A stretch of 64,000 nucleotides of DNA from Saccharothrix syringae (GTDB taxonomy: Bacteria; Actinomycetota; Actinomycetes; Mycobacteriales; Pseudonocardiaceae), in assembly GCF_009498035.1 (NCBI RefSeq), contig NZ_CP034550.1:9424001-9488000 (forward strand), in the 5' to 3' direction. Position numbers and translations under genes: made by a program. Numbering within the stretch: the stretch's first letter is position 1; each line of letters starts with the position of its first letter. Of this stretch, positions 1-64,000 are shown piece by piece. The notes under the pieces are model-generated. The model saw nothing but the letters and a program-made list of their open reading frames with translations. It made no database searches and was not told the DNA's origin.

Positions 1-582
1 GCCGAGACCTACGCCGAGTTCGTGAAACCCCGCTTCGGCGAAGACGTGCTCGGCCGGGCCCTGCTCGGCGCGTTCGTCGAGCTGACCCGCGGGGTCGGCC
101 CCGTCCTCGACGCCGGGTGCGGCCCCGGCCAGGTGACCGCGCACCTGGCCGGCCTCGGCGCGTCGGTGCTCGGCGTCGACCTGTCGCCGAGGATGGTCGG
201 GATCGCCCGCCGGGAGCACCCCGACCTGCGGTTCGAGGTGGGCTCGATGACCGCGCTGGACCAGCCCGACGGCGCGTTCGGCGGGGTGCTGGCCTGGTCG
301 TCGACCATGCACCTGCCGCCGGCCGAGCTGCCCGGGGTGCTCGCCGGGTTCCACCGGGTGCTCGCGCCGGGCGGGCACCTGCTGATGGGCTTCCACGTCG
401 GCGACGAGCACCTGGCGCCCGAGACCGCGTACGGCGGGCACCCGGTGAGCTACGAGTGGTGGCTCAGGCGGCCCGACGACGTGGCCGCGCTGCTGGAGGA
501 GGTCGGGTTCGGGGTCGCCGCGCAGGTGGTCGTGGCGGGCGAGAAGCGGCCGCACGCGTACCTGTTGGGGCGCAGGGCCTGA
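1..582 (+). CDS. class I SAM-dependent methyltransferase, 5' end outside window
   Basis: The frame is open from the first base, so the true start lies upstream; a GTG at 22 could be mistaken for it. Seen: the SAM-binding motif I VLDAGCGPG about 35 residues from the window edge, followed by an acidic residue ending beta-2 (GVDLSPRM) and a motif like VLAPGGHLL near post-I. These define the Methyltransf_11/25 type fold. Substrate cannot be predicted. It is convergent with the serine hydrolase, its stop abutting that gene's stop with no gap. Confidence 0.85.
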   Translation, partial: AETYAEFVKPRFGEDVLGRALLGAFVELTRGVGPVLDAGCGPGQVTAHLAGLGASVLGVDLSPRMVGIARREHPDLRFEVGSMTALDQPDGAFGGVLAWSSTMHLPPAELPGVLAGFHRVLAPGGHLLMGFHVGDEHLAPETAYGGHPVSYEWWLRRPDDVAALLEEVGFGVAAQVVVAGEKRPHAYLLGRRA

Positions 583-1425
583 TCAGCCCCGGCGCAGGTG
601 CTCGACGGCGAGCCGGGCGGCCGTGCCGATGACCGCGTCGGCCGCGGGCAGGGTGAAGGCGGTGCTCGCGCTGCGGGTGAACACCGCCACCGCGTAGCGC
701 CCGCCGTCCGGGTACTCGACCACGCCGACCTCGTTGCGCACGGTCGGCAGGCTGCCGGTCTTGCCGGCCACGCGCACGTCGTCGAACGGGAAGCCCGACG
801 CCAGGCGGTGCGGCCACACCTGGAGGCCCATCAGGCGGCGGACGGGCGCGCAGCCGTCGTGCGCCCAGGCGTGCGCGAGCAGCCGGGTCAGGTCGCGCGG
901 GGTGCCGCGGGTGGTGCGGTCCGGGTCCAGGGCGCGCAGCCGGGCCAGCACCACCGGGTCGGCCAGCGCGGCGGGCAGGGTGGCGGGGCGGGCGTCCTCG
1001 GCGATGACGGCCGTGAACTCGCCCGCGCGGTGCACCACCTCGGTGTCGCGCAGGCCCAGGTCGCGGGCGAGGGCGTTGAGGGAGCCCAGGCCGAGCACGT
1101 CGACCAGGGCGTCGGCGGCGGCGTTGTCCGAGACGGTGATCGCGAGGTGGGCCAGGTCGCGCAGCGACATCGTGACGGGGTCGAGCATGGCGCCGATGCC
1201 GGTGGGGCCGGTGGCGCGGTGGTGGTCCAGGGTGAGGCGGGTGGTGGGGTCCAGGTCGCTGTGGTGCAGGGCGACGACGAGCAGGACCTTGAACACGCTG
1301 GCCAGCACCACGCGCCGGTCCGCGCCCACGCAGACTTCCCGGTCGGGGCGGTCGAGGTCGACGGCGTGCAGGTGGCCGGTGACGCCCGCGTCGGCGAAGG
1401 CGGCTCGGATGCGGGCGGCGCTCAT
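583..1425 (-). CDS. class A beta-lactamase-like serine hydrolase
   Basis: A 280-residue protein with the penicillin-recognising serine-hydrolase motifs in order: SxxK at residues 43-46 (SVFK), SDN at 99-101 and KTG at 222-224. These place it in the class A beta-lactamase/DD-peptidase superfamily. No obvious secretion signal is present, which is unusual for an active beta-lactamase, and I cannot find the omega-loop ExxLN that holds the deacylating Glu166. It may therefore be a serine hydrolase or penicilloyl-binding protein rather than a resistance enzyme. It lies downstream of and in the same direction as the LysR gene at 1514, separated by about 90 bases. Confidence 0.8.
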   Translation of the reverse strand: MSAARIRAAFADAGVTGHLHAVDLDRPDREVCVGADRRVVLASVFKVLLVVALHHSDLDPTTRLTLDHHRATGPTGIGAMLDPVTMSLRDLAHLAITVSDNAAADALVDVLGLGSLNALARDLGLRDTEVVHRAGEFTAVIAEDARPATLPAALADPVVLARLRALDPDRTTRGTPRDLTRLLAHAWAHDGCAPVRRLMGLQVWPHRLASGFPFDDVRVAGKTGSLPTVRNEVGVVEYPDGGRYAVAVFTRSASTAFTLPAADAVIGTAARLAVEHLRRG

Positions 1426-1513
1426 GCCCGGGGCCCCGGGGTTGGCAGCGCGTGTCCCGCGCGGCGCCCGTGCCCGATGCCCCGCGGCCGGTGGCGCGCC
1501 TCCGGTGCCGCGG

Positions 1514-2455
1514 TCATGCCAGGTACTCCGCGGCCGGGCGCGGGAAGCGCGGTGAGCGGTCGTCGTCCGGGCGCATGCCCCGCGCGGTCAGCACCTCGGT
1601 CACCGCCGCGGCGAACGCGGCCACCGCCGGGGTGTGCCGGTCGCGCGGCCACGCGCACGCGGTCCGCCACCTCAGGGGCGTGCCGCGCAACGGCCGCCAC
1701 ACCGCGTCGCCGGGCGGTGCGACCCCGTCGTGCAGCGCCACCGCCCCTCCCGCGAGCACCAGGCCCAGCGCGAACTCCGGGTTCCCCGCCTGGTGCACCT
1801 CGGCGGGCGTGTAGCCGTGCCGGGCGCAGGTGGTCAGCAGCTCGTCGTGCAGCGCGGGCGCGGCGGCCCTCGGGAACAGCACCAGCGCCATCCCGGCCAG
1901 GTCGGCCAACCGCACCTCCGCCGCCGCGGCCGACGGGTGGTCGCGCGGCAGCAGCACGCCGAGCGGACCGGTCAGCACCGGCCCCAGGGCCAGCCACGAG
2001 CTGTCGAACGGGAACCGCAGCACGCCCACGTCCAGGGTCCGGTCGGCCAGCGCCCGCAACTGCCCGGCCGTGGCGGCCTCGCGCAGCTTCAGCTCCAGCG
2101 GGCTGCGGCGCCGGAACGCGGGCAGCAGGGCCGCCACCGCCCGACCGCCGAGGTCCGGCGGCACGCCCGCGCGCAGCACCCCGGCCTCACCGCGCCGGAA
2201 CCGCCCGGCCAGCGCCCGCAACCGGTCCTCCCCGGCCAGCACCTCGCGCGCCTCGACGAGCAGCAGGCGGCCGGCCTCGGTCAGGGCGACGCGCCGGGCG
2301 TCGCGGTCGAACAGGCGCACGCCGAGTTCCCGTTCGAGCTTGCGGATGCTCTGCGACAGCGGGGGCTGGGAGAGGTGCAGGCGGGCCGCGGCGCGGCCGA
2401 AGTGCAGTTCCTCGGCTACCACCAGGAAGTGCCGGAGGTGCCGCAGGAGGTCCAC
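1514..2455 (-). CDS. LysR-family transcriptional regulator
   Basis: The reading frame is open further upstream, but the LysR fold begins at a GTG at 2455 (VDLLRHLRHFLVVAEELHF), giving 313 residues, a normal LysR length. The winged HTH covers about residues 1-60, with the typical helix around LSQPPLSQSIRKLERELG, followed by a LysR_substrate domain. Upstream codons translate to a Pro/Arg-rich sequence unlike protein, which supports this start. It is divergent from the metallo-beta-lactamase-fold gene at 2542 across 86 bases, so that gene is its most likely target (inference). Confidence 0.85.
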   Translation of the reverse strand: MDLLRHLRHFLVVAEELHFGRAAARLHLSQPPLSQSIRKLERELGVRLFDRDARRVALTEAGRLLLVEAREVLAGEDRLRALAGRFRRGEAGVLRAGVPPDLGGRAVAALLPAFRRRSPLELKLREAATAGQLRALADRTLDVGVLRFPFDSSWLALGPVLTGPLGVLLPRDHPSAAAAEVRLADLAGMALVLFPRAAAPALHDELLTTCARHGYTPAEVHQAGNPEFALGLVLAGGAVALHDGVAPPGDAVWRPLRGTPLRWRTACAWPRDRHTPAVAAFAAAVTEVLTARGMRPDDDRSPRFPRPAAEYLA

Positions 2456-2465
2456 GAGCGGGGAC

Positions 2466-2483
2466 GATATCCGTTCGCGTATC
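2466..2483. promoter_or_regulatory. candidate LysR-type operator
   Basis: An interrupted dyad, GATA - 10 bases - TATC, lies midway between the divergent LysR and metallo-hydrolase genes. A second GATATC lies at about 2496-2501. AT-containing dyads stand out in this GC-rich DNA. The position fits a LysR box, but the sequence does not match the strict T-N11-A rule, so this is suggestive only. Confidence 0.3.
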
Positions 2484-2541
2484 GCCGCGGGCGCGATATC
2501 GGACTTGGACGCGGTGCCGGGGGCGCTGGTCTGGTGGAGCC

Positions 2542-3546
2542 ATGTGCGTGAACAGGCGACAGGTGTTGAGGGGCGCGGCGGCGGTCGTCGGGACGGCGGT
2601 CGGCACGGCGGCGACGGGAACGGCGGCCGGCGCGTCGGCGCTCGGGCGGACGGGCGGCGAGGCGGCCGAGGCGGCCGGGGCCGACACCTCGGCGGCGGCG
2701 TTCGCATCGGGCCGCAACGGGGTGGCCCTGCGCTGGTTGGGCGTCGCGGGCTGGGAGCTGTCGCTCGACGGCCGGCGCGTCCTGGTCGACCCGTACCTGA
2801 GCCGGCTGCCGGTGTTCGACGAGGCGGGCGCGTTCATCCCCGACCACCCGCTGGAGGTGCGGTCGGACCTGCTGGACCGTCACCTGACCGAGCGACCCGA
2901 CCTGGTGCTGGCCACCCACGGGCACTACGACCACCTGATGGAGATCCCCCACGTGGTCGAACGGCACGGTTCGCGGGTGATCGGCACGGAGACCCACCGG
3001 CACCTGCTCACCGCGATGGGCGTGCCAGGTGACGGCGTGGTCGTCGCCTCCGGCGGGGAGCACCTGGACTTCCACGGGTTCACCGTCGAGGTGTTCCGCA
3101 GCCTGCACAGCCAGTTCGGCTCGTACGGCTACTTCGCGCCCGGCACCCTCACCGCACCGCCGCGCAGGCCCGCGACGATCGGCGACCTGGTGGAGGGCGG
3201 CTCGCTGGCCTACCGGGTGACCGCGCGCGGCTTCTCGGTGCTGTTCCTGTCGGGCACGGCGAACTTCGTCGAGCGCGAGGTGGCGGGCCTGCGACCGGAC
3301 GTGCTCGTGCTGGGCATGAGCGGTCACACGAACGTGTACGACTACACGGCACGGGTGCTGCGCGCGACCCGCCCGAAGGTGCTGGTCCCCAGCCACCACG
3401 ACGACATGGTGACCCCACTGGACGACCCGGCCCTGCCCGCCAGGGGCAACCCCGCCGCCGCGACCGAACTGGCCGACACGGCGCGGCGGATCGGCCTGGC
3501 GGCCAAGGTGCTGGACTCGGAAATCCTGCGCTGGTACGAGTTCTGA
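2542..3546 (+). CDS. secreted metallo-beta-lactamase-fold hydrolase (Tat signal)
   Basis: A 334-residue protein starting at ATG 2542. The N-terminus has a twin-arginine signal (RR at residues 5-6, NRRQVLRG, then an Ala/Gly/Val-rich stretch), so export folded through Tat is predicted. The body carries the metal-binding HxHxDH motif (THGHYDH) typical of the metallo-beta-lactamase superfamily, and further histidines near PSHHDD. The overall pattern resembles UlaG/RomA-like MBL-fold hydrolases; the substrate is unknown. The ATG is the first codon that gives a signal peptide, and the long upstream open frame is antisense to the neighbouring genes. Divergent from the LysR gene. Confidence 0.85.
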   Translation: MCVNRRQVLRGAAAVVGTAVGTAATGTAAGASALGRTGGEAAEAAGADTSAAAFASGRNGVALRWLGVAGWELSLDGRRVLVDPYLSRLPVFDEAGAFIPDHPLEVRSDLLDRHLTERPDLVLATHGHYDHLMEIPHVVERHGSRVIGTETHRHLLTAMGVPGDGVVVASGGEHLDFHGFTVEVFRSLHSQFGSYGYFAPGTLTAPPRRPATIGDLVEGGSLAYRVTARGFSVLFLSGTANFVEREVAGLRPDVLVLGMSGHTNVYDYTARVLRATRPKVLVPSHHDDMVTPLDDPALPARGNPAAATELADTARRIGLAAKVLDSEILRWYEF

Positions 3547-3639
3547 CCGCGTGGAGGGCGGACCCCCTGCGCGGACACCTCACTGCGCGAACTGCCCGGT
3601 TTTCGCCCTTCCCCCACGCCCACCCCACTACCACCAAGC

Positions 3640-3803
3640 TCACCACCCCGGCCCGATCACCCCGCTCCCAACACCCCGGCCCGATCACCCCCGGCCCAAT
3701 CACCCCCCGGCCGATCACCCCGCTCCCAACACCCCGGCCCAACCACCCCCAGCCCAACCACCCCCGGCCCAATCACCCCGCTCCCAACACCCCGGCCCGC
3801 GCG
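3640..3803. repeat. C-rich degenerate minisatellite overlapping the tetR 3' end
   Basis: Short units based on CCCGGCCCGATCACCCC and CGCTCCCAACACCCC recur about ten times with variation between the MBL gene and tetR. On the minus strand these are runs of G3-G6 separated by 3-8 bases. The array runs into the last codons of tetR, whose C-terminal residues (GVLGAG) and stop are encoded by a repeat unit, suggesting that array expansion rewrote the tail of that gene. Confidence 0.75.
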
Positions 3804-4366
3804 GCGACGAGCGCCGCGCGGGCCGCGCGCTCCGCAGCGGCCCGGTCGACCGGCTCGCCGGACACCAGCACCCGGTAGAACAGCGGCGCGCAGGTCTGCC
3901 GGACCAGCTCCTCGACATCAACCCCCTCGGGCAGCTCCCCCCGCCCGACGGCCCGCTTCGCGATCACCGCGGCAGCGGCGTGCCGGGCCGCGTAGTAGCG
4001 GTTCTTGGCCTCACGGGCCCGACTCGCCTGGAGGGCGGCCGCGATCAGGGCCACCGGGACCCGGCTGCGCACGGGGTCGGCGAAGGTGTCGACCACCTCG
4101 GTGGCCAGGGCGATCAGGTCACCCTCGACCGAACCGGTGTCGGGGGCGACCCAGTCGACGTCGCGCCCCTGGTCCAGGGCGTCGGCGATCAGCACGTCCA
4201 CGGTGCCCCAGCGGCGGTAGACGGTGGTCTTGTGCACGCCCGCGCGGTCGGCGACGTTCTCGACGGTCATGCCGATGTAGCCGCGGTCGACCAGCTCCGC
4301 GTGCACCGCCTCCAGAACGGCCTCGCGCACGCGGGCCGATCGGCCGCCGGTCCTCCTGCTCTTCAC
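3773..4366 (-). CDS. TetR-family repressor
   Basis: A 197-residue protein with an N-terminal TetR HTH (about residues 10-58, including VADRAGVHKTTVYRRW) and a C-terminal ligand/dimer domain of the TetR_C_11 kind. The start is a GTG at 4366 with GGAG seven bases upstream. That binding site lies inside the first palindrome of the operator array, so a bound repressor would block its own gene. Divergent from the CatB-like acetyltransferase across a 192-base region filled with six similar palindromes. The C-terminal residues come from a minisatellite. The repressor role and the neighbouring target are inferred from this arrangement. Confidence 0.9.
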   Translation of the reverse strand: MKSRRTGGRSARVREAVLEAVHAELVDRGYIGMTVENVADRAGVHKTTVYRRWGTVDVLIADALDQGRDVDWVAPDTGSVEGDLIALATEVVDTFADPVRSRVPVALIAAALQASRAREAKNRYYAARHAAAAVIAKRAVGRGELPEGVDVEELVRQTCAPLFYRVLVSGEPVDRAAAERAARAALVAARAGVLGAG

Positions 4367-4369
4367 TTT

Positions 4370-4545
4370 GCAACTCCAGTTGCGTTAGGCACCAAGGAGG
4401 TGCCACCATAACGCAACACGAGTTGCAACAGGGGGACCTGAAGCGACACGAGTTGCAGCAAGGCCCCTTCGTGCAACTCAAGTCGCCCCAACTCCCTCTA
4501 ACGCAACTCAAGTCGCCCCAACTTCTCCGACGCAACACGAGTCGC
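4370..4545. promoter_or_regulatory. array of six TetR-operator-like palindromes
   Basis: Six 14-base dyads with consensus GCRACWCVAGTYGC start at 4370, 4413, 4443, 4473, 4503 and 4532. The first, GCAACTCCAGTTGC, is a perfect palindrome; the others have one to three mismatches. Start-to-start spacing is 43, 30, 30, 30 and 29 bases. Between the first two copies lies a further nested inverted repeat: GTTGCGTTA (4379-4387) pairs with TAACGCAAC (4409-4417), with GGCACC/GGTGCC (4388-4393, 4399-4404) between. The array fills the whole tetR-acetyltransferase interval. That the adjacent TetR binds it is inference. Confidence 0.8.
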
Positions 4546-4558
4546 GACAGGAGCGCTC

Positions 4559-5212
4559 TTGACCTTCATCCCCGATCCGACCGCCCTGCACCCGCTGCCG
4601 CACGCCGACCGCGTCGTGCTGCTCAAGCCACTGGTCACGACGCCGAAGATCGAGGTCGGCGAGTACACCTACTACGACGACCCGGAGCACGCGACCGGGT
4701 TCGAGACGCGCAACGTGCTCTACGGGTACGGCCCCGAGAAGCTGGTCATCGGCCGGTTCTGCGCCTTGGCCGCCGGCACCACGTTCATCATGGCCGGCGC
4801 GAACCACCTCACCACCGGCGTCTCCACCTTCCCGTTCACGATCTTCGGCGGCGCCTGGCAGGACCGCACCCTCGACCTGGTGACCGGCATCGGGACGCGC
4901 GGTGACACCGTGGTCGGCAACGACGTCTGGTTCGGCTACGACTCGCTGGTCATGCCGGGCGTGTCCATCGGTGACGGCGCGATCGTCGCGGCCGGCTCCG
5001 TGGTGGTGTCGGACGTGCCGCCGTACGCGGTGGTCGGCGGCAACCCGGCTCGCGTGCTCAAGCTCCGCTTCCCCGAGGACGACGTGGCCCGCCTGCTGCG
5101 GGCGCGGTGGTGGGACTGGCCGGTCGAGCTGATCACCGAGCACGCCCGCGTGATCATGGCCGGCACGCCGGCGGACGTCGAGCGGGTCGCCGCGGACAAC
5201 GGCCTGTGGTGA
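4559..5212 (+). CDS. CatB/Vat-like xenobiotic O-acetyltransferase
   Basis: A 217-residue left-handed beta-helix acetyltransferase of the hexapeptide-repeat class. Seen: repeated [LIV]G-x4 hexads (VIGRFCALAAGTTFIMAG; VGNDVWFGYDSLVMPGVSIG; IGDGAIVAAGSVV), the catalytic His in the AGANHLTT loop, and the CatB-type ending VVGGNPARVLKLRF. The family acetylates chloramphenicol, streptogramin A or related hydroxyls using acetyl-CoA. The start is a TTG at 4559 with AGGAG six bases upstream. Control by the divergent TetR is likely given the operator array. Antibiotic specificity cannot be read from the sequence. Confidence 0.85.
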   Translation: MTFIPDPTALHPLPHADRVVLLKPLVTTPKIEVGEYTYYDDPEHATGFETRNVLYGYGPEKLVIGRFCALAAGTTFIMAGANHLTTGVSTFPFTIFGGAWQDRTLDLVTGIGTRGDTVVGNDVWFGYDSLVMPGVSIGDGAIVAAGSVVVSDVPPYAVVGGNPARVLKLRFPEDDVARLLRARWWDWPVELITEHARVIMAGTPADVERVAADNGLW

Positions 5213-5252
5213 GTGCTCGCCGGCACCGCCCCCGACGGTGAATCATGGCCCC

Positions 5253-7160
5253 ATGGCGGAGGAGTACGACCGGTACTGCGACCTGACCATGCGGGGCGGC
5301 ACCACGAGCGGCGTGGTCTACCCGTGGGCGGTGGTGGAACTGGCCCGGCACTACCGGTTCCGCTCGCTGGGCGGCGCGTCCGCGGGCGCCCTCGGTGCCG
5401 CCTTCACCGCGGCGGCCGAGCTGGGGCGCGACCGCGGCGGGTTCGACAAGCTGCACGACGTGGTCGACTGGCTCGCCGGGCCGGGCTGGCCGATGGCGCA
5501 GCTCTTCCAGCCCAGCGGGCACACGCGCAAGCTGTTCCGCATCGTCACCGCGGTCATGCAGCGGCGGGAGACCACCGGGCGCAGCCCGTTGACGTGCCTG
5601 CTGCTCGCGCTGCTCGGCGCGATCGGCTGGCGGGCCCGCGCGTTCCTCGGCCTGGCGCTCGTGCTGTGGCTGGTCGGGCCGACGCTGTGGTCCCGGGTGG
5701 TCGACTGGGGCGCGACGCCCACCTGGGCGCTGGTCACCGTCACCGTCGTCGGGCTGGTCGGCGTGCCCGCCGTGGCGGGCCGGCTGCTGTTGCGCGGTGG
5801 TGACGCGTGGCTGCGCCGCGCCGGCACCGCGTTGCTGCTCCTGGTCCCGCTGGCGCCGGTGGCGGTGGCCACCCGGTGGTCGGCGGCGAGCCTGGCGACC
5901 GCGGCCACCGCCGCGGTGTGCTGGCTGGTGCTCGGCTTCGCGTTCGTCAGCGCCGTCGCGCTCACCTACGGGTTGGGCGCCAAGCGGTTCCTGGACCGGA
6001 TGGCCTCGACCATCCACTTCGGCCTGGTGCCGGGCACCGGCCGGTTCGAGGCGAACTTCTGGGACCGCCGCTGCGGCGTGCCGCGGTCGACCGGCGTGCC
6101 GCCGCTGAGCGACTGGGTCGCCGACCGGCTCGACGACCTGTCCGGTGTCGCGGACCTGACCTTCGCCGACCTGAACACCAACCTGGTGCTGATGACCACG
6201 GACCTGTCCGAGGGCCGGCCCTACCGGCTGCCGTTCACCGAGCCGGTCGACCCGTGGCTGTTCTGCCGGACCTGCCTGGGCACCGTGCTGCCGGGGCGGA
6301 TCGTCGACCGGCTGGGCACCTCCCCGTCGGGGCACCGCTGCCCGCTGCACCCGGAGGAGCCCGTCCACGCCCTGCCGCGCGACCTGCCCGTGGCGCTGGC
6401 GGTGCGGATGAGCATGCCGCTGCCCGGCCTGATCGCCGCCGTGCCGCTGGTGCGCGCCGAACCGGAGCCCCGCGTGCACTGGTTCTCCGACGGCGGCATC
6501 ACCAGCAACTTCCCCATCCACTTCTTCGACCAGCTGCTGCCGCGCTGGCCGACGTTCGGGCTGTCGCTCCAGCCGTACCCGCCGGGTGACGAGCGGGACG
6601 TGTGGCTGCCCGAGCAGGACGCCTCCACCAGCGGCGCGCCGTGGCGCGGCATCGGGCGGGTCGGGCAGTTCGCGTCCGCGATCCTCGACACGATGCTGGG
6701 GTGGCGCGACACCATGCAGTCCGCGCTGCCCGGCTACCGGGGGCGGATCGCGCACGTCCGGGTCGGCGCCGACGAGGGCGGCACGAACCTGTTCATGCGG
6801 CCGGAGGTGATCCGGGCGCTGGCGCGGCGCGGCGAGGAGGCGGGCAGGCTGCTGCGCACCCGCTTCACCGAGGACGCCAAGACCGACCGCTACCGCTGGA
6901 TCCGCATGCGGTTGGCCATGCGCGAGTACCAGCAGCTCGCCGAGCAGGCCGAGCAGCGCGGCGAGCTGTACCGCGACCTGGCCGCCCGCTACCGGGTGCC
7001 GGAGGACCTGCGCGACTGGTTCGCCGTGCCGCCGACGGGCGGTGACCCCTACGCGCGGGAGATCACCCTCACCCTGGACGCGCTGGGCCGCCTGCCGAAG
7101 GGGCCCTTCGACGGTGCGCCGCCGGTCGACCCGGACCTGCGCCTGACCCCGCCGGAGTGA
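5253..7160 (+). CDS. patatin-like phospholipase with an inserted membrane domain
   Basis: A 635-residue protein. The patatin signature is complete: oxyanion loop RGGTTSG (14-20), nucleophile elbow GGASAG with Ser43, and the DGG motif with Asp413 (WFSDGG). Between the elbow and the catalytic Asp, about residues 110-240, lie four or five strongly hydrophobic segments (for example ALLLLVPLAPVAV and CWLVLGFAFVSAVALTYGLG), so the Ser-Asp dyad is split by a membrane-embedded insertion. A CxxC...C stretch (FCRTCLG, then GHRCPLH) resembles a zinc knuckle. Start chosen at ATG 5253; a GTG at 5238 is possible, and neither has a strong ribosome site. Likely a membrane-bound lipid acyl hydrolase. Confidence 0.85.
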   Translation: MAEEYDRYCDLTMRGGTTSGVVYPWAVVELARHYRFRSLGGASAGALGAAFTAAAELGRDRGGFDKLHDVVDWLAGPGWPMAQLFQPSGHTRKLFRIVTAVMQRRETTGRSPLTCLLLALLGAIGWRARAFLGLALVLWLVGPTLWSRVVDWGATPTWALVTVTVVGLVGVPAVAGRLLLRGGDAWLRRAGTALLLLVPLAPVAVATRWSAASLATAATAAVCWLVLGFAFVSAVALTYGLGAKRFLDRMASTIHFGLVPGTGRFEANFWDRRCGVPRSTGVPPLSDWVADRLDDLSGVADLTFADLNTNLVLMTTDLSEGRPYRLPFTEPVDPWLFCRTCLGTVLPGRIVDRLGTSPSGHRCPLHPEEPVHALPRDLPVALAVRMSMPLPGLIAAVPLVRAEPEPRVHWFSDGGITSNFPIHFFDQLLPRWPTFGLSLQPYPPGDERDVWLPEQDASTSGAPWRGIGRVGQFASAILDTMLGWRDTMQSALPGYRGRIAHVRVGADEGGTNLFMRPEVIRALARRGEEAGRLLRTRFTEDAKTDRYRWIRMRLAMREYQQLAEQAEQRGELYRDLAARYRVPEDLRDWFAVPPTGGDPYAREITLTLDALGRLPKGPFDGAPPVDPDLRLTPPE

Positions 7161-7163
7161 CGC

Positions 7164-7198
7164 CGGGGCCGGGCGTCGGCACCCGAGGCCCGGCCCCG
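7164..7198. terminator. bidirectional hairpin terminator
   Basis: An 11-bp perfect GC stem, CGGGGCCGGGC (7164-7174) with GCCCGGCCCCG (7188-7198), lies between the convergent patatin and DUF574 genes. There is no clear T run, as is usual in actinomycetes. Confidence 0.6.
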
Positions 7199-7233
7199 CT
7201 CACGACTCGTCCCGGTTCAGGGCTCGCCCGGGT

Positions 7234-8034
7234 TCAGGGCTTGCGGCCGACCCCGGCGTAGGCGCTGATGTAGGCGTCGTCGGAGTCGGGGTACCACTCG
7301 GCCAGCGGCACGATCCCGGGTTCGACCACCTCGAACCCGGCGAAGAAGGCGGCGATCTCCTCGCCCGAGCGCAGCACCAGCGGGCTGTCGGTCTTGCGGT
7401 AGATGGCGTTGACCTGCTCGCCGCCCTCGATGCCCTCCGCCGAGATCCCGTCCCAGCTGCCGTGCGAGACGGCCAGGTAGCTGCCGGACGGCAGGGCCTC
7501 CCGGTAGCGGGCGACGGCCTTGTGCGGCTCGTCCGCGTCGGGCACGAAGTGCAGCACCGCGACCATCAGCAGGCCGATGGGCCGGTCGAAGTCGAGCATC
7601 CGGCGGACCTCGTCGCTGCCCAGCACGGAGTCGGGGTCGCGCAGGTCGGCCTGGATGGCGCAGGCCAGCGGGTTGTCGGCGAGCAGCGCCGTGCTGTGGG
7701 CGACCGCCACCGGCTCCACGTCCGCGTAGACGACCCGGGCCGACGGGTTGGTCTGGTGCGCGATCTCGTGCACGTTGCCCACGGTCGGGATGCCGGAGCC
7801 GAGGTCCAGGAACTGGTCGATGCCCTGGGCCAGCAGGTAGCGCACCGCGCGGCGCAGGAACGACCGGTTCGCGCGGGCCGCGCCGGACATGCCGGGGAAG
7901 ATCTGCTCGACCGACTTCGCCGCCTCGCGGTCGACCGCGAAGTTGTGCGAGCCGCCCAGGTAGTAGTCGTACATCCGGGCCGCGCTCGGCCGTCCCAGGT
8001 CCACGGAGGACGGAACCCAGCTCGCCTGCTCCAT
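7234..8034 (-). CDS. DUF574 family SAM-dependent methyltransferase
   Basis: A 266-residue protein starting at ATG 8034 with GAGGAG upstream. The opening DLGRPSAARMYDYYLGG, then FLDLGSGIPT, is the hallmark of the actinobacterial S-adenosyl methyltransferase family (PF04672, DUF574). The family is heavily expanded in streptomycetes and relatives and its substrates are largely unknown; some members occur beside regulators. Codons upstream of 8034 in the same frame translate to a low-complexity Arg/Thr-rich sequence and were excluded. It is divergent from lon across 300 bases. Confidence 0.9.
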   Translation of the reverse strand: MEQASWVPSSVDLGRPSAARMYDYYLGGSHNFAVDREAAKSVEQIFPGMSGAARANRSFLRRAVRYLLAQGIDQFLDLGSGIPTVGNVHEIAHQTNPSARVVYADVEPVAVAHSTALLADNPLACAIQADLRDPDSVLGSDEVRRMLDFDRPIGLLMVAVLHFVPDADEPHKAVARYREALPSGSYLAVSHGSWDGISAEGIEGGEQVNAIYRKTDSPLVLRSGEEIAAFFAGFEVVEPGIVPLAEWYPDSDDAYISAYAGVGRKP

Positions 8035-8300
8035 GCGCGCATCTCCTCGTTGGTCGACGGCGTGATCGTCGTGGGGTTCCGAATCGGGCACAACCCCCGA
8101 ACGGACGCTCCGCGTGCGTCCGGTCACAGCCTCGCACACGCGGTTCGCCGTGAAGCCCGGCGTGGTCGTGGTAGATCTTGGACCGGGCACCCGTGCGATC
8201 CGTGAAGCCTTCCGGACGTCTCGCCGGGCCCGCCGGTTCCCGCGTCGGAGGGGATCGCTCAGAGCGAACAGCCAGCGGAAACAAACACCCGCTCACCTTG

Positions 8301-8321
8301 GTTGAGCCAGTCAGACTCAAC
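8301..8321. promoter_or_regulatory. HAIR element (HspR operator) upstream of lon
   Basis: GTTGAGC - 7 bases - ACTCAAC. This matches the HAIR consensus CTTGAGT-N7-ACTCAAG in spacing and in the core TTGAG/CTCAA. It ends four bases before the lon ribosome binding site (GGAGGA, 8325-8330). In Streptomyces lon is repressed by HspR at such an element (established knowledge), so heat-shock control of this gene is predicted. Confidence 0.85.
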
Positions 8322-8334
8322 TTTGGAGGAGATC

Positions 8335-10689
8335 ATGGGCGAGACGTTGGCGCTGCCGGTGCTGCCGCTGGACGACGTGGTCGTGCTGCCGGGCATGGTC
8401 GTGCCGATCCGGCTCAGCGGCTCCGACGCCACCGCCGAGGCCCGCGCCGCCGTCGAGGCCGCGACCGCCGCCGGCGGCCAGTCCCGGGTGCTGCTGGTGC
8501 CGCGGCTGGACGGCAAGTACGCGAAGGTCGGCACGCTGGCGCTGATCGAGCAGGTCGGCCGCCTCTCCGGCGGCGAGCGGGCCGCCGTCGTGCGCGGCAC
8601 CGAGCGGGTGCGCATCGGCACCGGCACGACCGGTCCCGGCGCGGCCCTGTGGGTCGAGGCGACGGTCGCCGACGAGTCGCCGGTGGACGAGCGCACCCAC
8701 GAGCTGGCCCGCGAGTACCGCGCGCTGGTCACCACCATCCTCCAGCAGCGCGGCGCGTGGCAGGTGGTCGACTCCGTGCAGCAGGTGGACGACCCGTCCG
8801 CGCTGGCCGACCTCGCCGGGTACGCGTCGTACCTGGACGACGCGAAGAAGGTCTGGCTGCTGGAGACCAGCGACGTGACCCTGCGGCTGGAGAAGCTGCT
8901 GGAGTGGGGCCGCGAGTACCTGACCGAGTTGGACGTGGCCGAGACGATCCGCAAGGACGTCAAGGAGGGCGTGGAGAAGCAGCAGCGCGAGTTCCTGCTG
9001 CGCCAGCAGCTGGCCGCGATCCGCAAGGAGCTGGCCGAGCTGGAGGGCAAGCCCGCCACCGAGGAGCAGGACTACCGGGCCCGCGTCGAGGGCGCCGACC
9101 TGCCCGCGCACGTGCGGGAGGCCGCGCTGGCCGAGGTCGACAAGCTGGAGCGCACCTCCGAGCAGTCGCCCGAGGTCGGCTGGATCCGGACGTGGCTGGA
9201 CACGGTGCTGGGCATGCCGTGGAACGAGCGCACCGAGGACTCCTACGACATCGCGGGCGCGCGGGCGGTGCTGGACGCCGACCACGCGGGCCTGGACGAC
9301 GTGAAGGAGCGCATCACCGAGTACCTGGCCGTGCGGCGCCGGCGCGCCGACCGCGGCATGGGCGTCGTCGGCGGGCGGCGGTCCGGCGCGGTGCTGGCCC
9401 TGGTGGGCCCGCCCGGCGTGGGCAAGACCTCGCTCGGCGAGTCCGTCGCGCGGGCCATGGGCCGCAAGTTCGTCCGGGTCGCCCTGGGCGGCGTGCGGGA
9501 CGAGGCCGAGGTCCGCGGCCACCGGCGCACCTACGTGGGCGCGCTGCCCGGCCGGATCGTCCGGGCGATCTCCGAGGCGGGCTCGATGAACCCGGTGGTG
9601 CTGCTCGACGAGATCGACAAGGTCGGCGCGGACTACCGGGGCGACCCCACGGCCGCGCTGCTGGAGGTGCTGGACCCGGCGCAGAACCACACGTTCCGGG
9701 ACCACTACCTGGAGGTCGAGCTGGACCTGTCGGACGTGGTGTTCCTGGCCACGGCCAACGTGCTCGACGCCATCCCCGGCCCGCTGCTGGACCGCATGGA
9801 GCTGGTGCAGCTCGACGGCTACACCGAGGACGAGAAGGTCACCATCGCCCGCGACCACCTGCTGCCGCGGCAGGTCGAGCGCGCCGGCCTGGCGCCGGAG
9901 GACGTCTCGGTCACCGGGGCGGCGCTGCGGAAGCTGGCCGGCGAGTACACCCGCGAGGCGGGCGTGCGGCAGTTGGAGCGCTCGCTGGCGCGGGTGCTGC
10001 GGAAGGTGACGGCCAGGGTGGCGCTGGGCGAGGCCGAGCTGCCGGTGGCGGTGGACGTGCCCGACCTGCGCGGGTACCTGGGCTCGCCCAAGCACACGCC
10101 GGAGTCGGCCGAGCGGACCGCCGTGCCGGGCGTGGCCACGGGCCTGGCGGTGACCGGCGCGGGCGGTGACGTGCTGTTCGTCGAGGCGTCGCTGGCCTCG
10201 GCGGGCACCGGGTCGGCCGGCGTCACGCTGACCGGGCAGCTCGGCGAGGTGATGAAGGAGTCGGCGCAGATCGCGCTGTCGTACCTGAAGTCGCACGACG
10301 AGCGCGCCGCGGTGCTGGCCGAGCGCGGGGTGCACGTCCACGTGCCGGCGGGCGCGGTGCCCAAGGACGGGCCGTCCGCGGGCGTGACCATGACCACGGC
10401 GCTGGCGTCGCTGCTGTCGGGTCGCCCGGTGCGCTCGGACGTGGCGATGACCGGCGAGGTCTCCCTCACCGGCCGGGTGCTGCCGATCGGCGGGGTCAAG
10501 CAGAAGCTGCTGGCCGCGCACCGGGCGGGCATCACCACGGTCCTGCTGCCCCGGCGCAACGAGCCCGACCTGGACGACGTCCCGGAGTCGGTGCGCGACG
10601 AGCTGACCGTCCACCTGGTCGGCGACGTCCGGGAGGTGCTGGACCTGGCGCTCGAACCGGCCACCGCCACCGCCACCACTGCCGCATAA
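8335..10689 (+). CDS. lon: ATP-dependent protease Lon
   Basis: A 784-residue LonA protease of standard length. The N-terminal LON substrate domain spans about residues 3-200 ([19 protein letters not shown]). The AAA+ module has Walker A GPPGVGKT near residue 358 and Walker [10 protein letters not shown] near 421. The C-terminal Lon protease domain has the catalytic Ser681 in KDGPSAG and the catalytic Lys in GGVKQK (722-724). It degrades misfolded and regulatory proteins in the cytoplasm. The start is ATG 8335, four bases after GGAGGA; an in-frame TTG upstream lies within the operator and is rejected. Monocistronic, ending at a strong hairpin. Confidence 0.97.
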
Positions 10690-10728
10690 CCGCGCGAGTC
10701 GAACCCCCACGACCCGCGTGTCGAACCT

Positions 10729-10763
10729 CCAGGACCCCCGAGTTCCACACTCGGGGGTCCTGG
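10729..10763. terminator. bidirectional terminator between lon and the AMIN-like gene
   Basis: A perfect 15-bp stem: CCAGGACCCCCGAGT (10729-10743) pairs with ACTCGGGGGTCCTGG (10749-10763) around a five-base loop. It sits between two convergent genes. A partial preceding copy (cgacccgcgtgtcgaacc) suggests a duplicated unit. Confidence 0.85.
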
Positions 10764-10772
10764 TTCACGGGG

Positions 10773-11258
10773 TCAGTGGCCCACGTCGATGACCAGGCGG
10801 GTGGGTGCGTCGAGCAGGAGGACGCGGTGCCAGGAGTCGCGGCGCAGGCCGAGGCCGACGGTCAGGTTGGCCTCGAAGTCGCCGGTGATGGCGAACGCCT
10901 GCACGTTGGCCAGGCCGGGGGTGTCGAACTGGCGCGGGCCGGTGTACGTGGGGTTGCCCGCGTCGTCGTGCGCGGCCGCGGGCGCGCTGCGGACCTCCAG
11001 GAAGTAGCTCCCGGGCAGGTTGACCGGGTTGCCGGAGGGGTCCGCGATCAACTGGTCCACGCAGCGGATGAAGAACTCCGGCCGCGGGCCGTTCAGGTCG
11101 AGCACGACCCGGTCGAAGCCGGCGTGCTGCCCGGTGCGGACGTTGGTGAGCACCGGGACCAGCGGGGCCTGCGCGCCGGCGGCGGCCGCCGGGATCGCGG
11201 CACCCACCGCGACGAGGGTGAGGGCGAGCAGCCCGAAGCGTCTGAGCTTGTTGAGCAT
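10773..11258 (-). CDS. secreted AMIN-like domain protein
   Basis: A 161-residue protein with a Sec signal peptide (positive MLNKLRRFG, hydrophobic core, Ala-rich cleavage region near residue 30). The mature part has the beta-rich pattern VLTNVRTGQHAGFDRVVLDL ... RLVIDVGH, seen in small exported actinobacterial proteins with an AMIN-like domain. In other bacteria AMIN domains bind peptidoglycan; the function here is unknown. It has a single-gene layout, convergent with lon. Confidence 0.8.
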   Translation of the reverse strand: MLNKLRRFGLLALTLVAVGAAIPAAAAGAQAPLVPVLTNVRTGQHAGFDRVVLDLNGPRPEFFIRCVDQLIADPSGNPVNLPGSYFLEVRSAPAAAHDDAGNPTYTGPRQFDTPGLANVQAFAITGDFEANLTVGLGLRRDSWHRVLLLDAPTRLVIDVGH

Positions 11259-11413
11259 GACCCCTCCAAGGGGCGTGTGGACCCGGCTGGCTGCCGGGTC
11301 GTACCCCCCAAGACGTGTCGCGCGTCACGGGGTTGCCCGCCGGCCGCCTGCGCGCCCGACCGGGCGGCGATAGGGTTCGGGCAGTCCGGCAAGATCACGT
11401 GTGGGAGGCCCCG

Positions 11414-11941
11414 ATGAGCCTTGAGCGCCCCGTCGCTCCCGACCCCTACGCCCTGCTGCCGCAGGTGCCCTCGTTCACGGTCAGCTCGACCGACGTGGAG
11501 GACGGCCAGGCGCTGCCGCAGGCCCAGGTCTACGAGGGCGGCAACACCTCGCCGCAGCTGAGCTGGACCGGGTTCCCGGAGGGGACGAAGAGCTTCGCCG
11601 TCACCTGCTTCGACCCGGACGCCCCGACGCCCTCGGGCTTCTGGCACTGGGTCGCGGTGAACATCCCGGCGTCGGTGACGTCCCTGGGCACCGGCGCGGG
11701 CGCGTCCGACGACGCGCTGCCCGACGGCGCGTTCCACGTGCGCAACGACTACGGCACGCGCGACTTCGGCGGCGCCGCGCCCCCGCCCGGCGACCAGGTG
11801 CACCGCTACTACTTCGTGGTGCACGCGGTGGACGTGGAGAAGCTCGACGTCGACGGCGACGCCTCGCCCGCGGTGGTGAGCTTCAACCTCGCGTTCCACA
11901 CCCTGGCGCGCGCCGTGCTCGTGCCCACCTACGCCCACTGA
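11414..11941 (+). CDS. YbhB/YbcL family (PEBP-like) protein
   Basis: A 175-residue protein starting at ATG 11414 after GGGAGG. It carries the phosphatidylethanolamine-binding-protein fold signatures: the anion-pocket stretch [20 protein letters not shown] and a later [16 protein letters not shown] motif. The family includes the Raf kinase inhibitor-like proteins YbhB and YbcL. Biochemical roles in actinomycetes are poorly defined. Upstream in-frame codons from 11315 are antisense to the promoter region of the AMIN-like gene and were left out. Same direction as mtr, 43 bases apart. Confidence 0.9.
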
Positions 11942-11984
11942 CCGCACCGGGAACAAGTGCCCCACGTCGCGAGTTGGAGCCGAC

Positions 11985-13361
11985 GTGAGGCACTTCGACC
12001 TGGTCATCATCGGCTCCGGCTCCGGCAACTCCATCGCCGACGAGCGGTTCTCCGGCTGGAAGATCGCGATCGTCGAGAAGGGCGTGTTCGGCGGCACGTG
12101 CCTGAACGTCGGGTGCATCCCCACCAAGATGTTCGTGCACACCGCGGACGTGGCCGCCGCACCGGCCTCCGGCGCGCGGCTCGGCGTCGACGCCCACCTC
12201 GACGGCGTGCGCTGGACCGACGTCCGCGACCGGATCTTCGGCCGGATCGACCCGATCTCCGAGGGCGGCAGGCGGTGGCGGGCGGAGGAGAACGCCAACG
12301 TCACGGTGTTCGCCAGCACGGCCAGGTTCGTCGGCCCGAAGACGCTCGACACGGGCACCGGCGAGACGATCACGGCCGACCGCTTCGTGCTGGCCGCCGG
12401 CAGCCGCCCGGTGGTCCCGGACGTGGCCGACCTCGCCTCCGTCGGCTACCACACCAGCGACACGATCATGCGCCTGGACGCGCTGCCGCCCCGGATGACC
12501 ATCCTGGGCAGCGGTTTCGTGGCCGCCGAGTTCGCGCACGTGTTCTCCTCGTTCGGCGTCGCGGTGACCGTCGTCGGCCGCTCGGACCTGCTGCTTCGGC
12601 ACGAGGACCGGGAGATCGCCACGCGGTTCACCCGGATCGCCTCGGAGAAGTGGGACGTGCGGCTGCGCCGCAAGGCGGTGCGGGCCGAGCGCGTGGACGG
12701 CGTGGTGCGCCTGCACCTGGAGGGCCCGTCCGGCGAGGAGCACGTGGACGCCGAGGAACTGCTGGTCGCGGTCGGCCGCACGCCCAACTCGGACCTGCTC
12801 GACCTGCCCGCCACCGGTGTCGCGCTGCACGCCGACGGCCGCGTGGTGGTCGACGGGCACCAGCGGACCTCGGTCGAGGGCATCTACGCGCTGGGCGACG
12901 TGAGCAGCGAGCACCAGCTCAAGCACGTGGCCAACCACGAGGCGCGGGTCGTGCAGCACAACCTGCTGCACCCGGACGAGCCGATCGCCTCCGACCACCG
13001 GTTCGTGCCCTCCGCGGTGTTCAGCTCGCCGCAGGTCGCCTCGGTGGGGCTGACCGAGGAGCAGGCGGCCGAGCGCGGGGTGCGGTACGTGGCCGCGTCG
13101 CAGGCGTACGCGTCGATCGCGTACGGCTGGGCGATGGAGGACTCGACCGGGTTCGCGAAGGTCCTGGCCGACCCGGAGGACGGGCGGATCCTGGGCGCCC
13201 ACGTCATCGGACCGCAGGCGCCGACGGTGATCCAGCCGCTGATCCAGGCGATGAGCTTCGGCCTGGACGCCAAGTCGATGGCGCGCGGCCAGTACTGGAT
13301 CCACCCGGCGATGCCCGAGGTGGTCGAGAACGCCCTGCTCAACCTGCCGCTGGAGTACTGA
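11985..13361 (+). CDS. mtr: mycothione reductase
   Basis: A 458-residue flavoprotein disulfide reductase that keeps mycothiol reduced using NADPH. Seen: FAD dinucleotide motif GSGSGN (10-15), redox-active Cys39 and Cys44 in [11 protein letters not shown], a second Rossmann motif GSGFVAAE, the [11 protein letters not shown] segment closing the FAD site, and the C-terminal His440-Pro and Glu445 (YWIHPAMPE) that act on the partner subunit in the family. The lack of an N-terminal extension and the HVANHE wording favour Mtr over lipoamide dehydrogenase. The start is GTG 11985. It supports an actinobacterial host, because mycothiol is restricted to that phylum. Confidence 0.93.
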
Positions 13362-13369
13362 TCGAAAGT

Positions 13370-13412
13370 GCGCCGGGCCCGGCCGGACCCCTCGAACGGC
13401 CGGGCCCGGCGC
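13370..13412. terminator. hairpin terminator after mtr
   Basis: A 16-bp perfect stem, GCGCCGGGCCCGGCCG (13370-13385) with CGGCCGGGCCCGGCGC (13397-13412), and an 11-base loop, followed by TTACTT. It starts nine bases after the mtr stop. Confidence 0.85.
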
Positions 13413-13506
13413 TTACTTCCGTCACCGACACATCGCGCGGGCGACGTGAGGTGTTATCACTTCACGCGGTGCGGGGGTCGCCGGCTCACGGTGCCGGGTC
13501 GCCGGC

Positions 13507-14760
13507 TCACACGGTGCGGGGGCGGCCCGCCACCCAGCCCAGCGCGGTGAGCAGGACCAGCAGGCCCACCAGCACCAGCATCGACACCGCCCAGCCGCCG
13601 GTCGCGCCGCGCAGCACGCCGAACGCGAAGGGGCCCGCCGCGGAGATCAGGTAGCCGATGCTCTGCGCCATCGCCGACAGGCGCGCGGTGTCCGCGCCGG
13701 ACGAGGTCCGCAGGGAGATCAGCACCAGCGCGAGCGGGAACATGCCCATGCCGACGCCGATCAGCACGGCCCACGCGCCGGGCGCGGCGGCGGGCGCCAG
13801 GGCCAGGCCGAGCACGCCGAGCACGGACAGCGCGCCGAGCAGCACCACCAGCCCCGACTGGCTCGACCGCCGGGCGGCCAGCGGCGGCACGACCAGGCTC
13901 ACCGGCACGCCGAGCACCATGGTGACGGCCAGCAGCAGCCCGGCCGTGGTCCGGTCCACCCCGGCGTCGACCAGGATCTGCGGCAACCAACCCATCACCG
14001 TGTAGGCCAGCAGGGACTGCAGGCCGAAGAAGACCGTGATCACCCACGCCAGCGGGCTGCGCAGCAGGGACCGGCCCGCGGGCGCGCGGCGGGCGGTGGC
14101 GCGGACCTCCGCGCCGTGCCGGGCGCCGGCCAGCCAGACCAGCAGGGCCGCCAGCGACAGGCACGCCCAGGCGCCCACGGCGAGCCGCCACGAGCCGAGC
14201 ACGGACTCCAGGACCGGGGTGAGGGCGGCGCCGACCGCGGCGCCCGCGGCGAGGGCCGCGGTGTAGACGCCGGTCACCAGGCCCACCCGGTCGGGGAAGG
14301 ACTCCTTGACCACCACCGGGATCAGCACGTTGCAGACCGCGATGCCGGCGCACGCGACGAACGTGCCGCCGAGCACCACCGCCGGGCCGTCCACCACGCG
14401 CAGCACCAGGCCGAGGGTCAGCACGGCCAGCGACCCGCCGACCGCGCGGGCCATGCCCAGCCGGCGGCCCAGCCACGGCGCGAGGAACGCGGCGAAGCCG
14501 AAGCACAGCGTGGGCACGGCGGTCAGGGCGCTGGTCCAGGTCGTGGACACGCCGAGGGAGGCGCGCACGTCGCCGAGGATCGAGGCCAGGCCGGTGACGG
14601 CGGGCCGGAGGTTCGCCGCGGCCAGGGCTACGCCGATCGCCAACAGCGTGCTGCCGACCAGGGCAACCTGCCTGCTCCGGCCTCCTGGACCGGCAGCACT
14701 ACCAGCAGGATGGGCCGCGATCGTCGCATTGGCACCGGGATCGGTGGCAGTGTGGACCAT
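13507..14760 (-). CDS. MFS transporter, CynX/NimT type
   Basis: About 417 residues with twelve hydrophobic segments and the CynX/NimT-style first helix LLAIGVALAAANLRPAVTGLASI. The family exports or imports small anions and amphipathic compounds such as cyanate or 2-nitroimidazole. The start is uncertain: ATG 14760 is used, but GTG 14799 would add 13 residues and leave a nearly leaderless transcript. It is divergent from a FadR-type GntR regulator that begins 86 bases away, which is its likely controller. Confidence 0.85.
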   Translation of the reverse strand: MVHTATDPGANATIAAHPAGSAAGPGGRSRQVALVGSTLLAIGVALAAANLRPAVTGLASILGDVRASLGVSTTWTSALTAVPTLCFGFAAFLAPWLGRRLGMARAVGGSLAVLTLGLVLRVVDGPAVVLGGTFVACAGIAVCNVLIPVVVKESFPDRVGLVTGVYTAALAAGAAVGAALTPVLESVLGSWRLAVGAWACLSLAALLVWLAGARHGAEVRATARRAPAGRSLLRSPLAWVITVFFGLQSLLAYTVMGWLPQILVDAGVDRTTAGLLLAVTMVLGVPVSLVVPPLAARRSSQSGLVVLLGALSVLGVLGLALAPAAAPGAWAVLIGVGMGMFPLALVLISLRTSSGADTARLSAMAQSIGYLISAAGPFAFGVLRGATGGWAVSMLVLVGLLVLLTALGWVAGRPRTV

Positions 14761-14815
14761 CGACGGTGACCGGTCTGGCTGGGCGTGCTGGATCGTCACG
14801 CGCCTACTATTACAG

Positions 14816-14826
14816 ACATGGGATGT
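14816..14826. promoter_or_regulatory. candidate operator between MFS gene and fadR-type gene
   Basis: A small perfect dyad, ACAT-GGG-ATGT, lies in the AT-richer promoter gap, 20 bases before the GntR start. Its position suits autoregulation and control of the transporter. No experimental consensus is matched. Confidence 0.3.
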
Positions 14827-14846
14827 TCGGATGAAAGGATGGCGTT

Positions 14847-15518
14847 GTGCCATTGGCCACTACTCGGCGGGCCGGGCTCGTCGACCAGGTGATCGACCAG
14901 ATGAGGGGAGCGATCGCCGCCGGTGAATGGCCGGTCGGCCGCCGCATCCCGCCCGAACCCGAGCTGGTCAACGCGCTGGGGGTGGGTCGCAACACCGTGC
15001 GGGAGGCGGTGCGCGCGCTGTCCCACGCCGGCCTGCTGGAGGTCCGCCAGGGCGACGGCACGTTCGTCCGCGCCACCAGCGAGCTGTCCGGCGCGGTCCG
15101 CCGGATGTGCGGCAGCGAGCTGCGCGACGTGCTCCAGGTGCGCCGGACGCTGGAGGTCGAGGGGGCTCGGCTGGCCGCGTCCCAGCGCACCGAGGAGGAG
15201 CTGCGGCGGCTGGAGCAGCTGCTGGCCGAGCGCGACGAGGCGCTGGTCGCCAAGGACTGGGTGCGCCTGGTCGAGCGCGACACCGCGTTCCACGTGCTGC
15301 TGGTCCAGTGCTCGCACAACACCCTGCTCGCCGAGCTGTACCAGGGGCTGACCGAGGCCGTGCGGGCCAGCATCACGGCCACCGTGGAGACCGACCACGA
15401 CGACGAGCACGTCTCGCACACCGGCCTGCTCGACGCGGTGCGCGACCGCGACCCGGCCCGGGCCGCGGCCGAGGCGGGCGGGTTCCTGGAGGACCTGCTG
15501 GAGCGCCACCAGGGCTGA
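14847..15518 (+). CDS. FadR-subfamily GntR regulator
   Basis: A 223-residue regulator. The N-terminal winged HTH (about residues 8-75; PEPELVNALGVGRNTVREAV) is typical GntR. The all-helical C-terminal FCD domain (about 95-215) contains the conserved D...H...H pattern that binds a metal and a carboxylate ligand in this subfamily (ERDTAFHVLL, then HTGLLDAV). The start is GTG 14847. It is likely a ligand-responsive repressor of the divergent MFS transporter (inference from layout). Confidence 0.9.
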   Translation: MPLATTRRAGLVDQVIDQMRGAIAAGEWPVGRRIPPEPELVNALGVGRNTVREAVRALSHAGLLEVRQGDGTFVRATSELSGAVRRMCGSELRDVLQVRRTLEVEGARLAASQRTEEELRRLEQLLAERDEALVAKDWVRLVERDTAFHVLLVQCSHNTLLAELYQGLTEAVRASITATVETDHDDEHVSHTGLLDAVRDRDPARAAAEAGGFLEDLLERHQG

Positions 15519-15521
15519 GCC

Positions 15522-16430
15522 TCACGCGGTGTCGCGCTGCTCCCAGCAGGTCCGCAACGCCGCGAGCGCGGCCGTGACGGCGGGGCGCCGACCGGCCTGG
15601 GTGCGCCAGACGGCGAACACGCGGCGGGTCGGCGTGGGCACGAACGGCACCGCGCGCACCCCGTCCGGCAGCACGCCCCGGCCGAGCCGGGGCAGCAGCG
15701 CGACACCGATGCCCCGGGACAGCAGGGCCAGCTGCGTCTCGTACTCGGCCACGCGGTGGGCCAGGTCGGGCTCCATGCCCGCGCCCCGGAAGGTGTTGAC
15801 CAGCCAGTCGTGGCAGATCGTGCCCTCCGGCTGGCAGATCCACCGCTCGCCGGCCAGGTCCTCGGGCGCCACCGACGCCCGGTCGGCCAGCGGGTGCCCG
15901 ACCGGCACCAGCACGTCCGCGACGTCCTCGCCCAGGCGCGCCCGCGACACCGGCTCGGGCACGGGCAGCGGCGCGTTGACCCAGTCGTGGGTGACGGCCA
16001 GGTCCAGCTCGCCGCGGGCCACCGCGCCCAGCCCGTCCGGCGGGTCCAGCTCCACCACGCGCACGTCCAGCCGCGGGTGGTCGGCGGCCAGCCGCGCCAG
16101 CGCGGCGGGCAGCAGGCCGCGCGCGGCCGTGGCGAACGCGCCGACGTGCAGCCTGCCGACCGCCTCGCCGCGCTGCTCCTCCAGCGCCACCTCGGCCCGC
16201 TCGACCAGCGCCAGCACCTGCCGGGCGGTGGTCGACAGCAGGTGGGCCGCGTCGGTGAGCGCGACGCCCCGGCCCCGCCGCTCCAGCAGCGCGGCGCCGG
16301 TCTCCCGCTCCAGCTTGGCGATCTGCTGGGACACCGCCGAGGGCGTGCAGTTGAGCGCCGCGGCCGCCGCGCCGACCGAACCGTGGGTGGCCACCGCGTG
16401 CAGGGCGCGCAGCCGTCCGAGATCCAACAT
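15522..16430 (-). CDS. LysR-family regulator
   Basis: A 302-residue LysR protein. The HTH is at residues 1-60 (LHAVATHGSVGAAAAALN; SAVSQQIAKLERETG) and the effector domain follows to the end. It starts at ATG 16430 and diverges from an EamA transporter gene across 64 bases, the usual LysR/target layout. Its stop is only three bases from the stop of the convergent GntR gene. Confidence 0.9.
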   Translation of the reverse strand: MLDLGRLRALHAVATHGSVGAAAAALNCTPSAVSQQIAKLERETGAALLERRGRGVALTDAAHLLSTTARQVLALVERAEVALEEQRGEAVGRLHVGAFATAARGLLPAALARLAADHPRLDVRVVELDPPDGLGAVARGELDLAVTHDWVNAPLPVPEPVSRARLGEDVADVLVPVGHPLADRASVAPEDLAGERWICQPEGTICHDWLVNTFRGAGMEPDLAHRVAEYETQLALLSRGIGVALLPRLGRGVLPDGVRAVPFVPTPTRRVFAVWRTQAGRRPAVTAALAALRTCWEQRDTA

Positions 16431-16494
16431 GCAGCGATGCTAAACGAAAGACTTCAGAAGTAATTGCTAGTGCTAAACGGTTGGTCGCTGAAGA
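16431..16494. promoter_or_regulatory. shared promoter/operator region of LysR and EamA genes
   Basis: This short interval is AT-rich for the genome. It holds an 11-base dyad ACTT-CAG-AAGT at 16451-16461 and a direct repeat TGCTAAACG at 16438-16446 and 16471-16479, 33 bases apart (about three helical turns). These are plausible LysR contact sites. Confidence 0.4.
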
Positions 16495-17418
16495 GTGGGT
16501 CGCGTGAAACCACGCCACGTCGCCCTCGCGGTCCTCGTCGCCACCATCTGGGGCGTCAACTTCGTCGTGATCAAGGTGGGCCTGCGCGACTTCCCGCCGC
16601 TGCTGTTCTCCGCGCTGCGCTTCCTGGCGGCCGCGGTGCCCGCGCTGCTGTTCGTGGGCAGGCCCAGGGTGGCGTGGCGGTGGGTCGTGGCGGTCGCCCT
16701 GTGCCTGGGCGTGGCCAAGTTCGGGCTGGTGTTCCTCGGCATGGCCGCCGGGATGCCCGCCGGGCTCTCGTCGCTGGTGCTGCAGAGCCAGGTGTTCTTC
16801 ACCGTGCTGTTCGCCGCGGTGCTGCTGCGCGAACGGCCGCGGCCGACGCAGCTGGCCGGGATGGGCGTGGCGGCGCTGGGCATCGTGCTGATCGCCCTGG
16901 ACTACGGCGTGGACCGCCCGCTCTCGGCGTTCCTGCTGGTGGTGCTGGGCGCGGTGGCGTGGGGCCTGGCGAACGTGGCCACCCGCCGCGCCCAGCCGCC
17001 GAACGCGCTGAACTTCATCGTGTGGACCAGCGCGCTCGCCGTGCCGCCGCTGCTCGGCCTGTCGCTGGTCTTCGAGGGCGCCGCCGCGGACCTGGCCGCG
17101 CTGCGGGCGCTGGACTGGACCGGGGTGGCCGCCGTCCTGTTCATCGCCTGGGTCTCCACGCTGCTCGGCTTCGGCCTGTGGAACCTGCTGCTGAGCCGCT
17201 ACGAGGCGAGCGCGGTGGTGCCGTTCGCGCTGCTGGTGCCGGTGGCCGGGATGCTGTCCGGGTGGCTGCTGCTCGACGAGACCACCACCGCGGCGCGCCT
17301 GGGCGGCGCGGCGCTGGTGGTCGTGGGCATGGCCGCCACCACGGTGCGGCGGCTGCGCCCCGGCCGGAAGGGGTCACCGGCCGTGTCGGAGCTTGACGCC
17401 CCCGTGACCGTTCGGTGA
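16495..17418 (+). CDS. EamA-family (DMT) exporter
   Basis: A 307-residue membrane protein with ten hydrophobic helices arranged as two EamA repeats (first repeat about residues 10-135, second 150-285). It starts HVALAVLVATIWGVNFVVIK, the typical EamA/RhaT opening, and ends each half with a small-residue-rich helix. Members export amino acids or other metabolites. The start is GTG 16495, with GTG 16504 as an alternative. Probably regulated by the divergent LysR. Confidence 0.9.
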   Translation: MGRVKPRHVALAVLVATIWGVNFVVIKVGLRDFPPLLFSALRFLAAAVPALLFVGRPRVAWRWVVAVALCLGVAKFGLVFLGMAAGMPAGLSSLVLQSQVFFTVLFAAVLLRERPRPTQLAGMGVAALGIVLIALDYGVDRPLSAFLLVVLGAVAWGLANVATRRAQPPNALNFIVWTSALAVPPLLGLSLVFEGAAADLAALRALDWTGVAAVLFIAWVSTLLGFGLWNLLLSRYEASAVVPFALLVPVAGMLSGWLLLDETTTAARLGGAALVVVGMAATTVRRLRPGRKGSPAVSELDAPVTVR

Positions 17419-17428
17419 GCTGGGGGGT

Positions 17429-18361
17429 GTGGAGCACCGGGTGCTGTCGGCGAGGACGATCGTGCTCTGGGCGATCGGGCTGGCGGTGGTCGCCGCGTGC
17501 TCCACGACCCTGCTGCTGGTGACCCTCGGCTCCGGCGACCCGCGCGACCTGATGCGGCTGGACGCGATCCGCACGGCCTCCGGCATCGTGCTCGGCACCG
17601 GCGGCGCGGCGGCGCTGCTGCTCACCGCCCGCCGCCAGCGGTCCACCGAGCTGGACCTGCGGCAGAAGGACCACGACGCGACCGAGCGGCGCGTCACCGA
17701 GCTGTACGGCAAGGCCGCCGACCAGCTCGGCAACGACAAGGCGCCGGTGCGGCTGGCCGGGCTGTACGCGCTGGAGCGGCTGGCCCAGGACAACCCGGCG
17801 CACCGGCAGACCATCGTCAACCTGGTCTGCGCCTACCTGCGGATGCCGTTCACGCCGCCGCCCGAGGTCGCCGCCCGGGTGCGCCTGCTCCCCCGCGACG
17901 CGCAGCGGTTCCAGGAGCTGGAGGTCCGGCAGACCGCCACCGGGCTGCTGGTCGCGCACCTGCGGCCGGACCGGCCCGAGGCGTTCTGGTCGGGCATCTC
18001 GCTCGACCTGTCCAACGCGACCCTGGTCAAGCTCGCGCTGACCCACGCCGAGGTCGCCTCGGCGTCGTTCGCGGGCACCACGTTCGTGGGCCCGGCGACG
18101 CTGCGGGGCACGGTGGTCACCGGCACCGCCGACTTCCGCGACACCCGCTTCCGCGGCCTGGCCGACTTCCGGCGGGTCGGGTTCGGCGAGGCGTCCTTCC
18201 GCGGCGCGGTGTTCGAGGGCGAGACCGACTTCGGCGTGCACACCACGGCCGTGCTCACCGGTGCCCGCACCCGCGTGCGCGGCGTGCGGCACAAGTGGCC
18301 CGACGGGTGGACCGAGCGGCCCGACGGCCCGGACTGGGCCGTGCTCGTGCGCGATCCGTAA
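17429..18361 (+). CDS. membrane-anchored pentapeptide-repeat protein
   Basis: A 310-residue protein. Two N-terminal hydrophobic helices (about residues 10-33 and 48-68) are followed by a charged coiled segment with the actinobacterial signature RVTELYGKAADQLGNDKAPVR (the section after residue 85) and a helical ALERLAQ region. Residues about 190-265 form pentapeptide repeats of A(D/N)LXX type (ASFAG, ADFRD, ADFRR, ASFRG), a right-handed beta-helix. Function unknown. It begins ten bases after the EamA stop, so cotranscription is likely. Confidence 0.85.
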   Translation: MEHRVLSARTIVLWAIGLAVVAACSTTLLLVTLGSGDPRDLMRLDAIRTASGIVLGTGGAAALLLTARRQRSTELDLRQKDHDATERRVTELYGKAADQLGNDKAPVRLAGLYALERLAQDNPAHRQTIVNLVCAYLRMPFTPPPEVAARVRLLPRDAQRFQELEVRQTATGLLVAHLRPDRPEAFWSGISLDLSNATLVKLALTHAEVASASFAGTTFVGPATLRGTVVTGTADFRDTRFRGLADFRRVGFGEASFRGAVFEGETDFGVHTTAVLTGARTRVRGVRHKWPDGWTERPDGPDWAVLVRDP

Positions 18362-18449
18362 TCACGTGTAGCCCGAACGGGCGACGTATCCCCCGGTGCC
18401 CCCACGGTACTTTCTGGGTATGAGGCCAAGCCCCGGTTGGAGGTGTGAC

Positions 18450-18512
18450 GTGTCGACCGCATACGTGATTCACACGTCCCTCACCGGGATGTGCGAGTCC
18501 CCGAACGCCTGA
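18450..18512 (+). CDS. candidate 20-residue peptide or leader ORF
   Basis: A GTG start six bases after a perfect GGAGG encodes MSTAYVIHTSLTGMCESPNA and a stop. The upstream sequence (GGTACTTTCTGGGTATG) could contain a promoter. No longer gene follows in the same direction, so it is not an obvious attenuator. Translation is plausible from the ribosome site alone; I know of no family. Confidence 0.3.
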   Translation: MSTAYVIHTSLTGMCESPNA

Positions 18513-18566
18513 ACGTCCTTCGCGGACCTCTGACGTCCCTTGCGGACTTCCGACGTCCCGTTCCCC
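18511..18566. repeat. 20-base tandem repeat, three units
   Basis: Units GAACGTCCTTCGCGGAC, GACGTCCCTTGCGGAC and GACGTCCCGTTCCCC start at 18511, 18532 and 18552. The third is partial. The repeat overlaps the stop codon of the small ORF. Confidence 0.6.
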
Positions 18567-18707
18567 TCTCGACCGTGACCGCACGGTCCAGGCGCGGCGG
18601 TTCGCCCGGCTTGGTGGTCGGGCACCCAACCCCGCGCGGACCGGTCGCCGGCACGGCACCGGTGCTCGACGGCCCGCGGCTTGGCGGTCGCGCGCCGCAC
18701 CGGTACC

Positions 18708-20231
18708 TCAGGCGACAGGCGGCACGCCGGCGGGCGGGACCACCGGGAGCCCACCCGGGGCGCCGTGCTCCAGCAGGGCCAGCACCGCGTCGGTGTCCAG
18801 GTGGTCCGCGACGAGGTCGCCCAGCAGGTCGAGCTGCGCCGCCCGGCGCCCGGCGAAGTCGGTGTCCGGCGCGGGCACGAAGCCCGTGCGGCCCGCGTGG
18901 CCCGCGGCCCAGCGCAGGAACTCGCGGCGGAACGCGTCGTTCTCCAGCAGCCCGTGCCAGTGGGTGCCCGCCACCCGACCGCGCAGCGCGCCCTCGGGCG
19001 TGCCGTCGGAGAGCACCACCAGTCCTTGCTCGGCGTTGCGCACCACCCGCCCGTGGTGGATCTCGTACCCCGTCACGGGTTCGCCGAACGCCGTGCCGCG
19101 CGGCCGGTCGAGGGTCTTGTCGACCTCGAACCGCACATCCACGTCGAGCATGCCCAGGCCGGGCACGTCGCCCGCGCCCGACTCGACCGCGTCCTGGACG
19201 TGCCTGCCGAGCATCTGGAAGCCGCCGCAGACGCCGAGCACCGGGCCGGGGTGCGCGGCGACCGCGTCGGCCAGGCCGGTGGCGCGCAGCCAGCGCAGGT
19301 CGGCCACGGTCGCCTTGGACCCGGGCAGCACCACCAGGTCCGCGTCGGCCAGCCGGGACGGCTCGGTGACGAACCGCACCGACACGCCCGGCTCGCAGGC
19401 CAGCGCCTCGACGTCGGTGGCGTTGGAGATCCGCGGCAGCCGGACCACGGCCACCCGCAGCCACTGGTCGCCGCGCGGCGGCTCGGGGCGGCCGATGACG
19501 CCGTCCGCGGTGTAGGACAGCGAGTCCTCGGCGTCGAGCCACAGCTCCTCGCGCCACGGCAGCACGCCGTGCACGGGGCGCCCGGTGAGCGCGCGCAACT
19601 GGTCCAGGCCCGGCGCGAGCAGCGCGGGGTCGCCGCGGAACTTGTTCACCACGAACCCGCCGATCAACGCCTGGTCGGCGGGGTCGAGCAGGGCCAGGGT
19701 GCCGAACAGGTGCGCGAACACGCCGCCGCGGTCGATGTCGCCGACGACCAGCACCGGCAGGTCCGCGGCCCGCGCCAGGCCCATGTTCGCGATGTCGTCG
19801 GCCCTCAGGTTGATCTCGGCGGGCGAGCCGGCGCCCTCGCAGATCACCACGTCGTAGTCGGCGCGCAGCCCTTCCAGCGTCTCCAGCACGGTGGTGAACA
19901 GCTCGGCCTTGCGCGCCCGGTAGGACAGCGCCGACACCTCGCCGACCGCGCGGCCCAGCACCACCACCTGCGAGCTGCGGTCACCGCCCGGCTTGAGCAG
20001 CACCGGGTTGAACCGCACGCTCGGCTCCAGCCCGCACGCGGCCGCCTGCACCGCCTGGGCCCGGCCGATCTCGCCGCCGTCGCCCGTGACCACCGAGTTG
20101 TTGGACATGTTCTGCGCCTTGAACGGCGCCGTCCGCACCCCCTGCCGGGTCAGCCAGCGGCACAGGCCGGCGGCCAGCACGCTCTTCCCGGCGTCCGAGG
20201 TCGTCCCCGCCACCAGCAACCCACCGCGCAC
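18708..20231 (-). CDS. cobQ: cobyric acid synthase
   Basis: A 507-residue glutamine-dependent amidase that converts adenosylcobyrinic acid a,c-diamide to cobyric acid. Seen: an N-terminal dethiobiotin-synthetase-like P-loop (GTTSDAGKS), a second nucleotide region ([13 protein letters not shown]), and a C-terminal class I glutamine amidotransferase with nucleophile Cys in [11 protein letters not shown] and catalytic His in THWHGLLEN. The start is GTG 20231 with AGGGG five bases upstream; the longer open frame is antisense to the hydrolase gene. It stands alone here, without other cobalamin genes in the window. Divergent from the alpha/beta hydrolase at 20274. Confidence 0.93.
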
Positions 20232-20273
20232 GAACACCCCTACCCGTCGGTCCCGGCTGACATCATCCACATC

Positions 20274-20978
20274 ATGGTCGACGTGCCCGCCACCGCAGTC
20301 CTGGTGCACAGCCCCTACCTCGGACCCGCCAGCCTCCGGCCGCTCGCCGGCGCGCTGGCCGCGCTGGGCCACCCGGTCCTGCTGCTGGACGTGCGCGTCA
20401 CGGTCAACGCCGCGCCCGTGCACCAGCGCCTGATCGGCGTGTTCGCCGACGCGGTCGAGGACTCCGGGGTCGAGGGCGACCTGGTGCTGGTCGGGCACGG
20501 CGCCGCCGGTCCGCTGCTGCCCGCGTTCGCCGACGCCCTGGAGACGCCCGTGCGCGGGCTGGTGTTCCTCGACGCCGAGCTGCCCACGCCCGGCCGGAGC
20601 TGGCGCGACGACGCGCCGCCCGAGCGCATGGCGCACCTGAAGTCCATCTCCCGCGACGGCCTGATGCCGCGCTGGGACCTCTGGTTCGCGCCCGAGGCGC
20701 TGTCGGCGATGGTGCCCGACGTGCGGCTGCTGGAGGAGATCGTCGGCGAGGCGCCCGAGGTGCCGCTGGCGTTGCTCAAGGAGCCCCGGCCCACCGTGCC
20801 GTGGACCGGGCCGTGCTCCTACCTGAGGCTCGGCCCGGCCTGCGACGACGCGGCGGCGCGGGCGGGCGCGCTGGGCTGGCCCGTGGTCCGGCTCGACGCC
20901 CACCACCTGGCCGCCGCCACCGCGCCAGGGGACGTGGCGGCGGCGCTGGTGCCGCTGCTCGGCGTCAGCAGAGGGTGA
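20274..20978 (+). CDS. alpha/beta-hydrolase-like protein
   Basis: A 234-residue protein starting at ATG 20274. It looks like an alpha/beta hydrolase: [22 protein letters not shown] near the N-terminus and a nucleophile-elbow position VGHGAAG. There the expected G-x-S-x-G has Gly where Ser should be (GHGAAG), so catalysis may be lost. A C-terminal His is present (RLDAHHLAA). Its last 14 bases overlap the convergent map gene. Function unknown. Confidence 0.75.
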
Positions 20979-21822
20979 GGATCTCCACGCCGTCGTCGGT
21001 CACCAGGACCGTGTGCTCGAACTGGGCGGTCCAGCTCTTGTCGCGGGTGGTGACCGTCCAGCCGTCGTCCCAGATGTCGTGCTCGATGCCGCCGAGGGTG
21101 ATCATCGGCTCGATGGTGAACGTCATGCCCGGCTCGATCACCGTGGGCACGTGCGGCGCGTCGTAGTGCAGCACCACGAGGCCGCTGTGGAAGGTGCGGC
21201 CGATGCCGTGGCCGGTGAAGTCGCGCACCACGCCGTAGCCGAAGCGGTTGGCGTAGGACTCGATGACGCGGCCCACGACGTTGAGCTGCCGGCCCGGCTT
21301 GACCGCCTTGATCGCGCGCATGGTGGCCTCGTGGGTGCGCTCGACGAGCAGGCGCACCTCGTCGCTCACGTCGCCGGCGAGGAAGGTGGCGTTGGTGTCG
21401 CCGTGCACGCCGCCGATGAAGGCGGTGACGTCGACGTTGACGATGTCGCCGTCCTCGACCACGGTCGAGTCGGGGATGCCGTGGCAGATGACCTCGTTGA
21501 GCGAGGTGCAGCAGGACTTCGGGAACCCGCGGTAACCCAGGGTGGACGGGTACGCGCCGTTGTCGCAGAGGAACTCGTGGACGACCGCGTCGATCTCGTC
21601 GGTGGTCACCCCGGGCACGACGACCTTGCCCGCCTCCTGCAACGCCTGCGCCGCGAGCCGCCCGGCCACGCGCATCGCCTCGACCACGTCGGGCGGCTGC
21701 ACCCAGGGGTCGGTGTTGCGCTGGGGTTCGGGCCGGTCGACGTACTCGGGCCGCTCGATCTCGGGCGGCACCGGACGGCGGGGGGACTGCACACCTGGCT
21801 GGAGGACGGCACGCACGGACAT
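20965..21822 (-). CDS. map: methionine aminopeptidase, type I
   Basis: A 285-residue enzyme that removes the initiator Met. It has the five metal ligands in conserved contexts: Asp in [11 protein letters not shown], Asp in HGDTNATF, His in [11 protein letters not shown], Glu in FTIEPM and Glu in FEHTVLV. It carries the N-terminal extension with a proline-rich SH3-binding-like stretch ([16 protein letters not shown]), as in mycobacterial MapB (Rv2861c). Same neighbourhood as in M. tuberculosis, downstream of the penicillin-binding lipoprotein. Confidence 0.95.
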
Positions 21823-21905
21823 GCCCCCAGGTTACGGCGCGCCGGGTCGGGTGGTGCGCCGCGTGCCCACTACGCGGGCGCCTCGGCCGTGCCCGGCCGC
21901 CCCGT

Positions 21906-23705
21906 TCACCCCAACGCCGCCAGGAACCGCCCCGACGCCTCCACCGCCGGCGCCGACGAGTTCGTGCCCAGCAGCAGCGTGGCGAAGGCGACGTCCCCCC
22001 GGTAGCCGATGAACCAGCCGTGGGAGTTGGTGCCGTCCCCGAACTGCGCCGTGCCGGTCTTGCCGCGCACGTCCCCGTACGGCTGGAGCTGCGTCGCGGA
22101 CCCCGCCACGACCACCTCGCGCATCATCGCCCGCAGCGGCTCCAGGACCGCCGGGGCGGGCGGGGTCGGGGTGTGGTCCGCCTTGGTCTCCCGACCGGTC
22201 AGCAGCGACGGGACGGGCACCTTCCCGGACGCCGCCGTCGCCGCCACCAGCGCCATGCCGAACGGGCTGGCCAGCACCTTCCCCTGGCCGAAGCCGTCCT
22301 CGGCCCGCTCCACCACGTCCGTCGCGGGCGGCACCGAGCCGGTGATCGTGGTGACGGCCGGGATCTCGAAGTCGACGCCCAGGCCGAACGAGTCGGCGGC
22401 CGCGGTCAGGGCGTCCGGCGTCATCGCGGCCGCGAGCTGCGCGAACGTGGTGTTGCACGACACCGCGAACGCCGTGGTCAGCGGCACGGTGCCCTTGTCG
22501 AACTCGCGGTCGTTGGGCACGATCCGCCGACCGTCGACCGTCGTCCTCCCCGGGCACGGCACGGGGGTGTCGGCGGCGACCGCCCCCGACGCGAGGGCCG
22601 CCGCGGCGGACACCACCTTGAACGTCGAGCCCGGCGGGTACTGGCCGGTCAGGGCCACCGCGCCCTCCTGGTCGGCCGGGGCGTTCTGCGCCACGGCCAG
22701 CACGTCGCCGGTGGTGGCGGACAGCGCGACCAGCATCGCCGCCTGCGGCACCGGCTCCAGCGCGTCCTCGGCCGCGGTCATCACCGCGCGGCTGAGCTTG
22801 GTCCCGACGGCCTCGGCGGGCTCGGGCGCCTGCTCGTGCAGCACCTCCACCTCCTCGCCGGCCGCGTTGACGGTGAACACGCGCAGCCCGGCCCGCCCGG
22901 AGATGTCCTCCTCCACGAACTTCCGCACCGCGGGCAGCACCTGCGACCCGAACGTGCGCGACGGCGCGAGCAGGCTCTTCTGCGAGGTGAACCGCACGCC
23001 CGGCAGGTCGTAGATGGCGGGCTTGACGGTCTGGTAGTCCGCGTCGCGCAGCGCCGCCACCTGGTAGACCTGCCCGGACGGCACCTTCGCCGCGCCCTCG
23101 GTGATCGACTGCGGCGTGATCGTGGGGTCGATCGGGTTCAGCGCCGCCGCCAGCGCACCGACCACCGCGTCGCGGTCGCCCGCCTGCGCGGGGTCGAGCA
23201 GGACCGACACGACGACCTCCGGCGAGAGCAGCGGCACGCCGTCGCGGTCGAGCACCGGCGCCGGTTCCGGCTTCACCTCGGCCAGGCCCAGCGCCTGCTG
23301 CGCGCCGAGCTTCGGGTGGACCGCGGACGGCACCCAGTGCACCTTCCAGTCGTCCTCCTCGCGGCGCAGCTCCAGCTTCGCCTGGTAGCCCCACGCGTGC
23401 CCGTGCCCGAGGTCCCAGTCGTAGCCCACCGAAGCCTCGGCCGTGCCCGCGCCGTCGGCCTCGCGCACCTGCTCCACGGTCGTGCGCAGGCCCGCGGGTT
23501 TCAGCGCCTCGCGCACCTGGCCCAGCAGCTCCCGGGCCCCGCCCGGGTCGTCGGTGACCGCCGCGGCGCCGTCGAGGTCGCCGGCCGCCACCCTGGTCAG
23601 GAAGTCGTTGGTCACCTCGTCCGGGCCGGGGCGGGAGGAGAACAGGCCGCAGCCGCTGACGAGCAGCAGCACGGCCCCGGACAGGGCCAGCGTGCGCGCG
23701 ATCAC
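21906..23705 (-). CDS. penicillin-binding lipoprotein, NTF2-like transpeptidase
   Basis: A 599-residue class B penicillin-binding protein. A lipoprotein signal ends LLVSGCG with Cys19. An NTF2-like MecA N-terminal domain follows (about 30-150), then a PBP dimer domain, then the transpeptidase with S360-T-F-K363, SCN (VSCNTTF) and K549-T-G551. It cross-links peptidoglycan outside the membrane. MecA-like N-terminal domains occur in beta-lactam-tolerant PBPs, and the M. tuberculosis counterpart is Rv2864c. The start is GTG 23705 (MIARTLALSG...). Sits between map and the GNAT gene on the same strand. Confidence 0.92.
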   Translation of the reverse strand: MIARTLALSGAVLLLVSGCGLFSSRPGPDEVTNDFLTRVAAGDLDGAAAVTDDPGGARELLGQVREALKPAGLRTTVEQVREADGAGTAEASVGYDWDLGHGHAWGYQAKLELRREEDDWKVHWVPSAVHPKLGAQQALGLAEVKPEPAPVLDRDGVPLLSPEVVVSVLLDPAQAGDRDAVVGALAAALNPIDPTITPQSITEGAAKVPSGQVYQVAALRDADYQTVKPAIYDLPGVRFTSQKSLLAPSRTFGSQVLPAVRKFVEEDISGRAGLRVFTVNAAGEEVEVLHEQAPEPAEAVGTKLSRAVMTAAEDALEPVPQAAMLVALSATTGDVLAVAQNAPADQEGAVALTGQYPPGSTFKVVSAAAALASGAVAADTPVPCPGRTTVDGRRIVPNDREFDKGTVPLTTAFAVSCNTTFAQLAAAMTPDALTAAADSFGLGVDFEIPAVTTITGSVPPATDVVERAEDGFGQGKVLASPFGMALVAATAASGKVPVPSLLTGRETKADHTPTPPAPAVLEPLRAMMREVVVAGSATQLQPYGDVRGKTGTAQFGDGTNSHGWFIGYRGDVAFATLLLGTNSSAPAVEASGRFLAALG

Positions 23706-23748
23706 GGCGCCGAGTATGCCCGCACGCCGGGCCGGGGCTCGCGCAGGT

Positions 23749-24603
23749 TCAGAACAGCACGGTGGCGTACCGGCCGACCTGGGTGAAGCCGATCTTGCGG
23801 TAGGCGGCCCTGGCGACGTCGTTGTAGGAGTTGACGTACAGCGACGCGGTCCGGCCCATGCCCCTGACCAGGCGTTCCGCCACCGCCGCGGTGCCCGCCG
23901 CGCCGATGCCGCACCCGCGCCGGTCCGGCCGCACCCACACGCCCTGGATCTGGCCGACCTTGCCCGACATGGCGCCGATCTCGGCCTTGAACACCACGTC
24001 GCCGCCCTCGAACCGGGCGAACGCCCGCCCACCCGCGATCAGCTCGGCCACCCGCGCCCGGTAGGACGCGCCGCCGTCCTCGGCGCACGGGTCGACGCCG
24101 ACCTCCTCGATGAACATGGCGATGGCCGCGGGCAGGTACCGGTCCAGCTCGTCGGGCCGCACCGGGCGCACCAGCGGGTCGAGCGGGATCGACGGGCTGC
24201 CGTCCAGCGCCATCAGCGGCTGGTCGGCGCGCACCTCGCGGGCCGGGCCCCAGTCGGGGGCCAGCTCCTCCCACAGGCCGAGCACCTGCTCGGCGGGCCC
24301 GACCAGGGACGAGCACATCCGGCCCCGGCGACGCGCCCGGTCGGCGAAGCTGCGCAGCGCCGCGGCGTCGCCGCACAGCGGGATCAGGTTCGGACCGGCG
24401 AAGCACAGGGCGTCGACCCGGCCGCCGCGCAGCGACCGCTGGTCGTACGCCCAGACCTCACCACCGAGCCGCCACGGGTCGAGGCCGGCGACCTCGACCC
24501 TGGCCGCGACCATGCAGGACGCCACCGGGTCGGCGGCGAGCACCGCGAGGACCTCGGGCAGGTCCCGCTCGTCGAGCAAACGCGCGCCAGCGAGCCTCAA
24601 CAC
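23749..24603 (-). CDS. two-domain GNAT acetyltransferase
   Basis: A 284-residue protein with an N-terminal DUF4081-like domain (LRLAGARLLDERDLPEVLAVL) and a C-terminal GNAT domain. Acetyl-CoA binding motif A is IQGVWVRPDRRGCGIGAAG. It corresponds by position to Rv2867c, next to ispG. Acceptor unknown. It begins 49 bases after the ispG stop and is likely part of the dxr-rip-ispG transcript. Confidence 0.9.
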   Translation of the reverse strand: MLRLAGARLLDERDLPEVLAVLAADPVASCMVAARVEVAGLDPWRLGGEVWAYDQRSLRGGRVDALCFAGPNLIPLCGDAAALRSFADRARRRGRMCSSLVGPAEQVLGLWEELAPDWGPAREVRADQPLMALDGSPSIPLDPLVRPVRPDELDRYLPAAIAMFIEEVGVDPCAEDGGASYRARVAELIAGGRAFARFEGGDVVFKAEIGAMSGKVGQIQGVWVRPDRRGCGIGAAGTAAVAERLVRGMGRTASLYVNSYNDVARAAYRKIGFTQVGRYATVLF

Positions 24604-24652
24604 GGCTCAAGCGTGCCAGATGGACCGGTGGTCGCGCGCGTCGGACACCCGC

Positions 24653-25810
24653 TCAGCCGACCGTCACCACCGGCTGGGCACCCTCGACGGGCTCGCCCAT
24701 CTCCTCGGCGATGCGCATGGCCTCCTCGATCAGGGTCTCCACGATCTGGTGCTCCGGCACGGTCTTGACGACCTGGCCCTTGACGAAGATCTGGCCCTTG
24801 CCGTTGCCCGACGCCACCCCGAGGTCGGCCTCCCGCGCCTCGCCCGGCCCGTTGACCACGCAGCCCATCACCGCCACCCGCAGCGGCACCTCCAGGCCCT
24901 CCAGGCCCGCGGTGACCTGCTCGGCCAGCGTGTAGACGTCCACCTGGGCGCGTCCGCACGACGGGCAGGAGACGATCTCCAACTTGCGCGGGCGCAGGTT
25001 GAGCGACTGCAGGATCTGGTGCCCGACCTTGACCTCTTCGACGGGCGGCGCGGACAGCGAGACCCGGATCGTGTCGCCGATGCCCTGCCGCAGCAGCGCG
25101 CCGAACGCCACCGCCGACTTGATCGTGCCCTGGAACGCCGGACCCGCCTCGGTCACGCCCAGGTGCAGCGGGTAGTCGCACTGCTCGGCCAGCAGCTCGT
25201 AGGCCCGGATCATCACCACCGGGTCGTTGTGCTTCACGCTGATCTTCAGGTCGTGGAAGTCGTGCTCGGCGAACAGCGACGCCTCCCACAACGCCGACTC
25301 CGCCAACGCCTCCGGCGTGGCCTTGCCGTACTTGGCCAGCAACCGCGGGTCCAGCGACCCGGCGTTGACCCCGATCCGGATCGGCGTGCCGTGGTCCCGC
25401 GCCGCCCGCGCGATCTCGCGGACCTTGTCGTCGAAGCGCTTGATGTTGCCCGGGTTGACCCGCACCGCCGCGCAGCCGGCCTCGATCGCGGCGAAGACGT
25501 ACTTGGGCTGGAAGTGGATGTCCGCGATCACCGGGATCTGCGACTTGCGCGCGATCGCCGACAGGGCGTCCGCGTCGTCCTGCGACGGGCACGCCACCCG
25601 CACGATGTCGCAGCCCGCCGCGGTCAACTCCGCGATCTGCTGCAACGTCGCGTTCACGTCCGCCGTGACCGTCGTGGTCATCGACTGCACCGACACCGGG
25701 AACTCCGACCCGACCCCCACCGACCCCACCATCAGCTGACGGGTGCGCCGCCGCTCCGACAACACGGGGGGCGGCATCGCCGGGATGCCGAGCATGACGC
25801 CGTCGCTCAT
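24653..25810 (-). CDS. ispG: 4-hydroxy-3-methylbut-2-enyl diphosphate synthase (flavodoxin)
   Basis: A 385-residue iron-sulfur enzyme converting MEcPP to HMBPP in the MEP isoprenoid pathway. Seen: [20 protein letters not shown] near the N-terminus, the TIM-barrel domain, and a C-terminal [4Fe-4S] domain with CPSCGR and the third Cys in [10 protein letters not shown]. The next-to-next upstream gene is dxr, so two MEP steps are linked. The start is ATG 25810. It is 16 bases downstream of rip. Confidence 0.97.
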
Positions 25811-25826
25811 CGCGCTGAAATACCTC

Positions 25827-27023
25827 TCACTGGCCGAGTCGGATGGGGTTGACGATGTCCGCGGTGACCGTCAGCAGCGTGACGGCGCCACCGACGAAGA
25901 TCACGAAGTAGGTCAGCGGCAGCAGCCGCAGGTAGTTCACCGGCGCACCGACGGGCAGGCCCCGCAGGCCCCGCACCCAGTTTCGCACCCGTTCGTAGAG
26001 GTTGACCGCGATGTGACCACCGTCAAGCGGCAGCAGGGGCAGGAGGTTGAACACACCGACGAAGAAGTTCAGGCCGGCGAGCATGAGCCAGAAGAACTGC
26101 CACAGGCCCTGCTCCACCGCCTCGCCGCCGAGCCGGCTCGCGCCGACCACGCTGACCGGGCTGTCCACGTCGCGCTCGGCGCCGCCGATGGCCTCGATGA
26201 CCGCGGGGATCTTCTCGGGGAACCGCAGCAGGCCCTGCCAGGTGTTGGCGAACATGTCGCCGGTGTACTCGGTGGCCCCGCCCAGCGCGGTCAGCGCGTT
26301 GTAGTCGAACTCGCGCTGGTGGATGATCCCGATCGCGCCGACCTCGCGCTTGTAGGTCGAGCCGTCCTTGCGCTGCAGCTCCCGCTCGACCCGCGCCACG
26401 TCGACGTTGAGGGTCAGCTCCTGCCCGTCGCGCCGGACCCTGAACTCGGTCGCGCCGACCCGGTCGCGGGTCACCCGCAGCACGTCCGACCAGGTCGGCG
26501 TGGCGGTCCCGGCCACGGCCAGGACCTCGTCGCCCGCCCGGAAGCCCGCGTCCCGGGCCGGTGCGGGCGCGCCGGGGGCGCAGTCGGCCGAGGTGCCGCT
26601 CTGCACGCACTGGCTGACCTCGGCGACCAGCGGGGTGTCGCGCAGGTTCGGCAGGCCCATGGTGAAGGCCATCACGTACAGGATGACGAAGCCGAGGATG
26701 AAGTGCGTGATGGAGCCCGCGGAGAGCACGATCACGCGCTTCCAGGTCTTCTGCCGGTAGAAGGCGCGCCGCTCGTCCTCGGGGCGGACCTCCTCCAGCG
26801 CGGTCATGCCGGTGATCTCGCAGAACCCGCCGGCCGGGATGGCCTTGAGGCCGTACTCGGTCTCGCCGCGGCGGAACGAGAAGATCTTGGGGCCGAACCC
26901 GATGAAGTAGCGGGTGACCTTCATCCCGAACATCTTCGCGGTGCCCAGGTGGCCCAGCTCGTGCAGCGCGATGGAGATGCCGATGAGCAGCGCGAACAGC
27001 AGGATGCCGAAAAAGTAGACCAC
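25827..27023 (-). CDS. rip: site-2 intramembrane metalloprotease (Rip1/RseP)
   Basis: A 398-residue membrane protease. The zinc motif H21ELGH25 lies in the first transmembrane helix and the LDG motif in the third ([11 protein letters not shown]). A PDZ domain lies between (about residues 125-220). It cleaves membrane-bound anti-sigma factors after an initial cut outside the membrane. The start is GTG 27023, two bases after the dxr stop (TGAcaGTG), indicating translational coupling; the long frame that continues upstream is antisense-like noise within dxr. Same dxr-rip-ispG order as Rv2870c-Rv2868c. Confidence 0.95.
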
Positions 27024-27025
27024 TG

Positions 27026-28252
27026 TCAGCCCAGTCCTTCCCGCGAGCCCACCGAGGTGGCCACGAGTTCCCGTGCCCGTACCCGGGCCCACTGCTCCGC
27101 CGCGAGCACCTCGGCGACGTCCGCCGGTTCCCGCGCCCAGCCGCCCGCCTCCGCCAGCACCCGCTCGACAGTGTCCACGATGGAGGTGAACGGCGTGCCA
27201 CCGGCGAGGAAGACCGCTACGGCCTCCTCGTTGGCGGCGTTGTAGACGGCCGGCAGGCAACCCCCGCCGGAGCCCGCCTGCCTGGCCAGCCGCACCGCCG
27301 GGAAGGTCTCGTCGTCCAGCGGCTCGAACGTCCAGGCGGTTGCCACGTCGAAGGTACACGCGGACGCGGCGCCCGGGACGCGGTCGGGCCAGCCCAGGGC
27401 CAGCGCGATCGGCAGGCGCATGTCGGGCGGGCTGGCCTGGGCCAGCGTGGAGCCGTCGGTGAAGGTCACCATCGAGTGGATCACCGACTGCGGGTGCACG
27501 ACCACGTCGACGCGGTCGTACGGCACCCCGAAGAGCAGGTGCGCCTCGATCAGCTCCAGGCCCTTGTTGACCAGGGTGGCCGAGTTGACCGTGATGACCG
27601 GGCCCATCGACCACGTGGGGTGGGCCAGGGCCTCGCCCGCGGTCACGCCGGCCAGCCCGTCGCGGGTGCGGCCGCGGAACGGGCCGCCGGAGGCGGTGAG
27701 CACCAGCCGGGCGACCTCGTCGGACCGGCCGCCGCGCAGGCACTGGGCCAGCGCGGAGTGCTCGGAGTCGACCGGCACGAGCTGCCCCGGCTTCGCGGCC
27801 CTGAGCACCAGCGGGCCGCCCGCGATCAGCGACTCCTTGTTGGCCAGGGCCAGGGTCGCGCCGGTGGCCAGCGCGTGCAGCGTCGGCTCCAGCCCGATGG
27901 AGCCGGTGATGCCGTTGAGCACCACGTCCGCCGGGGTGGAGTCGACCAGGTCGGTCATCGCGGTGGGACCCGCCAGCACGCGCGGCAGCTTGAACCGCCC
28001 GCGCGAGTAGCCGCGCTTCTGCGCCTCGGCGTAGAGGGCGAGGGTGACGTCCTCGACCGCGGTGGCCCGCGCGACCGCGACGGCCTCGACCCCGTGCTCG
28101 ACGGCCTGCGCGGCCAGGGTGGCCGGGTCCGCGCCCCCGGCGGCCAGCCCGGCGACGGCGAAGCGGTCCCGGTTGGCGGCGATGACGTCGAGGGCCTGGG
28201 TGCCGATCGAGCCGGTGGACCCGAGGACCAGGACGGTGCGTGGTGTGCTCAT
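27026..28252 (-). CDS. dxr: 1-deoxy-D-xylulose 5-phosphate reductoisomerase
   Basis: A 408-residue NADPH-dependent enzyme forming MEP, the first committed step of the isoprenoid pathway. Seen: NADPH motif [10 protein letters not shown] at the N-terminus, [11 protein letters not shown], the catalytic/metal region [13 protein letters not shown] with ASGGPFRG, and [20 protein letters not shown]. The start is ATG 28252. First gene of the likely dxr-rip-ispG-GNAT operon. Confidence 0.97.
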
Positions 28253-28426
28253 CACGCGCCATTGTCCCGGACGCCCCCAAGCCGTCCGGGGCGCCCCGGA
28301 CTCGGTCACGGCGGTGGTTTGATAACAGAACGATAACTAGCGCGTTTTCTCACTCGAACGTGGGCACTCCCCGATCAAGCGCCGCGACGGATCCGCCCGC
28401 CGCGGCCTTCAGGAAGGAGAGCCCCC

Positions 28427-28693
28427 GTGGGCATCTTGGGTTGGATCATTCTCGGCCTGATCGCGGGTGCCATCGCCAAGGCCATCATGCCTGGTCGGGA
28501 CCCCGGTGGCATCATCATCACGATGCTGCTCGGCATCGTCGGCGCCATCATCGGCGGCTTCGTCGGCCGCGCGATCTTCGGGTCCGACATCAACTCGTTC
28601 TTCGACCTGAGCACGTGGCTGCTGGCCATCCTCGGCTCGCTGATCGTGCTCGGCGTCTACCGGCTGGTGACCGGCAACCGTGCCAGGGCTTGA
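28427..28693 (+). CDS. GlsB/YeaQ/YmgE family membrane protein
   Basis: An 88-residue protein with three hydrophobic helices and the family pattern ILGLIAGAIAKAIMPGRDPGG ... GIVGAIIGGFVG. The GTG start follows AGGAAGG. Members are small stress-linked membrane proteins labelled transglycosylase-associated; the molecular role is unclear. The 174-base gap from dxr holds an AT-rich stretch (TTTGATAACAGAACGATAACTA near 28318) that probably contains the promoter. Confidence 0.92.
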   Translation: MGILGWIILGLIAGAIAKAIMPGRDPGGIIITMLLGIVGAIIGGFVGRAIFGSDINSFFDLSTWLLAILGSLIVLGVYRLVTGNRARA

Positions 28694-28730
28694 CGCTTGA
28701 CCGCCCACCCGGGCGGGCTTGAACCCTGAA

Positions 28731-28770
28731 GCGCGACCCCCGTCGACCCCCTCGTCGACGGGGGTCGCGC
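28731..28770. terminator. bidirectional terminator
   Basis: A perfect 17-bp stem, GCGCGACCCCCGTCGAC (28731-28747) with GTCGACGGGGGTCGCGC (28754-28770), and a six-base loop. It lies between the convergent GlsB and response-regulator genes. Confidence 0.9.
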
Positions 28771-28831
28771 CGCGTTCACGGCCGAACCGGCCTGGTCAAC
28801 GCCCTCGCCACCCGGTCCGCAAACGCTTGCG

Positions 28832-29482
28832 TCACCCCGCCAACCCGGCGTCCCGGGCCAGCAGCGCCGCCTGCACCCGGTTGGTCAGCCCCAGCTTCGC
28901 CAGCAGCCTGCTCACGTAGGTCTTCACGGTCGCCTCGCTCATGTGCAGCCGCTGCCCCACGTCCGCGTTCGACATGCCCAGCCCCAGCAGGGCCAGCACC
29001 TCGACCTCGCGCTCGGTCAGCCCCGCCACCTGGCGCACCGCCTCCTGCCGGCGCGGCTGGCCCACCTGGGCGACCATCCCGACCACCCGGCTGGTCACCA
29101 TGGGCGACAGGTACGCCTCGCCCGCGTGCACCGCGCGCACCGCCCGCAGCAGCTCCTCCGGCGCCGAGTCCTTGAGCAGGAACCCGGCCGCGCCGTCCGA
29201 CAGCGCCCGGACGATGTTGTCGTCCTCGCCGAACGTGGTCAGCACCACGACCCGCACCGAGGGCGCCACCGACCGCAGCTCGCGCGCCGCGGCCAGCCCG
29301 TCCAGCCGCGGCATGCGGATGTCGAGCACGGCGACGTCCACCCGCCGCTCCTGCGCCACCCGCACGGCCTCCCGCCCGTCACCCACCTCGGCGACCAGCT
29401 CGATGTCGTCGGCGGTGCCGAGGATGGCCTTGATGCCCGCGCGCATCAGCGGTTCGTCGTCGGCGATGAGGACCCGGATCAA
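28832..29482 (-). CDS. NarL/LuxR-family response regulator
   Basis: A 216-residue response regulator. The receiver domain has the acidic pair in IADDEP, phosphoacceptor Asp in VAVLDIRMP and Lys in LLKDSAP. The C-terminal LuxR HTH spans about 150-212 (LTEREVEVLALLGLGMSN). Three bases after the kinase stop, so the pair is cotranscribed. The target genes are unknown. Confidence 0.93.
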   Translation of the reverse strand: MIRVLIADDEPLMRAGIKAILGTADDIELVAEVGDGREAVRVAQERRVDVAVLDIRMPRLDGLAAARELRSVAPSVRVVVLTTFGEDDNIVRALSDGAAGFLLKDSAPEELLRAVRAVHAGEAYLSPMVTSRVVGMVAQVGQPRRQEAVRQVAGLTEREVEVLALLGLGMSNADVGQRLHMSEATVKTYVSRLLAKLGLTNRVQAALLARDAGLAG

Positions 29483-29485
29483 CGC

Positions 29486-31129
29486 TCACATCCCCTGCAG
29501 GTGGGTGTTCTTCTCGACCAGCTTCCCGCCGGCGAAGCAGAACCGCACGATCCTGGTGGCCTGCGAGCTGTAGCTCTGCTCGTCGGCCACCAGGTAGCGG
29601 CACTCCGCGCCGGCGGGCTCGGGCGCCGCGTCCGACCGGACGTCGCCCAGGGGCGGTTCGGCGCCGCCGGGCAGCCGCGCGACCACCTCGGCCTGCGACT
29701 GGCCCACCTCGATGGAGTCGAACAGCTCCCGGTCGACGACCTTGGTCACGGGCTGGCTGCCGATCCAGGTGTAGCCGCCGACCACCACGACCACCACGAC
29801 CCCGGCCAGCAGGATCGAGCCGACGCCCGCCCACTTGCGGATGCCGGCCGGGCGGGCGGGCTCGACCAGGTCCTCGGCGGGCTCGTCGGCGGGTTCGTCG
29901 CCCGCCGCGGCGGTGTCCTCGTAGGGCAGCACGGCCGCGATCCGGAACCCGCCGGCCGGCAGCTCGCCGACGTGCAGCATCCCGCCCGCCAACCGCACCC
30001 GCTCGCCCAGGCCGACCAGGCCGAACCCGGCGCCCTTGGGCCGCCGGACCGGCGGCGGGTCGTTGCGGACCTCCACCACCAGCGCGTCCGGCTCGTACTT
30101 CACGGTCACCCGCACGCCCGCGCCCGGCGCGTGCTTGCTGGCGTTGGTCAGGCCCTCCTGGGCGATGCGGTACGCGGCGTGGCTGACCTTCGCGGGCAGC
30201 GGCACCGGCTGCCCGCCGCGCACCAGCCCCGCCCGCACCCCGGCCCGCCGCGCGCCCTCGACCAGCTCGTCGATCGCGTCCACGGTGCCCCGGACGTGGT
30301 CCTCCTCGGGCTCCTCGGTGCGCCGCAGCACGCCGATGACGCCGCGCAGCTCCTCCATGGCGGTCAGCGCCGCGCTGCGCAGCACCTGGACCGCCTCGCG
30401 CTGGCGCTCGCCGAGCCCGGTGTCCAGCGCCAGCGCGCCCGCGTGCACGGAGATCAGGCTGAGCCGGTGGCCGAGGCTGTCGTGCATGTCCTGCGCGATC
30501 CGGTTGCGCTCGCGCAGCCGCACCTGGCGCGAGACCATCCGCCGCTCGCGCACCTCGCGCTCCTCGCGCTCCTGCAACGCCGCCACCAGCGCGTGGCGCT
30601 GCGCGGCGTACCGGCCGACCAGGAACGGCAGCGCGACGACCATGCCGTACACGGTCAGCATCACCCACGACCCGAACGGCCCGGACAGGCCCGGGGTGGA
30701 CACGTCCCAGGCCAGGATGTGCAGCGCCAGCGCGAGCACCGCGGTGAGCAGCGCCCGCTGCCACGGCACCACCCGGTAGCCCGCCGCGTAGGCCAGCATG
30801 ATGACCAGCGCGATGCCGCCGTGCTCGGCGCTGAACACCACCCACGTGGCGGCCAGCAGGGCCACCGCCGGGAACAGCAGCCGCAGCAGGTACAGCGCCG
30901 TGTAGCCCACGGCCATGACCGCCACCGCCCACGCCGGCAGCTCGGTGTAGCCGCCGATCAGGCCGGGGAACACGTCCAGCACGAGCAGCACCAGCACCGC
31001 GACCACCTCGCGGCCCGCGCGCCACCGGGTGATCCCGCCCAGGCGCTCGGCGTGGTCCCGCAGGAACGCCGCGGGCGCGTCCCGGAGGTCCGGCAGGTCG
31101 AGCCGGAACCGCTGCACGACAGAGGTCAC
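29486..31129 (-). CDS. sensor histidine kinase (HisKA_3) with extracytoplasmic C-terminal domain
   Basis: About 547 residues from GTG 31129. The N-terminal half has five or six membrane helices. A HisKA_3 dimerisation box follows with the phosphorylated His in AQDMHDSLGHRL, then an HATPase domain (YRIAQEGLTNASKHAPG; GFGLVGLGERV). Unlike ordinary NarL-type kinases it continues. An acidic linker leads to a further transmembrane helix (SILLAGVVVVVVVGGY) and about 85 residues predicted outside the membrane. Those residues have the pattern FDSIEVGQSQAEVVARL ... CRYLV ... FAGGKLVEK, resembling a BamE/SmpA fold. Likely signals to the adjacent response regulator. Confidence 0.88.
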   Translation of the reverse strand: MTSVVQRFRLDLPDLRDAPAAFLRDHAERLGGITRWRAGREVVAVLVLLVLDVFPGLIGGYTELPAWAVAVMAVGYTALYLLRLLFPAVALLAATWVVFSAEHGGIALVIMLAYAAGYRVVPWQRALLTAVLALALHILAWDVSTPGLSGPFGSWVMLTVYGMVVALPFLVGRYAAQRHALVAALQEREEREVRERRMVSRQVRLRERNRIAQDMHDSLGHRLSLISVHAGALALDTGLGERQREAVQVLRSAALTAMEELRGVIGVLRRTEEPEEDHVRGTVDAIDELVEGARRAGVRAGLVRGGQPVPLPAKVSHAAYRIAQEGLTNASKHAPGAGVRVTVKYEPDALVVEVRNDPPPVRRPKGAGFGLVGLGERVRLAGGMLHVGELPAGGFRIAAVLPYEDTAAAGDEPADEPAEDLVEPARPAGIRKWAGVGSILLAGVVVVVVVGGYTWIGSQPVTKVVDRELFDSIEVGQSQAEVVARLPGGAEPPLGDVRSDAAPEPAGAECRYLVADEQSYSSQATRIVRFCFAGGKLVEKNTHLQGM

Positions 31130-31169
31130 GGGCGCCCACGGTAGCCAAGCACCGCGGTGCCGTCTGCGT

Positions 31170-31994
31170 TCATCGGTCGCGGCCGGCCTCGACGAAAGTT
31201 GACGCGGTGCCGGTTCTGCGGGCCCGCCAGGCGGCCGCCAGCACACCGGCGACCAGCAGCAGCGCGCTCACCGCCACCAGCAGCGTGGACAGCGCCACGA
31301 TCTCCGGCGACACGCCCCGCTTGCTCGCCTGCGCGTAGACGAACACCGGCAGCGTGGTGGAGCCGACGCCGGTCAGGTAGCTCGACGTCACCACGTCGTC
31401 GAACGACAGCAGGAACGCGAACGCCGCGCCCGCCGCCACCGCCGGTGCCACCAGCGGCCAGGTGACCGTGCGGAACGCCACCAGCGGGCTCGCGCCGAGG
31501 TCCGCGGCGGCCTCCTCCAGCCGCGCGTCCATGCCCGCGACCCGGGACCGCACCACCACGACCACGAAGCTGAGCGAGAACGCCACGTGCGCGGCCAGCA
31601 GCGCGCCGAAGCCCAGCGGGATGCCCGCGAGCTTCACGCAGAACCCCAGCAGCGCCACGCCCAGCACCACCTCGGGCACCACCAGCGGCAGGCTCAGCAG
31701 CACCGTCCACGGGCCGCGCCCCGGGAACGCCCGCCGCAGGCCGAACGCGGCCAGCGTGCCGATCGCGGTGGAGACCAGGGCGCTGGTCAGCGCCAGGCGC
31801 AGGGACAGGCCCAGCGCCTGGAGCACCCGGTCGTCCTCGAAGAGCCGGGCGTACCAGCGCGTGGACAGCCCGGTGATCCGGCTCAGCGACCGGGAGTCGT
31901 TGAACGACACCAGCGCCAGCCACGCGATCGGCGCGTACAGGAACAGGAACACCAGCCCGGCCACGCCGCCGAGCACCCACGGCCGCCGGGTCAC
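31170..31994 (-). CDS. potC: polyamine-type ABC transporter permease PotC
   Basis: A 274-residue permease with six hydrophobic helices and the EAA loop (EEAAADLGASPLVAFRTVTWP), the docking site for the ATPase. The start is GTG 31994, overlapping the end of potB by four bases (GTGA). Last gene of the potA-D-B-C operon; substrate inferred from the neighbouring binding protein. Confidence 0.9.
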   Translation of the reverse strand: MTRRPWVLGGVAGLVFLFLYAPIAWLALVSFNDSRSLSRITGLSTRWYARLFEDDRVLQALGLSLRLALTSALVSTAIGTLAAFGLRRAFPGRGPWTVLLSLPLVVPEVVLGVALLGFCVKLAGIPLGFGALLAAHVAFSLSFVVVVVRSRVAGMDARLEEAAADLGASPLVAFRTVTWPLVAPAVAAGAAFAFLLSFDDVVTSSYLTGVGSTTLPVFVYAQASKRGVSPEIVALSTLLVAVSALLLVAGVLAAAWRARRTGTASTFVEAGRDR

Positions 31995-32833
31995 AGCACG
32001 TCCTCCCCGCGCCGGCCGCGCAGCACCAGCACGACCACCACCAGCACCAGCAGCAGCACCGCCATCGCCGACCCGAGCGGCCAGTTGTTGCCGCCGCGGA
32101 ACTGGTCGTCGATCACGCTGCCGAAGGTCGACTGCTCGACCCCGCCGAGCAGCCGCGGCGTCACGAAGTCGCCCGCCGAGGGCACCAGGACCAGCAGCGA
32201 CCCGGCCAGCACGCCCGGCGCCACGCCCGGCAGCACCACCCGCAGGAAGGTCGACGCGCGCCCGTGCCCGAGGTCGTGGGACGCCTCCACCAGGCGGTGG
32301 TCGAACCGCTCGCACGCCACGTACAGCGGCAGCACCATGAAGGGCAGGAACCCGTAGGTCAGGCCCAGCACCACGGCGGCGTGGGTGAGCAGGAACCCGC
32401 CCTCGCGGTCCAGGCCGACGTAGCCGAGCAGGGTGTTGACCAGGCCCTCGCCGTCCAGCAGCGCCTTCCACGCGTAGATCCGGGCCAGGTAGCTGGACCA
32501 GAACGGCACCAGCACGGCCGCCAGCAGCGCGGTCCGGTACCGGCCGCCGTGCCGGGCGGTGAACCACGCCAGCGGGAAGCCCAGCAGCAGGCACAGCACC
32601 GTGGTGGCGCCCGCGTAGGCCAGGGTGCGGCCGAAGATCGGCAGGAACGCCGGGTCCAGCGCGGTCGCGTACGCCTGCGCGGTCCACGGCAGCACCGCCC
32701 GCGCCACGCCCGTGTCGCGGGTGGCGAAGCTGAACTGCACCACCAGCGCCAGGGGCGCGATCAGGAACAGGCCCAGCCACAGCCCGGTCGGCGCGAGCAG
32801 ACCGGTGGCGACGAGCCAGCGGGGACGTGCCAT
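31991..32833 (-). CDS. potB: polyamine-type ABC transporter permease PotB
   Basis: A 280-residue permease with six membrane helices and the EAA loop (EASHDLGHGRASTFLRVVLPG). It starts at ATG 32833, whose first base is shared with the stop of the binding-protein gene (TGATG), so it is translationally coupled. Upstream open frame codons belong to the antisense of potD and are not part of it. Confidence 0.9.
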   Translation of the reverse strand: MARPRWLVATGLLAPTGLWLGLFLIAPLALVVQFSFATRDTGVARAVLPWTAQAYATALDPAFLPIFGRTLAYAGATTVLCLLLGFPLAWFTARHGGRYRTALLAAVLVPFWSSYLARIYAWKALLDGEGLVNTLLGYVGLDREGGFLLTHAAVVLGLTYGFLPFMVLPLYVACERFDHRLVEASHDLGHGRASTFLRVVLPGVAPGVLAGSLLVLVPSAGDFVTPRLLGGVEQSTFGSVIDDQFRGGNNWPLGSAMAVLLLVLVVVVLVLRGRRGEDVL

Positions 32834-33981
32834 CAGCCGGTCTTGACCCTGGTCCAGGCGTCGGCGTAGCGGGCCTCCGCCTCCGGGCCGAGGTCCTTGG
32901 TGAACGGCAGCTTGGCCAGCTGCTCGTCCGAGGGGTAGACCAGCGGGTCGTTCAGCAGGTCCGGCTCGATGAGCGGCTTGGCGGCCTCGTTGGGGCTGCC
33001 GTAGCGGATGGCGTTGGCCAGCGCCGCGCCGACCTCGGGCTCCAGCACGTAGTTGATGAACTTGTGCGCGTTCTCGGCGTGCGGCGCGTCCTTGGGCACG
33101 CACAGCAGGTCCACGTAGGACAGACCGCCCTCGGCGGGGATGGCGTAGGCGACGTCGGGGTTGGTGTCGCGGGCCTGGAAGGCGTCGCCGGAGTACGCCT
33201 GCGCGAGCGGCACCTGGCCGGAGGTCAGCGGCTCGATCACGTCGGAGGTGATCTGGCCGAGCTTCTTCTTCAGCTCCAGCAGCGCGGTCACCGCCTCGGC
33301 GAGCTGCTTCTCGTCGGAGGTGTTCGGGTCGTGCCCGAGCACCAGCAGCCCCACGGCCAGGCCGTCGCGGGCCTCGTCCAGGATCGTGGCGCGGCCCCGC
33401 GCGGCGGCCAGGTCGTAGGCGGAGAACCCGGTCACCTCGCCCAGCTGGGAGGTGGAGTAGGCCAGGCCCGTGGTGCCCCAGGCCCACGGCACGGAGTACT
33501 GGTTGCCCGGGTCGTAGTCGGCCTCGGTGAACCGCTTCCCCAGGTTCTTCAGGTTGGGCAGCAGGTCGTGGTCGAGCGGCGAGAGCAGGCCGGAGCGCAG
33601 GAACCGGCGCAGGAAGTTGTCGCTGGGCACCACGAGGTCGTAGCCCGCCGCGCCGGAGGCGATCTTGGCCTCCATCTCGTCGTTGGTGCTGAAGTTGTCG
33701 TAGGTGACCTCGACGCCGGACGCCTCGGTGAAGCCCGACAGGGTGTCCGGCGCGATGTAGTCGGTCCAGTTGTAGAAGTTCAGCTTCGGCTCGGCCTGCG
33801 CGTTGGTCGCCCTGACCTTCGTGGAGGGGGTGGTGCTCGGGCCGCTCGGCGCGCTGCCCACGCCGCACGCGCCGGTGGCGGCCAGCGCGAAGAACGCGGT
33901 GGAGCGCAGCATCGTCCGGCGCGTCACCCGAGCGGTGTCGACGTCCCACAAACGGGCGATCCGGAGGTTCTTCTCAGTCAT
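32833..33981 (-). CDS. potD: polyamine-type ABC transporter substrate-binding lipoprotein
   Basis: A 382-residue PotD/PotF-like periplasmic-type binding protein. The N-terminus has twin arginines (RR at 21-22, VTRRTMLRS) and a lipobox-like end with Cys39 (ATGACG), indicating a Tat-exported lipoprotein. The mature part begins with the PotD signature LNFYNWTDYIAPDTL and has SNDEMEAKIASG-like and PWAWGTTGLAY segments typical of spermidine/putrescine binders. It overlaps the potA end by eight bases. Confidence 0.92.
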   Translation of the reverse strand: MTEKNLRIARLWDVDTARVTRRTMLRSTAFFALAATGACGVGSAPSGPSTTPSTKVRATNAQAEPKLNFYNWTDYIAPDTLSGFTEASGVEVTYDNFSTNDEMEAKIASGAAGYDLVVPSDNFLRRFLRSGLLSPLDHDLLPNLKNLGKRFTEADYDPGNQYSVPWAWGTTGLAYSTSQLGEVTGFSAYDLAAARGRATILDEARDGLAVGLLVLGHDPNTSDEKQLAEAVTALLELKKKLGQITSDVIEPLTSGQVPLAQAYSGDAFQARDTNPDVAYAIPAEGGLSYVDLLCVPKDAPHAENAHKFINYVLEPEVGAALANAIRYGSPNEAAKPLIEPDLLNDPLVYPSDEQLAKLPFTKDLGPEAEARYADAWTRVKTG

Positions 33982-35089
33982 CAGCGCTCTCCAGCAGCAC
34001 GGTGAAATCGGGGTCCCAGGCCATGCGCACGGGTTGTCCGGGCGAGCCCGCGTCGGCGACGCGGCGGGTGTTCTGCGCGAACGCGACCAGCCCCGCCCCG
34101 CCGGGCACGTCCACCGCGTACTGCGTGGACACACCGGTGTAGACGACGTCGCGGACGGTGCCGGTGAGCACGCACCAGCCGGCCGGCGGGTCGTCGTCCA
34201 GGTCGTGCAGGTGCACCTTCTCCGGGCGCACGGTCGCCGCGACCCGCTGCCCGTGCCGGACCACCCGCCGGTGCAGCGGTGCCCGCAGGCCGGTCACGCC
34301 CGGCGCGTCGAGCAGCGCCCAGCCGCCGTCCACGCCGGAGACCCGCGCGTCGAGGATGTTGGAGGTGCCGATGAACCCGGCCACGAACCGGGTCGCCGGG
34401 CGCTCGTAGACGTCCTCCGGGTAGCCGACCTGCTCCAGGCGCCCGGCGTTCATCACCGCGATGCGGTGCGACAGCACCAGCGCCTCCTCCTGGTCGTGCG
34501 TGACGTACAGGAACGTCGTGCCGACCTCGCGCTGGATGCGCATCAGTTCGATCTGGAGCTCCTTGCGCAGCACCGCGTCCAACGCGCCCAGCGGCTCGTC
34601 GAGCAGGAGGAGGCGGGGTCCCGCGGCGAGGGCGCGGGCGATGGCGACCCGCTGCTGCTGGCCGCCGGACAGCTGCGCCGGCCGCCGCTTGGCGTACTGC
34701 TGGAGTCGAACCAGTTCCAGGTGCTCACCGACCACCTTCTTCAGCTCCGTGCCGCGCACGCCCTTGCGCCTCACCCCGTAGGCGACGTTGTCCCACACCG
34801 ACATGTGCGGGAACAGGGCGTAGGACTGGAAGACGGTGTTGACGTCCCGCCGGTAGGGCGGGACGCCCACCATGTCCACGCCGTCCAGCTCGATCCTGCC
34901 CGCGGTCGGGTGCTCGAAGCCGGCGATCATGCGCAGCAGCGTCGTCTTCCCGCAGCCGGAGGGGCCGAGCACCGAGAAGAACTCGCCCTCGTGCACCCGC
35001 AGCGTGATCCCGTCCACGGCCGTCTGGTCCGCGAAGCGCTTGGTGACGCCGTGCAGCCCGACCTCGACGGGGGCGAAGGTGTCGGGCAT
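33974..35089 (-). CDS. potA: polyamine-type ABC transporter ATPase PotA
   Basis: A 371-residue ATPase. Walker A GPSGCGKTT, Q-loop FQSYALFPHM, signature LSGGQQQR, Walker B LLLLDEPLGALD, H-loop VTHDQEEA, then a C-terminal TOBE domain. Start chosen at ATG 35089 (GAGG five bases upstream); a TTG at 35134 with AGGAAAGG upstream is a credible alternative adding 15 residues. First gene of the operon. Confidence 0.93.
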   Translation of the reverse strand: MPDTFAPVEVGLHGVTKRFADQTAVDGITLRVHEGEFFSVLGPSGCGKTTLLRMIAGFEHPTAGRIELDGVDMVGVPPYRRDVNTVFQSYALFPHMSVWDNVAYGVRRKGVRGTELKKVVGEHLELVRLQQYAKRRPAQLSGGQQQRVAIARALAAGPRLLLLDEPLGALDAVLRKELQIELMRIQREVGTTFLYVTHDQEEALVLSHRIAVMNAGRLEQVGYPEDVYERPATRFVAGFIGTSNILDARVSGVDGGWALLDAPGVTGLRAPLHRRVVRHGQRVAATVRPEKVHLHDLDDDPPAGWCVLTGTVRDVVYTGVSTQYAVDVPGGAGLVAFAQNTRRVADAGSPGQPVRMAWDPDFTVLLESADD

Positions 35090-35288
35090 GCGTTCCTCGG
35101 CCGGGTGGAAGCCGTGGACCGGCTCGTCGGTCAACCTGGTCGCCTTTCCTGGTCCGTCGCGCCTTTTGGGCAGCGCCGAGCCGTGGTTCGACGGGCTGGG
35201 TGCGGTGCGGACCGGCGCGAGGGCCGAGGGTAGACGCCGCGGCGGTGCCGCGCACCTCACGTCTCATCCGGAGCGGTGGTGTGCGACG

Positions 35289-35591
35289 ATGGCGGCGAAC
35301 GTGAACGTGATCGGGCAGGAAGGTCGTGCGGCTGTGTCTTCGTCCTCTGAGCTGGACAGGCGTCCGGCGGTCGACCCCCACGACGAGCCGTCGGCCGAGT
35401 GGGGCTGGCACGGCACCTTCCCCAAGGGCATCAGGATCGCGGGCTGGCTGTCCACCCTCGCGGTGTTCTCGCTGCTGATCGGCAACCACCGGGGCCGGGT
35501 CGAGAACGTGTGGGTCATCGCGGTGGGCGTGGCCATGGCGCTGGGCCTGATCTGGCTCCAGGTGCGCAGCCGGACGTCCTGGCGGCGCTGA
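35289..35591 (+). CDS. DUF2631 small membrane protein
   Basis: A 100-residue protein (or 85 from GTG 35334, which has the better AGGAAGG site). It contains the actinobacterial DUF2631 core: SAEWGWHGTFPKG, then two hydrophobic helices with IGNHRGRVENVWVI between. M. tuberculosis Rv2876 is the familiar member and lies in the same chromosomal region. Function unknown. Confidence 0.85.
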   Translation: MAANVNVIGQEGRAAVSSSSELDRRPAVDPHDEPSAEWGWHGTFPKGIRIAGWLSTLAVFSLLIGNHRGRVENVWVIAVGVAMALGLIWLQVRSRTSWRR

Positions 35592-35747
35592 GCCCACCCG
35601 TGCGGGTCGGTGGACCAACGGCTGGGTGGTAACCGGCCATTCGGTCCCACCCGCTGAACACCGCTTGCCCGCGTGCGCATGCGGCGATTGGCTCGTCCTC
35701 ACCCACCGCAGTCGCGGTGCTACTCATAGTAGAAGAGGACTCGCGTC

Positions 35748-36239
35748 ATGAGCGTCACCGACGAACTCCTGGCCAACAACGCCGCGTACGCCGAGCAGTT
35801 CTCCGGCCCGCTGCCCCTGCCGCCGTCCAAGGGGGTCGCCGTGGTGGCGTGCATGGACGCGCGCATCGACGTCTACCGGGTGCTCGGGCTCAACGAGGGC
35901 GAGGCGCACGTCATCCGCAACGCGGGCGGCGTGGTGACCGAGGACGAGATCCGGTCCCTGGCGATCAGCCAGCGCCTGCTGGGCACGCGCGAGGTGATCC
36001 TGATCCACCACACCGACTGCGGCATGCTCACCTTCACCGACGACGGGTTCAAGCGGTCGATCCAGGACGAGGTGGGCGTGAAGCCGACGTGGGCGGCGGA
36101 GGCGTTCACCGACGTGGACGAGGACGTGCGGCAGTCGGTGGCGCGCATCCGCAACAGCCCGTTCGTGCCGGTGAAGGACTCGGTCCGCGGCTTCGTGTTC
36201 GACGTGGCCACGGGGAAGCTGCGCGAGGTGAAGGACTAG
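35748..36239 (+). CDS. beta-carbonic anhydrase
   Basis: A 163-residue enzyme that interconverts CO2 and bicarbonate. Zinc ligands appear as Cys35 with the Asp-Arg dyad (CMDARID), then His and Cys in HHTDCGML. Length and the PLPPSKGVAVVACMDAR opening match the small mycobacterial Rv1284-type beta class. The start is ATG 35748 after AGAGGA. Its TAG stop overlaps the stop of the convergent, apparently frameshifted gene via a shared CTAG. Confidence 0.95.
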   Translation: MSVTDELLANNAAYAEQFSGPLPLPPSKGVAVVACMDARIDVYRVLGLNEGEAHVIRNAGGVVTEDEIRSLAISQRLLGTREVILIHHTDCGMLTFTDDGFKRSIQDEVGVKPTWAAEAFTDVDEDVRQSVARIRNSPFVPVKDSVRGFVFDVATGKLREVKD

Positions 36240-36545
36240 CGGGGCGCGGCGACCCGGTGCACGTCGCAGTACCCGACGTGCACCCGCTGCCACCGGCCAT
36301 CTCGGCGCAGCAGTGCGTGCCGGGTTCCTCGTGCAGGTGCCGGGGCACTCCTCGACCAGCCGGCGCAGCGGCAGGTGGACCGGGGTGCGCGGGGAGCGGG
36401 CCGCCGGTTCCCGGGCCATCGCCGGCTCCGGGGCGTTGTCCACGGTGAGCCGCACGCCGCGGTGGCCCTCGTGCGGCGGGGCGTGCGCGATCGGGCGGAC
36501 CACCCGGCACTCGTCGCGCCCCGAGCGCACGTGGCCGACGGGCAC
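36236..36545 (-). pseudogene. small cysteine-containing protein gene with apparent +1 frameshift
   Basis: From GTG 36545 one frame has strongly gene-like codons, with almost every third base G or C: VPVGHVRSGRDECRVVRPIA ... LRRLVEECPGTCTRNPA. Coding character then passes to the next frame near 36325, reading HALLRRDGRWQRVHVGYCDV HRVAAPR and a TAG stop. That stop overlaps the carbonic anhydrase stop, as adjacent real genes often do. The 310-base span is one base too long; removing one G in CCCGGCAC restores a 102-residue protein with CPGTC and YCDVH motifs. It may be a true frameshift or a sequencing error. No family recognised. Confidence 0.55.
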
Positions 36546-36631
36546 GCGCCGGCGCCGACCTGCGGACGTCCCCTTTCGACAGGGGCGCGGTAGGCGCGCC
36601 GCAGATCGGTCGACCAGCGGTTTCCCCGGGC

Positions 36632-37738
36632 TCAGCCCTCGGCGGCGAGCTGGCCGCAGGCCGCGGCGATCTCCTGGCCCCTGGTGTCGCGCACGGTGCA
36701 GGCCACGCCCTGGTCGTTGACCCGGCGGACGAACTCGCGCTCCACCGGCTTGGGCGAGGCGTCCCACTTCGACCCCGGCGTGGGGTTCAGCGGGATGACG
36801 TTGACGTGCACCAGTTGGCCCAGGTGCCTCCGCAGGGTCTTCCCCAGCAGGTCGGCGCGCCACGGCTGGTCGTTGACGTCCCGGATCAGCGCGTACTCGA
36901 TCGAGACCCGGCGGCCGGTCTTGTCCGCGTACCCGCGGGCCGCCTCCAGCACCTCGGCGACCTTCCACCGGGTGTTGACCGGCACCAGCGTGTCGCGCAG
37001 CTCGTCGTCCGGCGTGTGCAGCGAGACGGCCAGCCTGACCTGGAGGTTCTCCTCGGTCAGCTTCCGGATCGCGGGCACCAGCCCGACCGTGGACACGGTC
37101 ACCGACCGCTGCGAGATCCCCAGCCCCGCGGGCGCCGGGTCGCAGATGCGGTGGATCGCCTCGACCACCCGCTTGTAGTTGGCCAGCGGCTCGCCCATGC
37201 CCATGAACACGATGTTCGACAGGCGCCCGGGCCCGCCCGGCAGCTCGCCGTCGCGCATGGCCGCCGCGCCGCGGCGCACCTGGTCGACGATCTCCGCGGT
37301 GGACAGGTTGCGGGTCAGGCCGCCCTGGCCGGTGGCGCAGAACGGGCACGCCATGCCGCAGCCGGCCTGTGACGAGATGCACAGCGTCGCCCGGTCCGGG
37401 TAGCGCATGAGCACGCTCTCGACCAGCGTGCCGTCGTGGGCGCGCAGCAGCGTCTTGCGCGTGGTGCCGCCGTCGGCCTCGACGCTGCGCAGCTCGGTCC
37501 ACAGCGGCGGCATGAGGTCGTCGACGAGCCTGGTCCGCGCGTCGGCCGGGATGTCGGTCATCGCGTCGGGGTCGACGGTGAGCCGGCTGAAGTAGTGGTT
37601 CGACAGCTGCGCGGCGCGGAACGGCTTCTCGCCGAGCGCCACCACCGCCTCCCTGCGCTGGTCGGCGGAGAGATCGGCGAGGTGGCGCGGCGGCAGGCCG
37701 CGCTTGGGCGCGTCGAAGACGAGGGGGAGAGCAGTCAT
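36632..37738 (-). CDS. rlmN: dual-specificity 23S rRNA/tRNA adenine C2-methyltransferase
   Basis: A 368-residue radical SAM enzyme methylating A2503 of 23S rRNA and A37 of some tRNAs. The CxxxCxxC cluster is GCGMACPFC. Also [11 protein letters not shown], and the C-terminal region with the second methyl-carrying Cys ([20 protein letters not shown]). The start is ATG 37738; the longer frame upstream overlaps the divergent padR promoter. Same region as Rv2880c. Confidence 0.95.
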
Positions 37739-37787
37739 GGCACTTCCAGTGTCCCACGCCCGCGGAGTGTCCTTCACCGTTGCATCG

Positions 37788-37828
37788 CGATCGGTTCCGA
37801 TATATCGTAGATACGTCAAGACCGATCG
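37788..37828. promoter_or_regulatory. PadR-type operator region
   Basis: An AT-rich core, CGATATATCGTAGATACGTC (about 37798-37817), resembles PadR-family operators. It is framed by a perfect eight-base inverted repeat, CGATCGGT (37788-37795) and ACCGATCG (37821-37828). It lies 17 bases before the padR start and also faces rlmN, so autoregulation is likely. Confidence 0.55.
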
Positions 37829-37844
37829 ACGACAGGAGTCAACG

Positions 37845-38480
37845 ATGCGTTTCCACCACGAACACCTCCAGCACCGCCTGCACCACCTCCGCGAGCGCGG
37901 CGGTGACCCGCGGTTCGGCGGCGGCTTCCGCGGCCGCTTCCCGCTCCCGCCGGACGCGCCGTTCCCGCCCGAGCCACCGGGCTTCCCGGGGCACGGCCGC
38001 GGCCACGGTCGCGGCAGGCAGCGGAAGGGCAACGTCCGCGTGGCGGTGCTGACGCTGCTGGTCGAGCGGCCGATGCACGGCTACGAGATGATCCAGGAGA
38101 TCGGCCGCCGCACCGACGGCCTCTGGCGGCCCAGCCCCGGCTCGGTCTACCCGACCCTCCAGCTGCTGGCCGACGAGGGCCTGGTCTCCGTCGACGAGGA
38201 GGCGGGCGGCAAGAAGCTGTTCACGCTCACCGAGACCGGTCGCGCGGAGGCCGCCAAGCACGAGGGCACGCCGCCGTGGCAGCAGGTCAACGACGAGCTG
38301 GACGGCGAGGTCCTCAAGCTGCTCACCGCCTCGCGCAACCTGGGCGCGGCGATGCAGCAAATGGCCTACGCGGGCACGCGCGAGCAGAAGTCCCGGGCCG
38401 TCGCGGTCCTCGACGAGGCCCGCCGCAGGCTCTACGCGATCCTGGGCGAGCTGGACGTCGAGGACGACACGGACGAGTGA
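37845..38480 (+). CDS. PadR-family regulator with His-rich N-terminus
   Basis: A 211-residue protein. The PadR winged HTH occupies about residues 65-145 ([39 protein letters not shown]) and a helical dimerisation region follows. It is preceded by about 60 residues rich in His, Arg, Gly and Pro ([20 protein letters not shown]) that could bind metal. The start is ATG 37845 after CAGGAG. No transporter is adjacent in the same direction, so its target beyond itself is unclear. Confidence 0.9.
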
Positions 38481-38489
38481 CGCCGGAAA

Positions 38490-38529
38490 AAGCCGCCGCC
38501 CCGGGGGACGTCCCCCGGGGCGGCGGCTT
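38490..38529. terminator. bidirectional terminator
   Basis: A 40-base perfect palindrome (AAGCCGCCGCCCCGGGGGAC and its complement) starts ten bases after padR and precedes the convergent aldo/keto reductase stop. Flanking A and T runs make it an intrinsic terminator in both directions. Confidence 0.9.
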
Positions 38530-38535
38530 CGAGAC

Positions 38536-39528
38536 CTACCAGCGGTCGTGGACCAGCGGCCGGACCAGCTCGTCGTAGACCGCGCGCACCTCGTTCCGCA
38601 CGTCCTCGGGCAGCGGGGCGAGGTCCGCGGCCGCCGAGTTGGCCCGCGCCTGGTCGGCGTTGCGGGCGCCGGGGATGACCACGGTGACGCCGGGCTGGTC
38701 GACGATCCACCGCAGCGCGAACTGGGCCATGGTCGCCCCGGCGGGCACCAGCGGCCGCAGCCGCTCCACCGCCTCCAGGCCGACCTCGTACGGCACGCCG
38801 GAGAACGTCTCGCCGACGTCGAACGCGTCGCCGTTGCGGTTGTAGTTGCGGTGGTCGTCCGCGCCGAACTCGGTCGACCGGGTGTACTTGCCCGACAGCA
38901 GGCCCGAGGCCAGCGGCACGCGGGCGATGACCGCCACGCCGGCCTCCGCCGCCGCGGGCAGCACCCGCTCCAGCGGCTTGAGCCGGAAGGCGTTGAGGAT
39001 GATCTGGACGCTGGCCACGTTGGGCCGGGCGATCGCGGTCAGCGCCTCCTCGGCGGTCTCCACGCTCACGCCGTAGGCGGCGACCCGCTTGGCCTCGACC
39101 ATCTCGTCGAGCGCGTCGAACACCTCGTCGGTGGAGTACACCGGCGTCGGCGGGCAGTGCAGCTGGACCAGGTCCAGGGTGTCCACGCCGAGGTTGGCGC
39201 GCGACCGGTCGTTCCAGGCCAGGAAGTTCTCCCTGGAGTAGTTCTCCGGCACCTGGTCGACCCGGCGGCCCATCTTGGTGGCCACGGTGATGCCGGCGTC
39301 CCCGCGCTCGCGCAGGAACTTGCCCACCAGGGTCTCGCTGCGGCCGTCGCCGTAGACGTCGGCGGTGTCGAAGAAGTCCACGCCGGTGTCCGCGGCGGCG
39401 TGCAGCACCGCCAGCGCGTCGGACTCCTCGACCTGACCCCAGTCCGCGCCGAGCTGCCAGCAGCCCAGCCCGACCACGCCGACCTGCCGACCCAACCTGC
39501 GCGCGTTCCTCTGCTCCACGGGCGCCAA
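38536..39528 (-). CDS. aldo/keto reductase
   Basis: A 330-residue TIM-barrel NADPH reductase. The catalytic tetrad is visible: Asp and Tyr in FFDTADVYGDG, Lys in VATKMGR, His in VQLHCPP. The C-terminal cofactor segment VVIPGARNADQARANS is typical. It is a complete counterpart to the truncated homologue in the island at 59 kb. Substrate unknown. Start ATG 39528. Confidence 0.92.
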   Translation of the reverse strand: MAPVEQRNARRLGRQVGVVGLGCWQLGADWGQVEESDALAVLHAAADTGVDFFDTADVYGDGRSETLVGKFLRERGDAGITVATKMGRRVDQVPENYSRENFLAWNDRSRANLGVDTLDLVQLHCPPTPVYSTDEVFDALDEMVEAKRVAAYGVSVETAEEALTAIARPNVASVQIILNAFRLKPLERVLPAAAEAGVAVIARVPLASGLLSGKYTRSTEFGADDHRNYNRNGDAFDVGETFSGVPYEVGLEAVERLRPLVPAGATMAQFALRWIVDQPGVTVVIPGARNADQARANSAAADLAPLPEDVRNEVRAVYDELVRPLVHDRW

Positions 39529-39583
39529 TCCTAGGTGCGCGCTCCCACCGCCGCCCCTCAGGGCGGCCCCTCGGGTCGGGCGC

Positions 39584-40330
39584 TCAGGGCAGCACGAGCC
39601 CGGCGGGCCTGCGCCGGACGTGGACCCGGTACCCCACCTCGAAGGCCAGGCCGGGCGTCTCGGCGATGGCGCGCTCCGCGACCGGGCCGGAGAACTCGAT
39701 GCGCAGCACCGCCTCCAGGTCCGACCGCCGCTCGAACCGCCACAGCGCGCGCACGCGCCGCAGCGAGAACCCCCGGTCGGCGAAGAACCGCTCCACCGCC
39801 ACCGGGTCGTAGCGGGGCTCGTCCGCGCACAGCCACGGCCCGTAGGGCGGGGCCAGGCCGTCCAGGTCCACGACCGCCAGCGCGCCGCCGGGCCGCAGCA
39901 CGCGCTCCGCCTCGCGGATGCCCGGCTCGCAGCCGGGGCCGAAGAAGTAGGCCGTGCGGGCGTGCACGAGGTCGGCGCTCCCGTCGCGCAGCGGCAGCCG
40001 CTGGGCCGGGCCGGCGACCACCTCGGCGTTGGGCAGGTCGGCCACCCGGGCCCGGGCGCGTTCCACCAACGGGCGATGCGGCTCGACCCCGGTCACCGAG
40101 CGCGCGTCGGCGGCGAACACCGGCAGGTGGAACCCGTCGCCGCAGCCCACGTCGACCACGTCCCGGCCGGTCCAGTCGCACTCCTCGCGCAGCGCGGCCC
40201 AGATCGCGCCGCCCGCGTCCTGGGCGCGGTTCTCGACCTCGTAGACCTCGGGCCAGTGCCAGATGTTCGGGCTCGGCAGCACGTCGGCCGGGCGCACGGC
40301 GGCCAGGGCCGCGCGGACGAATCCCTTCAC
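39584..40330 (-). CDS. class I SAM-dependent methyltransferase
   Basis: A 248-residue protein with motif I VVDVGCGDGFHLPVF, acidic motif II GVEPHRP and post-motif VLRPGGALAVVDLDG. The family is Methyltransf_11-like. It is divergent from the VOC gene at 40386. Substrate unknown. Confidence 0.88.
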   Translation of the reverse strand: MKGFVRAALAAVRPADVLPSPNIWHWPEVYEVENRAQDAGGAIWAALREECDWTGRDVVDVGCGDGFHLPVFAADARSVTGVEPHRPLVERARARVADLPNAEVVAGPAQRLPLRDGSADLVHARTAYFFGPGCEPGIREAERVLRPGGALAVVDLDGLAPPYGPWLCADEPRYDPVAVERFFADRGFSLRRVRALWRFERRSDLEAVLRIEFSGPVAERAIAETPGLAFEVGYRVHVRRRPAGLVLP

Positions 40331-40385
40331 GGGACGACTCTAGAGCCGTAGGTTGATCGAATCCCCGCCTGCCAGGAGGTATGTG

Positions 40386-41201
40386 GTGTCGATCGTCCCG
40401 AATTCTCCCGCTTTGGCCGAGATGCACCACGGCGCGCCGTGCTGGGTGGACCTCGCCACCACCGACCTCCAGGCCACCGTCGACTTCTACACCGGCCTGT
40501 TCGGCTGGTACTACTCCGACGTCGACGGCCGCACGGTCGCCGTGGTCGACGGCCTGCCGGTGGCCGAGCTGGTCGCCGCGCCGCGGGCCAGCGCGTGGAC
40601 GCTCTACCTGAACACCCCGCACGCCCGGGCCACCGCCGAGAAGGCGCACGCGCTGGGCGGCACGCTGCTCGGCGAGCCGACCGAGCAGGTCACCCTGCTC
40701 GCCGACCCGACCGGCGCGGTGATCGGCTTCCGCCGCGCGGGCCCCGACTGGCTGTTCGGCACCGACGGGCACGGCGCCTACGCGTGGGCCGAGCTGAACA
40801 CCCGCGACGGGCAGCTGGCGGACGAGTTCTTCCACGAGCTGTGCGGGTTCGAAGTCACCCAGATCGGTGACGGCCAAGCCGTCGACTACACGCTGTGGGC
40901 GATCCAGGGGCACACCGTGCTGGGCCGGCAGCGGATGGGCCGGGCGTTCGAGCCGGGCACCCCGCCGCACTGGATGGTCTACTTCACCGCCGCGCCCGAG
41001 ATCGGCACCGACTCGGTGGCCACCCGGGTCCTGGAGCTGGGCGGGCGGGTCACCGTGGAGCCTTACGACACGCCGTTCGGGCGGATCACCGTGGTGGCCG
41101 ACCACTCCGGCGCGGTGTTCTCGGTGATCGACCCGTCCCGCGCCACCCCGCTGACCGACGACGACATCGGCGCGCGGATCGACGACCCGAACGACGAGTG
41201 A
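40386..41201 (+). CDS. VOC-fold (glyoxalase/bleomycin-resistance-like) protein
   Basis: A 271-residue protein with two VOC modules: WVDLATTDLQATVDFYTGLFGW (first half) and WAELNTRDGQLADEFFHELCG (second half). The tandem-VOC family includes many actinobacterial hydroxylase-labelled proteins of unknown substrate. Two adjacent GTG codons compete; 40386 lies six bases after AGGAGG and is preferred over 40383. Paralogous to the gene at 42251; the two flank the terpene-cyclase-like gene. Confidence 0.9.
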   Translation: MSIVPNSPALAEMHHGAPCWVDLATTDLQATVDFYTGLFGWYYSDVDGRTVAVVDGLPVAELVAAPRASAWTLYLNTPHARATAEKAHALGGTLLGEPTEQVTLLADPTGAVIGFRRAGPDWLFGTDGHGAYAWAELNTRDGQLADEFFHELCGFEVTQIGDGQAVDYTLWAIQGHTVLGRQRMGRAFEPGTPPHWMVYFTAAPEIGTDSVATRVLELGGRVTVEPYDTPFGRITVVADHSGAVFSVIDPSRATPLTDDDIGARIDDPNDE

Positions 41202-41214
41202 GGCCCGCCGGCGC

Positions 41215-42180
41215 ATGACCGCCCATCCCGATGCCGCCACGATCGAGTGGTTGCTCGACGCCGACCCGGCCCTGCGGTGGCAGGTGCTGCGGGACCTGAC
41301 CGACGCGTCCCCCGGGCAGGTGACCGCCGAACGGGCCCGGGTCGCCACCGAGGGCTGGGGCGCCCGGCTGCTCGCGCTGCGCGACGAGGACGGGCGGTGG
41401 GCCGGCGGCGCGTGCTTCCCCGCGGACTTTCGCGGCGACTTCTCCGCCGGCCAGCCGTGGACCTCGACCCTGCCGGCGTTGACGCTCCTGCGGGACCTGG
41501 GCGTCGACCCGGCCGACGCGCGGGTGCGCGAGGCGGTGGCGCTGGTGCGGGACAACTGCCGGTGGGAGCACGACGGGCAGCCGTTCTTCGCCGGCGAGGT
41601 CGAGCCGTGCATCAACGGGCGGACCACCGCGGTCGGCGCGTACTTCGGCGTGGACGTCGACGACCTGGTCGAGCGGCTGGTCGGCGAGCAGCTGGCCGAC
41701 GGCGGCTGGAACTGCGAGGCCGAGCGCGGGTCGGTGCGCTCGTCGTTCCACACGACGATCTGCGTGGTCGAGGGGCTGCTGGAGCACGAGCGGGCCACCG
41801 GCGGCTCGGCGGGGTCGGTGGCGGCCCGCCGGCGCGGCGAGGGGTACCTGCTGCGCAGGCGGCTGTTCCGGCGGCTGGGCACCGGGGAGGTGGTCGAGCC
41901 CGCCTGGCTGGAGTTCTCGTTCCCGACCTGGTGGCACTACGACGTGCTGCGGGGGTTGGAGCACTTCCGCGCCGCCGGGCACGCCCCGGTCCCGGAGCTG
42001 GCCGAGGCGGTCGACGTGGTGCGGTCGAAGCGGCGGCCCGACGGCACGTGGCCGCTGGAGAACACCCACCCGGGCGCGGTCCACTTCCCCCTCGACGGCG
42101 GCGACGGCGGGCCGAGCAGGTGGAACACCCTGCGCGCCCTGCGGGTCCTGGCCTGGTACGACCGCGCCGCGACCGGCTGA
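41215..42180 (+). CDS. prenyltransferase/squalene-cyclase-like repeat protein
   Basis: A 321-residue protein with alpha/alpha-barrel repeats containing the QW-like motifs DEDGRWAGG, LADGGWNCE and RPDGTWPLEN. These resemble prenyltransferase and squalene oxidase repeats. It lacks the DxDD catalytic acid of squalene cyclases, so a non-cyclase role is likely. The start is ATG 41215, 13 bases after the VOC stop, suggesting an operon. Confidence 0.8.
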   Translation: MTAHPDAATIEWLLDADPALRWQVLRDLTDASPGQVTAERARVATEGWGARLLALRDEDGRWAGGACFPADFRGDFSAGQPWTSTLPALTLLRDLGVDPADARVREAVALVRDNCRWEHDGQPFFAGEVEPCINGRTTAVGAYFGVDVDDLVERLVGEQLADGGWNCEAERGSVRSSFHTTICVVEGLLEHERATGGSAGSVAARRRGEGYLLRRRLFRRLGTGEVVEPAWLEFSFPTWWHYDVLRGLEHFRAAGHAPVPELAEAVDVVRSKRRPDGTWPLENTHPGAVHFPLDGGDGGPSRWNTLRALRVLAWYDRAATG

Positions 42181-42250
42181 CGGGCCGTTCTGTCGTACCC
42201 CCGGCGTACGGTGCTCGCACGGATTCGAACACCTGTGCGAGGAGGGCGCC

Positions 42251-43018
42251 ATGCCAACCCCCGGAACACCCGCCTGGGTGGAGGTCTCGTCGGAGGACCC
42301 GGCCGCCAGCCGGGAGTTCTACGCCCGGCTGCTCGGCTGGACCTACGAGGTGGTCCTCGACCCGCACCACCACGGCTACACCGTCGCCCGGCACGGCGGC
42401 GAGCCGGTCGCGGGCGTCTTCGAGAGCGCCGAGGGCGTGCCGCCCGGCTGGCTGCTGCACCTGCACGCGGCCGACGTCGAGGAGGTCGCGGCGCGAGTGC
42501 CCGAGCTGGGCGGGGAGGTCGTCGCGGGCCCGCTGGAGGCGCCCGGCGCGAGCCGCGTGCTGCTGACCGCCGACCCGACGGGCGCGGTGGTCGGGTTCCG
42601 GCAGGTCACGGGCGCCGCGGCGGCCACGAGCAGGCCGGGGGCGCTGAACTGGGCCGAGCTGACCACGCGGGACGCCGGGGCCGCCGACCGGTTCTACGGC
42701 GCGCTGTTCGGCTACGAGGAGCGGCAGCTCGGCGACGGCGGGGCGTTCGACTACAAGACGTGGTCCAAGGATGGCGCGGAGGCCGTGGGGCGGCTGCGGG
42801 TGGGCGCGGGGTTCCCGGCCGGGGTGCCGTCGCACTGGATGGTGTACTTCGGCGTCGACCCGGGGGTGGGCGCGGACGCGTCCGCCGAGCGCGCGGTGGC
42901 CCTGGGCGGCCGGGTGGAGGTGCCGCCGTTCGACGCGCCGCACGGGCGCACCGCGGTCGTGCGCGACCCGTTCGGCGCGCTGTTCTCGCTGGTCGACGCG
43001 GGCGACCGGGTGGGGTGA
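42251..43018 (+). CDS. VOC-fold protein, paralogue of the 40386 gene
   Basis: A 255-residue tandem-VOC protein: WVEVSSEDPAASREFYARLL in the first half and WAELTTRDAGAADRFYGALFG in the second, with the shared GVPSHWMVYFGVDPG-like ending. A strong AGGAGG precedes ATG 42251. About as long as its upstream paralogue and clearly related to it. Convergent with cdsA, three bases from its stop. Confidence 0.9.
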   Translation: MPTPGTPAWVEVSSEDPAASREFYARLLGWTYEVVLDPHHHGYTVARHGGEPVAGVFESAEGVPPGWLLHLHAADVEEVAARVPELGGEVVAGPLEAPGASRVLLTADPTGAVVGFRQVTGAAAATSRPGALNWAELTTRDAGAADRFYGALFGYEERQLGDGGAFDYKTWSKDGAEAVGRLRVGAGFPAGVPSHWMVYFGVDPGVGADASAERAVALGGRVEVPPFDAPHGRTAVVRDPFGALFSLVDAGDRVG

Positions 43019-43021
43019 GGG

Positions 43022-43873
43022 CTATGCGGGCAGGAACGCCTGGAGCAGCAGCCAGGACACCACGGCCGAGGGCAGCAGCGAGTCCATCCGGTCCATCAGG
43101 CCGCCGTGCCCGGGGAGCAGCGTGCCCATGTCCTTGATCCCGAGGTCCCGCTTGATCAGCGACTCGACCAGGTCGCCCGCCGTGGCCGTGACGACGATGG
43201 CGGCGCCGAACAGCGCGCCCTGCCACCACTGGCCGCCCAGCATCAGGTCGAGGGTGAGGGCGCCGCCGACCATGCCCGCCACCATCGAGCCCGCGAAACC
43301 CTCCCAGGACTTCTTGGGGCTGATGGTGGGGGCCATGGGGTGCTTGCCGAACAGGACGCCGGCCACGTAGCCGCCGGTGTCGGACAGCACGACGCCGATG
43401 AGGAACGCCAGGACGCGGAACACGCCGTCGTCCGGCACCACCAGCATGACCGCGAAGGAGGCGAACACCGCGACGTAGGCCACGGTGAACACCGACGCGG
43501 TGACGTCCCGCAGGTAGCCGTCCGGGCCGTCCTTGAGCCGCCACATCAGGCAGACGAGCATGGTGACCACGAACGCGCCCAGCACGCCCGCGCGCTCCAG
43601 CGGCCAGGCCAGCCACACCGCGGCCTGCCCGCCCAGCAGCACGGGCACCAGCGCGACCCGGACGCCCGCGCCGCGCTTGAGCGCGCCCGCCAGCTCGTAG
43701 GTGGACACCGCGACGGCGACCGCCACGACGCCGATGAACAGCTCGCGCACCGTCAGCAGGGCGACCAGGATGACCGCGCCGAGGCCGACTCCCACGGCGA
43801 TGGCCGCGGGCAGGTCGCGCCCCGCGCGTGATGGGCTCTTCCCCGGCGCGTCCCGCTCACCGCCGACTGACAC
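43022..43873 (-). CDS. cdsA: phosphatidate cytidylyltransferase
   Basis: A 283-residue integral membrane enzyme making CDP-diacylglycerol. It has seven or eight hydrophobic helices and the C-terminal signature SLIKRDLGIKDMGTLLPGHG GLMDRMDS. A charged N-terminus precedes the first helix. It is downstream of frr in the conserved rpsB-tsf-pyrH-frr-cdsA order (Rv2881c region). Confidence 0.95.
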   Translation of the reverse strand: MSVGGERDAPGKSPSRAGRDLPAAIAVGVGLGAVILVALLTVRELFIGVVAVAVAVSTYELAGALKRGAGVRVALVPVLLGGQAAVWLAWPLERAGVLGAFVVTMLVCLMWRLKDGPDGYLRDVTASVFTVAYVAVFASFAVMLVVPDDGVFRVLAFLIGVVLSDTGGYVAGVLFGKHPMAPTISPKKSWEGFAGSMVAGMVGGALTLDLMLGGQWWQGALFGAAIVVTATAGDLVESLIKRDLGIKDMGTLLPGHGGLMDRMDSLLPSAVVSWLLLQAFLPA

Positions 43874-43956
43874 CTGCTGTGCTCCTGTTCACGGCCGTCC
43901 GGCCGGGCAAGGCGTGCGGCCCGCGAAGCGCGCCGGACGCACCGGGTGCGACCTGC

Positions 43957-44514
43957 TCAGACCTCGAGCAGCTCGGCTTCCTTGTGCTTGACCAGCTCGT
44001 CGACCTGCGCCACGTACCGGTGGGTGACGTTCTCCAGCTCCTTCTCGGCGCGGGTGCCGTCGTCCTCGCCGACCTCGCCGTCCTTGACCAGGCGGTCCAG
44101 CTCCTCCTTGGCCTTGCGGCGGATGTTGCGGATGGAGACCTTGGCGTCCTCGCCCTTGCCCTTGGCGACCTTGACCATCTCGCGGCGGCGCTCCTCGGAC
44201 AGCTGCGGGATCACCACGCGGATGACGGTGCCGTCGTTGCTGGGGTTGACGCCCAGGTCGGAGTCGCGGATGGCCTTCTCGACCGAGTTGAGCTGGCTCT
44301 GGTCGTAGGGCTTGATGACGGCCATGCGGGCCTCGGGGATGGCGACGCTGGCCAGCTGGTTCAGCGGCGTGGGTGAACCGTAGTACTCGACGACGATGCG
44401 GGAGAACATCGAGGGGGTGGCGCGGCCGGTACGCACCGAGGCCAGGTCCTCCTTGGCCACGGACACCGCTTTTTCCATCTTCTCCTCTGCGTCGAGGAGG
44501 GTCTCGTCGATCAC
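43957..44514 (-). CDS. frr: ribosome recycling factor
   Basis: A 185-residue protein of exact family length. Seen: the conserved [32 protein letters not shown], and [20 protein letters not shown] segments. With EF-G it splits post-termination ribosomes. It starts at ATG 44514, 48 bases after pyrH. Confidence 0.97.
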
Positions 44515-44562
44515 GGCTGGCTCCCTAGGGTGTGGCGAAGTTCGGCTCGAATCCCAGCAGGT

Positions 44563-45351
44563 CTAGAAGGACGGGCGACCACCGGGGGTGCTCACCAACG
44601 TCCCGATCTTCTCACCGCGCACGGCCCGTGCGATGTTCCCCTCGGTGAGCAGGTTGAAGACCATGATCGGCATGTTGTTGTCCATGCACAGGCTGAACGC
44701 GGTCGCGTCGGCCACGTTCAGACCGCGTTCGAGCACTTCGCGGTGGGTGATGTTGTCGAACATCAGGGCGTCCGGGTCGACCTTGGGGTCGGCGGTGTAG
44801 ATGCCGTCCACGGCCTTGGCCATGAGCACGACCTCGCAGCCGATCTCCAGCGCGCGCTGCGCGGCGGTCGTGTCGGTGGAGAAGTAGGGCATGCCGGCGC
44901 CGCCGCCGAAGATGACGACGCGCCCCTTCTCCAGGTGGCGGATGGCGCGGCGCGGGATGTAGGACTCGGCGATCTGCCCCATGGTGATGGCGGTCTGCAC
45001 GCGCGTCTCGATGCCGTGCTCCCGCTCCAGGAAGTCCTGGAGGGCGAGGCAGTTCATGACGGTCCCGAGCATGCCCATGTAGTCGGCGCGGCTGCGGTCC
45101 ATGCCGCGCTGCTGCAGCTCGGCGCCGCGGAAGAAGTTGCCGCCACCGATGACGACGGCGACCTGGGCCCCTGTCCGGACGACCGCGGCGATCTGGCGGG
45201 ACACGGTCTGCACGACGTCCGGGTCGACGCCGACGCCGCCGCCGCCGAACATCTCACCGCCCAGCTTGAGCATCACGCGCCGGTACCCGTGGGCCGGGTC
45301 CTCACCGCGCTCGTGGTCTACCTCTGCGCTCACAGGTCCTCCTTCGGACAC
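44563..45351 (-). CDS. pyrH: UMP kinase
   Basis: A 262-residue hexameric amino-acid-kinase-fold enzyme that phosphorylates UMP to UDP. Motifs: [28 protein letters not shown], and [20 protein letters not shown]. Same strand and order as in other actinobacteria; a hairpin separates it from tsf. Confidence 0.97.
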
Positions 45352-45356
45352 GGCAA

Positions 45357-45391
45357 GGGCGGGGTCGCGACGCCAGCGCGCAACCCCGCCC
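45357..45391. terminator. hairpin between tsf and pyrH
   Basis: GGGCGGGGT (45357-45365) pairs with ACCCCGCCC (45383-45391), with extra pairs inside the loop. It follows the tsf stop and may partly terminate or attenuate the rpsB-tsf transcript before pyrH. Confidence 0.6.
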
Positions 45392-45400
45392 CCACGTGGA

Positions 45401-46216
45401 TCAGGCCTGGCCGACCTCGAACCGGGCGAAGCGGGTCACGGTGACCCCGGCCTCGTCCAGCACGGCCTTGACCGTCTTCTTCGACTCCGTCACCGACGAC
45501 TGCTCCAGGAGCACGACGTCCTTGAAGAAGCCGTTCACGCGACCCTCGACGATCTTGGGCAGCGCCGCCTCCGGCTTGCCCTCCTCGCGCGCGGTCTCCT
45601 CGGCGATGCGGCGCTCGTTGGCGACCACGTCGGCCGGGACCTCGTCGCGGGTGAGGTAGCGGGGGCGCATCGCGGCGATCTGCATGGCGGCGCCGCGGGC
45701 GGCTTCCTCGTTGTCGCCGGTGTACTCGACCACGACGCCCACGGCGGGCGGCAGGTCGGCGGCGCGGCGGTGCAGGTAGGTGGTCACCTTGCCGTCGAAG
45801 ACGGCGACCTTGGCCAGCTCCAGCTTCTCGCCGATCTTGGCGGAGAACTCCTGGACGACCGCGTCGACGGCCTTGCCGTCGAGGTCGGCGGCCTTGAGGA
45901 CGTCGACGTCGGCCGGGCGGGTGGCCTTGGCGACCGCCACGATCCGGGAGGCGAGCTCCTGGAAGTCGGCGTTCTTGGCGACGAAGTCGGTCTCGCAGCG
46001 CAGCTCGATCATCACGCCGTCCTCGGCCACGACCAGGCCGTTGGAGGTCGTGCGCTCGGCGCGCTTGCCGACGTCCTTCGCACCCTTGATGCGCAGGATC
46101 TCGACCGCCTTGTCGAAGTCGCCGTCGGCTTCCTCGAGCGCCTTCTTGCAGTCCATCATGCCGGCGGCGGTGAGCTCGCGGAGGCGCTTGACGTCAGCGG
46201 CGGTGTAGTTCGCCAT
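45401..46216 (-). CDS. tsf: elongation factor Ts
   Basis: A 271-residue guanine-exchange factor for EF-Tu. The N-terminal UBA-like domain is [21 protein letters not shown], and the EF-Tu contact motif [10 protein letters not shown] is intact. The start is ATG 46216. A hairpin lies between it and rpsB. Confidence 0.97.
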
Positions 46217-46263
46217 CGTGCTGGATCCGTTCCTTATGCGGTTTACGCGCGGTCGTTGGAGTG

Positions 46264-46304
46264 CGCGCGCCGCGCCACCCCGGCGAGGGGGAGCGCGGCG
46301 CGCG
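46264..46304. terminator. hairpin between rpsB and tsf
   Basis: A 12-bp stem: CGCGCGCCGCGC (46264-46275) pairs with GCGCGGCGCGCG (46293-46304), loop 17 bases. Placed seven bases after the rpsB stop, a common site for partial termination or processing in rpsB-tsf operons. Confidence 0.6.
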
Positions 46305-46310
46305 GCTCGA

Positions 46311-47141
46311 TCAGGACTGGACGGCCTCGGAGCCCTCGGCGGGCTTCTCGGTCGCCTCGGCACCGACCAGCAGCTCCTGCTCCCACTCGGCCAGCGGCTC
46401 GTCGGCGCCCGGCTCGGGCTTGTCGGCGCCGTCGGCGACCTGGGTGCGGGCACCGGAGCGCGCCATCAGACCGGCGGCGGCGGCCTCGGCCACCACCTTG
46501 GTCAGCAGCGCGGCGGAGCGGATCGCGTCGTCGTTGCCCGGGATCGGGTAGTCGACCTCGTCCGGGTCGCAGTTCGTGTCGAGGATCGCCACGATCGGGA
46601 TGTTCAGCTTGCGCGCCTCGCCGACGGCGATGTGCTCCTTCTTGGTGTCCACGATCCACACGGCGCTGGGCACCTTGGACATGTCGCGGATACCGCCGAG
46701 CGTGCGCTCCAGCTTGTCCTTCTCGCGGTTCATCATCAGGATTTCCTTCTTGGTGAAACCCTGGAAGCCGCCGGTCTGCTCCATCGACTCCAGCTCCTTG
46801 AGCCGCTGGAGGCGCTTGTGCACGGTGGAGAAGTTGGTGAGCATGCCGCCCAGCCAGCGCTGGTTCACGTAGGGCATGCCGACGCGGAGGGCCTCGTTGG
46901 CGATGGCCTCCTGCGCCTGCTTCTTCGTGCCGATGAACAGGATCGACCCGCCGTGCGCGACCGTCTCCTTGACGAACTCGTAAGCCCGGTCGATGTAGCT
47001 CAGCGTCTGCTGCAGGTCGATGATGTAGATGCCGTTGCGCTCGGTGAAGATGTAGCGCTTCATCTTCGGGTTCCAGCGCCGGGTCTGGTGCCCGAAGTGC
47101 ACGCCGCTGTCGAGCAGCTGCTTCATGGTGACGACGGCCAT
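46311..47141 (-). CDS. rpsB: 30S ribosomal protein S2
   Basis: A 276-residue S2 protein: [19 protein letters not shown], then [24 protein letters not shown] and the [19 protein letters not shown] region. The acidic C-terminal tail after residue 225 is typical of actinobacterial S2. Start ATG 47141. Confidence 0.98.
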
Positions 47142-47494
47142 GGCCGGGTTCGCACCTCTTCGTTCGGGCGCGCCGGTGTTGTCGGCCGGCACGCGTTCCG
47201 GTTCGTCGCGGCGGGCCCGGGTGGCCTGCCGCCCTGGTGCCATTGCCGTCGCCCGAACCTGAGGGTTATCCGACCCTCGGGACCGCCGGACGCCGTGACT
47301 CGACCACGGGACGCGGGTCGGATCTGCAGTGGCACGCGAAGTCGCCCTGCACTCACACGGGGCGCGTGACGAGTGTACGCCGGTGGGGGTCGGAACCACG
47401 AACCGACCCCGGCAGTTGTCCACAGGTCCGCGAGTTGTCCACAGATCGCCGGAAGCCCCTGGCCGCCCCCGGTCCACCCCGGCACGGTGGACCC
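47142..47494. other. 353-base divergent promoter region of rpsB and the M23 gene
   Basis: No gene is seen here. It contains the rpsB leader, a small stem (GAGGGT 47261-47266 with ACCCTC 47273-47278) and two DnaA-box matches close to the M23 start. No conserved S2-binding leader structure could be recognised by eye. Confidence 0.5.
47416..47443 (+). promoter_or_regulatory. two DnaA boxes
   Basis: TTGTCCACA occurs at 47416-47424 and 47435-47443, 19 bases apart in the same orientation. Both are perfect matches to the actinomycete DnaA consensus. They lie in the rpsB-M23 promoter gap. A cluster of two is too small for an origin but could be a DnaA-controlled promoter or titration site. Confidence 0.6.
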
Positions 47495-48805
47495 ATGACC
47501 CCCATCACGCGAACACCGCTGGTCCCGCCCCTGGTCCCAGGGCTGTCGGCCCTGTTGGCGGCGCTGCTGGCAGTGCTGGCGACAGCGCTGTCGCCGCCTC
47601 CTGCCGGCGCCGCCGGCAGGCCCCACCGCTTCGCCTGGCCCCTCGCACCACCGCACGAAGTGGTGCGTCCGTTCGAGGCACCGCCGAGCCCGTACGCCGC
47701 CGGGCACCGGGGCGTGGACCTCCGCGCCGGCCCCGGTGCGGAGGTGCTGGCCGCCGCCGACGGGGTGGTGGTGCACGCGGGCCGGGTGGCCGACCGGCCG
47801 GTGGTGTCGCTGGCGCACGCCGGCGGGCTGCGCACCACGTACGAGCCGGTGGAGCCCGCCGTGGGGCGGGGGCGGCTGGTGCGCCGGGGCGAGCGGGTCG
47901 GGAGGCTGCGCGCGGGGCACGAGGGGTGCGCGCCGGAGTCCTGCCTGCACTGGGGCGCGCTCCGGGTCGGCCCGCCTCGGGCACACGCCTACCTGGACCC
48001 CCTGCACCTGCTCGCGACGGGCCCGGGCCGAGTCCGCCTGCTACCGGTCGACTCCCCGACCCACCGGTCGGCTCCCCCGCCACCGGTCGTCTCTCCTGGC
48101 CACCGGCCGACTTCCCCGGCCACCGGTCGACTCCCCTGGCCACCGGCCGACTCCCCCGACCACCGGTCGACTCCCCTGGCCACCGGCCGACTCCCCCGAC
48201 CACCGGTCGACTCCCCTGGCCACCGGCCGACTCCCCCGACCACCGGCCGACTCCCCTGGCCACCGGCCGACTCCCCCGACCACCGGCCGACTCCCCTGGC
48301 CACCGGCCGACTCCCCCGACCACCGGCCGACTCCCCTGGCCACCGGCCGACTCCCCCGACCACCGATCCCCCGGCCAGCAATCGACTCCCCAGGCCCGGC
48401 GGCTCTTTCAGGCAGTCCTCCCAGCCGACCTCGGCCGCCTTCCTCCGTCGCTTCCTCCACCGCTTCCGCCGACCAGCCCCGCCGACAACCCCACCGCCGG
48501 CTCACCAACCAGCCTCGGAGGCGCGAACCGGAGCTGCCCTGCTAACTCTCCAACTGCTCGTTGAGCTTGGTGCGGAGCCGGAGGACCGCGCGGGTGTGGA
48601 GTTGGCAGACGCGGGACTCGGTCACGCCCAGGACCTTGCCGATCTCGGCCAGGGTCAGGTTCTCGAAGTAGTAAAGGGTGACCACGACGCGGTCGCGTTC
48701 GGCGAGTTGGGCGATGGCGTCGGCCAGTTGGCGGCGGCTGTCCTGGTCGACGAGCGTGGCGATCGGGTCCTCGGCGCCCTCGTCGGGCAGGGACTCGGCC
48801 AGTGA
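47495..48805 (+). CDS. secreted M23-family peptidase with repeat-encoded C-terminal tail
   Basis: ATG 47495 starts a signal-peptide-like region ([23 protein letters not shown]). The M23 domain spans about residues 45-175: zinc ligands in [10 protein letters not shown], a turn-rich beta core, and CLHWGALRV, where the second His of the usual HxH is replaced. It is likely a peptidoglycan-binding or hydrolysing exported protein, matching Rv2891 by position. After residue 185 the coding passes through a 20-base tandem repeat giving Pro/Arg/Asp-rich sequence. In this frame it stops only at 48805, inside antisense whiG; the other two frames stop at 48545 and 48564. The true 3' end is uncertain. Confidence 0.7.
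48061..48374 (+). repeat. 20-base minisatellite, about 16 units
   Basis: Units CCACCGGYCGACTCCCCTGG and CCACCGGCCGACTCCCCCGA alternate from 48061 to 48359, with a degenerate leading copy at 48041 and a broken one at 48360. The first unit is 19 bases, the rest 20. Because 20 is not a multiple of three, gain or loss of a unit changes the reading frame of the M23 tail. Confidence 0.95.
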
Positions 48806-49660
48806 CGAGCCCGCGCCGCCCGCGCTGCGGCCCGCCGCGATCAGCTCGTCGAGGGCCACGACGCTGGTCAGCTGGAGCTGGGCGTAGAGCTCGCGCAGCT
48901 CACCGAGGCCGATCTTCAGCTCGGCGGCCAGTTCGCGGTCGGTCGGGGTGCGCTGGAGGCGGGCGCCGAGGCGTTCGAGGGCGCGCTCGACGTCGCGGGC
49001 CCGGCTGCGGACCGAGCGCGGCACCCAGTCCTGCGAGCGGAGGTCGTCGAGGATGGCGCCCCTGATGCGCTGCATGGCGTAGGTCTCGAACTTCAGGCCG
49101 CGCTCGGGCTCGAACTTCTCGATCGCGTCGACCAGGCCGAAGATGCCCGACTGGATCAGGTCGGCCACGTCGACGTGCGCGGGCAGGCCGGTACCGACGC
49201 GGCCCGCGACGTACTTGACCAGCGGGGCGTAGTGGAGCACGAGGCGATCGCGCACGGTCTGGTCCTTGGACTCGCCGTAGGTGTGCCAGAGCGCGATGAT
49301 GCCGGCTTCCACGTCGTCGGCGGTACGCGATTCGGCGGCCGGGTGCGCCGGTCTGCCGGCACCGCCCGCACTGCCGCCGCTGTCCGCGGTGTGCTCGCCG
49401 ACACCACCGGCACTGCCGCCGCTGTCCGCGGTGTGCTCGCCGACACCACCGGCACTGCCGCCACTGTCCGCGGTGTGCTCGCCGCCGCTGTCCACGGTGT
49501 GCCCGTTTCGGGGCGGCTCGTCGTCGACGTGGTGACCGTTCACCCCGGCCGGGGTGTTCGCCTCCGACGAGGTCCCGACGTTCGCGGCGGAGGGAGAGGT
49601 CACGGTTGCGGTCCGCGAACCTCCCCCTGCTACGTCAGGAACGGGGGTGGGTTCGGTCAT
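48542..49660 (-). CDS. whiG: WhiG/FliA-type RNA polymerase sigma factor with repetitive N-terminus
   Basis: A 372-residue sigma-28-class factor. Region 2 ([50 protein letters not shown]), region 3 ([20 protein letters not shown]) and region 4 ([34 protein letters not shown]) are complete. In Streptomyces WhiG commits aerial hyphae to sporulation. This protein has an extra 110-residue N-terminus with three copies of the 14-residue unit [14 protein letters not shown], about 100 residues longer than usual. Overlaps the end of xerC by 26 bases and convergent with the M23 gene. Confidence 0.93.
49368..49493 (-). repeat. 42-base tandem repeat within whiG
   Basis: Three copies start at 49368, 49410 and 49452; the first two are identical, the third diverges at its end. 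The 42-base length keeps frame, so each copy adds 14 residues to the sigma factor N-terminus. Confidence 0.9.
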
Positions 49661-50612
49661 GGATCGCCTTCAGCCGTTCGACGGTGACGTGGGTGTAGAG
49701 CTGAGTCGTTGCGAGCGTAGCGTGACCAAGGAGCTCTTGGACGGTGCGCAGGTCCGCTCCCCCTTCCAACAGGTGCGTGGCCGCCGAGTGGCGCAGGCCG
49801 TGGGGCCCGGTGTCGATCCCGTCGGGGAGCGCGCCCACCACGTCGTGGACGATCTTCCTGGCGGTGCGCGGGTCGAGCCGCCCGCCGCGCGCGCCGAGCA
49901 GCAGTGCCCGGTGTGAACGGTCGCTGACCAGCGCCGATCGTCCGTGTTCCACCCAGCGACGTACCGCGCGTTCGGCCGGAACGCCGAACGGCACCACACG
50001 TTCGCGGCTGCCCTTGCCCAGAACCCGAATCACCCTTTGGGAGTAGTCCACGTCGTCGAGGTCGAGACCGCACAACTCCGCGACTCGCACACCCGTCGCG
50101 TACAGCAACTCCACCACGGCCTGGTCACGCAGCGCAACCGGATCTCCCTGTTCCGCGCCTACTTCGGCAGCCGCCATCGCGGCGCGGGCCTGCTCCGGGC
50201 GCAGCACCTGGGGCAGCGTCCGGTGCGGGCGGGGCGCGGCCAGCCGCGGGCCCGGGTCGTCGGCGAGCAGGCCGGTGCGGGCTGCCCACGCGGTGAACGC
50301 CCGGGCGGAGGCCGCGCGCCGCGCCAGCGTCGTGCGGCTCGCGCCGGCCGAGTGCTGCGCGGCCAGCCAGGAACGGAGCCCGGGCAGGTCGACTGACTCC
50401 ACCGCGGCGTGCTCGGGCGCGCCGGCGGCCAGGTGGACCAGCAGGGCCACCACGTCACCCAGGTAAGCGCGAACCGTGTGCGGGGATAACGCGCGCTCGG
50501 AGGCGAGGTGGCGCTCGTAGCCGTCCAGCGCCGCCTTGACGTCGGCAGGCAGCCCGCGACGGAGGCGCGCGAGATCCGCTCTCGGTGTCCGAGCGGGCGG
50601 CTGCGGGGACAT
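49635..50612 (-). CDS. xerC: tyrosine recombinase XerC
   Basis: A 325-residue recombinase that resolves chromosome dimers. The N-terminal SAM-like core-binding domain is about residues 20-115. The catalytic domain has Arg in [11 protein letters not shown], the H-x-x-R box [11 protein letters not shown], His in [10 protein letters not shown] and the Tyr in LYTHVT. The start is ATG 50612. The dprA-xerC-whiG order is typical of actinomycetes, so this is a housekeeping gene rather than part of the neighbouring island. Confidence 0.93.
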
Positions 50613-50645
50613 AGTCCCTGACGCTGCGCCCTCAAGCGCACTTGG

Positions 50646-51110
50646 TCAAGTATCGCCACGCCAACTCGCCTCCTGGGAGCGCTTCCAACCTGTTTCCGCG
50701 CGCTGGGCCAGACCGGCCAGTTCGAGTTCCGGCAGCAGAGCGCGCACCCGCGTGAGCTCGACACCCGACTCGACCGAGATCGCCTCCGGGCTGCACCCCG
50801 ACGACAGGCCCAACGCTTCGAAGACCCGCATCGCGTCGCCCTGCGGCGCACCGACGTCGGTGTTGCGCGTCGCCTCGACCAGGTCGACGCCGAGCCGCCC
50901 GGTGGATTCGAGGATCTCGGCGACGTTGGTGACCGGCAGGGCCTCGCCGGACCGCAGCAGCTCGTGGCAGCCCAGCGAGCTGACCGAGGTGACCGGCCCC
51001 GGCACCGCCATGAGCACCCGCCCGAGCGCCGAGGTGGACGCGGCCGTGTTCTTGGCCCCGCTGCGCCGCCCCGCCTCGACCACCACCGTGCCCTCGGCCA
51101 GCGCGGCGTT
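50646..51110 (-). pseudogene. dprA: dprA, 3' fragment truncated by insertion
   Basis: The fragment reads NAALAEGTVVVEAGRRSGAK NTAA ... GRVLMAVPGPVTS ... GCHELLR and continues through the C-terminal winged helix to its stop at 50646. This is the DprA/Smf Rossmann-fold core after the RNR-x-x-AAL motif plus the DML1-like domain. Homology ends abruptly at 51110; everything upstream, including the start and the ssDNA-binding N-terminal half, is missing and replaced by the recombinase island. DprA loads RecA on incoming DNA, so natural transformation or recombination of imported DNA may be affected. Confidence 0.88.
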
Positions 51111-51236
51111 CTCTGAGGGTCGTCACCCTGTGGTGTGACGTTGCATTGAGTTTCCGAGGTGTCGGCACCACAGCGGTTCTGTGGGGGTGTAGCTCTGTGG
51201 CTCCTTGTTGCTGATCGAGAAGGAGTAGAGGCAAGG

Positions 51237-52391
51237 GTGCGAGCGTTTCGAGTGCGGATGCCGTCAGGTAGCCGGTACTGGACGGTGATCGACGACGAGT
51301 TGCACGTCATGTCGGTGGCCGATCGGTTCCTGCGGGAGCTGCGGTTCGGGCGGGACCGGGCCGAGTCGACCAGCGAGGCGTACGCCCGTGGAGTCGCGTT
51401 GTTCCTGTGCTGGTGTGTGCGGACCGGTCGGGACTGGACGACGGCGGCGGCCGAGATGGGCCTGTTCATGACCTGGCTGAAGTACACCCCGACAGGCGAC
51501 GGTCAAGTGGTTATCGGTCCCGGTGCGGCACCGGTACGTGGTGAAGCTCGAATCAATGCGGTGCTGGTGGCCGTGCGGGCGTTTCTGTCGTTCGCCGTGG
51601 TCAACGGACAAGCCCCGCAGTGGGTTCTCGGGGCGATCTACGAACTGGCGGACACCCGTGATCTGCCGCTGGAAACCCAGAGCGAGGACGGTGGGCTGTT
51701 CTACCGACTGCGCGCCCGGCACAGTTTGAAAGAGCCAGAGACCGCGATGGACCGGGCCAGCGATGAGGAGATCGTTGCGCTGTTCATGGCATGTCGTTCG
51801 GCACGGGACCGATTGATCGTGTTGCTGCTGTCACGTGTGGGTCTGCGCAGGAGCCAGACCGTAGGGCTACGTCGCAGCGACCTTCATCTGTTGCCCGATA
51901 ACCGGTCGCTGGGCTGCGACGTGGAGGGAGCCCATCTTCATGTGACTCGGCGAGAGAATGCCAACGGAGCGTGGTCGAAGTCGCGGCGCTCGTACTCGGT
52001 ACCGGCGGATTTCCTTGTGGTGCAGGCCATCGACCAGTATCTGCTTGAGCGCCATCAGTGCCCGGAGGCTTCCAACAGCGACTTCCTGCTGGTGAACTTG
52101 TTCCGGCCACCGCTGGGCGAGCCGATGCCCCCTGGCGCGGTAAATGAGCTGTTCAAGGCACTGTGCGCCCGTGCCGGTCTGGCCAGGTCCGTCACGCCGC
52201 ACATGTGCCGTCACACCTTCGGCAGCAACCTCGCCGACTCTGGCGCGCTGCTGGATGAAATTCAACATCTGATGGGCCACGCCAGCCCCACCTCGTCGCA
52301 GCCTTACCTGCATCCTTCGGTGTCGCGACTGCGCCAGGCCGTCGACCGGGTACCCACTCCCCGCGTGCTAGCTGAGGGAGTTTCTCGGTGA
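51237..52391 (+). CDS. tyrosine recombinase, TnpA-like
   Basis: A 384-residue tyrosine recombinase from GTG 51237 (AAGGAG upstream); the frame is open from 51159 but the extra residues look non-coding. N-terminal core-binding domain (VADRFLRELRFGRDRAESTS), catalytic Arg in LSRVGLRRSQTVGL, H-x-x-R in PHMCRHTFGSNLAD, His in LMGHASPTSSQ and Tyr in PYLHPS. Counterpart of TnpA of Tn554. The next gene starts in a GTGA overlap. Confidence 0.88.
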   Translation: MRAFRVRMPSGSRYWTVIDDELHVMSVADRFLRELRFGRDRAESTSEAYARGVALFLCWCVRTGRDWTTAAAEMGLFMTWLKYTPTGDGQVVIGPGAAPVRGEARINAVLVAVRAFLSFAVVNGQAPQWVLGAIYELADTRDLPLETQSEDGGLFYRLRARHSLKEPETAMDRASDEEIVALFMACRSARDRLIVLLLSRVGLRRSQTVGLRRSDLHLLPDNRSLGCDVEGAHLHVTRRENANGAWSKSRRSYSVPADFLVVQAIDQYLLERHQCPEASNSDFLLVNLFRPPLGEPMPPGAVNELFKALCARAGLARSVTPHMCRHTFGSNLADSGALLDEIQHLMGHASPTSSQPYLHPSVSRLRQAVDRVPTPRVLAEGVSR

Positions 52392-54871
52392 TCAGCAGCA
52401 TCACAGCACACCTTGTCGACCCCCGCACCGAGAGCGCCGAGGGTGCGGAAATCTGGGCCGCGATCGAGCCGGAAAGCCTGAAGATCCTGGGCTGGGACCA
52501 TCAGCGCAGGGTGCTGGTCTTCCCTGTCGGACACCCGTTGCTGGGATGGAGGGCGTGCAGGGTGACCGGGTGCCACAACGATGGCCGATCCGCGTTGCAG
52601 TTGTGCCCCTCGTGCGGACGCCGTTGGCAGGCCGTTGTGGGTACGGACTTCGACACATTCCTGGCGACGCCCAAGCCTGTGATGCGGTGCATCGGGGTGG
52701 CACCGTGCGCAGTGGAAGGATGTAAACGCCCGGCGAAGACCACACGGACGCGCCTGTGCGTTACCCACGAGTACCAGAAGGCTTTTCGGCTGAAGCTGCC
52801 GCTGGAGCAATTTCTCACACACCCCGAGGTGGTTCCCCTCTCCGCGTTCGGACCCTGCGAAGTCGCGGCCTGCACCCGTGACCGCACGGGCAAAGGTCCG
52901 TACTGCCAGCAGCACGCCCAGCGCCATAAACTGCTCAAGAGAGAACCGGCTTTCGACGTCGACCACTGGCGGCGGACGGCCTCGGCCGTCTCCGAGGGCA
53001 GCGAGGTCAGTCTGCGCGGCCTGCCGGATCGGGTTGCGGCCGAAGTGATCTACGGCATCCAGCATCGGACCAAGCACGATGTCAAGACCAAGTACCTCAT
53101 GGTCCGTCCAGCGTGTGACTATCTCCGAGAGGCGGAGGTGTCGACGGTGGAGGATCTTCCGCTTGACACGCTGCCCCGGACCGTCCGGGTGTTCCTGACG
53201 TCCGTCGTGAAGGCCCTGCGACGCCGGAGGTCGACGCCGGAAAGCGAGCGCCACAACGACGTATGGGATCTGTACGCCTTTGGCCAGTCCGGGAATCTCA
53301 CGTTCACCGGGATCACACAGCAGTGGCTCCGAGAGGCAGTCAAACGGTGGGCTTTCAATGATCTTCCGAGGCGGCGCGGCAGCAACGTCAGCAACGTCGT
53401 GCAGCAGAAGATCAACTCGGTAGTCCGGCTGTCGGAGAGTCTGCGGCTTCAGCGAGAAGACCACGGTGGAGATCTCGCCGCGCTGAGCCGCCACGACATC
53501 ACGGCATTCCTCAACCGCCTGGCCTACCTGCAAGACCAGGGCGAGATCAGCGGCTACACGCGCCTCGCGTTGTGTCGCTCGGCTCGGCAGGTGCTGGGCG
53601 GGATACATGGTCTGGGCCTGACCGACGCAGGCAACCTCCTGCACGGGCTTCCCAGCAGTTTCATGATCAGTCTCGACGACCTGCCCGACGAGCCAGAGGA
53701 CAGCGAGGCGGGGAAGGACCTGCCCGCGGAAGTGATGCAGCACCTGTGCTCCCACCTCGACGGGCTGGAGGAAATGACCAGTGCTGACCTGCGGTTCTCT
53801 GTCGAACTACTGATCGACACCGGCAGGCGCCCAGATGAGATTGCCAAACTCTGGCTGGACTGCTTGGAGCGCGATCAGGACGGCAAGCCCGTCCTGATCT
53901 ATGACAACCACAAGACCAACCGGAAGGGGCGGCGACTGCCGATCCCCGAGGCCACCGCTGCGGTCATCGTCGCCCAGCAAGAACGCGTCCGGGCACGTTA
54001 CCCAGACACCCCGGCGAGCCAGCTCAGACTGTTCCCGAGCACATCCCGGAACCCGGCGGGGAACAGGCCGGTCAGCGATGACTGGATCACTGACCGGCAC
54101 CGCCGCTGGGTTACCAGCCTGCCTGACATCCACGTGCCCACGATGGTGCAAGAGGGCGGCACGCAGGTGACCAAGATGCTGCCGTTCGATAAGGCAAAGA
54201 TCTTTCCCTACGCCTACCGCCACAGCTACGCCCAGCGGCACGCCGACGCCGGGGTGGATGTTACGGTCCTGAAGGGCCTGATGGATCACCGCCAGATCAC
54301 CACTACAGAACGTTACTACCGGGTCGGCGAGCATCGACGTCGAGAAGCGGTTGAACGGGTCGTGGTGATGCAGTTCGACCGACACGGCAACCGAGTCTGG
54401 CGGCAGGCCAAGGCGCTGCTGGACTCCGAGCACCTCCGACGCGCGGTCGGTGAGGTCGCCGTTCCCTACGGCGGCTGCTCCGAGCCGTCCAACGTCGCGG
54501 CTGGAGGACAGGACTGCCCGCTGCGGTTCCGCTGTGTCGGATGCGGGCACTTCAGCACCGACATCTCCTACCTGCCCGACCTTGAGCACTATCTCGCCGA
54601 TCTGTTGCGGCACAGGGAGCGTCTTGCGGCGGCACTGGACGCCGACGAGTGGGCGAAGACCGAAGCCGTGCCCTCCGACGAGGAGATCAGGCGCATCCGC
54701 CGACTGGTCGACCGGATGAAGGGCGACCTGAACGACTTGTCGGAGGAGGAGCGCGCTCAAATCGAGGAAGCCATCGCGATCGTCCGCCGAGGGCGAGGCA
54801 AGATCGTCGGCTTGGGCCTTCCTCGTGTCCGCCAGCCCCTACCCGACCTGCGACCGGAGCGCACCGCATGA
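52388..54871 (+). CDS. large tyrosine recombinase with zinc-cluster domains, TnpB-like
   Basis: An 827-residue protein. The first 200 residues hold three Cys/His clusters (CRVTGCHN ... CPSCG; CAVEGCKRPA ... CVTHE; CEVAACTRDRTGKGPYCQQH), likely zinc-binding DNA contacts. The recombinase core lies at about 430-670: Arg in IDTGRRPDEIAKL, Lys in HKTNRKGRRLP, AYRHSYAQRH in place of the usual HxxRH, then LMDHRQITTTERYYRV with His and Tyr. A further cluster CPLRFRCVGCGHF and a coiled C-terminus follow. Larger than TnpB of Tn554 but with the same position and logic. Confidence 0.88.
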   Translation: MISSITAHLVDPRTESAEGAEIWAAIEPESLKILGWDHQRRVLVFPVGHPLLGWRACRVTGCHNDGRSALQLCPSCGRRWQAVVGTDFDTFLATPKPVMRCIGVAPCAVEGCKRPAKTTRTRLCVTHEYQKAFRLKLPLEQFLTHPEVVPLSAFGPCEVAACTRDRTGKGPYCQQHAQRHKLLKREPAFDVDHWRRTASAVSEGSEVSLRGLPDRVAAEVIYGIQHRTKHDVKTKYLMVRPACDYLREAEVSTVEDLPLDTLPRTVRVFLTSVVKALRRRRSTPESERHNDVWDLYAFGQSGNLTFTGITQQWLREAVKRWAFNDLPRRRGSNVSNVVQQKINSVVRLSESLRLQREDHGGDLAALSRHDITAFLNRLAYLQDQGEISGYTRLALCRSARQVLGGIHGLGLTDAGNLLHGLPSSFMISLDDLPDEPEDSEAGKDLPAEVMQHLCSHLDGLEEMTSADLRFSVELLIDTGRRPDEIAKLWLDCLERDQDGKPVLIYDNHKTNRKGRRLPIPEATAAVIVAQQERVRARYPDTPASQLRLFPSTSRNPAGNRPVSDDWITDRHRRWVTSLPDIHVPTMVQEGGTQVTKMLPFDKAKIFPYAYRHSYAQRHADAGVDVTVLKGLMDHRQITTTERYYRVGEHRRREAVERVVVMQFDRHGNRVWRQAKALLDSEHLRRAVGEVAVPYGGCSEPSNVAAGGQDCPLRFRCVGCGHFSTDISYLPDLEHYLADLLRHRERLAAALDADEWAKTEAVPSDEEIRRIRRLVDRMKGDLNDLSEEERAQIEEAIAIVRRGRGKIVGLGLPRVRQPLPDLRPERTA

Positions 54872-55395
54872 CCACCGACAATTCGATGATCGAAGGACGG
54901 CGGGCGGATTCGGCCCGCCGTCGCCAGCGGGTCATCAAGGCCATCAACGCTGCCAGCACCAGCGGCGGGGAACTGAGCGTGTCGGCGATCGCTCGCGCCG
55001 CGGCCGTCGACCGCACGTTCATCTATCGACACCCCGACCTGCTCGGTCAAGTCCGCACCGCCCAAAGCAACCCTGCGGCGGCCGACGGCACCGGCCCCGT
55101 GGTGAGCCGAGCCTCCCTGCAAGCAGACCTCGCCAACGCGCACGGCCAGATCAATCGGCAAGCCGCCCGCATACGACAGTTGGAGAACAAGCTGTCGGAG
55201 ATGCTGGGCGAGCACGCCTGGCGCGAGTCCGGCCTCGGCGCGCCCGCCGACATCGATCAGCTCCAGCGCCGGATCACCGGGCTGGAGCAAGAAGTCGTCA
55301 TGCTCAAGGGCCGCCTGGAGGAACAAGGCCAAGACTTGGATGCCGCACGAGCTGCCAACCGCGAGCTGATGAGCCGCCTGAACCGGAACGGCTGA
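54868..55395 (+). CDS. small coiled-coil TnpC-like protein (DUF6262 type)
   Basis: A 175-residue protein overlapping the previous stop by ATGA. The N-terminal half looks like an HTH (ELSVSAIARAAAVDRTFIYR) and the C-terminal half is a long heptad-rich coiled coil (NAHGQINRQAARIRQLENKL; LEQEVVMLKGRLEEQGQDLD). Tn554 TnpC is a small accessory protein that helps choose orientation of integration. DUF6262 proteins commonly follow two tyrosine recombinases in actinomycetes (recalled). Confidence 0.8.
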   Translation: MTTDNSMIEGRRADSARRRQRVIKAINAASTSGGELSVSAIARAAAVDRTFIYRHPDLLGQVRTAQSNPAAADGTGPVVSRASLQADLANAHGQINRQAARIRQLENKLSEMLGEHAWRESGLGAPADIDQLQRRITGLEQEVVMLKGRLEEQGQDLDAARAANRELMSRLNRNG

Positions 55396-55469
55396 CGCCA
55401 AACGCGACTGCCATGCAGGCGATCGGGATCTTGAAGTTGGGCGGTTTTACCTGATCAGGACATGAGTGA

Positions 55470-55538
55470 GCCCCTGGGGCAGGGCGCCCCAGGGGCCACT
55501 TGCTAGTCTTGATCAGTCGTCTGCGGCACAGACGACTG
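55470..55538. other. paired stem-loops after the transposition genes
   Basis: Hairpin 1: GCCCCTGGGGC (55470-55480) with GCCCCAGGGGC (55486-55496), loop AGGGC. Hairpin 2: CAGTCGTCTG (55514-55523) with CAGACGACTG (55529-55538), loop CGGCA. The first can terminate the recombinase operon; the second is of unknown use. Confidence 0.6.
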
Positions 55539-55716
55539 GCATCAAACCAGCTATGTCTATCAACCCAAGAGAAGACTAGCCGGCGTTTACACGGCTCGTC
55601 AACTCGGTGGCCACGGATCACATCACCCTGTGGCTGCCGGGTGCGACCGGCGGTTCGAGGGACCCTCCCTTGGGCTTTGGTGCCATGAGCTGCCGAGAAG
55701 CGAGCAGTGAAAACCC

Positions 55717-55851
55717 GTGCAGGGCAAGGAGTTCTGTTCAGCGTGCCACGACAACACCTCCAGCAGACCTGAAGGCGACGTGTGGGTCTGCGCCGAATGC
55801 GGTCGACACCGGGCCAGGCGGCACCGTCGTATCCGGCGCACCCCTCGGTGA
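55717..55851 (+). CDS. candidate 44-residue zinc-ribbon protein
   Basis: From GTG 55717: two CxxC knuckles (FCSACHD and WVCAECGRH) 18 residues apart, followed by an Arg/His-rich tail. The spacing is that of a zinc ribbon. The ribosome site is weak and the ORF is short, but a strong hairpin follows directly. Could be a DNA-binding or adaptor miniprotein of the element. Confidence 0.4.
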   Translation: MQGKEFCSACHDNTSSRPEGDVWVCAECGRHRARRHRRIRRTPR

Positions 55852-55858
55852 TCGGAAT

Positions 55859-55895
55859 GATGGGTTCCGCAGCGCATTGCGCTGCGGAACCCATC
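55859..55895. terminator. bidirectional terminator
   Basis: A perfect 17-bp stem, GATGGGTTCCGCAGCGC with GCGCTGCGGAACCCATC, and a three-base loop. It separates the zinc-ribbon ORF from the convergent gene ending at 55961. Confidence 0.85.
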
Positions 55896-55960
55896 AAGTC
55901 CACAACCTGGCCCGACCCTTTCGACAGCGGCAGTCGGCGCCGGTGGACGGGTGGGCCGAC

Positions 55961-56479
55961 CTAGCCGTCCAGCCCGAGCCCAGGGATCTCTTCCTCGGTG
56001 GGCGGCCACCCAGGTACCGGCAACCGTCGGCTGAGTGCCGCGATCACCCAGTCGTTGTCGCGGAGCTTCACGATGAACGAGTGGCCCGCCATAGGCGGAC
56101 CGCCAGCTTCGACGTACCCGACGTGCTGCGACTCGACGAGAACCACGAGTTCCATGTCGACTCCGACCAGGGTCGGTGCACCGAAGACTCCGAAGTCGCC
56201 AGCGAGCATGTCGTACACACGACGCCAGTGAGCGATGTACCAGTCCAGCATGGACTCGGCGTCGGAGCTGTCGGGGTTCGCCTCGGCCAGGGTGGCGGCG
56301 CGGCGGTCGTCTACTCGCCCGGCCGTATTGAGTACCCATGCTTGTGCAAGTGCCAGACGAAGTGGTCCGTCGAGAACAGCCCACAGGTGCCAGCCGGGTT
56401 CATCACCGTGGAGTTCGGCCGCCCAGTCCAGCACTGTGGCGAGACCGCCCGGCAATGACGACGGGTCGATATCTGCCAT
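55961..56479 (-). CDS. hypothetical protein, 172 residues
   Basis: Not recognised. It starts at ATG 56479 with AAGGAG nine bases upstream and an AT-rich promoter stretch. Acidic overall, with no signal peptide or membrane helix. Helical first half (LPGGLATVLDWAAELHG; MLDWYIAHWRRVYDMLAG) and beta-rich second half (MELVVLVESQHVGYVEAGG; HSFIVKLRDNDWVIAALS) give an NTF2-like or immunity-protein-like impression only. Flanked by terminators, so it is transcribed alone. Confidence 0.7.
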   Translation of the reverse strand: MADIDPSSLPGGLATVLDWAAELHGDEPGWHLWAVLDGPLRLALAQAWVLNTAGRVDDRRAATLAEANPDSSDAESMLDWYIAHWRRVYDMLAGDFGVFGAPTLVGVDMELVVLVESQHVGYVEAGGPPMAGHSFIVKLRDNDWVIAALSRRLPVPGWPPTEEEIPGLGLDG

Positions 56480-56640
56480 GGGGCTTCGCTCCTTTTATTG
56501 AAAATGCAATTCGACGACACGAGAGAGTCCCGCCTCGCAAGGTCGCATGTACGCCTGGTTACTGCGCATAAGACTCAAATGGGCAGGTTGAATCTAGATA
56601 ACCTGTAAGCGGTCCTGTTGCGAAATCGATCATTGGCAGA

Positions 56641-57762
56641 TCACTGCCTATTGATGCTGCGAACAGAAGCCACCGGCGACTTTCGTGGACCGTCGACCTT
56701 GTCGGAGGGGGTTGGTGCAATGGACCGGAGTACAGTTGGGTGAATTGCCAGGGTGTCCGCTGCGGGACGATATGGGCGTGCACCAAAACGACGACTGAGC
56801 AACGTCCACAGCAGTAGAGGCGCCTCCTGGCCTACTGTGACCGGTTCTTTTTTGCGCCACCCTTTGGCTGAGAGTTGAACGAACAGTGAGCGTCGACGCG
56901 TCTCCCCGATCGTTTCAAGCGCAAAGCCGCGCATGATCAACGCCTGTATTGAAACACCCCATGTAGCTTTAAGGCGCGCGTAGTCACTGAGCGAGTTCTT
57001 CTCTGTGATGCTTTCCAACACTCGTTGCCGTGGTACCAGCAGCGCGCCTGCAAAGCGGTTGGCCTCGCCCTCCGGGTCCGCCGCGCGAGGACGGAACGTG
57101 TGCAGCACGAGGTGGCCGACTTCGTGGGCGAGCGTGAACCGCTCTCGGTCGCCTTGACTTCCCGGGAAACAGCCGATCAGAGCTGGCGCGCCGAGCCCAC
57201 CCCAATAGGAGACACCGAAGTGTCCACCAGTGGCTGGCGGGTCGTCGGGGTCATCGGTGAGGACAATGGGAGCCACGCCGACCCCGGCTCTCTCCAGCGC
57301 CCTGGTCAGGTGAGGAATCGGTTTATCCGGTGCCAGCCGCAGGGTCTCACGGGTCTGCTCGGCAAGTTCTTCGATGTCCTCTTGAGAGAGAGTATCGCTA
57401 GTTGCGTACGGCAGTGGGGGTGTGGGGTACCCGGCATCGCCGAGCAGGTCTTCGGTTACCCGGAAACCTTCGCCGTAAAAAGCGTGCACGCGTCGAGTGA
57501 CTACCTTGCTCGCCGAAGAACTCTTGCGGAAGCGCAGTGAATCCAGCGGTACCGTGGAGGGCTGCACGTGGAAAAAGCGTTGCGGCGTGTCCGTGGCCTT
57601 GGAGATGGCCTCAAGTGCGGCTTCGGTTGGTTCACGTGAGCCGGTTTCCACCTCCGAAATCCACGACTGCTGCACGCCCGACACTTCGGCGAGCTGCTTT
57701 TGGGTGAAGCCGAGCAGATCCCTCAGGGTCCGCAGACGTTCACCCGGTGAAGCCGCCAGCAT
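56641..57762 (-). CDS. XRE-type HTH fused to ImmA/IrrE metallopeptidase
   Basis: A 373-residue protein. The XRE helix-turn-helix is at residues 7-62 (LRDLLGFTQKQLAEVSGVQQ). The ImmA/IrrE (COG2856) peptidase has H213-E-V-G-H217 in FTLAHEVGHLVLH and a third-ligand Glu in EGEANRFAGALLVP. In ICEBs1 ImmA cleaves the ImmR repressor, and IrrE/PprI cleaves DdrO (established). Here sensor, repressor and protease are one chain. The start is ATG 57762, inside the last 23 bases of the upstream gene, so the two are translationally coupled. The C-terminal 90 residues match nothing I know. Confidence 0.88.
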   Translation of the reverse strand: MLAASPGERLRTLRDLLGFTQKQLAEVSGVQQSWISEVETGSREPTEAALEAISKATDTPQRFFHVQPSTVPLDSLRFRKSSSASKVVTRRVHAFYGEGFRVTEDLLGDAGYPTPPLPYATSDTLSQEDIEELAEQTRETLRLAPDKPIPHLTRALERAGVGVAPIVLTDDPDDPPATGGHFGVSYWGGLGAPALIGCFPGSQGDRERFTLAHEVGHLVLHTFRPRAADPEGEANRFAGALLVPRQRVLESITEKNSLSDYARLKATWGVSIQALIMRGFALETIGETRRRSLFVQLSAKGWRKKEPVTVGQEAPLLLWTLLSRRFGARPYRPAADTLAIHPTVLRSIAPTPSDKVDGPRKSPVASVRSINRQ

Positions 57763-58369
57763 CGGTGTCGCCTTCCTCGTCGCGGGGCAGTGCGAGCCCC
57801 AGATCGTCATCCGTAGGTTCGAAAGCCAGGTCGGCCAACTCCGCCGCGGTCGGAGGCAGAGGGAAGTCCAAGTCGGTCTCCGCGTGCGAACCCAACTTCC
57901 ACTCGCCGATCGGCCTGACGACACGGAACCCGGCTGCCGCCGTGGAAGGGTCGATGCGCCACAGGACGAGCAACTTGTCGCGTGCCTCGCCGAACAGGGG
58001 GATCATGCCGTCCAGACGCGGCTGCCGGTAGTAGGCGCGACGCGCCTTGTTGCTGCCCGGCGGTGGGACGTCGCTGTCGTTGAGCGCGTGCAGGATGCGG
58101 ATGCGGTACGACCCGTCGGTCATCCACAAGGCGCCGTTCTGCGCGTGGTTCCCCGACAGAGTCCAATCGCCCAGCTCGCCGTCCATCGTGGACAGGATGT
58201 GGTGGGCGTAGGCGCGGATGGTGTGGGTCGCGTGCCAGCGGTAGCTCCCGCCCCCTAGTTCGGGCAGGCGTTCCCGTCGAAGCTGCTCGGCGGAAGCGAA
58301 CACGTCGTGCAGCGGCTCGCACAGGTCCAGCAGAGCGGTACGGACACGCTCGACGTGGTCGTTAACCAT
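57740..58369 (-). CDS. unknown partner of the XRE-ImmA/IrrE protein
   Basis: A 209-residue protein from ATG 58369, first gene of the two-gene unit. N-terminal helices (VRTALLDLCEPLHDVFASAE QL), a central Trp/His/Tyr-rich part (YRWHATHTIRAYAHHIL; NGALWMTDGSYRIRILHAL; RRAYYRQPRLDGMIPLFGEA) and an acidic tail (AELADLAFEPTDDDLGLALP). No catalytic motif recognised. A TGATAATATC dyad at about 58376-58389, just before the start, may be the XRE operator. The layout is that of a toxin-antitoxin or repressor/effector pair, with this protein the candidate effector. Confidence 0.75.
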   Translation of the reverse strand: MVNDHVERVRTALLDLCEPLHDVFASAEQLRRERLPELGGGSYRWHATHTIRAYAHHILSTMDGELGDWTLSGNHAQNGALWMTDGSYRIRILHALNDSDVPPPGSNKARRAYYRQPRLDGMIPLFGEARDKLLVLWRIDPSTAAAGFRVVRPIGEWKLGSHAETDLDFPLPPTAAELADLAFEPTDDDLGLALPRDEEGDTDAGGFTG

Positions 58370-58460
58370 GGCAGCGATATTATCACGAGCAAAGTTAAGG
58401 ACGCGAGGGGATCATGGTGCCTCTGCGCGAGGGAGCTTGCGCAGAGGCACCCGAAGCACC

Positions 58461-59012
58461 TCAGCGTTCACGGCCGAGGAGGATGTGGGGGTAGCCGCGG
58501 TTGACGCGGTCGCCCAGCTCGATGCCAAGGCCGGCGATGAACTTGTCGAGCCGGGCGTGAGCTTCCTCGATCGTCTCGGCCTCGCCCTTGAACTCGAACT
58601 CGACGAAGTCGCCTGCGTCGGCAACGCGGTCGAGCGCGATCTCGACCTCGTCCAGGCGCCAGGTGGTGCGGGTCTTGTCGACGGTCACCATAGGTTGGAA
58701 CCCCAGGGCCTCGAACGCGTGGCGCAGCGCCTCGATGTCACAGACCGTGGTCTCGTACTCCGTGGCGTGGGCGGTGCCTTCTCCGGGCTTGTGCCACTGC
58801 TTGTAGTTGAACGAGGAGCCGCGCTGCTCGATGCGGAAACGTACCCACTCGGTGATCGTGTCCGTGGCAAGGAAGTCCTTGGCCGGGTGGTTGTAGTAGG
58901 CGTCGATCTGCCGGGACGGTTCGCTGGCGCTGGCGCCCAGTTCGGCGAGGCGGGCGGTGAGGGCGTCGGCGTCGGGCAAGGCGTACTTCTGCTCGACCTC
59001 GGTGTACCGCAC
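58461..59012 (-). CDS. CYTH-domain protein (class IV adenylate cyclase/ThTPase-like)
   Basis: A 183-residue triphosphate-tunnel protein. Begins with the ExExK motif (EVEQKYAL) and continues with basic and acidic strands of the tunnel: WVRFRIEQRGSSFNYKQWH, TVDKTRTTWRLDEVEIALD and DFVEFEFKGEAET. CYTH enzymes act on ATP, thiamine triphosphate or inorganic triphosphate. The start is GTG 59012, overlapping the stop of the aldo/keto reductase remnant (TAGTG). Confidence 0.88.
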   Translation of the reverse strand: MRYTEVEQKYALPDADALTARLAELGASASEPSRQIDAYYNHPAKDFLATDTITEWVRFRIEQRGSSFNYKQWHKPGEGTAHATEYETTVCDIEALRHAFEALGFQPMVTVDKTRTTWRLDEVEIALDRVADAGDFVEFEFKGEAETIEEAHARLDKFIAGLGIELGDRVNRGYPHILLGRER

Positions 59013-59912
59013 TAGTGGTGTCCTTCCTGGGTGTGGGGGTGCAGTGCCGCGCGGATCTGGGCGACCTCGTCGTCGGTGAGTGGGTCGCCGAGGCACGTGA
59101 CGTCGGTGTGGATCTGTTCAGGGTCTCGGAACCCGACGAGCACGATCGAGTCGAGGGCGTGGTGCAGTGCGTAGCGCAGCGCCACGCGGACCAGCTCAGC
59201 GGTGCTGGTGTCGTAGAGGGCGTGCAGCGGCGCGAGTCTGTTGACCAGCCGGCGTAGCGCTTCGGGGGCGAAGCGGGGGTCGTTGTGGCGGTGGTCGGTA
59301 TCGCTGAAGTGGCGTGGGGCGCGGTGGTCGTGAGCGCTGATGAGCAATCCTTGGCCGAGTGCCTGCTTGATCAGCACGCCGACCCTATGGCGGCGGGCGA
59401 AGGCGAAGATGTCGGTCTCGTCGGGGCCGTAGAGCGGGCTGAGCAGGTTGTAGCGGGCGGTGAGGACGTCGGGGCGGATGGTGTGGAACAGCCGCAGGAA
59501 CCGGCCGGTGTCGGCGGCTTCGGGCCGGTTCTGGTCGGTCCACTGTTCGGCGAAGGTGTGCGGGGCGCGCATCCCGACCGCGTGGATCAGGCCCTGCTCG
59601 CGCCACTTGCCCATCAGCTCGACCACGCCGGTCAGGTAGTGGTCGTGTTCGCCGAAGTCAGTGCTGTGCAGGAAGTAGACGTCGAGGTGGTCGGTGCCGA
59701 GGTTGTCCAGGGTGGTGGCGAGCTGGTGGCGCATCTGCCGCGGGTGGTACGGGTGGGGGGCGGTGCCGGCGAAGTAACCGACCTTGCTGGAGAGCACCAG
59801 CTCGGCGCGGTCCACGTCGCGCAGCAGGCGTCCGAGCAGGCGTTCGGAGCGGCCCAGGCCGTAGACGTCGGCGGTGTCGAACAGGGTGATGCCCAGTTCG
59901 TGGGCGTGGAAG
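59012..59912 (-). pseudogene. aldo/keto reductase missing its N-terminus
   Basis: Homology begins abruptly at HAHELGITLFDTADVYGLGR near 59912 and runs to the stop at 59012. Catalytic Asp/Tyr (FDTADVYG), Lys (SSKVGYF) and His (YFLHSTD) remain, but the first beta strand and helix of the barrel and the original start are gone. A GTG at 59815 could make a shorter product that lacks Asp and Tyr. Upstream codons in frame are antisense to the TPR remnant, so the two genes share one break. Confidence 0.8.
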
Positions 59913-59916
59913 ACCC

Positions 59917-60638
59917 TCGCCGGCTGGACCGCCCACGACCTCGGCCTAACCGCCGAAGCCCGCCGCTACCTCACCCAGGCCGTCGCCGACACCCAGGCCG
60001 CCGACAATCCCGCCCACTCCGCGATCGTGCTCTACCACCTCGGGCGCGTCCCCCTCGACCGCGGTGACGGGCAGGAAGCGCTCAAGGTCTTCCAGCTCGG
60101 CCAGATCGCCGCCCAGGACGCCCACTCCCCGGCCGCCGTCGCCTTGCTGCATACCCACGAAGCCCTCGCCTACGCCCAGATCGGCGACGCCCGCCGGGCC
60201 GTCACCTCCCTGCGCCGCGCCGAGGACGAGTACGCCCACGCCGATGACGGCGACGACTGGCCCGAGTTCCTGAAGTTCTTCGACCTCAGCGCCTTGCAGA
60301 CCAGCGCCGCCCGAGTGCACAACCAGCTCGGCCTCACCAACGCCAAGCATCGCGACGAAGCCACGGTACGCCTCAGCGCCGCACTCGACGAGGTGCCCGC
60401 CGACCGCGTCCGGCAACGCGCCTTCAACCTCGCTTGGCTGGCGACCTGCAACCTCGCCGACGGGAACCTGGCTGGCGGCGCCGAGATCGGCAGCCAGGCC
60501 CTCGACGCCGTCCGGGAGGTCAAGTCCGTCCGACTGCTCGACGCCCTCGAACCCCTCCAGACTGAGGCCGAACGCCACCAGCGCCACAGCGACGTTCGTC
60601 AACTCGCCCACGACATCCGCCAACTCCGCGCCGCGTAA
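59917..60638 (+). pseudogene. TPR-domain regulator fragment missing its N-terminus
   Basis: From LAGWTAHDLGLTAEARRYL the protein shows five or so TPR-like helical pairs (AIVLYHLGRVPLDRGDGQEA LK; ALAYAQIGDARRAVTSL; NLAWLATCNLADGNLAGG) to a stop at 60638. This matches the C-terminal half of actinobacterial XRE-TPR regulators; the HTH is missing. The frame is open back to 59874, but those codons are antisense to the aldo/keto reductase. Confidence 0.75.
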
Positions 60639-60985
60639 ACTCCATAGCTGCAAGCCCCTGAGCTGCGGATACTCAAGATCAGGGGGTGCTCGCGTGATAT
60701 GATCACGTCTGCAAATAGATCTCGCCCGACCGAGTTACCTCTCACGCTTGACAACAACCGCGAATCGATCCATTCGCACTGGTAGGCGAGGGGCGAGGAG
60801 GTCGATTCCGCTTCCTCGTTACCTGGTTTTGACAGGTGCGGATGCTCGGATCAGGGACTACGTTGACGTGGCCGATGCCGCATCGTTCACCCGAAAGGGT
60901 GTGCATCGGCCCCAAAGACGCCAAAGGCCGGAGAGGATGCTCAGCAGGGGCGCAATCCCTGCTGACTCTCCGGCCTTGGCAGGGA
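60639..60985. other. 347-base non-coding region with stable inverted repeats
   Basis: No convincing protein. It contains a 15-base operator-like palindrome CGTGAT-ATG-ATCACG (60693-60707). A GAAA-tetraloop hairpin follows (60870-60911: outer GGCCGATGC/GCATCGGCC, inner CACCC-GAAA-GGGTG), then the terminator-like hairpin 60924-60977. Confidence 0.6.
60924..60977 (-). terminator. compound hairpin, probable terminator of the small membrane-protein gene
   Basis: The outer 12-bp stem AAGGCCGGAGAG (60924-60935) pairs with CTCTCCGGCCTT (60966-60977). The inner nine-bp stem TCAGCAGGG (60941-60949) pairs with CCCTGCTGA (60957-60965). It lies nine bases beyond the stop at 60986. Confidence 0.65.
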
Positions 60986-61210
60986 TCACCTCCTGCGCGC
61001 CCGATCTGCGGCGAGGATGAGCCCGACCCCGAGGAGCCCGGTGGTCATCGTCACTGCCGGGCTCCAACGGGCAACACCAGCGACGACGATCGTCACGGCT
61101 TCACACGCGGAGCCCGTGCACAGCAACACCCACGGGTCCCAGGACCGGCGCCACCACGGTGACCCCTCGTCCTCCGGCTTCTTTCTGTTCTCTTTCCTCT
61201 TCTCGTCCAA
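60986..61210 (-). CDS. small membrane protein, 74 residues
   Basis: TTG start at 61210 with AGGAG ten bases upstream. A Lys/Glu-rich cytoplasmic head (MDEKRKENRKKPEDEGSPWW) is followed by two hydrophobic helices (DPWVLLCTGSACEAVTIVVA; PAVTMTTGLLGVGLILAAD) and an Arg-rich end. No family recognised. Two-helix miniproteins of this form occur as toxins or regulators, but nothing here proves that. A strong hairpin follows the stop. Confidence 0.5.
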   Translation of the reverse strand: MDEKRKENRKKPEDEGSPWWRRSWDPWVLLCTGSACEAVTIVVAGVARWSPAVTMTTGLLGVGLILAADRARRR

Positions 61211-61499
61211 TCAGGCGGTGCTCCTGACCTGCCCGGAGGTGTACGCATGTCGCGCACCTTTGTGGCCTCCGGCACGAGCGTGGCCAGCCACGGCTGGCGG
61301 GGTCAGGAACCCGATCGGAGGAGATCAACCGGACTTCGTGGCGCCACCCTAGCGCCATCATCACGACGACGAACCCACGTGATTCCATGCCGCATGGGTG
61401 TGTGCAGGTCACGTGCAACTGGGCCAGGAAAAAATCACTGACCTGGGACGTTCGCCCCCATGGCCACGGATCAGCGTCACTGCCTATGACTCGGGACGG
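61211..61499. other. 289-base region without a supported gene
   Basis: A possible ORF at 61247-61441 has a good ribosome site but poor coding character. Otherwise nothing is evident apart from the promoter side of the small membrane-protein gene and the 3' end of the AbiV-like gene. Confidence 0.4.
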
Positions 61500-62384
61500 C
61501 TAACCCTGGTCCTCCGTATCCGTCTCGGCCTGCCCCTCTTCTGCGGGAAGCATGCCGAGTTGGTCGGCAAGCTGAAGCAGTTCGCGGGTCTCGGCCTCGT
61601 AACCGGGCTTGCCAAGGTTGGCGAACGGATCGCTTCCTGCACCGGGCAGGTGAAGCCGGTACCCGTCGTTGTTCCACTTGGTCCCGGCACGGCCGCGGCG
61701 CATCCCGTCCAACACCTGTTCGGAGAAGTCGGACGAGTCGCCGAGGGACGAGTTGCCGAGCGCGGCGCGCATCTGCTCGATGCTTTCCTCGGATGCCGGC
61801 GGCACGTCACGGGCCATCTCCGCTTGCTGCTTGGCCTCGATGTGCTCACCCAGTCGGATCTGCCACCCGATCTGGTGAACGTGGCTGATCACCTCGCGCA
61901 GCGACGCCTCGTCCGACGCATCCGCCGGGGTGAGCACGCCGTCCTGCTCGGTGACGTCGACGTAGAAACCGCGCTGCTTGAGCACGTTGTGTCGACATGT
62001 CCAGTCCTCGATGTCGCCCAGCCAGTCGCTGTTCGCCTCCGGGTCTGAGGGCTCCGTGCCGAACCAGTACTGCTCCTGCACGAGGAAGTCGTGGACCAAC
62101 TTGAGCTTGGCCTGGTGGTCGGCCCACAGCTTCCTCAACGCCGTGTTGACGAAGGGCTCGCCTTCGGGTGCGTAGGCGATCTCGACGCGTCGCCGGTGGA
62201 TGGCGATGGCCTTGCCGGACTCCTCCATGCCGAGGATGGCCAGGGACCGCGCCAAGCCGACGTGGCCTAGGTCCAAGACTGCGACCGCCGACATGAGCAG
62301 TCGGTCCGCGTTCGCCAGCAGCTCGTCTTGCAGTCGCACCACCTGGGCGGGTGTCAACGGCGGCAGCGTGTTCTTCCCGGGCAT
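61500..62384 (-). CDS. AbiV-family abortive infection protein (HEPN-like)
   Basis: A 294-residue protein from ATG 62384. The N-terminal third has the AbiV signature: ANADRLLMSAVAVLDLG followed by ARSLAILGMEESGKAIAIHR, with the conserved EE-x-x-K at residues 54-58. Lactococcal AbiV stops phage by blocking late protein synthesis, and the family belongs to the HEPN superfamily (recalled). The C-terminal half (acidic, Trp/Tyr-rich) is specific to this protein. Divergent from the DUF6932-like operon across 224 bases; alone on its strand. Confidence 0.82.
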   Translation of the reverse strand: MPGKNTLPPLTPAQVVRLQDELLANADRLLMSAVAVLDLGHVGLARSLAILGMEESGKAIAIHRRRVEIAYAPEGEPFVNTALRKLWADHQAKLKLVHDFLVQEQYWFGTEPSDPEANSDWLGDIEDWTCRHNVLKQRGFYVDVTEQDGVLTPADASDEASLREVISHVHQIGWQIRLGEHIEAKQQAEMARDVPPASEESIEQMRAALGNSSLGDSSDFSEQVLDGMRRGRAGTKWNNDGYRLHLPGAGSDPFANLGKPGYEAETRELLQLADQLGMLPAEEGQAETDTEDQG

Positions 62385-62571
62385 GGCCACAGTGTGTACG
62401 ACAGCACTGACCATCTCGCCCGCGCCGATGAGGCATCAGTGGGGTTCTGCATGCAGTCCTGGTGGATCTTGCCGAGGTGGCTGCCAGGAGTTGTAGCCCA
62501 GCCTAGAGGAGTCGGAGTCGTTACCATTACGCGATCTGACCATGCTGTGACCAGGCGTAACAGGCACCCCC

Positions 62572-62589
62572 TTGATCTCGATGGATCAA
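62572..62589. promoter_or_regulatory. palindromic operator candidate before the DUF6932-like operon
   Basis: TTGATC-TCGATG-GATCAA is a perfect six-base dyad ending nine bases before the ribosome site GAAGGAG. It lies in the AbiV/DUF6932 divergent region and could serve autoregulation. No regulator gene is adjacent, so one of the flanking proteins may bind it. Confidence 0.4.
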
Positions 62590-62608
62590 CAGGACGTGAA
62601 GGAGTGGC

Positions 62609-63196
62609 GTGTCGATCCATCCCTTTCTGGACGATCAAGAGCACCTCCCACCGGGAAGGTTCCGTCTCTCGTGGGAAGAGGCGGAGGAGCTGCTGGTCGA
62701 CGACCCTCTGTTTGCCGGCTCGCAGACTCGACCCGAGTTGTGGCGTGGTCTCACCAGGTACATCGCCCGGTTCTTCGAGCTGCAAGAGCAGTACGAGAGC
62801 CTGCTGGACGGTCGGCAGCTCGCTCACTTCATCTGGATCGGCGGCAGCTTCGCCAGCAAGAAGCTGGACCCGCGACAGCTCGACCTGTCGATCGCCATCG
62901 ATGTCCTGGCACGACGGGCACTAGCCGGGCAGCCTGGTGTCCGTTGGTTCAATCAGGCGACCAGCCGAACATACTGCGTAGACAACTACGGAGTGTCACC
63001 CATTGAGATCCCGTTTGTCGTAGTTCCTAGCCCGTTCAGGTCGGACAAGCTTGGCCTGGACGAACAGAGCTACCTGCGGGAACGCGGTGCGTGGGATGAT
63101 TGGTGGCAACGTATCCGGACGCCAGGTGTGGTGGACTGCCCTCCGTCGGAGGAGACTGCGGGAACGGCACGGGGCTACCTGGAGGTGACGCTATGA
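62609..63196 (+). CDS. DUF6932-like nucleotidyltransferase-fold protein
   Basis: A 195-residue protein from GTG 62609, four bases after GAAGGAG. The opening LPPGRFRLSWEEAEELLVDD and the core IWIGGSFASKKLDPRQLDLS (residues 75-94) match the DUF6932 pattern. That family is a nucleotidyltransferase-like fold in which a GS motif is followed by DxD. Here the second acid is Ser (Asp92-Leu-Ser94), so activity may be altered. The 3' end overlaps the next gene by ATGA, indicating coupling. Confidence 0.75.
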   Translation: MSIHPFLDDQEHLPPGRFRLSWEEAEELLVDDPLFAGSQTRPELWRGLTRYIARFFELQEQYESLLDGRQLAHFIWIGGSFASKKLDPRQLDLSIAIDVLARRALAGQPGVRWFNQATSRTYCVDNYGVSPIEIPFVVVPSPFRSDKLGLDEQSYLRERGAWDDWWQRIRTPGVVDCPPSEETAGTARGYLEVTL

Positions 63197-64000
63197 CGAG
63201 AGCATGGCGCCAGCGCCTCTCAGTGGAAGACCGTACAGAACTCGACCAGTGGTGGACGACAGTGTCGGCGGGTACACCTCCCGCTGAGCTTGAGCTTGAG
63301 GAAGTCGCACGTCGCAACGCGCTCGAAGCGCGACGCGTCTACGACGAGTCGGCAACGCTCGACGAGGAACTGCACGTGCGCCTGCAAGGCCCCCTTGAGG
63401 AGGGAGAGCTTCCCTTCGAGCTGGGCCAGGAGCTGTTCAAGCCGCTCCGCGACAGTGTGAACGCGGCCACCAGCGCTCACGTCGATCTCGCACTGGCAGG
63501 TGTGATGGCCGGAAGCACGATCCTCCGGATCAAGGCCACGACTCCGCTGCCGGAGGACTCTCAAGCCCCACTGATCGCTCCTGACGCAGTGTCACCCTCC
63601 GACCAGGCAGTCCGCGCTCTGCTCGACGTCCTTGCAGAGGCCGAGGCCGAGGGCGACCCGAGAGCCTGGCCTGCCGCTCTCCGGTCGAAGCTGCCCAAAC
63701 TCGCCGATGTGCTCTACGAGCACAACCTGACTGCCGAGTTCACCTGGCTCGCCAGCAGCGGGGCGATACGGCGCACTCAACTGTCCTCGCGTGGGCAAGC
63801 GTTCGTCAGGCAGCTCCGCGAGTACACGGAACAGAAGCGGACGATCGAACTGGTCGGCACGGTCACGGGACTTCGCCAAGCGGGCTGGATCGTCGTCAGC
63901 CCTGAACGCGGTCCCGACGTGAACGTCAAGATCGCGCCGAAGACCTTGGCGGCCCTGCGGCTGACGCTGTGGCAGCAAGTTCACCTTGAAGTCGAGGTCA
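63193..64000 (+). CDS. unknown partner of the DUF6932-like protein, 3' end outside window
   Basis: Starts at ATG 63193 with GGAGGTG just upstream, and remains open for 269 codons to the window end. It begins MTRAWRQRLSVEDRTELDQW W and is acidic and helical (ELELEEVARRNALEARRVYD; LLDVLAEAEAEGDPRAWPAA). A later segment reads FTWLASSGAIRRTQLSSRGQ AFVRQ, then beta-like GWIVVSPERGPDVNVKIAPK. No known domain recognised. Coupling suggests that it works with the nucleotidyltransferase-like protein. Confidence 0.75.
   Translation, partial: MTRAWRQRLSVEDRTELDQWWTTVSAGTPPAELELEEVARRNALEARRVYDESATLDEELHVRLQGPLEEGELPFELGQELFKPLRDSVNAATSAHVDLALAGVMAGSTILRIKATTPLPEDSQAPLIAPDAVSPSDQAVRALLDVLAEAEAEGDPRAWPAALRSKLPKLADVLYEHNLTAEFTWLASSGAIRRTQLSSRGQAFVRQLREYTEQKRTIELVGTVTGLRQAGWIVVSPERGPDVNVKIAPKTLAALRLTLWQQVHLEVEV

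Follow-up and report, generated by a model that had tools for sequence, protein, structure and literature searches.

What has split dprA in Saccharothrix syringae, and does the recombinase trio at the break have a site of its own there? The genome (G000) is a single contig of 10.93 Mb. We analysed a stretch of 64,000 nucleotides from it (9424001-9488000; base 1 of the stretch is 9424001), called the window here. A preliminary description of this DNA had proposed that a Tn554-type trio interrupts dprA, possibly at a dedicated site. The interruption is seen directly as a split gene with its halves about 23 kb apart, the 5' half lying beyond the window edge. The end of dprA had been put at 51110; the break does lie inside the gene, but the frame runs to 51108 and the element begins at 51109. 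The features at the break are as follows (window coordinates).

50646..51108, reverse strand: dprA 3' half with the winged-helix end, from ALAEG onward; PF02481 and PF17782 matches
51103..51108, no strand: attL core GCGGCG, 6 bp, the target's own, overlapping the end of the dprA half; sense CGCCGC in 3 of 12 empty sites of the genus (footprint test)
51109..64000, forward strand: in-window part of element A, which continues to genome position 9494359
51109..51127, forward strand: left terminus of element A, TTCTCTGAGGGTCGTCACC, matching the inverted right terminus (genome 9494341-9494359) at 16 of 19 positions
51159..52391, forward strand: tnpA1, tyrosine recombinase, 410 aa (likely start GTG at 51237, ~384 aa); Phage_integrase, E 1.4e-23
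52388..54871, forward strand: tnpB1, long tyrosine recombinase, 827 aa; Phage_integrase, E 3e-10
54868..55395, forward strand: tnpC1, small DUF6262 protein, 175 aa; DUF6262, E 3.9e-8, start read from the sequence

A PF02481 search of the whole genome returned three pieces: the 3' half (9474940-9475122), the 5' half (9498104-9498556) and an extra dprA fragment at 9489778-9489972 in the opposite orientation to the two main halves. Since PF02481 gave only these pieces genome-wide, no intact dprA was found that would turn the window fragment into a duplication. The right junction and the second half, which had been placed beyond the window, were both located. The open frame of the 5' half enters a second element, B, and then stops (260-aa ORF). 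At the DNA level, the 3' half is 82–86% identical to the 12 best dprA rows of the same genus. In all 24 other genomes drawn from the genus, dprA gave full matches with E-values no higher than 1.1e-61, and 12 empty sites read RHRF-L-TRNRLIA-ALAEG, or near to it, in the sense direction. The stretch RHRFL-TRNRLIA-ALAEG is the most conserved DNA of dprA, and both insertions in S. syringae lie inside it.

A dprA match was absent in 6 of the 297 genomes of the family. Five low scorers by best E-value were inspected, and only S. syringae and perhaps G241 seem to be split by an insert; in G037 the two dprA parts are adjacent, which we read as a frameshift or a sequencing error. The dprA of G241 is broken at contig ends (L067, L068) at SGA^YGID, which is also the start point of the foreign dprA fragment in element A described below. 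Past this break, the sequence does not resemble an A-type end. A separate observation from the ORF list is a run of short repeated peptide units (P..SPGHRP-like) at window 47990-48440, between a sigma gene and the rpsB side.

The insert between the dprA halves consists of two elements, not one. Element A (9475109-9494359, ~19.25 kb) comprises the trio and its cargo, inserted at RNRLIA^AL. Element B (~9494386-9498099, ~3.7 kb) encodes tyrosine recombinases of 430 aa and 785 aa, and no tnpC was found in it. The outer junctions lack the 18–20 bp for TRNRLI, and this missing dprA core lies between A and B at 9494365-9494385; B is followed by its 6-bp right core (9498100-9498105) and then by the 5' half. 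We rejected a single 23-kb element because the missing core is found within the insert, with a set of ends on either side. A longer target duplication was discarded too, the overlap being 6 bp only. The two recombinase pairs are distant: TnpA1 and TnpA2 share 23% identity (E 6e-9), and TnpB1 and TnpB2 give no BLASTP match at 1e-3. Element B and the foreign dprA fragment inside A had been missed at first because they lie beyond the window. The donor-derived right 6 bp of B (AGAGAA/TTCTCT) equal the terminal hexamer of many A-family elements; B's donor copy may have adjoined an A end, or the likeness may be due to chance.

The trio itself was confirmed; it consists of two Phage_integrase proteins and a DUF6262 protein encoded on the same strand, with a 4-nt overlap at each gene boundary. 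In an alignment of seven sequences, the invariant residues of TnpA1 are R211/R212, H329, R332, H355 and Y364, in the pattern R, H-x-x-R, H, Y. Neither Pfam nor NCBIfam gives an integrase match for TnpC1, and the only signs of a possible coiled coil in it are short, weak matches to two Pfam families (TolA_bind_tri, DUF1192). On a Rhodococcus plasmid, a TnpA 67% identical to TnpA1 stands in the same order of integrase, integrase and DUF6262, and TnpB1 is 55% identical to a 'possible transposase' of a Rhodococcus jostii RHA1 plasmid. Relatives of TnpA1 at E <= 1e-40 occur in 16 of the 297 family genomes, S. syringae included. The right terminus of A, inverted, reads TTCTGTGGGGGTCGTCGCC, and the left ends of A-family relatives are similar to A's left terminus. 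Elsewhere in the genome there are two TnpB-like matches of equal length (6285236-6286768 and 3173335-3174867), 28% identical to tnpB1.

Downstream of the trio, the window holds the following cargo genes.

56641..57924, reverse strand: HTH and IrrE/ImmA protein, PADLOC RmrA, E 2.3e-180
57740..58369, reverse strand: PADLOC RmrT, E 7.3e-86
58461..59815, reverse strand: CYTH-domain protein and aldo/keto reductase
59874..60638, forward strand: TPR gene
61500..62414, reverse strand: AbiV-type HEPN protein, E 1.4e-29
62609..63196, forward strand: DUF6932 protein, weak PADLOC match PDC-M63A

Together, RmrA and RmrT form a PADLOC pair (56641-58369) within the cargo of element A. At the 3' end of the TPR gene, 176 bp recur as a direct repeat (85%) at genome 9493730-9493905, near A's right end. 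Further inside A lies the extra dprA fragment, 194 bp, inverted and 85% identical to the host's own dprA. Past its B-type position follows a B-family gene, tnpA3, 46% identical to tnpA2. The C-terminal tyrosine segment of tnpA3 fails to align and the gene may be decayed; the interior of A yielded nothing resembling tnpB2. tnpA3 is followed by another copy of the core and, at ~9491912, by another A-type right end. With a B-family gene, a second core and a second A end beside it, the foreign dprA also bore both kinds of insertion. We infer that it was gained by recombination between related elements. A tnpC remnant within A and the 176-bp repeat mark further joins. Element A is thus a mosaic, and its present unit of movement is uncertain because of the inverted dprA piece, tnpA3 without a tnpB, the tnpC remnant and the second right end inside it.

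How the elements joined dprA can be approached through the six bases at their ends. For 21 A-family elements with both ends (identical flanks counted once, S. syringae included; related elements are among them, two from one genome), the left and right outer 6-mers match at 4.10 of 6 positions versus 2.72 after shuffling, and 0 of 2000 shuffles came as high. The excess appears in the exact register alone; the eight other registers of the nine tried show none. Within dprA, the left core is empty-site sequence: of the 12 genus sites, 3 have the CGCCGC of S. syringae, 8 have CGCGGC and 1 has AGCGGC. The right core can differ, being CGCGGA in S. syringae (0 of 12 genus sites), GCCGCC in S. violaceus and CCTCGC in Streptomyces sp. 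WAC 01529. Element A thus has a 6-bp core with the target's bases at one end and the donor's at the other, a rule reported for SEs and ascribed also to Tn554-related elements in the accessible part of the source (PMC10214605). A second S. orinoci copy (L150) sits in a TOTE primase/helicase gene; it has dprA's 6 bp at its right end and was therefore probably copied from dprA.

We consider it highly likely that two transposons of the Tn554 type, both equipped with tyrosine recombinases of their own, split dprA at two att sites 13 bp apart, as judged from elements, ends of A, junctions, recurrence and A-family core overlap that can all be read in the sequences. Element A would recombine across a 6-bp core, in sense CAT[CGCCGC]GCTG. 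Element B, whose centre lies 13 bp upstream of the A core, would use the 6-bp centre of a near-palindrome, CCGGTTCC-N6-GSAACCGG; this exact core is presumptive, being placed from just two pairs of junctions. At the tnpA-side end the target would keep its own 6 bp, and the 6 bp at the other end would come from the donor site, presumably by a copy-out/copy-in route as in SEs and Tn554. A-type insertions would then be expected at dprA LIA^A or at ATCGCCGC. Because neither junction restores the reading frame, dprA would be lost. We infer the order of insertion, the joining by these recombinases and the loss of DprA function.

The suggestion that the same trio might be found at dprA in other genomes held. 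Scanning GTDB species genomes with a TnpA alignment yielded 134 relatives, of which 80 were kept, and dprA lies at the junction in 7 of the 80 loci, from four other genomes and all at the identical nucleotide: Amycolatopsis sp. CA-128772, S. orinoci (4429-bp element), S. violaceus (6277 bp) and Streptomyces sp. WAC 01529 (4879 bp). In Amycolatopsis sp. CA-128772, both dprA genes are hit by the same 6842-bp element, the halves being presumably paired across draft contigs. The 3' half in S. violaceus lies partly in a masked stretch, and the break is less well seen there. ComM, XerC or a sigma gene stands beside dprA in one copy of each of the four genomes, which marks the chromosomal dprA locus. 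No dprA flank was seen in the 19 other A-family loci of the bacterial family, the upstream flanks of L074, L076, L082, L083 and L089 being left out. Some ends of A-family elements, and the left flank of L193, were placed with a simple TTCTC criterion and may be misplaced.

The B family also reaches dprA elsewhere. Relatives of TnpA2 at E <= 1e-50 occur in 20 of 397 genomes of the order, S. syringae included. None of the 29 B-family loci of the bacterial family, S. syringae's own excluded, has a dprA flank. A tblastn search over the 29 B loci fetched in the order scan found dprA in two, the foreign fragment of S. syringae (L234) and a locus of G500 (L219); the halves flanking S. syringae's own B lie outside its locus (L211) and are hence absent from this count. 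The dprA of G500 is split by a B-family element whose TnpA is 65% identical to tnpA3 and whose TnpB is 46% identical to tnpB2. This insertion is oriented the opposite way and sits ~10–15 bp upstream of the B site, so it is not at the identical nucleotide. No other dprA match was found in G500. An intact dprA was likewise not found in any of the four genomes with an A-family hit, nor thus in any of the six genomes with a dprA insert.

Besides dprA, A-family elements interrupt genes for ligase, Ku, DnaE-like proteins, integrases and transposases. We looked for ends in 73 of the 80 loci, and 58 had a left end with >150 bp of flank. Once four duplicates and five frames that were short or masked had been removed and six right-flank frames added, the set comprised 55 ORFs, chosen by a GC3 rule. 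Their Pfam matches, in raw counts from the first 25 of 36 families, include rve (7), DprA (6), Phage_integrase (6), ATP-dependent DNA ligase (4) and Ku (3), with single matches to TniQ, ResIII/helicase, DDE_5, DDE_3 and ISL3 and further ones to Dak1, PCMT, an epimerase-like family and DUF6233. The six DprA ORFs are presumably those of L134-L137, L149 and L167, from three genomes. In another set, 30 ORFs picked by hand from 28 loci and biased by that choice, 23 loci matched (three matches below the curated cut-off), 18 to recombination, repair or mobility genes and 5 not; its frames for L144, L157 and L161 were chosen by hand and differ from the GC3-ranked ones. These raw counts suggest, rather than demonstrate, an enrichment of recombination and repair genes among the targets. 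Among individual loci, four Mycobacterium contigs (L194, L195, L196, L198) carry 4492-bp A-family elements that share their flanks and lie in a tyrosine recombinase motif, TG^MR. In L144 (12374-13144), the right end lies in a NADAR/SLOG-like gene (SLOG match below cut-off) at ARNEVMI^, which resembles the RNRLIA of DprA by eye.

Such a list raises the idea that the choice of target is adaptive, in that breaking dprA or repair genes hinders deletion of the element by homologous recombination and is selected for; the underlying notion of conflict is set out in the accessible part of PMC4774983. The flank counts, the convergence of two families on one gene and the six genomes without an intact dprA are consistent with it. 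However, transposase and integrase genes are hit equally often, so harmless conserved targets explain the pattern too, and since dprA is single-copy the lack of an intact copy is expected. We regard adaptive targeting as possible but unlikely. A broader version is, in our judgement, doubtful: the actinobacterial Tn554-type class would seek out signature motifs in genes of genome integrity and DNA exchange, and two distantly related families would have converged on one 40-bp dprA stretch as breaking dprA shields the element from removal by recombination. The genes concerned would be, just as doubtfully, dprA, Ku, ATP-dependent ligase, DnaE-like polymerase, TOTE primase-helicase, integrases and transposases.

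It is very unlikely that dprA is the dedicated site proposed at first, held by one trio lineage with an inherited fixed target as Tn554 has its single site. The identical dprA nucleotide in five genomes, with two dprA genes hit in one of them, would fit a specialist. However, only 7 of 80 loci are in dprA, none of 19 in the family, and no single dprA clade emerged. In a tree of TnpA alone (62 rows, some labelled by eye, namely several with integrase or transposase targets and L161, called Ku without a Pfam family match), the five dprA rows are scattered and need five changes, five being forced by starred branches. The dprA cases cluster no better than shuffled labels do (mean 4.9 changes), whereas five ligase-inserted rows need one change. 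On this tree we rejected a dedicated dprA clade; dprA would have been reached several times, or would be recognised by many A-family members. Near TnpA relatives of the dprA cases sit at tRNA-like sequence, transposase, polymerase and other genes, and the S. orinoci TnpAs in dprA and in the TOTE primase/helicase gene are identical. An insertion that arose by chance at an unconstrained site and was afterwards copied along with the genome would fit the rarity of split dprA genes in the family, but is refuted by recurrence at the same base in five genomes across families, by the conserved ends and by the core overlap.

In the reading we prefer, two transposons at neighbouring att sites, dprA is a precise and recurrent target, not a private one. 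The finding is larger than first noted: a Tn554-type element at a recurrent, exact dprA site, beside an element of a second family. It shows two recombinase families converging on dprA as a landing site, and the idea of mobile elements disarming recombination becomes testable in laboratory Streptomyces.

Tn554 targets radC and carries drug resistance. Element A resembles it in inserting into a recombination-linked gene and differs in its target, dprA, and in its defence-like cargo. With Tn554 and its Firmicutes relatives it shares the tnpA-tnpB-tnpC plan, and with relatives of Tn554 the imperfect terminal inverted repeats and the 6-bp footprint, as far as the accessible text goes (PMC10214605). 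Among the matches listed, Firmicutes plasmid rows are only 22–26% identical to TnpA over 85–91%. An Exiguobacterium plasmid record, from a compared set without Tn554 itself, reaches 23.8% over 91% (E 1e-12); a DUF6262 gene lies 1.9 kb downstream there, with none listed between in an incomplete gene table. Tn554 has a unique site according to the part of PMC3414803 available, whereas the A family does not keep to a single fixed site. Element A works like Tn554 and, because of the many target genes among its actinobacterial relatives, is placed only in the wider Tn554-related class.

The actinobacterial Tn554-related class was defined by Van Houdt et al. 2012 (PMC3414803). As described in its accessible part, members pair a short recombinase of ~350 aa with a long one of 611–828 aa and have a TnpC-like partner, as A does, or, in a second group, none, as in B. 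Judged by that class description, the sizes of A (410/827/175 aa) and B (430/785 aa) fit. The class account, in the text available, comes without target genes, ends or a 6-bp rule (PMC3414803), and the ends, the 6-bp core rule and the list of target genes are what the present analysis adds for these transposons. SEs, in the portion of PMC10214605 available, share the 6-bp fingerprint/footprint rule and one ordinary plus one large recombinase, and their fourth small protein, Srap, is compared with TnpC. They differ in an extra core gene, tfp, and are reported from Gammaproteobacteria (PMC10214605). In SEs tfp lies between intA and intB; in element A, no gene separates tnpA from tnpB, which overlap by 4 nt. 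RITs have three tyrosine recombinases, and the third protein of A has no integrase match.

In the open literature searched, mostly abstract openings, we found no description of dprA as a Tn554-type target; one paper mentions Tn554 and dprA, without relation. Insertions of MGEs in the competence genes comK, comYC, comFA and comM have been described (Croucher et al. 2016, PMC4774983), where dprA appears, in the accessible text, only in the reference list and not as an insertion target. Many of those MGEs, as far as that text shows, are prophages, unlike A and B. Like A and B, they bring divergent recombinases into one DNA-uptake or homologous-recombination gene, and comFA, according to the same text, is hit at two distinct sites, like dprA here (PMC4774983).
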